DNA of 22,387 bases, from positions 1-22,387 of IMG/VR virus record IMGVR_UViG_3300021520_000011. One strand, 5' to 3'. Source of the DNA: a virus. The position numbers were made by a program, and so were the translations under genes. The notes beneath the pieces were generated by a model that saw only the letters and a program-made list of their open reading frames with translations, had not been told where the DNA came from and did no database searches. Positions 1 through 22,387 of the stretch are shown in pieces (position 1 is the stretch's first letter; each line of letters opens with the position of its first letter).

Positions 1-297
1 CAATTTATTGAACCCGTGTATTATGCGTGGTTACGGAAACGCACGGCGCAAACTATAGAAAAATTAAAAACAGCACAAAACGGCGAAAAAACTATAGAAT
101 CATTAAAAGCCCGTTTTAATGATATTCATAAATGGACTATGGCGAATGTACCCGAAAAGTATTTAATTGAAGCCGTTAAAAAAATGTCAGATACCGATAT
201 AAAAAATTACGAATTACCGGGGACAGGCGAGGGCGACAAAGTAGAATTATTAGCGTGGGCGTTTAGTGTATCGCCCGACCCGTTCCACGACCAGTAA
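1..297 (+). CDS. C-terminal part of an unidentified phage protein
   Basis: The reading frame is open from the first base of the window to a TAA at 295-297, so the true start almost certainly lies upstream. A GTG at 16 is the first possible start inside the window but has no visible ribosome-binding site. About 98 residues are visible. They are charged and probably helical, with many Lys and Glu in the first half, and end in a short acidic/aromatic tail (LLAWAFSVSPDPFHDQ). I see no catalytic motif or membrane segment and do not recognise the family. It lies just before the packaging module, where phages often carry the last gene of the replication or regulatory block, but that is only positional. 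It is followed directly by a promoter-like element and a long hairpin, so it probably ends a transcription unit. Confidence 0.6.
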   Translation, partial: QFIEPVYYAWLRKRTAQTIEKLKTAQNGEKTIESLKARFNDIHKWTMANVPEKYLIEAVKKMSDTDIKNYELPGTGEGDKVELLAWAFSVSPDPFHDQ

Positions 298-301
298 AAA
301 G

Positions 302-310
302 TGATATAAT
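302..310 (+). promoter_or_regulatory. Putative extended -10 promoter for the packaging genes
   Basis: TGA followed by TATAAT at 305-310 is a perfect extended -10 element in the gap before the metallopeptidase/terminase operon. No good -35 hexamer is present at the usual distance, which extended -10 promoters tolerate. Transcription would start near 317, inside the left arm of the hairpin at 308-363. A 16-base match (TGATATAATAACGGCA) recurs at 17577-17592. This is inferred from sequence only. Confidence 0.45.
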
Positions 311-366
311 AACGGCATGAAATATATAGTATTCACAAATAATATATAATTCATGTCGTTATTTTT
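308..366 (+). terminator. Long hairpin followed by a T run, terminator or leader structure
   Basis: Bases 308-321 pair with 350-363 over 14 positions with one G-T wobble. After one mismatch, 323-328 pair with 343-348. The loop is about 14 bases. The right arm runs into TTTTT at 362-366, so the structure can act as an intrinsic terminator for the upstream gene. Because the extended -10 element at 302-310 touches the left arm, it could instead form part of the leader of the downstream mRNA. The stem is A/T-rich and weaker than the other terminators here. Confidence 0.5.
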
Positions 367-378
367 AAAGGTGAAATT

Positions 379-786
379 ATGACAACTTGGCAAATTGCAG
401 ATGATTTAAAACAGTTAGCGCGGGCAGTCATTAACGCACGCGATGAAGTAGCACACATTAACCCCGATGATGTTTTATTTTTAAGGCAGTATGAGGATAT
501 AGGCGGCAAAGCATTAGCCCGCTGCTTTTCTACAGTCGGACACCCAATAGGATACTTTGAACGCAGGAAATTTATTATTGTTTTTTACGCGTTACGTACC
601 GATGATTTAACCCCGCAGCAGTCAGCACTATTAATACTGCATGAATTGTTACATATACCGGCAATTGGCGACAAATTAATAGATCACGATATTAAAGATT
701 TTTGCAGGGTTTTAGCCGCTGCCGATTACGATTATGGCTGGGCAGAACCGGGCGCGAATGTACCAGATATTTTAAAAGGTGAATAA
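379..786 (+). CDS. Putative phage metallopeptidase (HExxH), upstream of terminase
   Basis: A 135-aa protein with an HELLH zinc-binding motif at residues 88-92, followed by a glycine and a third candidate ligand in LIDHDIKDF (His103). This arrangement is that of the 'putative phage metallopeptidase' family often found next to phage packaging genes; its role is not established. The start ATG at 379 has AAAGGTG about six bases upstream. The stop overlaps the ATG of the small terminase gene (TAATG), so the two are translationally coupled. The N-terminal half is probably helical and there is no signal peptide, so it should act in the cytoplasm. A second HExxH protein of a different family (SprT-like) is encoded at 4506-5090. 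Family assignment is by motif and context; whether it cleaves any protein is unknown. Confidence 0.75.
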   Translation: MTTWQIADDLKQLARAVINARDEVAHINPDDVLFLRQYEDIGGKALARCFSTVGHPIGYFERRKFIIVFYALRTDDLTPQQSALLILHELLHIPAIGDKLIDHDIKDFCRVLAAADYDYGWAEPGANVPDILKGE

Positions 787-1247
787 TGGGCAGAAAACCG
801 ACAATTAAAAAAGGCTTGACTATATTAGAAAAACGGCTTCTGGAATATCTATTGGAACCAGAAAACCGTTTTAAATCTATAGTGAAAATGTGCGAAGAAT
901 TAAACATTGACAGGAAAGCGTATTACAAGGCTTTTCACAATGAAATATTCTTGAAGCAGTACAAACAGGAAAGCTATAATATAACTAAACAAGCAGTCGC
1001 CCCCGTAATAAACGCCTGCGTAAAACAAGCAAAGGCGGGTTCATTTAAACACGCGGAATTACTATTAAAAATGTCGGGCATGATAGAGGATACACGCGCC
1101 CCGGGCAGTAATAACGACGAAGCAACAAAAGCCCGGGCGGTATCGGTAAACGTTTTTGTGGACGCATTGAAGGGCGCGGCTGCAGAAGTGTGGAAAGCCC
1201 CGATAATAGACGGCAAGCCCGCAAAGGAATGCGACAATGGCGATTAA
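786..1247 (+). CDS. terS: Terminase small subunit (DNA-recognition component)
   Basis: A 153-aa protein immediately before the large terminase. The N-terminal part has a helix-turn-helix-like segment (about residues 25-55, including MCEELNIDRKAYYKAF). It is followed by helical segments ending in the pattern KAGSFKHAELLLKMSGMIED, which is familiar from phBC6A51-type small terminase subunits. Such subunits form rings that bind the phage packaging site and stimulate the large subunit. The start ATG at 786 overlaps the stop of the preceding gene, and the end overlaps the large subunit start by 11 bases. The C-terminal 40 residues are hydrophilic and probably contact the large subunit. Function is inferred from position and the helix-turn-helix/C-terminal pattern. 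Confidence 0.8.
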   Translation: MGRKPTIKKGLTILEKRLLEYLLEPENRFKSIVKMCEELNIDRKAYYKAFHNEIFLKQYKQESYNITKQAVAPVINACVKQAKAGSFKHAELLLKMSGMIEDTRAPGSNNDEATKARAVSVNVFVDALKGAAAEVWKAPIIDGKPAKECDNGD

Positions 1248-2682
1248 ACCGAACGGGGTGGCGCGGTTCAATATGCAACCCTTTAGCCCGCAGCAAACGC
1301 GGGTATTAACGTGGTGGCTGCCCGAAAGCCCGTATAATGATTATGATATGGTAATTGCCGATGGCAGCATACGCAGCGGAAAAACTATAGCCTTTATATC
1401 CTCATTCGTACTTTGGGCAACGTCGCAATTTAAGGGGCAAAATTTCATATTAGCCGGAAAGTCAATGGGGGCATTGAAACGAAACGTAATATCTAATATG
1501 CAGCAGATTTTCGCATTTTATAACATACCGTATACATACAACCGAAGCGAGAATTTTATACTTTGCGGGGAAGGCGACTATCCGAATACCTTTTATTTAT
1601 TCGGGGCAGATAATGAAGCAAGTCAGGACTATTTACAGGGGTTAACTGCTGCCGGCGCATACCTTGACGAAGCAGCATTATGCCACGACGACTTCCGCGA
1701 ACAAGCGATAGGACGCTGCAGCCATGAGAAGGCGAAAATTTGGTTAAATTGCAACCCGGAAACACCCTACCACCCGATTAAAACCGACTATATAGACAAG
1801 GCAGAAGAAAAGAAAATTTTACACCTGTTTTTTACGCTTGATGATAATCTAACATTAGCCGAACGCACAAAGGAACGATACAGGCGACTATATACCGGGT
1901 TATGGTATAAACGTATGATTTTGGGACTTTGGGTGGCTGCAGAAGGCGCAATATACGACCAATGGGACGAGGGCAGGCACTTAATAAATGATGAAACGCT
2001 GCCCCGGAATGAGTACGGCGAATTGGCATACACTAATTACTATTTTGGCGCAGATTATGCGACCGGAAACCCGACGGCTATATACTTGCTGGGGCGATAC
2101 CCGAATGGACAGGGCGGCAGCGCGGCGTGGCACGTTCTGCACGAATATTATTATGACAGTCGCAAAGCAATGCGACAGAAAACCGACAAAGAATATACCG
2201 ACGATTTTAAAAGCTGCATTCAAACATGGTTTAATCAATTGCGAGGGCTGCAGCCTGCAAATATGCGACAGGTTTGGAAACCCCGGGTTATAGGGGCATT
2301 TATTGACCCTTCCGCTGCGTCGTTTCGTATAGCTATTGAAAAAGAAGGTTTTATACCCGTTGTGCCGGCGGTTAACGATGTCATAGACGGCATACGGACA
2401 GTCAGCAGCCTTTTGTCAGAAGGGAATTTAAAAGTCCATGAACGCTGCATGAATTTGCGGGTAGAATTTCCGGGATATGCTTGGGACGTAAAATGGGCAA
2501 AGAAATGTGGCGAGGATAAACCTATTAAAGAAGCCGACCACGGAATGGACGCGATACGATACCCAATACACACAGTTTTACAGCCCCGAGACACGGACGG
2601 CAGCGCGATAATACCTTACGACAATATAAACGAGCAATATTTTAAACTGAACGTAGGGGAACGCCCGGGGTGGGCAGAATAG
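1237..2682 (+). CDS. terL: Terminase large subunit, PBSX family (packaging ATPase/nuclease)
   Basis: A 481-aa packaging motor. Walker A is GSIRSGKT at residues 43-50; Walker B with the catalytic carboxylate is AYLDEAA near residues 141-147; the coupling motif is NCNPETPYHP near 171-180. The C-terminal RNase H-like nuclease shows an acidic residue in GADYATG (Asp273), another in AFIDPSAAS (Asp357), and a closing EADHGMDAIRY with Asp434 and Asp438, as expected for the metal-binding cluster. The length is typical of PBSX/SPP1-type large subunits. It drives DNA into the prohead through the portal and cuts the concatemer. Its ATG lies inside the end of the small subunit gene. All key motifs look intact, so the protein should be functional. 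Confidence 0.95.
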   Translation: MAIKPNGVARFNMQPFSPQQTRVLTWWLPESPYNDYDMVIADGSIRSGKTIAFISSFVLWATSQFKGQNFILAGKSMGALKRNVISNMQQIFAFYNIPYTYNRSENFILCGEGDYPNTFYLFGADNEASQDYLQGLTAAGAYLDEAALCHDDFREQAIGRCSHEKAKIWLNCNPETPYHPIKTDYIDKAEEKKILHLFFTLDDNLTLAERTKERYRRLYTGLWYKRMILGLWVAAEGAIYDQWDEGRHLINDETLPRNEYGELAYTNYYFGADYATGNPTAIYLLGRYPNGQGGSAAWHVLHEYYYDSRKAMRQKTDKEYTDDFKSCIQTWFNQLRGLQPANMRQVWKPRVIGAFIDPSAASFRIAIEKEGFIPVVPAVNDVIDGIRTVSSLLSEGNLKVHERCMNLRVEFPGYAWDVKWAKKCGEDKPIKEADHGMDAIRYPIHTVLQPRDTDGSAIIPYDNINEQYFKLNVGERPGWAE

Positions 2683-2718
2683 AAAAGCAATATAAAATAT
2701 GCTATAATTCACAGCATA
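2680..2718 (+). promoter_or_regulatory. Putative promoter with overlapping hairpin before the portal gene
   Basis: The 49-base gap between the terminase and portal genes holds TGC-TATAAT (-10 at 2703-2708), with TAGAAA at 2680-2685 placed 17 bases upstream as a weak -35. The same TAGAAA-N17-TATAAT pair occurs before the giant minor capsid gene (6472-6500). The -10 sits in the loop of a small hairpin, TATGCT (2698-2703) with AGCATA (2713-2718). It could add transcription of the portal gene. No terminator separates it from terminase, so readthrough is also expected. Confidence 0.4.
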
Positions 2719-2731
2719 AAAGGGGGCGATA

Positions 2732-4309
2732 ATGTCAACAGTTAAATGGGAACCAACACACACAGAAGAAAAGCGGCGGCACGATTTTTTAAGGGCGGTT
2801 TTTCTTGGTCAACATAGATGTTTATTAACAAACAAAGCCGGGGAACGTGTCGAGGGCTTAATGCACGTACCAACCGACGTGAACTGGCTGGGGGAACGAT
2901 ACACCCGGAAATTTAGCGCGTTTGTTATGCCTTTTATGCCGTCAGTAAAAACGGCTGCAGCAGGTGAACAAACCCGCATTGATTTGGCAGTACAGAAATT
3001 GCGCCTTGATACACTTGTGACAAGTTTACCCAATATTGTTTCATACGCCGGCGTGGCGTCAATTAAGATGTATTTTTCAAAGGCTGCAGCAGCCCCGCAA
3101 GTAAAGATTTGGGGCGTAGAAGAGGGCGAATTTGCATACTGGGAATATTTGCCCGGCGACGCGTCAGACCCCGTGGCAGTACAGTTTTGGAAAACAGAAA
3201 ACAAAAAGGACGCAGCAACCGGCGACAATTTACTATTCCGGGTTTGTGAACGATACGAAAAAGGGCTGGCGAACGATATAGTAATACGTTTAAACGACGA
3301 ATTACTAAAACCGACAACCCCGGGCAACAGGAAAGCCGAAATACTGCAGCAGATAGAAACAATAAAACAGAAAGCAACCCCGGGCGATTTTATTGTATTT
3401 GTGACAGTAGACGCCTTCGCCTTAAACAAAATGGGGAACCTGCAGGATACCGGTGGGCAGGTTCCTATATTTACAGTATACGGCGACAGCGTGCCGGCTT
3501 GCGATGTTTGGATATTAAATTACCTTCCCGCGTACAGGCTGCAGAATGTGGACGCAGCAGGAAAGAATCGGGGCGAAAGTGATTATACAATAAGCCTTTT
3601 ATATATGCAGGCAGAATTAAACGAATTGACGGCAGGCAGGCGCGGAACCATTAATTTTGTTGGGTTCCCCCACGCGGCGATACCGGACAGATTCGTGGAC
3701 AAGGCAAGCGGAAAGCTGCGACGCGAACAAATGCAAGTGGAAATTGATTACGGCAACAGTCAAATACCGGTTACAATAACGGACTGGGACGGCAATTTGG
3801 ATTTGTCAGCAGAAAATATTAAAATATTAAACGAAAGATTTTACGCATTAACCCCGATAACCCCCAGCCTTGAAGGGCAGGACGGCGCAAACACAAGCGG
3901 GGAAGCGCGGAAGCTGGCACTATATCCGGCAGAAGTCGCAATAAATCAGAAGCGGCAACCCTATAAAGATTTTTTCGAGTGGGTAATAAACTGCTGCAGG
4001 GCAATGGATAAATACTTTAATGCAGGCAGTAACGGCTTGGGCGAACCCCCGACAGATTCAAGCGCGGGCGTAATGATTACCACGGATTTTCCCCCGGGCA
4101 TTCCCCCGGCACTTGAAACAGTAATTGCAAACGTTTCGACAATGAAGCGCGATGGAATGATAAGCGACGAACAATATTTACGGGACGTTCGCACGGATTG
4201 GAACGAAGAACAAATACAAAATGAATTAACAAGGATAAAAGAAAAACAAGCCGAAGAACAAGCGACGCAATTACAGCAATTTGGGGCTGGGACGTTTCCT
4301 GCAGCGTAA
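2732..4309 (+). CDS. Portal protein (SPP1 gp6-like)
   Basis: A 525-aa protein directly after the large terminase. Position, length and overall composition fit the portal, the dodecameric ring at one capsid vertex through which DNA enters and leaves. The central part contains an extended beta-rich wing region. The region around residues 340-440 carries the long helices expected of stem and crown, including the conserved-looking segment EGQDGANTSGEARKLALYPA. The C-terminal section (GMISDEQYLRDVRTDWNEEQ and a charged helix) is typical of gp6-type portals. The start has a strong GGGGGCG ribosome-binding site just upstream. The gene ends at a strong terminator, unusual because the minor capsid gene normally follows at once. 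Here a leftward gene cassette of about 2 kb is inserted between them. Confidence 0.88.
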   Translation: MSTVKWEPTHTEEKRRHDFLRAVFLGQHRCLLTNKAGERVEGLMHVPTDVNWLGERYTRKFSAFVMPFMPSVKTAAAGEQTRIDLAVQKLRLDTLVTSLPNIVSYAGVASIKMYFSKAAAAPQVKIWGVEEGEFAYWEYLPGDASDPVAVQFWKTENKKDAATGDNLLFRVCERYEKGLANDIVIRLNDELLKPTTPGNRKAEILQQIETIKQKATPGDFIVFVTVDAFALNKMGNLQDTGGQVPIFTVYGDSVPACDVWILNYLPAYRLQNVDAAGKNRGESDYTISLLYMQAELNELTAGRRGTINFVGFPHAAIPDRFVDKASGKLRREQMQVEIDYGNSQIPVTITDWDGNLDLSAENIKILNERFYALTPITPSLEGQDGANTSGEARKLALYPAEVAINQKRQPYKDFFEWVINCCRAMDKYFNAGSNGLGEPPTDSSAGVMITTDFPPGIPPALETVIANVSTMKRDGMISDEQYLRDVRTDWNEEQIQNELTRIKEKQAEEQATQLQQFGAGTFPAA

Positions 4310-4315
4310 AAAGTG

Positions 4316-4350
4316 AAGCCCCGGGGTAATTATACCACCGGGGCTTTTTT
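4316..4350 (+). terminator. Strong intrinsic terminator after the portal gene
   Basis: AAGCCCCGG at 4316-4324 pairs with CCGGGGCTT at 4338-4346. The stem is extended by GGTA/TACC with a one-base bulge, and TTTTTT runs at 4345-4350. It stops rightward transcription of the terminase-portal unit. Read leftward, the same stem is preceded by A residues and followed by CACTTTTT, so it may also end the opposite-strand cassette. Confidence 0.9.
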
Positions 4351-4377
4351 CGTTACTCTTCGCGCCTTTCTGCGTAA

Positions 4378-4503
4378 TTATGAAAACAATTTTCGCACTG
4401 ATTTAAACCCGTTTCGCCTTTTTGTAGTAATATTCTCCGGGTCGATATTTAACCGACCCGCGAGAGAATTATTATTTGTATTGTATCTTTTTTCGTTACT
4501 CAT
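4378..4503 (-). CDS. Small basic protein, 41 aa, unknown
   Basis: A short leftward ORF begins with ATG at 4503-4501 and ends with TAA at 4380-4378. The SD-like GAAGGA lies in the last codons of the SprT-like gene just upstream, with a spacing of about five bases, so it should be translated as the last gene of the cassette. The product starts MSNEKRYNTNNN and has a basic C-terminal half (TTKRRNGFKSVRKLF), which would suit nucleic-acid or partner binding. No family is recognised. A longer version starting at 4602 would overlap the SprT gene by almost 100 bases and is unlikely. The good ribosome-binding site and tight coupling are the main support. Confidence 0.5.
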   Translation of the reverse strand: MSNEKRYNTNNNSLAGRLNIDPENITTKRRNGFKSVRKLFS

Positions 4504-4505
4504 AA

Positions 4506-5090
4506 TTATCCTTCTTTGAACGCTTCGCCGCAGCAGCAAGTTGGTAAACCGACTTCCAGCCATTTCTTCGCAGCCCGCAAAGTATAACCGCATTCGGGGC
4601 AAACTATTTTCAGCATTCGCGTGGTATCTTTTTTTACGCCCGTTGTCATATTTTGCAGCGACGCGTGGGGATATTCGCCCAAAACTTCGGCTATTTCTTG
4701 CAAAGATTCTATTAACCTTTCGCCGGGTTCAGTGTGTGTCATTTTTCCGACAAGCCCGCAAGCCTTCGCCGCTTCTTTGAATTCGCCCTTGTGTTTGCAT
4801 TCGATACCCACGCTGGCGTGTATCAATTCATGCAGAAGCGTGGCGAGGACTTCGACAGGTTCCGACAGAATCGGGCTTATGAATATTTCATAATGCCCCG
4901 ACTTGCTGCATTCGGGCGACCAGCATTGACCGCCGGCAGGACTTGCGCCCGTTGCTTTTTTCGATGGGAAGCCGCAGGAAACGCGGAAGCCACCAGCCGG
5001 CAAATGAATGCCGGCGCGGGTTTTCAGTAAATCCGCTTCTATTTCAGCAGCGGCGGCAGTTAGCCATTTTTCGCGATTTTCGTAATTCAT
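4506..5090 (-). CDS. SprT-like zinc metalloprotein
   Basis: A 194-aa protein with HELIH at residues 87-91 and a third ligand candidate in ECKHKGEF (His100), the SprT/Spartan-type active-site arrangement. It ends in a zinc-ribbon-like segment with CPEC (residues 154-157) and a CCC cluster near 175-177, as in SprT family members. Cellular relatives cleave protein-DNA crosslinks, but phage versions are common and not characterised. The region between (THTEPGERLIESLQEIAEVLGEYP) is helical. The gene sits in a leftward cassette between portal and minor capsid genes. Its ATG at 5090 follows the preceding stop by one base, with AAGGCGG inside the preceding gene as likely ribosome-binding site. The active-site residues are intact, so it is probably active. 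Substrate unknown. Confidence 0.82.
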   Translation of the reverse strand: MNYENREKWLTAAAAEIEADLLKTRAGIHLPAGGFRVSCGFPSKKATGASPAGGQCWSPECSKSGHYEIFISPILSEPVEVLATLLHELIHASVGIECKHKGEFKEAAKACGLVGKMTHTEPGERLIESLQEIAEVLGEYPHASLQNMTTGVKKDTTRMLKIVCPECGYTLRAAKKWLEVGLPTCCCGEAFKEG

Positions 5091-5091
5091 T

Positions 5092-5298
5092 TTAATTACC
5101 GCCTTTTTCGTTTTTTATTTTTTCAAACCGGTTACGCGCCCCGCGTTCCGTTTTAAAATCGAATGTTTTAATATTACAGCGTGTTTCATTCCAAACCCCC
5201 ACGCGCCATGTTTTGCCGTCAGTAAGCAGCGAAACAATAAAGCGCGTTGTTTTGTTTACCTTATCAAGAATAAACAAGCGGGAAACATAATTAAACAT
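5092..5298 (-). CDS. Small conserved-looking phage protein, 68 aa, unknown
   Basis: The ATG at 5298 is preceded by GGGGG at five-base spacing and is preferred over an in-frame TTG four codons upstream at 5310, which has no ribosome-binding site. The 68-residue product (starting MFNYVSRLFILDK) is basic, with an aromatic middle (TWRVGVWNETRC) and a charged helical end (RGARNRFEKIKNEK). It has no membrane segment. I do not recognise a family. It is coupled to the following SprT-like gene (stop and start separated by one base), so the two are made together. A GCCCGG/CCGGGC stem-loop at 5312-5337 lies just upstream in its leader. Confidence 0.6.
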   Translation of the reverse strand: MFNYVSRLFILDKVNKTTRFIVSLLTDGKTWRVGVWNETRCNIKTFDFKTERGARNRFEKIKNEKGGN

Positions 5299-5311
5299 AT
5301 TGACCCCCAAT

Positions 5312-5337
5312 GCCCGGTATTGTATTCACCCCCGGGC
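5312..5337 (-). other. Stem-loop between two cassette genes
   Basis: GCCCGG at 5312-5317 pairs with CCGGGC at 5332-5337 around a 14-base loop, in the short gap between the DUF6011-like gene and the 68-aa gene. No T run follows on either strand, so it is not a simple terminator. It may affect mRNA stability or processing. Confidence 0.35.
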
Positions 5338-5355
5338 GGGCAGAACGATTTAAAA

Positions 5356-5880
5356 TTAAAAACCTACCTTTTCCCGGCACTTCGCCCCGATACCATACGC
5401 GATAGATTCGGGATTGGTTAAAGGGCTGCCGCAAATGCCGCATATTCCCAATTCTATTCCGAAACGTCGTAAGGCTGCTTCGGGATTCGCGGCGATTTTG
5501 TCAATTATGCAATTTTTCGCAGCCTTGCTATAAATCGGGGTTCGATTAAATCCCCCGGGCGCGCCTGTCAGTAAATCAACAAATATAACCCCTTCCCATT
5601 TTGTGCCGGGCTTCCCGTGATTCACTTGGTAAAAATCCGTTGTGTTATCATTGCCGGTTACTGCATACCGCCCGGCGGGTATCGTTTTTTCGGGCTGCGT
5701 GGCTGCAGGTGGCGCGGCTTGCTTCTTAACGGGTAATTTTAGCAGGGCTTCTATTTGCTTCGATACGTCGCCCCGGTTCGGGCTATTCGGCAGCACGGGG
5801 AAGCCTTCGGGAATTTCCTTTTGTGCGATTAAGGAATTCATAAATTCGACTTGTTTAATTGTTGGCGGTTCGTAAATCAT
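5356..5880 (-). CDS. DUF6011-like zinc-binding phage protein
   Basis: A 174-aa protein when started at the ATG at 5880, which has GGGGTG at good spacing. A longer frame back to 5955 would overlap the membrane protein gene and has no ribosome-binding site. The N-terminal segment (PTIKQVEFMNSLIAQ, then a short helix near residues 38-50) resembles the small module that often precedes this domain. After an Ala/Pro linker comes a beta-rich middle (IPAGRYAVTG, then KWEGVIFVDLLTG). The C-terminal CGIC (147-150) with a second cysteine in GIGAKC (168) is the pattern I associate with DUF6011, a domain seen in many phage proteins and of unknown role. It probably binds one zinc. It is part of the leftward cassette. 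Family call by motif; function unknown. Confidence 0.7.
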   Translation of the reverse strand: MIYEPPTIKQVEFMNSLIAQKEIPEGFPVLPNSPNRGDVSKQIEALLKLPVKKQAAPPAATQPEKTIPAGRYAVTGNDNTTDFYQVNHGKPGTKWEGVIFVDLLTGAPGGFNRTPIYSKAAKNCIIDKIAANPEAALRRFGIELGICGICGSPLTNPESIAYGIGAKCREKVGF

Positions 5881-5906
5881 AATACACCCCTTTTTTTTTA
5901 CTTGAT

Positions 5907-6089
5907 TTATTCTTTGACTAATAAAGAACGAATGCCGAAGCAGATAGCCGGGCAAACGATAATGGAAAAGCTATAGCCTGTATTGATATATTCAAAATAC
6001 CAGCAAACTATGGTAAACGCTGCCCCGACGAGGGCAAAAAGAAAATCTAAAATTTCATTAATGATTCTGTAAATAAGCGGCATTTTCAT
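5907..6089 (-). CDS. Small membrane protein with two transmembrane helices
   Basis: A 60-aa protein with two hydrophobic segments, about residues 13-34 (ILDFLFALVGAAFTIVCWYF) and 40-56 (YSFSIIVCPAICFGIRSLL), joined by a short polar turn. The start ATG at 6089 has AAAGG upstream at normal spacing; a second ATG two codons later is also possible. Short two-helix phage proteins include holins, but nothing else here suggests lysis: no endolysin is adjacent and the gene is in an opposite-strand accessory cassette. An inner-membrane exclusion or host-modulating role is equally possible. No family recognised. A strong GC hairpin (6103-6123) sits directly upstream in the leader. Confidence 0.6.
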   Translation of the reverse strand: MKMPLIYRIINEILDFLFALVGAAFTIVCWYFEYINTGYSFSIIVCPAICFGIRSLLVKE

Positions 6090-6102
6090 TTTGAAACCTT
6101 TA

Positions 6103-6132
6103 CCCCGGGGGGCTGCCCCGGGGATTTTTTTT
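6103..6132 (+). terminator. Intrinsic terminator, rightward, inside the leftward cassette
   Basis: CCCCGGGG at 6103-6110 pairs with CCCCGGGG at 6116-6123 around a five-base loop, followed by TTTTTTTT at 6125-6132. It reads as a strong terminator only in the rightward direction, although the surrounding genes are leftward. It may block residual rightward readthrough from the portal unit. On the leftward mRNA the same hairpin sits just before the ribosome-binding site of the membrane protein gene. Confidence 0.75.
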
Positions 6133-6135
6133 ATT

Positions 6136-6360
6136 TTAGTTATCCAGACCGCGATTAGCCATATAGCGGCGATAATTTGCTTTTTTTATTTCTGCCGGGG
6201 TTGGGTATTGCATTTCCGCAGCAACCAGATTTTTTTTGGCTATTTCGTATGCTGCGTCGGCTTTTAAAAAGTTTTCTTCGCTATTGCCACCCGCTGCAGG
6301 ATGCCAATTTTTAGCGGCTATTTTGTATGCCTTTTCTGCGTCAATTCTGATTTGATTCAT
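6136..6360 (-). CDS. Small Ala-rich protein, 74 aa, unknown; first gene of the cassette
   Basis: The ATG at 6360 has AAGGGGT at suitable spacing and lies about 28 bases after the predicted transcription start of a near-consensus leftward promoter, so this is the first gene of the cassette. The product contains two similar helical stretches, DAEKAYKIAAKNW and DAAYEIAKKNLVAAE, suggesting a small internal duplication or helical hairpin. No signal peptide, metal ligands or enzyme motif are visible. I do not recognise a family. Confidence 0.6.
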   Translation of the reverse strand: MNQIRIDAEKAYKIAAKNWHPAAGGNSEENFLKADAAYEIAKKNLVAAEMQYPTPAEIKKANYRRYMANRGLDN

Positions 6361-6394
6361 TTTATTTACCCCTTTGTTTTTTTATTCTGAAATC

Positions 6395-6423
6395 AGTATA
6401 CACCCGCCGGTTTGTACTGTCAA
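6395..6423 (-). promoter_or_regulatory. Near-consensus leftward promoter of the accessory cassette
   Basis: On the minus strand, TTGACA (complement of 6418-6423) is separated by 17 bases from TATACT (complement of 6395-6400), an almost perfect sigma70/sigmaA promoter. Transcription would begin near 6388. A sister promoter with matching flanks lies at 12129-12158. Confidence 0.85.
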
Positions 6424-6471
6424 TACGTTTAAACGGCTTTTTAAAAAATATTTTAAATTATTTTTTAAAGG

Positions 6472-6500
6472 TAGAAAAAATATATTTGATAATGTATAAT
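6472..6500 (+). promoter_or_regulatory. Putative rightward promoter of the giant minor capsid gene
   Basis: TAGAAA (6472-6477), a 17-base spacer and TATAAT (6495-6500) lie just before the ATG at 6507. The upstream 50 bases are extremely A/T-rich, as in an UP element. The predicted start point falls at or very near the ATG at 6507, so the mRNA could be leaderless. An AAAGGT at 6467-6472 would be a ribosome-binding site only for a non-ATG start further upstream. Confidence 0.5.
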
Positions 6501-6506
6501 GTCACC

Positions 6507-9500
6507 ATGCCAAATACTAATTTATACGCCCAAATAAATCCTTTTGTAGATGAAAAAGCCAAAGCCCTTTCACAAATTTACATTGATTTAGACGCGGAAT
6601 TACGCAGTAATTTAATCAATGCAACGCAGCAAGCCGTGGCGGGCGATTGGAATTTAAGGCGTTCGGCTGCCCTATTATCGCAAACAGAAAAGCAACTGCA
6701 GGAATTACAGGTTAATTTTCAAATATGGAATGGGGCAACCTTGCCCGAAGCGGCAGGATTGGGCGGCGCGGCAGTAAATCAGGAATTAAAAAAGTATAAA
6801 TTAAATCAGGAAAATGACAATACATGGAACCGACTTAATAAAGAAGCAATAGACGCGCTGGCGGCAGATATAGCGGGGCTGCACGGGCAGTTTTTGGGCG
6901 TTATACCGACACCCGAAGGCAAAACAAGTATACTGCGACAGATAGACGATTATTTAAGGATTTTGGGCGGCAAAGAAATAGCCCGGGGGCTTGGTTTGGG
7001 TTTGGGCAGCGACGAAGTAGCCCGCGCAATGAGAACGAAAAGTATAGACAGGCTGCGTGGGGGGCAACCGCTGCAGCAGTTAGCCGCCGGCGTCGATAAT
7101 GCGCTGGGAATGATAGACAAGGCAGGGCGCGAATGGTCGTTACACAGATACGGGCGCATGGCTGCCCAAACCGGAATGATGCGGGCTATAAACGAAGGAA
7201 GCGCGAATAAATTATTGCAGGCGGGGCAGCACGTTTATAAAGTAAGCAGCCACGGCACTTTATGTTATATATGCAAGCCGTATGAAGGTAAAGTTTTTGC
7301 CCTTGACGCGGAAGGCGAAGCCCGGGGCTATCCGAAATTAAATAGGGACGTTCCATTCCACCCGCACTGTATGCACAGCATAAGCCCGGCTATTCTTGAA
7401 ATATTACCGCCCGGGGATTCATACCCGACAATGACAAAAGAAGAAATAAACAAAACCGACAAAGATAGATATAAACAAATGAAACAGAATTACCCGGAAT
7501 TAATGCAGGCTGCTGGGCAGGGGTTCAGTAAAGAAGCGGAATGGGAAAGATTCAAAGCGACGGCAAAGGACGCAGCCGGCAACCCCGTACCGATTAAAGA
7601 TTTACGCGGCGGTAACTTTAGATACCGGGGCATTGAGAAGCGACGACTGGCGGCGACTGCAAACATGATAGCAAATGCGAATTTGTCATACGCGAAGGCG
7701 ATGGACACGCAAACCCGGAAATTCATGGGTACAAAGAATTATTTAGCGCAACGAACGGCGACAACCCCGACACAGCAGCGGGCTATTACAAACGCAGCAA
7801 AGAAGCCGGGGGGCGGCGTTGTGTTAAATCAAAACCCGTATTTAAATGGCACAATGCCCCCGGGTTCATATCATAAACTGCCGCCCGATTTACCACCGGT
7901 AGTAACATTAACCGCCCCGGGATATGGCGCGACAGTAACACCCCCGGCGACTAATAGCGTTATGCCTTCAATAAAAGATTATAAGGCAACCGACTATAAT
8001 TTATTTAAAACGGAATTTAAAAAGGCGTGGCAGTATGTTGTCGATAATTACCATTCATTAAATGCCGATGAAGTCGCCGCCGCTATTGATGAAATGACAC
8101 AGAAGAAAAAAGAGTATAAAAATTTATTGTCAGAAATGAAATTATCAGAATTAAAAGAAATTGCCAAAGCCGATAAAATAACAAATTGGGCGTTTGCAAC
8201 CAAAGACGATTTAATTATATTAATGACAGAAACAAGCGACGTAATGCTAAAACCGACCACGGACGCATTGGCGGCGAAGGTTACGGCATACGCGGAAAGC
8301 AGCGCGGCAAAGAAGGCAGCGAAGGCAGCAGAAAAGAAGGCGGCGAAAAAAGCCGGGGCAGCAGTTGACGACGTAACCGACAGCAGCGGAATTTCTGCAT
8401 TGACGGCAGAAGAACAAGCGGCACTGGATAATTTTAATGCAGCCTTTGACGCGTATAACGATTCATTATACACAGCAGCGGCACAAGCAGCAGCACAAGC
8501 CGAAGCAATAGCGGCACAAGAAGCAGCAAACGCAGCAGCAGCATGGCAAGCCGCGAACGATTCAGCAAACCACGTAATATTTACAGAATTAAATAAATTA
8601 AACAGCATACAAAAAGCGGCGGGCGAAACAGCCCCGTGGTTATCATTCAAAGAAAAGCTGCAGGAATTGCGAACCATTTTTTATTCACAAAGCGAATATT
8701 TAACAGCGCAACAAATAGCAGAATTTGAAACTTTATTTGTCGAAGGTGAAAAAATAGCGTTTAAGAATAAGCTGGACGCCTTGACCTTAAAAGATTTGAA
8801 AGTGATTGCAAAAGATTCGGGAATTAAAAATTGGGCATTCACTACAAAAGAAGAAATAATAACTTTAATGTCAGAAATTGCGCCCGATAAAACCGACCCG
8901 ATTACAAAGGCACTACAGGCGAAGGTGGACGGGTACGCGGCTGCAAAGAAAGCAAAGGCGAAGGCAAAGAAAGCGGCTGCAGATAACGCCCCCGTGGTTC
9001 CCGAAATAGACGCCCCGGGCGTTATACAATCCCCGGTTATTACTTCCCCGGATTTTGACGTTATAGACGCGAACTGGGCGCAAACCGTCGCAGATAATGC
9101 AGATAATTATTTTGATTATGTCGGAAACGCACAGCAACTGGGCGGCGTACATGACAAATATATATACAGCGACCCGCAAGGAAACCGGTGGTTATTTAAA
9201 CCCATGCGCGAAGAATTTTTATCATTAGCCGACGAAATGACTTATAAAATTGGGCGGCTATTTGACCCGGACGCGGTAGAAATTCGGAATGTAACTTTGG
9301 GCGGGCGCAACGGTTCAATACAGCGTATGAAAATGGGGCTGGAAGATAATATTAATTATGAAGGCGTCGCAGTCACAGCAATAAACGAAGACGAAATAAA
9401 ACAACTGCAGCAAAAACACGTAATTGATTGGCTTATGAGTAATCACGACGGACACGCGGAAAATTTTTTAAGAATGGCAAACGGGAACGTGGTAGAAATA

Positions 9501-11639
9501 GACCAAGCGCAAGTTTATAAGTTTTTCGGGCGTGACAAATTAGATATAAATTACAATCCGAACGCAACCGGGCAGCACCCCCGGACGTTATACAATGATA
9601 TTTTTCATGCAGTAAAAAATGGTCAAATGACAGTTGACCCATTAGAAGCATTAAAAACTATTCAGAAAATAGAAGCATTAGCCGATAATGACTTTTTAGA
9701 TTTATTGGATAAGTACGCATTAAAAAGATTTGCTAATAATGATAATAAATATTTGGAATTTCTAACAGAAGCCCGCAAGCGTAAGCAAAATATACGGGCA
9801 GATTTTGAAAAATTTTACAGCGACGTATTAAATAAACCCGGGTTTACTTTTGACACAATGCAGGCAGAAGCGCGGGCAGTTAATACGACGCAGCGCGTGG
9901 CTGCTGCTGCCCCGGACAGCGACGAGTGGAAGCAATGGGCGCAATACCTTGAGGACGTGAAAAAATTGGGTGGGCAGGGAAAAGAATTTCCGTTTGATAC
10001 CGATATGATAGAAGAACAAAATTTATTAACCTATATTGAAAAGTTACCGAACGGCAGCAGCCAGACAGTTATGAGGGTTAAAATTCGCCCGGAACGTGAA
10101 AGCGAATTGCTAAATTTATTAAATAATTCGGGCGGGACACCCGGAACCCCCGGCGTTCCTATAGGTTCAATTCACCCCGATGATAATTATTACGAAACAG
10201 TAAAAGCGGCAGCAAAAACAATTAACCACCATATTACGCAGGGCGATACTGCATACAATCAGTCAAAATTAAACGCGGCGTTATCTTTACGCGACGAGTT
10301 ACGTAATATTGTATATCACCAGACAGTTGACGCAGAAAAAGAAGCAATGGCAAAGTATTATTTGGAAATGATAACCGATATACAAACGGCGTCAGTATCA
10401 AGCAGCCCCGAAGCATTGCCATTCTTTGAACAATATAGAACCCGGGCAGTTATAGGGGGAACCCCGGCGATACCTGCAACAAATGGCGGGTTAAATATTA
10501 GTTATAAAGGCAACGTAAGAATTCCGAAAAAAGTAACACAAAGCGGCGACACAGTAAACACCCAAACAGTATTTGATAGTTATCACGACGCAATGAATAA
10601 ACCGAATTATGGCAGTAAGGACGGGTTACAATATACAATAGATTTGGGCGACGGTTACGAAGCAACCTATCTACCGTGGGGACACGAAAATTATTACGCG
10701 GAAAGCGGCAAACTTGAAATAAGATGGGCAGGGCAACCGACAACAAACGAATTAAAAGAAGTATTCGGAAAAATGTCGAACGATTTAAAAATACCGGCAT
10801 TCAAAGCAGCCGGCGAAGATATGGAATTATTATATTTACATAAACAGGCTTATGTCACCTTGGAAACGAAAACCCCGGCTTATCGTAATATGATTAGTCA
10901 ATTAGACGCCCGGGGCGCAAGTAATGCCGAAAGAATACAGAAAATGCGGGAATATTGGAACGGTAAATTGGGAGTTGAGGACGTGACAAAATTACCCGAT
11001 TATAACCCGCTGGGTGAATATCAAACTGGGTTCAAAGATAATACAATTGACGGCGGGCGGCGTATTACAAAGCGTTTCGATATATCAGAAGCGCAAATTA
11101 ACGAAGAAATGAAAGATTACAGAATATACATGGCAGTCACAGCTAATAACGGTATAGACGACTTAATTAATTTGATGATGAAAAATAATGGCGTATTAGC
11201 GGCAAACGTCGAAAAATTGCGTATTGGCGTTCCGGGCGGCGGTTGGTCACCTATACAGGACTTGGATAAAGGTGGCGCGAATTTTGTATTTACACGTATT
11301 TTCAATAAAGATACCCGCGAAAGCGGATTATTTTTTAAGCCCAATATGCTGCGTAGAATGGACGCAATAAGTTACGACCACGACGCATACGGTAATTGTG
11401 TTGGGGATTTTGTAGAACAAAATAGAAAAACAACTATTAATGATTTTAGAAGCCGCTGCGCAATACGCCCACGGAATGAAACCGACTTTAAAAATTCTAT
11501 ATCATTTCTTGACAATATAGATATTATAAAATGTAACGGCAGCGCACAAAAAGAAAAAATTATAAAAGCATTTCACGATTTGAATATAACGCGATTACCC
11601 GACGGGCGATTAATTAAAAATATTGTGAAATGCCTTTAA
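6507..11639 (+). CDS. Giant MuF-like minor capsid protein with SAP-like repeats and kinase-like domain
   Basis: About 1710 aa from the ATG at 6507; TTG at 6486 and ATG at 6492 are alternative starts. Residues 1-320 match a minor capsid/MuF protein: an N-terminal helical region, then CYIC (253-256) and HPHCMH (285-290), the usual Cys/His metal site. Residues about 500-850 hold two related units. Each has a SAP/Rho-N-like helix pair (LSELKEIAKADKITNWAF near 546; LTLKDLKVIAKDSGIKNWAF near 759) and an Ala/Lys-rich tail, with an Ala-rich coiled coil between them. Residues about 870-1130 look like a HipA/PI3-PI4-kinase-type domain: Lys898 in WLFKP, Glu910, HVIDW at 971, NHDGHAEN (979-986) and EIDQ with Asp999. 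A Gly/Pro linker near 1210 precedes an unassigned region. The last 180 residues include RIGVPGGGWSPIQD and MDAISYDHDAYGN. The MuF part suggests a location inside the capsid at the portal; the rest may be delivered to the host. Kinase call is by motif only. Confidence 0.8.
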   Translation: MPNTNLYAQINPFVDEKAKALSQIYIDLDAELRSNLINATQQAVAGDWNLRRSAALLSQTEKQLQELQVNFQIWNGATLPEAAGLGGAAVNQELKKYKLNQENDNTWNRLNKEAIDALAADIAGLHGQFLGVIPTPEGKTSILRQIDDYLRILGGKEIARGLGLGLGSDEVARAMRTKSIDRLRGGQPLQQLAAGVDNALGMIDKAGREWSLHRYGRMAAQTGMMRAINEGSANKLLQAGQHVYKVSSHGTLCYICKPYEGKVFALDAEGEARGYPKLNRDVPFHPHCMHSISPAILEILPPGDSYPTMTKEEINKTDKDRYKQMKQNYPELMQAAGQGFSKEAEWERFKATAKDAAGNPVPIKDLRGGNFRYRGIEKRRLAATANMIANANLSYAKAMDTQTRKFMGTKNYLAQRTATTPTQQRAITNAAKKPGGGVVLNQNPYLNGTMPPGSYHKLPPDLPPVVTLTAPGYGATVTPPATNSVMPSIKDYKATDYNLFKTEFKKAWQYVVDNYHSLNADEVAAAIDEMTQKKKEYKNLLSEMKLSELKEIAKADKITNWAFATKDDLIILMTETSDVMLKPTTDALAAKVTAYAESSAAKKAAKAAEKKAAKKAGAAVDDVTDSSGISALTAEEQAALDNFNAAFDAYNDSLYTAAAQAAAQAEAIAAQEAANAAAAWQAANDSANHVIFTELNKLNSIQKAAGETAPWLSFKEKLQELRTIFYSQSEYLTAQQIAEFETLFVEGEKIAFKNKLDALTLKDLKVIAKDSGIKNWAFTTKEEIITLMSEIAPDKTDPITKALQAKVDGYAAAKKAKAKAKKAAADNAPVVPEIDAPGVIQSPVITSPDFDVIDANWAQTVADNADNYFDYVGNAQQLGGVHDKYIYSDPQGNRWLFKPMREEFLSLADEMTYKIGRLFDPDAVEIRNVTLGGRNGSIQRMKMGLEDNINYEGVAVTAINEDEIKQLQQKHVIDWLMSNHDGHAENFLRMANGNVVEIDQAQVYKFFGRDKLDINYNPNATGQHPRTLYNDIFHAVKNGQMTVDPLEALKTIQKIEALADNDFLDLLDKYALKRFANNDNKYLEFLTEARKRKQNIRADFEKFYSDVLNKPGFTFDTMQAEARAVNTTQRVAAAAPDSDEWKQWAQYLEDVKKLGGQGKEFPFDTDMIEEQNLLTYIEKLPNGSSQTVMRVKIRPERESELLNLLNNSGGTPGTPGVPIGSIHPDDNYYETVKAAAKTINHHITQGDTAYNQSKLNAALSLRDELRNIVYHQTVDAEKEAMAKYYLEMITDIQTASVSSSPEALPFFEQYRTRAVIGGTPAIPATNGGLNISYKGNVRIPKKVTQSGDTVNTQTVFDSYHDAMNKPNYGSKDGLQYTIDLGDGYEATYLPWGHENYYAESGKLEIRWAGQPTTNELKEVFGKMSNDLKIPAFKAAGEDMELLYLHKQAYVTLETKTPAYRNMISQLDARGASNAERIQKMREYWNGKLGVEDVTKLPDYNPLGEYQTGFKDNTIDGGRRITKRFDISEAQINEEMKDYRIYMAVTANNGIDDLINLMMKNNGVLAANVEKLRIGVPGGGWSPIQDLDKGGANFVFTRIFNKDTRESGLFFKPNMLRRMDAISYDHDAYGNCVGDFVEQNRKTTINDFRSRCAIRPRNETDFKNSISFLDNIDIIKCNGSAQKEKIIKAFHDLNITRLPDGRLIKNIVKCL

Positions 11640-12049
11640 ACTTCGCGCCGGCATTTTTCCCGTATTCTATTTATTTCGTCAAATAGCGGCTTGCCGATTT
11701 TAGCGCAATATTTTTTCCATTGCATGAATATGTCATATTTTTGGGGATATGCTGCAGCGTTAATAGCGTTAAAATCAAAGCCCCGCCCCCGGTTATCAGT
11801 AATACAGATATTATCTATATTTGTCATGGTAATATTGACGCCTTCTATAACGTGTGTACACCTGTCATTCTCGTAAAATCCATAATCGAGTAATAAAAAA
11901 TATACTTCGTTTTCACTTCTATATTTTAATAATTCGATAAGCCCCGCACCACCCCGGGGCTGCATACTTCCGCTGGCGTGGTAAATGTCATATTCAAACC
12001 CCGAAGCGTTTAAACGCGCCAAAATTTCTTCTATTTGCGATTTATTCAT
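11636..12049 (-). CDS. Unknown protein, 137 aa, lone leftward gene next to the giant capsid gene
   Basis: A 137-residue soluble protein (starting MNKSQIEEILARLNASGF) with a helical N-terminus, a central beta-rich part (EVYFLLLDYGF, then HVIEGVNITMTNIDNICIT) and a helical basic C-terminus (FDEINRIREKCRREV). It has no signal peptide, membrane segment or known motif, and I recognise no family. It is convergent with the giant capsid gene; the two stop codons overlap by two bases. It has its own near-consensus promoter and a leader hairpin whose arm includes the only SD-like sequence (GGGGGG) before the ATG at 12049. Independent expression next to a possible capsid-borne effector would fit an immunity or regulatory protein, or simply a moron. 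Function unknown. Confidence 0.65.
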   Translation of the reverse strand: MNKSQIEEILARLNASGFEYDIYHASGSMQPRGGAGLIELLKYRSENEVYFLLLDYGFYENDRCTHVIEGVNITMTNIDNICITDNRGRGFDFNAINAAAYPQKYDIFMQWKKYCAKIGKPLFDEINRIREKCRREV

Positions 12050-12054
12050 ACGAA

Positions 12055-12100
12055 AAGCCCCCCGATTTTTATAGCCCTTGGCAGTCGGGGGGCTTATATT
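12055..12100 (+). terminator. Strong hairpin: rightward terminator and leader structure of the leftward gene
   Basis: AAGCCCCCCGA at 12055-12065 pairs perfectly over 11 bases with TCGGGGGGCTT at 12085-12095, followed by ATATTTTT on the plus strand. It should end rightward transcription of the giant capsid gene. On the minus strand it lies between the promoter at 12129-12158 and the ATG at 12049. There it includes the GGGGGG that would be the ribosome-binding site and is followed by CTTTTCG. Confidence 0.82.
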
Positions 12101-12128
12101 TTTATGCTGCAGTTATTAAGCAACCGAA

Positions 12129-12158
12129 AGTATACACCCGTCAGCAATATACTGTCAA
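12129..12158 (-). promoter_or_regulatory. Near-consensus leftward promoter of the 137-aa gene
   Basis: On the minus strand, TTGACA (complement of 12153-12158) lies 18 bases from TATACT (complement of 12129-12134). Transcription would begin near 12122, giving a leader of about 73 bases with a strong hairpin. Flanks match the promoter at 6395-6423: CGGGTG directly before the -10 and the T-A-T bases before TTGACA. Shared regulation is likely. Confidence 0.82.
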
Positions 12159-12216
12159 TAGATTATAGCATTTTTTTAAAAAATTATTTATTTTTATTTA
12201 TTTTTTTTATTTAATA

Positions 12217-12354
12217 TGGTACAATGGCGGCAGTATTCGGGCGCGTAACCCGTACCACCGGGGCTATATTCAGTTATAGAAAGTGGGTAATTTTGCAGCA
12301 CCCGAAAATTTTAGACTACCGAACCCGTCGGGTATACGGGGAAGTGAGGAATTT
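12217..12354 (+). promoter_or_regulatory. Putative extended -10 promoter and leader of the scaffold/coat operon
   Basis: TGG-TACAAT at 12217-12225 is an extended -10 element in the gap after the leftward promoter, preceded by an A/T-rich stretch (12165-12215) like the one before the giant capsid gene. Transcription from near 12232 would give a leader of about 120 bases. The leader holds short GC hairpins, including CCCGT/ACGGG within 12325-12340, and a 13-base repeat of the portal terminator arm (TACCACCGGGGCT, 12253-12265). No protein is expected from it apart from a weak in-frame GTG at 12283. Its role is inferred from position: transcription must restart after the terminator at 12055-12100. 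Confidence 0.45.
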
Positions 12355-12987
12355 ATGCCTTGGAAAGAAACCGGGTACACGTTAGACGATTGGAATTCCG
12401 ATATGCGGGCAACGCGGGAAGCCGCCACGACTGCAGCAGAAACAAAATTAAACAAGGATTTAACGGCAGCCCAAAACGAAGCGGCAGCACTAAAGGTAAC
12501 AAATGAAACCTTGGCGGCAGCAAATGCGAATTTGACCGGCGAAAATGCGACTTTAAAAGCGACTGCAGAAAAAGCCGAAAAAAATGGCGTTGCATACCGC
12601 GAATTGATGAAAGCAGGCGTAAAAGCAAACCGAATAGACAAGGCACTTTTACACTTGGGCGACGACGCGGATTTTACCACGCCCGAAAAAACAGCGGCAA
12701 CTATTGCGAAAATGAAAGACCCCGATAATGGGATACCCGAATTTTTCACAGAAGGCGCGGCAGGAAAAGAAGGGCAGCAGGGCAAAGGTTCCGAAGGCGA
12801 CAAACAAACCGGCGGCGACAAACAGGCAGCCGGGGGCGCGTGGGGCGGTTCCGGGGGTTCGCAGTCAGGCGGCGGCAATATTGATATTCAAACACGAATT
12901 GCCGAAGCAACAAAGAACGGCGACCATCTTGGGGCTATTGCACTACAGCGCGAAGCGGCATACGCTGCAAAGAACCCCGCCGGGTAA
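12355..12987 (+). CDS. Scaffolding protein
   Basis: A 210-aa hydrophilic protein directly before the coat gene. Residues about 20-80 form an Ala/Glu/Lys-rich coiled coil (TAAQNEAAALKVTNETLAAA). A compact helical segment follows (AYRELMKAGVKANRIDKALL), then a Gly/Gln/Lys-rich linker near 130-175 and a short helical C-terminus that could contact the coat protein. This composition and position are typical of scaffolds that guide procapsid assembly and then leave. The start ATG at 12355 has GAGGA at ideal spacing. An in-frame GTG at 12283 would add 24 residues but has a poor ribosome-binding site. No protease motif is visible. Confidence 0.82.
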   Translation: MPWKETGYTLDDWNSDMRATREAATTAAETKLNKDLTAAQNEAAALKVTNETLAAANANLTGENATLKATAEKAEKNGVAYRELMKAGVKANRIDKALLHLGDDADFTTPEKTAATIAKMKDPDNGIPEFFTEGAAGKEGQQGKGSEGDKQTGGDKQAAGGAWGGSGGSQSGGGNIDIQTRIAEATKNGDHLGAIALQREAAYAAKNPAG

Positions 12988-13028
12988 TTATATCCCGGTA
13001 AAAAAATCTAACAAAGAAGGTAAAAATT

Positions 13029-14048
13029 ATGCCCGGAATTACTGGAATGGGTAACACTTTCAATTTACCGAATTATACCGGTCAATTGATTACTATCACC
13101 CCGGCAGATACCCCGCTATTGTCAATGGCTGGCGGTTTGACCGGTGGACGCCCAGCAACGCAAAAAGATTTTGAATGGCAGACTTCCGATTTACGCGACC
13201 CGGAAATTCCCGCAGTTTTGGAAGGCGCAAACGCCCCGACTGCACAAGCCCGCGTTCGTGCGAATATCACCAATACGGTTCAGATATTCCACAAGAAAGT
13301 CGAAGTTTCCTACACAAAGCAAGCAGCAGTCGGACAGCGCGACGGCTTGGGCAGCACAGAAACAAACCCGGTGGGCAACGAAATGAATTGGCAGATTTTG
13401 CAGGAATTAAAACAGCTTGCACGCGACGTTAATTATACTTTCATTAACGGCGTATACGCCAAGCCCGTCAATAACGACGACGCCCGGAAAACACGCGGCA
13501 TATTGCAGGCAATTGTCAGCAACCACATTTCTGCACTTTCCGACGACCAAGTACCGGTGGCGCAGTATTTAAGCGAAGCGATGGTTTTAGACATGATGCA
13601 GTTAGCGTGGGAAAACGGCGGCTTGAAAGAAAGCGAAACCGCCACACTGATTTGCAATGGTTCGATTAAACGGCAGTTAACCAAAATTTTTGTAACTGAT
13701 AAAGATTACGAAGAATCAAGCCGAAACGTGGGCGGCGTTAACCTGCAGACAATCGAAACCGATTTTGGCAAAGTTAACATTATGCTTGACCGTGCCATGC
13801 CTAAAGATACTTTGGCGGTTTTATCCGTCGATGTTATCGCCCCGCGTATTCTTTACATACCGGGCAAAGGCTTCTTTTTCGAGGAACCACTGGCGAAAAC
13901 CGGCGCAAGCGACGCGGTACAATTGTACGGCGAAATAGGGCTGGAATACGGACACGAGAAGCAGCACGCGAAAATTACTGATATTAAATTTGATACAGTA
14001 ACCGCGTACAGCGAACCGACACCACCACCCGAAGGCGGCGGAAACTAA
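13029..14048 (+). CDS. Major capsid protein, SU10/DUF5309-like HK97 fold
   Basis: A 339-aa coat protein after the scaffold gene. The N-terminus (NLPNYTGQLITITPADTPLL), the segment VLEGANAPTAQARVRANITN near residues 60-80, NTVQIFHKKVEVSYT, and the helix LKQLARDVNYTFINGVYA are characteristic of the SU10 major capsid family (DUF5309). The rest reads as an alternating alpha/beta HK97-type shell domain ending in a Pro/Gly-rich tail. The start ATG has GAAGG about eight bases upstream. There is no obvious long delta domain, consistent with a separate scaffold. It should form the icosahedral shell and be the most abundant product of the window. A GC hairpin follows the stop. The call is confident from pattern, length and position. 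Confidence 0.88.
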   Translation: MPGITGMGNTFNLPNYTGQLITITPADTPLLSMAGGLTGGRPATQKDFEWQTSDLRDPEIPAVLEGANAPTAQARVRANITNTVQIFHKKVEVSYTKQAAVGQRDGLGSTETNPVGNEMNWQILQELKQLARDVNYTFINGVYAKPVNNDDARKTRGILQAIVSNHISALSDDQVPVAQYLSEAMVLDMMQLAWENGGLKESETATLICNGSIKRQLTKIFVTDKDYEESSRNVGGVNLQTIETDFGKVNIMLDRAMPKDTLAVLSVDVIAPRILYIPGKGFFFEEPLAKTGASDAVQLYGEIGLEYGHEKQHAKITDIKFDTVTAYSEPTPPPEGGGN

Positions 14049-14069
14049 TTTAGCGGCTTGCCGTTAAAT

Positions 14070-14106
14070 GCCCGGGCAGTTTTTACACCTTATTTTCTGC
14101 CCGGGC
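14070..14106 (+). terminator. GC hairpin after the major capsid gene
   Basis: GCCCGGGCAG at 14070-14079 pairs with CTGCCCGGGC at 14097-14106, a perfect 10-base stem with a 17-base loop. Only TTCT follows, so termination is probably weak. It may give partial termination or protect the 3' end of the abundant coat mRNA. Confidence 0.6.
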
Positions 14107-14139
14107 TTCTAAAAATTTAAATTAAGGAAAAGTTTTAAA

Positions 14140-14697
14140 ATGCCTTATACCGAAACATTAATAGTTGGCACAGATTCATACATAAGTTTAACCGACGCGA
14201 AAAAATATTGGGCGAAAATATTGGGCGCGGAAGTTATCAGCACGACAACCGACGCAAAATTGGAAGCGGGTTTACGTGAAGCGTGTATACGAATTGAACG
14301 GCACACGTTCGCCGGTATAGTGTTAACAATCGGGCAGGCGTTACAATTCCCCCGCGACGGGGTTTATTCCCCCACAGGCGGTTTATACCCTTCTAATAGC
14401 CTTCCCGACGTGCTATTGGCTGCACAATGCGAAGAAGCATTAACAATATTAAAAATTGACGCAGACAAGGGCGCGAAAACTATGGATATAAGATTGGCGC
14501 AAGGGCAGAACGATGTCAAAATTGGTGAAATATCAGTAAAATATTCAGAACCGAAAACATACGGCGCAAACGGTATACAGTCAGCAAGGGCATGGGATTT
14601 ATTAACCGGGCTTTTACGCGGCTATGTAAACGAAGGCGGCGAATACCCGTTAAGACTTGACGGGGCGCGAAACGGGGGCATGGTTAACCCCTATTAA
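14140..14697 (+). CDS. Head-tail connector (head completion) protein
   Basis: A 185-aa protein in the first position after the coat gene. The start of the sequence (TDSYISLTDAKKYWAKILGA), the helix KLEAGLREACIRIERHTFAG, GQALQFPRDG, and PDVLLAAQCEEALTIL match the pattern of phage neck connectors often annotated as 'DnaT-like'. Such proteins form a ring under the portal and are of HK97 gp6/SPP1 gp15 type. The DnaT name is a misnomer; this is a virion assembly protein. The ATG at 14140 has AAGGAA upstream at 11 bases. The C-terminal 60 residues include a beta segment (KIGEISVKYS) and a helix that could contact the next connector. Confidence 0.75.
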   Translation: MPYTETLIVGTDSYISLTDAKKYWAKILGAEVISTTTDAKLEAGLREACIRIERHTFAGIVLTIGQALQFPRDGVYSPTGGLYPSNSLPDVLLAAQCEEALTILKIDADKGAKTMDIRLAQGQNDVKIGEISVKYSEPKTYGANGIQSARAWDLLTGLLRGYVNEGGEYPLRLDGARNGGMVNPY

Positions 14698-14709
14698 GGA
14701 TTTTATAAA

Positions 14710-15024
14710 ATGGGCATAGCGTCGGGCTTTTTATTGCAATTATGTACCCGGGTACGATACGGGGAAAACGATGGTATGTACGGACGTACAGCCGGGGCGA
14801 CGCTTGTAAATATCCCCTGCCGCTTTTCACAAAAACAGAAAACGTTAAAACTGCCCGACGGCGTATTGTGGATAAGCGCGGCGAATTTAATGGTTGAGGA
14901 CGTCGATATTATAGCCGGCGACGCAATAACAACCGACACAGGGCAGCGGTATACTGTTAAATTAGTCGAAGAAACCCGGGGGCTATCCGGCGACGTCGAA
15001 ATAAAAACCGCGTGGCTTGAATAA
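14710..15024 (+). CDS. Head closure/head-tail joining protein
   Basis: A 104-aa, mostly beta-stranded protein: short N-terminal segment, then GATLVNIPCRFSQKQ, a central ISAANLMVEDVDI stretch, and a final TGQRYTVKLVEETRG strand pair ending DVEIKTAWLE. Size, fold type and place between the connector and the tail-completion gene fit a head closure or 'stopper' protein. The ATG at 14710 has AAGGA upstream. The last base of its stop is the first base of the next start (TAATG), so the genes are coupled. No specific family motif is recognised; the call is mainly positional. Confidence 0.62.
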   Translation: MGIASGFLLQLCTRVRYGENDGMYGRTAGATLVNIPCRFSQKQKTLKLPDGVLWISAANLMVEDVDIIAGDAITTDTGQRYTVKLVEETRGLSGDVEIKTAWLE

Positions 15025-15416
15025 TGAGTAATAACAATTATATAGAAATTAATACAAATAGTTTTAATAATCAGGTTACAAAATTGGCGAATAAATGCCC
15101 GCAGATAGCCCACGCGCTTATGCAAACTTTAGTTTTGGCAATAGTCGAAATGGCGAAAGAACAAACGCCCGTGGGTAAAACCGGATTACTGAAAGCGAAT
15201 ATACAATGGGAACCAGAGGGAAATTGCAGTTTTATAATATTTGACCCGCAAGAATACGCAGCAGTACAGCACGAAAATTTGGGTTATCACCACGACGTTG
15301 GAAAAGCGCGATATTTAGCCGACCCGGTGGCGACAATAGGAATGGGACAAATGCCCGAAATTATCGCAGGTAATTTATTAAATATGTTAAACACGCAATT
15401 GGGCGGGGGGGGTTAA
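15024..15416 (+). CDS. Tail completion/neck protein, HK97 gp10-like
   Basis: A 130-aa protein with a helical N-terminal half (ALMQTLVLAIVEMAKEQ), then TPVGKTGLLKANI and, near the end, YAAVQHENLGYHHDVGKARY with YLADPV. The 'P-x-G-x-T-G-x-L' turn followed by a strand and 'A-x-x-x-H-E' is the pattern I associate with HK97 gp10-type neck proteins. It overlaps the preceding stop and is followed at once by the next ATG (stop 15414-15416, start 15417), so translation is coupled. It probably helps join the finished tail to the head. A poly-G run (GGGCGGGGGGGG) near the end codes the Gly tail and supplies the ribosome-binding site of the next gene. Confidence 0.7.
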   Translation: MSNNNYIEINTNSFNNQVTKLANKCPQIAHALMQTLVLAIVEMAKEQTPVGKTGLLKANIQWEPEGNCSFIIFDPQEYAAVQHENLGYHHDVGKARYLADPVATIGMGQMPEIIAGNLLNMLNTQLGGGG

Positions 15417-15863
15417 ATGCCGATTACACCCGTATTATTACCGATAGAAGCCGTGGCAGCAGGTTTTAAAACCTTGGGGCTGGACGGGGGCAAGAAAGTT
15501 TATATAGGGCGACGCCCGGACAAGCCGGCAGCCGAATTTATTTGTATTGCCGATTCGTTAAGCATTAATAATAACGATATACCCACGGTATTAAATCGTT
15601 ATGATGTACAATTTGCGTATAATTATAATACAGAATACGCGGCGCGAACCGCTGCACAAACGGCGTATAATTCATTCGCGGGCATGGGTGACAATTCGTT
15701 TTCAGCAACTGGATGGGAATTAACGGACTGGAAAGCCCGCACAATTATGCCGCAAGGTTTACCGATACCGATGGGCGAAAATTTGACTTGTCAAACCGCG
15801 CCCGATGGTGTATTATATCGCGTGATACTCAATGTATCATTCGGGCTTTTTTCCCGGCGGTAA
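15417..15863 (+). CDS. Tail terminator protein
   Basis: A 148-aa protein between the gp10-like gene and the tail tube genes, the usual place of the tail terminator that caps the tube and sets the end of polymerisation. The sequence has an N-terminal helix (LPIEAVAAGFKTLGL), a strand-rich middle (AEFICIADSLSINNND, YDVQFAYNY), a helix (YAARTAAQTAYNSFAG) and final strands (RVILNVSFGLFSRR), consistent with the compact alpha/beta fold of lambda gpU-like or minor capsid-like terminators. The start ATG follows the previous stop directly and uses the G-rich end of that gene as ribosome-binding site. No diagnostic motif; positional call supported by secondary structure pattern. Confidence 0.62.
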   Translation: MPITPVLLPIEAVAAGFKTLGLDGGKKVYIGRRPDKPAAEFICIADSLSINNNDIPTVLNRYDVQFAYNYNTEYAARTAAQTAYNSFAGMGDNSFSATGWELTDWKARTIMPQGLPIPMGENLTCQTAPDGVLYRVILNVSFGLFSRR

Positions 15864-15874
15864 ATAACGGGAAA
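15850..15874 (+). terminator. Weak hairpin overlapping the end of the tail terminator gene
   Basis: TTTCCCG at 15850-15856 pairs with CGGGAAA at 15868-15874, followed by TTTT. It spans the stop codon. It could partly terminate transcription before the tail tube genes or mark an mRNA end. The stem is short. Confidence 0.35.
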
Positions 15875-15929
15875 TTTTACAAACAGAAGCCTTTTACCGG
15901 GGCGAAACTAATAACTGGGGGATACCCGC

Positions 15930-16352
15930 ATGGCGAAATTTTTAGCCAAAGAAATCAAAGTCGAAATAGACACGGACGGACTGGGGACGCTTGCAGAAAT
16001 AAAAGAATTGACAAGCTTTGAACACAACCCGGCAACCGACCGCGTAGATTTGACAGACTTTGACAGCACAGATGGGCGCAAAGAATCAACAGTCGTTTTC
16101 CGGGGCGATACTTTTGTATTGCAGGGCAAAGCGGAACCCGACGACGATGGACAAATTGCCGTGGCTGCAGTCGCAGCCCTGCAGGGCGATGACGCGGTGG
16201 CTGCATATAAAATATCAGCCGGCGGCAAAACCTATGATTTTTCTGCAACTGCCGAAGTAAAATTATTCGGCGGCGGTTTAACGGACGGCGCAACGTGGCA
16301 AGCGACGCTGGAAGTAACCGGAGTACTTACCCCGGGCGTTGTAACCCCGTAA
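15930..16352 (+). CDS. Tail tube protein, copy 1
   Basis: A 140-aa beta-rich protein that is a clear paralogue of the next gene. Both start MAKFLAK and share EHNP-TDR, GRKES, FRGDTFVLQG, AGGKTY and LFGGGLTDGATWQAT. Position between terminator and chaperone, size, and the final beta-sheet segment fit the major tail tube protein, which polymerises as hexamer rings around the tape measure. The start ATG has GGGGGA at seven bases. This copy is slightly longer, with an N-terminal insertion (KVEIDTDGLGTLAEIKELTS) and a C-terminal extension (VLTPGVVTP). One of the two may form most of the tube and the other a special ring or decoration. Which is which cannot be told from sequence. Confidence 0.78.
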   Translation: MAKFLAKEIKVEIDTDGLGTLAEIKELTSFEHNPATDRVDLTDFDSTDGRKESTVVFRGDTFVLQGKAEPDDDGQIAVAAVAALQGDDAVAAYKISAGGKTYDFSATAEVKLFGGGLTDGATWQATLEVTGVLTPGVVTP

Positions 16353-16367
16353 GGACACAACACCCGC

Positions 16368-16383
16368 CGGGGAATATTCCCCG
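16368..16383 (+). terminator. Palindrome between the two tail tube genes
   Basis: CGGGGAATATTCCCCG is a perfect 16-base palindrome followed by ATTTTA. As RNA it can form a short hairpin with a weak T run, perhaps a partial terminator or stabilising element. Confidence 0.4.
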
Positions 16384-16416
16384 ATTTTATCAAACCTATT
16401 AAAAGGGGCAAACGAA

Positions 16417-16809
16417 ATGGCGAAATTTTTAGCCAAAGATATTGTAGCAAAACAGGGGTCAAACGTAATCGGCAATTTACGTTCGATTGAACATAACCCC
16501 AGCACCGACCGGGCAGATATGACAACCTTTTCAAGCACCGGCGGGCGCAAAGAATCAATAGTGATTTTCCGGGGCGATACCTTTGTATTGCAAGGGCTGG
16601 CAAACCCGACCGACGCGGGACAGGCTGCAGTAAACACACTGGGGCAGAATGTCGGAACCGCTGCAGAAGGCGCATTTTCATTAATTGCCGGCGGCAAAAC
16701 TTATGCCTTTAACGGAACCGTAGAAACCAAGTTATTTGGCGGCGGTTTAACCGACGGCGCAACATGGCAGGCGACAATTGAAGTCACAGGCGCAATTACT
16801 GTATCTTAA
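16417..16809 (+). CDS. Tail tube protein, copy 2
   Basis: A 130-aa protein homologous to the preceding gene along its whole length, including the same start (MAKFLAKDI), SIEHNPSTDRADMT, FRGDTFVLQG and GGGLTDGATWQATIEVTG. DNA in the shared blocks is also nearly identical, so the pair arose by tandem duplication and the copies have since diverged. The start ATG at 16417 has AAAGGGG upstream. It lacks the N-terminal insertion of copy 1 but has a longer middle (TLGQNVGTAAEGAFSLIAG). Likely the second tube component. Both frames are intact, which suggests both are used. Confidence 0.78.
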   Translation: MAKFLAKDIVAKQGSNVIGNLRSIEHNPSTDRADMTTFSSTGGRKESIVIFRGDTFVLQGLANPTDAGQAAVNTLGQNVGTAAEGAFSLIAGGKTYAFNGTVETKLFGGGLTDGATWQATIEVTGAITVS

Positions 16810-16819
16810 CAAGAAATGC

Positions 16820-16847
16820 CCGGGGGCGGTTACGTTCCCGCCCCCGG
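16820..16847 (+). other. GC-rich hairpin after tail tube copy 2
   Basis: CCGGGGGCGG at 16820-16829 pairs with CCGCCCCCGG at 16838-16847 around an eight-base loop. No T run follows, so it is not a standard terminator. It sits between the tail tube and chaperone genes and may protect the upstream mRNA. Confidence 0.5.
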
Positions 16848-16879
16848 TATCTACAAAATAAAAAAAAGGTGAAATTAAA

Positions 16880-17434
16880 ATGGTAATTAAACACAGAACT
16901 GGTAAAATTATCCCGCCGGGTGAAATTAACGAAAATGAAATTGATACCACTCGGGCGAAAGACAAAGCGGAAATAAAATTAAATTCTGCAGATATTGCAG
17001 AATTACCGAATGATTTAAAAATCACAATTCCGCTATTAAAAGAGGACGGCAGCGGAACCGACGAAGCCGAATTAAAATTGACTTTCCGAACCGTCGCACA
17101 AATACAGCAAGAATTAAAAATCACTTTCCCCGGCGTTTTACAGGGCGTGGGCGCGATGGATTTTGAAGTTATTAACGCAGTTGTTTGGGCTTGTGTATTG
17201 CATTCATTCCCGCAAGGTGAACCGCTGCCGACAGTTGACGCAATAGCCGAACGAATACCGCTTGACGAATTCGATAATGTAAGCCAAAAAGTTGAAAAAT
17301 TGCTGCGTAAGGCATTTCCCAAACTATTCGCAGAAATAGACGAGGATAATATAGCAAGAAAAAACTTAATTCGCCAAATTCAAGAGGAAAATCTGCGAAA
17401 AACTCTTGGGATTGGCGATATTTTAAGCGAATAG
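16880..17434 (+). CDS. Tail assembly chaperone, short form (gpG-like)
   Basis: A 184-aa soluble protein between the tail tube and the tape measure, the fixed place of the tail assembly chaperone, which coats the tape measure before the tube polymerises. It has a charged N-terminal part, a beta/alpha middle (EAELKLTFRTVAQIQQELKI) and helices near the end (VSQKVEKLLRKAFPKLFAEI). The start ATG at 16880 has AAAAGGTG upstream. Near its end it carries the slippery heptamer A-AAA-AAC at 17359-17365, and the -1 frame stays open to 17664, so a longer fused form is expected. The short form ends at 17434. Confidence 0.82.
   Translation: MVIKHRTGKIIPPGEINENEIDTTRAKDKAEIKLNSADIAELPNDLKITIPLLKEDGSGTDEAELKLTFRTVAQIQQELKITFPGVLQGVGAMDFEVINAVVWACVLHSFPQGEPLPTVDAIAERIPLDEFDNVSQKVEKLLRKAFPKLFAEIDEDNIARKNLIRQIQEENLRKTLGIGDILSE
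17359..17365 (+). other. Programmed -1 frameshift site (A-AAA-AAC)
   Basis: The in-frame reading is AGA AAA AAC, so the last A plus the two codons form the classic X-XXY-YYZ slippery sequence A AAA AAC. Slipping back one base enters a frame open from 17350 to the stop at 17662-17664. A second A-rich stretch (CGA AAA ACT at 17396-17404) is a weaker alternative. Confidence 0.72.
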
Positions 17435-17664
17435 CATACGGAATTTGCGGATTTAAAAGCGAATTAGAATGGCTTGATTTATCGCCCAGCGTTTTGTTTG
17501 ATATGTCAGAAGCGATATTGTGGCGGCTTAAATTAGAAAAAGGCAGCAGCCCGGGCATACAAACTGAATCAAATAATGATATAATAACGGCAGATAATAG
17601 CGAAGCCGGGGGATTTGTAGACGCAGGGGCATATTTTGCGTCGATGTTTTCCGGGAAAAAATAA
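17365..17664 (+). CDS. Tail assembly chaperone, frameshift extension (gpT-like part)
   Basis: This -1 frame continues the chaperone after slippage at 17359-17365 and adds about 99 residues, for a fused product near 261 aa. It fills the otherwise empty gap between the short form (stop 17434) and the tape measure (start 17677). The extension has WRYFKRIAYGICGFKSELEW, then LDLSPSVLFDMSEAILWRLK, a helical pattern with Trp and Leu residues like the second part of other siphovirus chaperones, and a C-terminal acidic/glycine tail ending MFSGKK. It has no good start of its own. The longer form is expected to bind the tube protein or tape measure while the short form is made in excess, as in the lambda G/GT case. 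Confidence 0.75.
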   Translation, partial: LNSPNSRGKSAKNSWDWRYFKRIAYGICGFKSELEWLDLSPSVLFDMSEAILWRLKLEKGSSPGIQTESNNDIITADNSEAGGFVDAGAYFASMFSGKK

Positions 17665-17676
17665 GCGGGGTTTATT

Positions 17677-20600
17677 ATGTCGTTTGACGCAGGGGCTATA
17701 GTAGCCCGTTTAAGTTTAAATACAAACCAATTTGATACGAATTTAAATCGTTCGCAGAATAATGTCAGAACCGCGACCAATTCAATGGTTCGCGGTTTTG
17801 GCGGTATTGAGGACGCAATAAAAGCAGCAACCGGCGCAATGATTGGACTGTCAGCAATGGCAGCCGCCGGGTTTGCTATTCGGGACGCGTTAACCTTTGA
17901 ACGTTCCATGCGGAATGTTAATAGTATAACCGGGTTAACCGAAGCGGGCTTAAAATCATTAAATGCGGAAGTATTAAAATTCGCGAAAGATAGCACGCAA
18001 AGCCCGGATTTATTGGCGCAAGGTTTATACGATATAGCTTCTTCGGGTTTTCAAGGCGCGGACGGGTTAAAAGTTTTGGACGCTTCCGCACGCAGCGCAA
18101 CGGCGGGCATGAGTACCACGGCGACCGCTGCGAAAGTTATTACAGGAGCATTAAACGCGTACCATTTAGAAGCAGGAAAGGTGGGCGACGTTTCCGACGT
18201 GCTTTTTCAAACAGTAAACAAAGGCGTTATTAATTTTGAACAATTAGCGCAAGGCTTGGGAAACATTATGGCACCAGCCGCCGCTTCAAATATCGGCTTG
18301 GGTGAATTAGGGGCAGCCATTGCAACCTTAACAGTAAACGGAACGCCTGCAGCCGAAAGCATGACAAATTTACAAAACCTTATAAACAAAATTCTTGCGC
18401 CTTCTGCCGATTTAGAAAAAGCATTAAAGAAAATGGGTTACGCGTCGGGCTTCGCCTTCCTACAGGCAAACGGGCTGGCGGGTTCGCTTAAAAAATTAGA
18501 CAAGGCAACCGGGGGCGATGTCGCCGGCATTCGTAAATTTTTCCCCGACGTGCAGGCATTTTCCGGGGCATTAGGTTTAATGGGTAAAAATTCTGCGACG
18601 TTTTCAAGTAATTTACGGGATATAGCCGACGCCACGAAAGTGGCCGGGGCAGCAAACAAAGCATATCAGGAACAAATGAAAAGCCCGCTTAATCAGTACG
18701 AAGCGGCGAAAAATAAAGTAAAAGCGAATGTCATAGAATCATTAACAAACAATTTATTGCCGACGTTAACCCCTATTATTACAGCGTTTGGCGTGTTATT
18801 TAATGCAGCTATGCCCGTGGTGAATATGCTTGCAATATTAGCAGGAAAGGCGGCAACATTCGCAGCAAGCCCGCTGGGGCAGAATGTTATCGCAATATCA
18901 GCCGCGTTTATCGGGTTAAAAATGGCAATAGCCCCAATTGCCGGGATATTTGGAACCGCTATTGGATACCTGCAGCGGCTTGCAGTTGAATACAATACAA
19001 CCGCGAACGTTTTAAAAAAACCTATTCAAATGAGGGCTTCTGGAACGTTTGAAACGGCGCGGCGAACGGCACTGGGCGGCACGGCGCAAGTATACGACGC
19101 AGCAGCAGCGAATCGAATAGCGCAAGCAAATTTGGCAAATTCAAATACTGCAATGCGGGCAACCTTTGCAACTAATCAATACAGCGACGCCCAGATAAAA
19201 CAGATATTCACACAGCGGCAGGCAGCTGGCGAAGCGGTACGGGCAGCACGCGGGAATTTAGAACTTGCACAAAGTAACCTAATGGCAGCACGTGCCGAAG
19301 AAATACGCACCACGGCACAATTTAACGCAGTCGCCGCTGGGCGTTCCCGTTCGGGTTTATCCGTTGCACAAGCTGCAGCCCTTCGAGATGAAGCCATTGC
19401 AAATTCACAGGCAGCAGTGGCGACAGCAAACAAAGCCGAAACAGATATGGCAGGGGCGACAATGGCGGCACGAAACGCAAACGCCCGGGCAGCGAATACA
19501 TTAGCGCAACAAGGCGGCAGCGTAGCAACTGCACAAGCGACGGTGGCGACAAACACGCTGGCAGTCGCAGAAGCCGAAGCAGCAGCAGCGACAGCAGCAG
19601 CAGCGGGGGCAGCGGGGGCGCAAGCCGTCGGGCTTCGGGCAGTATTCGCGGGGGCATTAGCAGCAGCGGGCGCATTAGGTACGATGTTGGCGACACAGTT
19701 AGCAATGGGCGCGGCAATTGCCGGGCTTGCTGCCGTCGGGTATGAAATGTGGAAAATATGCGAATACACAAAGCAGGCGGCAGATGAACAAAAGCGTTTA
19801 AACGATTTATTACCGGGTGACAAGGCAAACTGGGCGCGGACTTATGAAACAAGTAAAAACAGAAGCCCGGCAGAACAAGCCCGAATTAAAAAAGAGAATT
19901 TGCAGTATAATACAATTATTACCGCCCGAATTGACCCGAACGATGAAAAGGCGTTAAGTGACAGCGTATCATTTATGAGAAACCGAATAGCAAAGCAGCA
20001 AAAGCGGCTTTTAACTGCCCCGGTTGGTTCCGAAAGATATAAACAATTACAAAGCAATATACAATTTGATACAGAAGTGCAAGGCAATTTGGAAAAAGGC
20101 GTGGAAGCAATACGCAGTAAACGCAAACAGAACCCGGACACAGCCGGCGTGGGCGTTATGACAGGGGCAGAAAAAAAAGGAAAACATCAGGCTATTGTGA
20201 TACCGCCCCCCGCTGGCGGCTTCAATATGGATTGGATAAATAAAAAAATTGCCGAAGCCGAAAGCCGTAAAACTTTTGTTATAAAGAAAACAGGAGCGAC
20301 ACATGGTGAAGAGGTTCAGAAGTTAGACAAAAAGCTGGACGCCTTAAAAGCGATAAAAGAAATTATTACCCGGGACACGCAAAAAGTCGTATTATCCCCG
20401 GTAATTAGCGGTTTGGAAACCGGAAAAATAGGGCTTGAACAAATGGCTGGGAGTGTTAAAAAATTAAATGAACAATTAGCCGACCTTAAAATAGAACAAG
20501 CGAAATTAAGCCCGGAAAATAGACGCTGGCACGAATTAGCCGACGCGATAGGAATAGCCGAAAGTAAATTAAATATATACCAAGGCAGCATGGCAAAATG

Positions 20601-21573
20601 GGCGCAACAGTACGCGGAATTATCGGGCATGAAATACACCCGGGCAATGCGTGGCATTGAAGCAAATTTTGCTTCTGCCGACCTTGCACAAATGCAGCGA
20701 TTTGGGCGTATGCAGCAGATAGCCGACCAGATTGGCGGCACGTATGCAACAAAGATACAGGCGCAAATTACACTTGAAACCAATTTATCAGAAATACAGC
20801 GACGCAGGGCAGAAAGTGAATTGGATTTTGAGCGGCAAATAAAGGACGGGAAAATGGCGGGCGCGTCAAAAACCGCTATAATGGCGATAGAAGAACAAAA
20901 GAAATTCACACTTGAAAAAATTACAAACGAAGAACAAAAAGTAAAATTGCAATTTCAAATTGAAATGAACAAACAAAGCCTTGACGACGCGAAGCAGCAA
21001 TTAATGGACTTTACGAATTTACACCCCGTGAAAGGTTCGGAATATGCAGCCGGGTACAAACAAGCAATAGAAGCAAACGCAACGCAGGCAGCAATGGGCG
21101 TAAACAATAGCGGCGATATTTACGCAATGATACGTAAATCATTATCAGAACCAGTGGGCTTTTCCCCGGCTTCTATGTCATACGCAAAAGGGACCCCGGT
21201 GGCGGGGCAGGAATTAGCCGGTGGCGCGTTTACCCGGGGATTAAGAAACCCCATTAGTAATATTGCTAATTATGCAGCCCCGGGGCTTGGGGACGCTGCA
21301 GGCGCGTTAAATGATACTTTAAAACAACTGGGCAACCTATTGCAAACGACTTTTGGCGGGCTGCCGCAAGCAATAGCAGAATGGGGCGAGAATATGCGAA
21401 ATTTGACAGCCCCGCAACAAGTCGCAGCAGCAGCAGGGGGACAGGGCGGCAAGTTGAATATAGTAATAAATATCCCCGAAAGCGTCGAAGCAAAAACGAC
21501 CGGCGGGGTTCCCGATAACTTAAACGTAGTATTTCAGAATATGAACCGACGCGGAAAACTTTGGGGGTTTTAA
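17677..21573 (+). CDS. Tail tape measure protein, TP901 family
   Basis: A 1298-aa protein, the longest tail gene. Residues about 95-240 carry the TP901-type core (QSPDLLAQGLYDIASSGFQG, then FEQLAQGLGNIMAPAAASNI). Hydrophobic segments occur near residues 45-70, 365-390, 402-432 and 655-690; those near 365-432 and 655-690 could insert in the host membrane during DNA entry. Between them is a very Ala-rich coiled-coil stretch (about 465-650). The C-terminal third has charged helices and ends in a Gly-rich, beta-type tail (KLNIVINIPESVEAK). Length suggests a tail of roughly 190-200 nm by the usual 0.15 nm per residue rule. The start ATG has GGGG upstream and lies 13 bases after the chaperone extension stop. 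No lytic transglycosylase motif was seen. Confidence 0.92.
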   Translation: MSFDAGAIVARLSLNTNQFDTNLNRSQNNVRTATNSMVRGFGGIEDAIKAATGAMIGLSAMAAAGFAIRDALTFERSMRNVNSITGLTEAGLKSLNAEVLKFAKDSTQSPDLLAQGLYDIASSGFQGADGLKVLDASARSATAGMSTTATAAKVITGALNAYHLEAGKVGDVSDVLFQTVNKGVINFEQLAQGLGNIMAPAAASNIGLGELGAAIATLTVNGTPAAESMTNLQNLINKILAPSADLEKALKKMGYASGFAFLQANGLAGSLKKLDKATGGDVAGIRKFFPDVQAFSGALGLMGKNSATFSSNLRDIADATKVAGAANKAYQEQMKSPLNQYEAAKNKVKANVIESLTNNLLPTLTPIITAFGVLFNAAMPVVNMLAILAGKAATFAASPLGQNVIAISAAFIGLKMAIAPIAGIFGTAIGYLQRLAVEYNTTANVLKKPIQMRASGTFETARRTALGGTAQVYDAAAANRIAQANLANSNTAMRATFATNQYSDAQIKQIFTQRQAAGEAVRAARGNLELAQSNLMAARAEEIRTTAQFNAVAAGRSRSGLSVAQAAALRDEAIANSQAAVATANKAETDMAGATMAARNANARAANTLAQQGGSVATAQATVATNTLAVAEAEAAAATAAAAGAAGAQAVGLRAVFAGALAAAGALGTMLATQLAMGAAIAGLAAVGYEMWKICEYTKQAADEQKRLNDLLPGDKANWARTYETSKNRSPAEQARIKKENLQYNTIITARIDPNDEKALSDSVSFMRNRIAKQQKRLLTAPVGSERYKQLQSNIQFDTEVQGNLEKGVEAIRSKRKQNPDTAGVGVMTGAEKKGKHQAIVIPPPAGGFNMDWINKKIAEAESRKTFVIKKTGATHGEEVQKLDKKLDALKAIKEIITRDTQKVVLSPVISGLETGKIGLEQMAGSVKKLNEQLADLKIEQAKLSPENRRWHELADAIGIAESKLNIYQGSMAKWAQQYAELSGMKYTRAMRGIEANFASADLAQMQRFGRMQQIADQIGGTYATKIQAQITLETNLSEIQRRRAESELDFERQIKDGKMAGASKTAIMAIEEQKKFTLEKITNEEQKVKLQFQIEMNKQSLDDAKQQLMDFTNLHPVKGSEYAAGYKQAIEANATQAAMGVNNSGDIYAMIRKSLSEPVGFSPASMSYAKGTPVAGQELAGGAFTRGLRNPISNIANYAAPGLGDAAGALNDTLKQLGNLLQTTFGGLPQAIAEWGENMRNLTAPQQVAAAAGGQGGKLNIVINIPESVEAKTTGGVPDNLNVVFQNMNRRGKLWGF

Positions 21574-21576
21574 ATA

Positions 21577-21825
21577 ATGGCTGCTTCCGGTATATTTTTA
21601 ACATGGCTGGGGAATGAAGTACAGGTTTACTATGACGGCAGCCGCGTGGTGACAAAAGTTGACGGCGTTATAGTATCTTATTTTACACCTGCAGGCGAAC
21701 CCAGCAGCATAACTTTACTTGAACAGCCGTGGGGACAATGGCGACTGATTTACACAACAAGCGGCGCAAACCCGGCGACAATTAACCTTCACAGCGACAA
21801 CAGGGGGGCAACGTGGTACAGTTAA
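21577..21825 (+). CDS. Small distal tail protein, 82 aa, unknown
   Basis: An 82-residue, mostly beta-stranded protein (GIFLTWLGNEVQVYYDGSRV, then GQWRLIYTTSGANP) placed right after the tape measure; its ATG comes three bases after the tape measure stop. The regular short strands and turns with aromatic residues suggest a small tail-tip or decoration domain. It has no signal peptide or membrane segment. I do not recognise the family. It overlaps the start of the next gene by 13 bases, so the two are coupled. A small subunit at the distal tail or baseplate hub is the likely place, by position only. Confidence 0.6.
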   Translation: MAASGIFLTWLGNEVQVYYDGSRVVTKVDGVIVSYFTPAGEPSSITLLEQPWGQWRLIYTTSGANPATINLHSDNRGATWYS

Positions 21826-22387
21826 AAACGCAAAGGGCAATTTGTGAAATAGAAATAGCCCCAATGTCAATATATGGTTACGTAGACGGCGAAAAAATGG
21901 GCTTCGCCGGGTTCGATATTGTCGCCCGCGAAGATAATAAAAGGCAAGTTGATAGCCTTAATACAACCCATGTACAGCGTTGGGACGCATACGGAAACAA
22001 AAGCGGCGTATTATTGAGTAAAGAATGGAAAAGCGCAATGTTAGAATTTAGCCTTTCCCCCGTTTCCGCGTCGTTAAGTGATTGGATTACAAGCGGCGGC
22101 GAATGGCGCGAATCCTACCCATTCGGGCTGCAGAAAAATATAAAGTTTATTCACCAATGTATAACCGACGACAGCGCGGGCGCGTCGTATATTCAAAGCA
22201 GCAGCGAATACCCGGCAGCCCCCAGCTTCGTTATTAATTTTTTACGGTATTCAGTACCACCCCCGAATATTCAAGAAGCGATTTTTTATATAGAATTCGG
22301 GGGCGGGTACAAATTATATTTTGGCGGCGTTAGCGACCCCAAAATTATAGCCCCGGACGGCAGCAGCATAGTATCGACTTATACAGT
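21813..22387 (+). CDS. Distal tail/baseplate protein, N-terminal part (cut by window end)
   Basis: An open frame runs from a GTG at 21813 to the window end (about 191 residues visible) without a stop. GGGGGG four bases upstream makes GTG the best start; the next in-frame ATG would be 17 codons later with no ribosome-binding site. The product starts MVQLKTQRAICEIEIAP and contains strands and turns typical of tail hub or distal tail proteins (VDGEKMGFAGFDIVARED, later WITSGGEWRESYPFGL, AIFYIEFGGGYKLYFGG). Its place two genes after the tape measure fits the distal tail or baseplate hub protein. I do not recognise a family from the visible part. Confidence 0.65.
   Translation, partial: MVQLKTQRAICEIEIAPMSIYGYVDGEKMGFAGFDIVAREDNKRQVDSLNTTHVQRWDAYGNKSGVLLSKEWKSAMLEFSLSPVSASLSDWITSGGEWRESYPFGLQKNIKFIHQCITDDSAGASYIQSSSEYPAAPSFVINFLRYSVPPPNIQEAIFYIEFGGGYKLYFGGVSDPKIIAPDGSSIVSTYT

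Follow-up and report, generated by a model that had tools for sequence, protein, structure and literature searches.

A probable programmed -1 frameshift at A_AAA_AAC in the tail assembly chaperone gene of a tailed phage

Introduction

How could an open reading frame (ORF) that overlaps the end of the preceding gene in the -1 frame, and that opens without a standard start codon, be translated? The question is raised by the viral record IMGVR_UViG_3300021520_000011, in which the whole stretch of DNA analysed here (22,387 bases, hereafter the window) carries tailed-phage genes for head and tail, namely a terminase, a portal, an SU10-type major capsid protein, a head-tail adaptor, two tail-tube-like genes and a tape measure gene. 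The two overlapping ORFs are directly flanked by the tail-tube-like genes on one side and the tape measure gene on the other.

As described in PMC5009743, -1 frameshifting has been reported for the lambda G/GT pair and for many other phages. In lambda the frameshift occurs at a low level, giving a molar ratio of about 30:1; the binding partner of the G part is the tape measure protein and that of the T part the tail tube protein (PMC5009743). Among the consensus heptamers given in PMC3711429 is A_AAA_AAC, and 7% frameshifting is reported there for one phage tail assembly chaperone cluster. A frameshift predictor has also been published, in a text that mentions tail assembly chaperones 12 times (PMC10885494).

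It is very likely correct that a tail assembly chaperone is made at this locus in two forms, G and G-T, through a programmed -1 frameshift. This reading had been proposed in a first-pass annotation of the window, and is supported by the place of the gene, two conserved ORFs, a shared slippery heptamer and a stem-loop, from which we infer slippage itself. What is new beyond that annotation is the predicted stem-loop and a candidate pseudoknot, the latter weakly supported by the close relative.

Two overlapping ORFs between the tail tube and tape measure genes

The 0-frame ORF (16880-17434, plus strand) starts with ATG, ends with the stop codon at 17432-17434 and encodes a G-like tail assembly chaperone of 184 aa. 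The -1 frame is closed by stops at 17347 and 17662 with none in between, leaving a T-like extension open at 17350-17664 (plus strand). Joining the two parts by a -1 shift gives a product of 261 aa. The first-pass annotation had these boundaries and the approximate size of the fusion right, while its gap of 243 bases comes to 242 bases between the end of the G ORF and the next ORF at 17677. Upstream, the pair is preceded by a major-tail-protein-like gene (16417-16809, plus strand; PHROG 3884, E 0.0013), and downstream it is followed by the gene for the tail tape measure protein (17677-21573, plus strand; Pfam PF10145, E 4.9e-24; PHROG 28, E 2.6e-30).

Profile and structure comparisons say little about either part. 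Residues 62-156 of the G part match PHROG 2115 weakly (E 6.4e-5), a family named only 'tail protein', whereas the T part has no match in PHROG, Pfam or phage records. Neither part gave a Pfam match above the cut-off. AlphaFold models were poor (mean pLDDT 40.5 for G and 53.7 for T), and a Foldseek search of BFVD with the low-confidence T model returned no match at E <= 0.001.

A single close relative was found, the contig IMGVR_UViG_3300044611_002685 (L002, with duplicates L012, L015, L016 and L021). It has the same gene order and carries both ORFs in the same frame relation, with 65% protein identity for the G ORF and 59-63% for the T ORF. The query P0001 alone found no close relative in viral_contigs, and the alignments A1 and A2 found nothing there beyond the contig of L002. 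Furthermore, neither A1 nor the tape-measure alignment A4 detected a close relative in genome_contigs, and tblastn of both ORFs against 50,697 phage records revealed none either. At sites with the same amino acid in the window and L002, identical codons are used in 16 of 22 cases within the overlap and in 55 of 95 upstream of it, an excess so modest that it counts against the frameshift reading.

The slippery heptamer

The heptamer A_AAA_AAC lies at 17359-17365 (plus strand) in the 0-frame phase of X_XXY_YYZ (AGA AAA AAC), just where it had been noted before. Conservation of the heptamer in relatives, proposed at that stage as a check, was found in the one close relative, in which the identical heptamer is located at L002:4226. 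The G ORF contains three in-phase X_XXY_YYZ heptamers, TTTAAAA at 17014, TTTCCCC at 17125 and AAAAAAC at 17359. Since the first two are upstream of the -1 stop at 17347 they are unusable, which leaves 17359 as the sole entry to the -1 frame.

Across 14 window genes A_AAA_AAC occurs in phase at only one of 5655 positions, that at 17359, and this site itself accounts for every one of the 28-codon stretches that contain the heptamer (0.42% of 5277). At least one of six standard efficient heptamers is present in 2.9% of the 28-codon stretches of these genes, and any X_XXY_YYZ in 24%. When the actual peptide was redrawn with synonymous codons (n=20,000), A_AAA_AAC appeared in 8.5% of the draws and any heptamer in 68%. 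Given these chance and synonymous-draw rates, the heptamer by itself is suggestive only and is not conclusive evidence of frameshifting. Combined with the open -1 frame, the place of the gene, the stem-loop and the relative L002, it forms strong evidence.

A Shine-Dalgarno-like GAGGA (17342-17346, plus strand), 12 nt 5' of the heptamer, was considered as a possible upstream stimulator and rejected, as L002 has no conserved GAGGA. Towards its 3' end, the G ORF of L002 carries an additional in-phase heptamer, T_TTA_AAA (L002:4289); the window counterpart is TTTAAGC, so that this heptamer is not shared.

Predicted RNA structure 3' of the heptamer

The heptamer is followed by a 5-nt spacer (17366-17370, plus strand) and then by a predicted stem-loop (17371-17418, plus strand), in which 17371-17377 would pair with 17412-17418 and 17379-17386 with 17403-17410. 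This structure has 15 pairs, one mismatch between its two helices and a 16-nt loop. The predicted fold of 17371-17440 has an energy of -21.3 kcal/mol and a z of -4.26, the strongest of three downstream stretches (the others being -3.17 and -3.38), and a fold that includes the upstream flank (17320-17440) reaches a z of -5.17. None of 2000 synonymous 0-frame recodings, a null in which the -1 frame is not preserved, folded equally well. Counting against the stem-loop, 81 of 1763 66-nt tiles taken from 13 window genes fold as stably.

L002 has a matching stem-loop, likewise predicted 5 nt downstream of its heptamer, with -20.7 kcal/mol and a z of -3.06 (69 nt) and with the inner pairs drawn slightly differently; a 105-nt stretch of L002 gives a z of only -1.65, which again counts against. 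In the register of the window, 14 of the 15 pairs of stem 1 are possible in L002, of which 12 are unchanged and two changed on one side, and one pair is lost. Covariation gives the stem no support, as no pair is changed on both sides between the window and this lone close relative, a point against the frameshift reading; the shuffle control was uninformative.

Pairing of the loop with bases further downstream (17389-17399 with 17444-17454, plus strand; 11 pairs) would give a candidate H-type pseudoknot. The pairing of this stem 2 has a p of 0.0065 in the window against shuffles of the 3' stretch, a value uncorrected for the pairing having been deliberately sought. The longest such pairing in L002 is no better than chance (p 0.87), with nine of the 11 pairs possible there in the window register, and a competing hairpin is also predicted within the 3' stretch. 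It is conceivable, though rather doubtful, that stimulation comes from a long pseudoknot of the H type, formed by the 15-pair stem 1 (one mismatch) and a stem 2 of 11 pairs that extends into the part specific to T. On this reading the pseudoknot would make A_AAA_AAC, which shifts weakly in E. coli, efficient in a chaperone family that is barely recognised by present profiles. This pseudoknot is the one candidate for an element beyond the ordinary at the locus.

A second chaperone family next to related tape measure genes

Nine further loci with tape measure proteins 37-42% identical to that of the window carry another chaperone family in the DNA before the tape measure gene. They are the listed plus-strand matches covering the site when the G-like protein of one of them (L083) was used as query against 96 loci, copies included. 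In seven of the nine, a slippery heptamer is located at one homologous codon position (L079:4266, L082:5633, L083:1842, L087:4327, L093:2144, L094:5462 and L095:3842), as A_AAA_AAC in five loci, G_GGA_AAC in one and G_GGT_TTA in one. Identity to the query is 93-100% for L083, L093, L094 and L095, which are thus not independent, and of the five loci with A_AAA_AAC, four differ little from one another. The other two (L085 and L091, identical in this context) have no heptamer at the homologous position and carry C_CCT_TTA 12 nt upstream. A change of sequence in which slipperiness is kept is what selection for ribosomal slippage would predict. According to hhalign, neither the G nor the T part of the window is significantly similar to the chaperone family of L083, so that this second family supports the type of gene and not direct homology.

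A broader survey of the DNA upstream of tape measure genes covered 86 loci, one search contributing the best 80 of 104. The survey script took 71 of the 86 as input, 15 having been left out by hand because they were repeats, almost identical copies or short of upstream DNA, and 68 of them were distinct. When only the best ORF pair per locus was counted, a -1 pair was present in 41 of 68 loci (21 with a heptamer) and a +1 pair in 25 (3 with a heptamer), with no pair in two. When both kinds were counted per locus, there were 41 -1 pairs (22 with a heptamer) and 29 +1 pairs (12 with a heptamer), a smaller contrast that counts against. The survey is probably confounded by chance overlaps in GC-rich contigs and by shared first ORFs, and the conclusion is therefore not rested on it.

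Alternative routes to the T part

Of the other ways to obtain the T part, slippage by RNA polymerase on the six-A run fares best, although it is improbable. One A would be added in some transcripts and the fusion would then arise by ordinary translation, and the site does consist of six consecutive A. For transcriptional slippage such a tract, with a C after it, is short. Furthermore, polymerase slippage would not predict a stem-loop 5 nt downstream, and the G_GGA_AAC and G_GGT_TTA found at the same position in the second family suit ribosomes better.

Still less probable is separate synthesis of the T part, by an internal start or by a restart past the G stop codon. The overlap between G and T would in principle permit such coupling. 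However, no ATG, GTG or TTG precedes 17494 in the -1 ORF, in line with the region without a standard start recorded in the first-pass annotation. The first such codon, TTG 17494, and the next, ATG 17503, are both located past the conserved WDWRYF and LSP motifs, and close to the G stop at 17432 the -1 frame offers only ATA 17431 and ATT 17443. That an indel from sequencing or assembly split one gene is hardly credible, even though the frame change adjoins a homopolymer: L002, a separate contig with 68% DNA identity in the G-coding region upstream of the overlap, has the identical split, and past the heptamer the 0-frame protein is conserved at 19 of the 22 residues that start with L163.

Proposed mechanism and comparison with known systems

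With programmed -1 frameshifting as the preferred reading, most ribosomes would stop at 17432-17434 and release the 184-aa G form. The stem-loop, perhaps as part of a pseudoknot, would hold up a minority of ribosomes, which would slip back one base on A_AAA_AAC and read on to 17662, yielding a G-T form of 261 aa. The case of lambda suggests that the G part would attach to the tape measure protein, with the tail tube protein recruited by the T part; these roles, and the rate of slippage, we infer. With slippage in tandem AAC would be decoded first, which predicts the junction IARKN|LNSPNSR and the diagnostic tryptic peptide NLNSPNSR. The IARK of the peptide proposed earlier would then not end the 0-frame portion, as the following N would belong to it as well.

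The lambda heptamer is G_GGA_AAG, unlike that of the window, which is A_AAA_AAC with a predicted stem-loop right after it; the two systems are likened by description, not by sequence. Like gpG/gpGT of lambda, the window locus nonetheless precedes the tape measure gene, would give a short form and a -1-extended one and carries its slippery site close to where G ends (PMC5009743). The haloarchaeal tailed virus HCTV-2 uses A_AAA_AAC itself as the shift site of its g-t pair, the identical gene type (PMC5009743), although virus and host are different and this likeness, too, is one of description. According to the same source, the tendency to shift in E. coli is much lower for A_AAA_AAC than for A_AAA_AAG (PMC5009743), which is a point against the frameshift reading. 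Mycobacterium phage Gaia, whose capsid is related to that of the window (53% identity), has an annotated joined (two-piece) tail assembly chaperone, gene 11, before its tape measure gene, the in-phase heptamers being G_GGT_TTG and G_GGA_AAA, unlike in the window.

Many tailed phages are known to use this type of mechanism, and the window locus probably adds one more example, in which a clear stem-loop is predicted after A_AAA_AAC. For annotation, the start-less stretch 17435-17664 can be assigned to the tail chaperone as its T extension. The other loci, in which the heptamer has changed in sequence and been kept in place, help to judge which phage shift sites work.

Other features of the window

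Elsewhere in the window, a 1717-aa ORF (6486-11639) matches Phage_min_cap2 at residues 209-334 and Rho_N at 548-577, with no further Pfam match at E <= 0.01. The plus-strand structural genes are interrupted by minus-strand ORFs at 4506-5090, 5356-5955 and 11636-12049, which in Pfam gave a SprT-like match below the cut-off, a DUF6011 match and, for one of them, no match. Upstream of the chaperone gene, 15930-16352 and 16417-16809 are tandem major-tail-protein-like paralogs with 59% identity across 134 columns. L002 also has a tandem pair of this kind, in the open frames 2762-3226 and 3291-3677.
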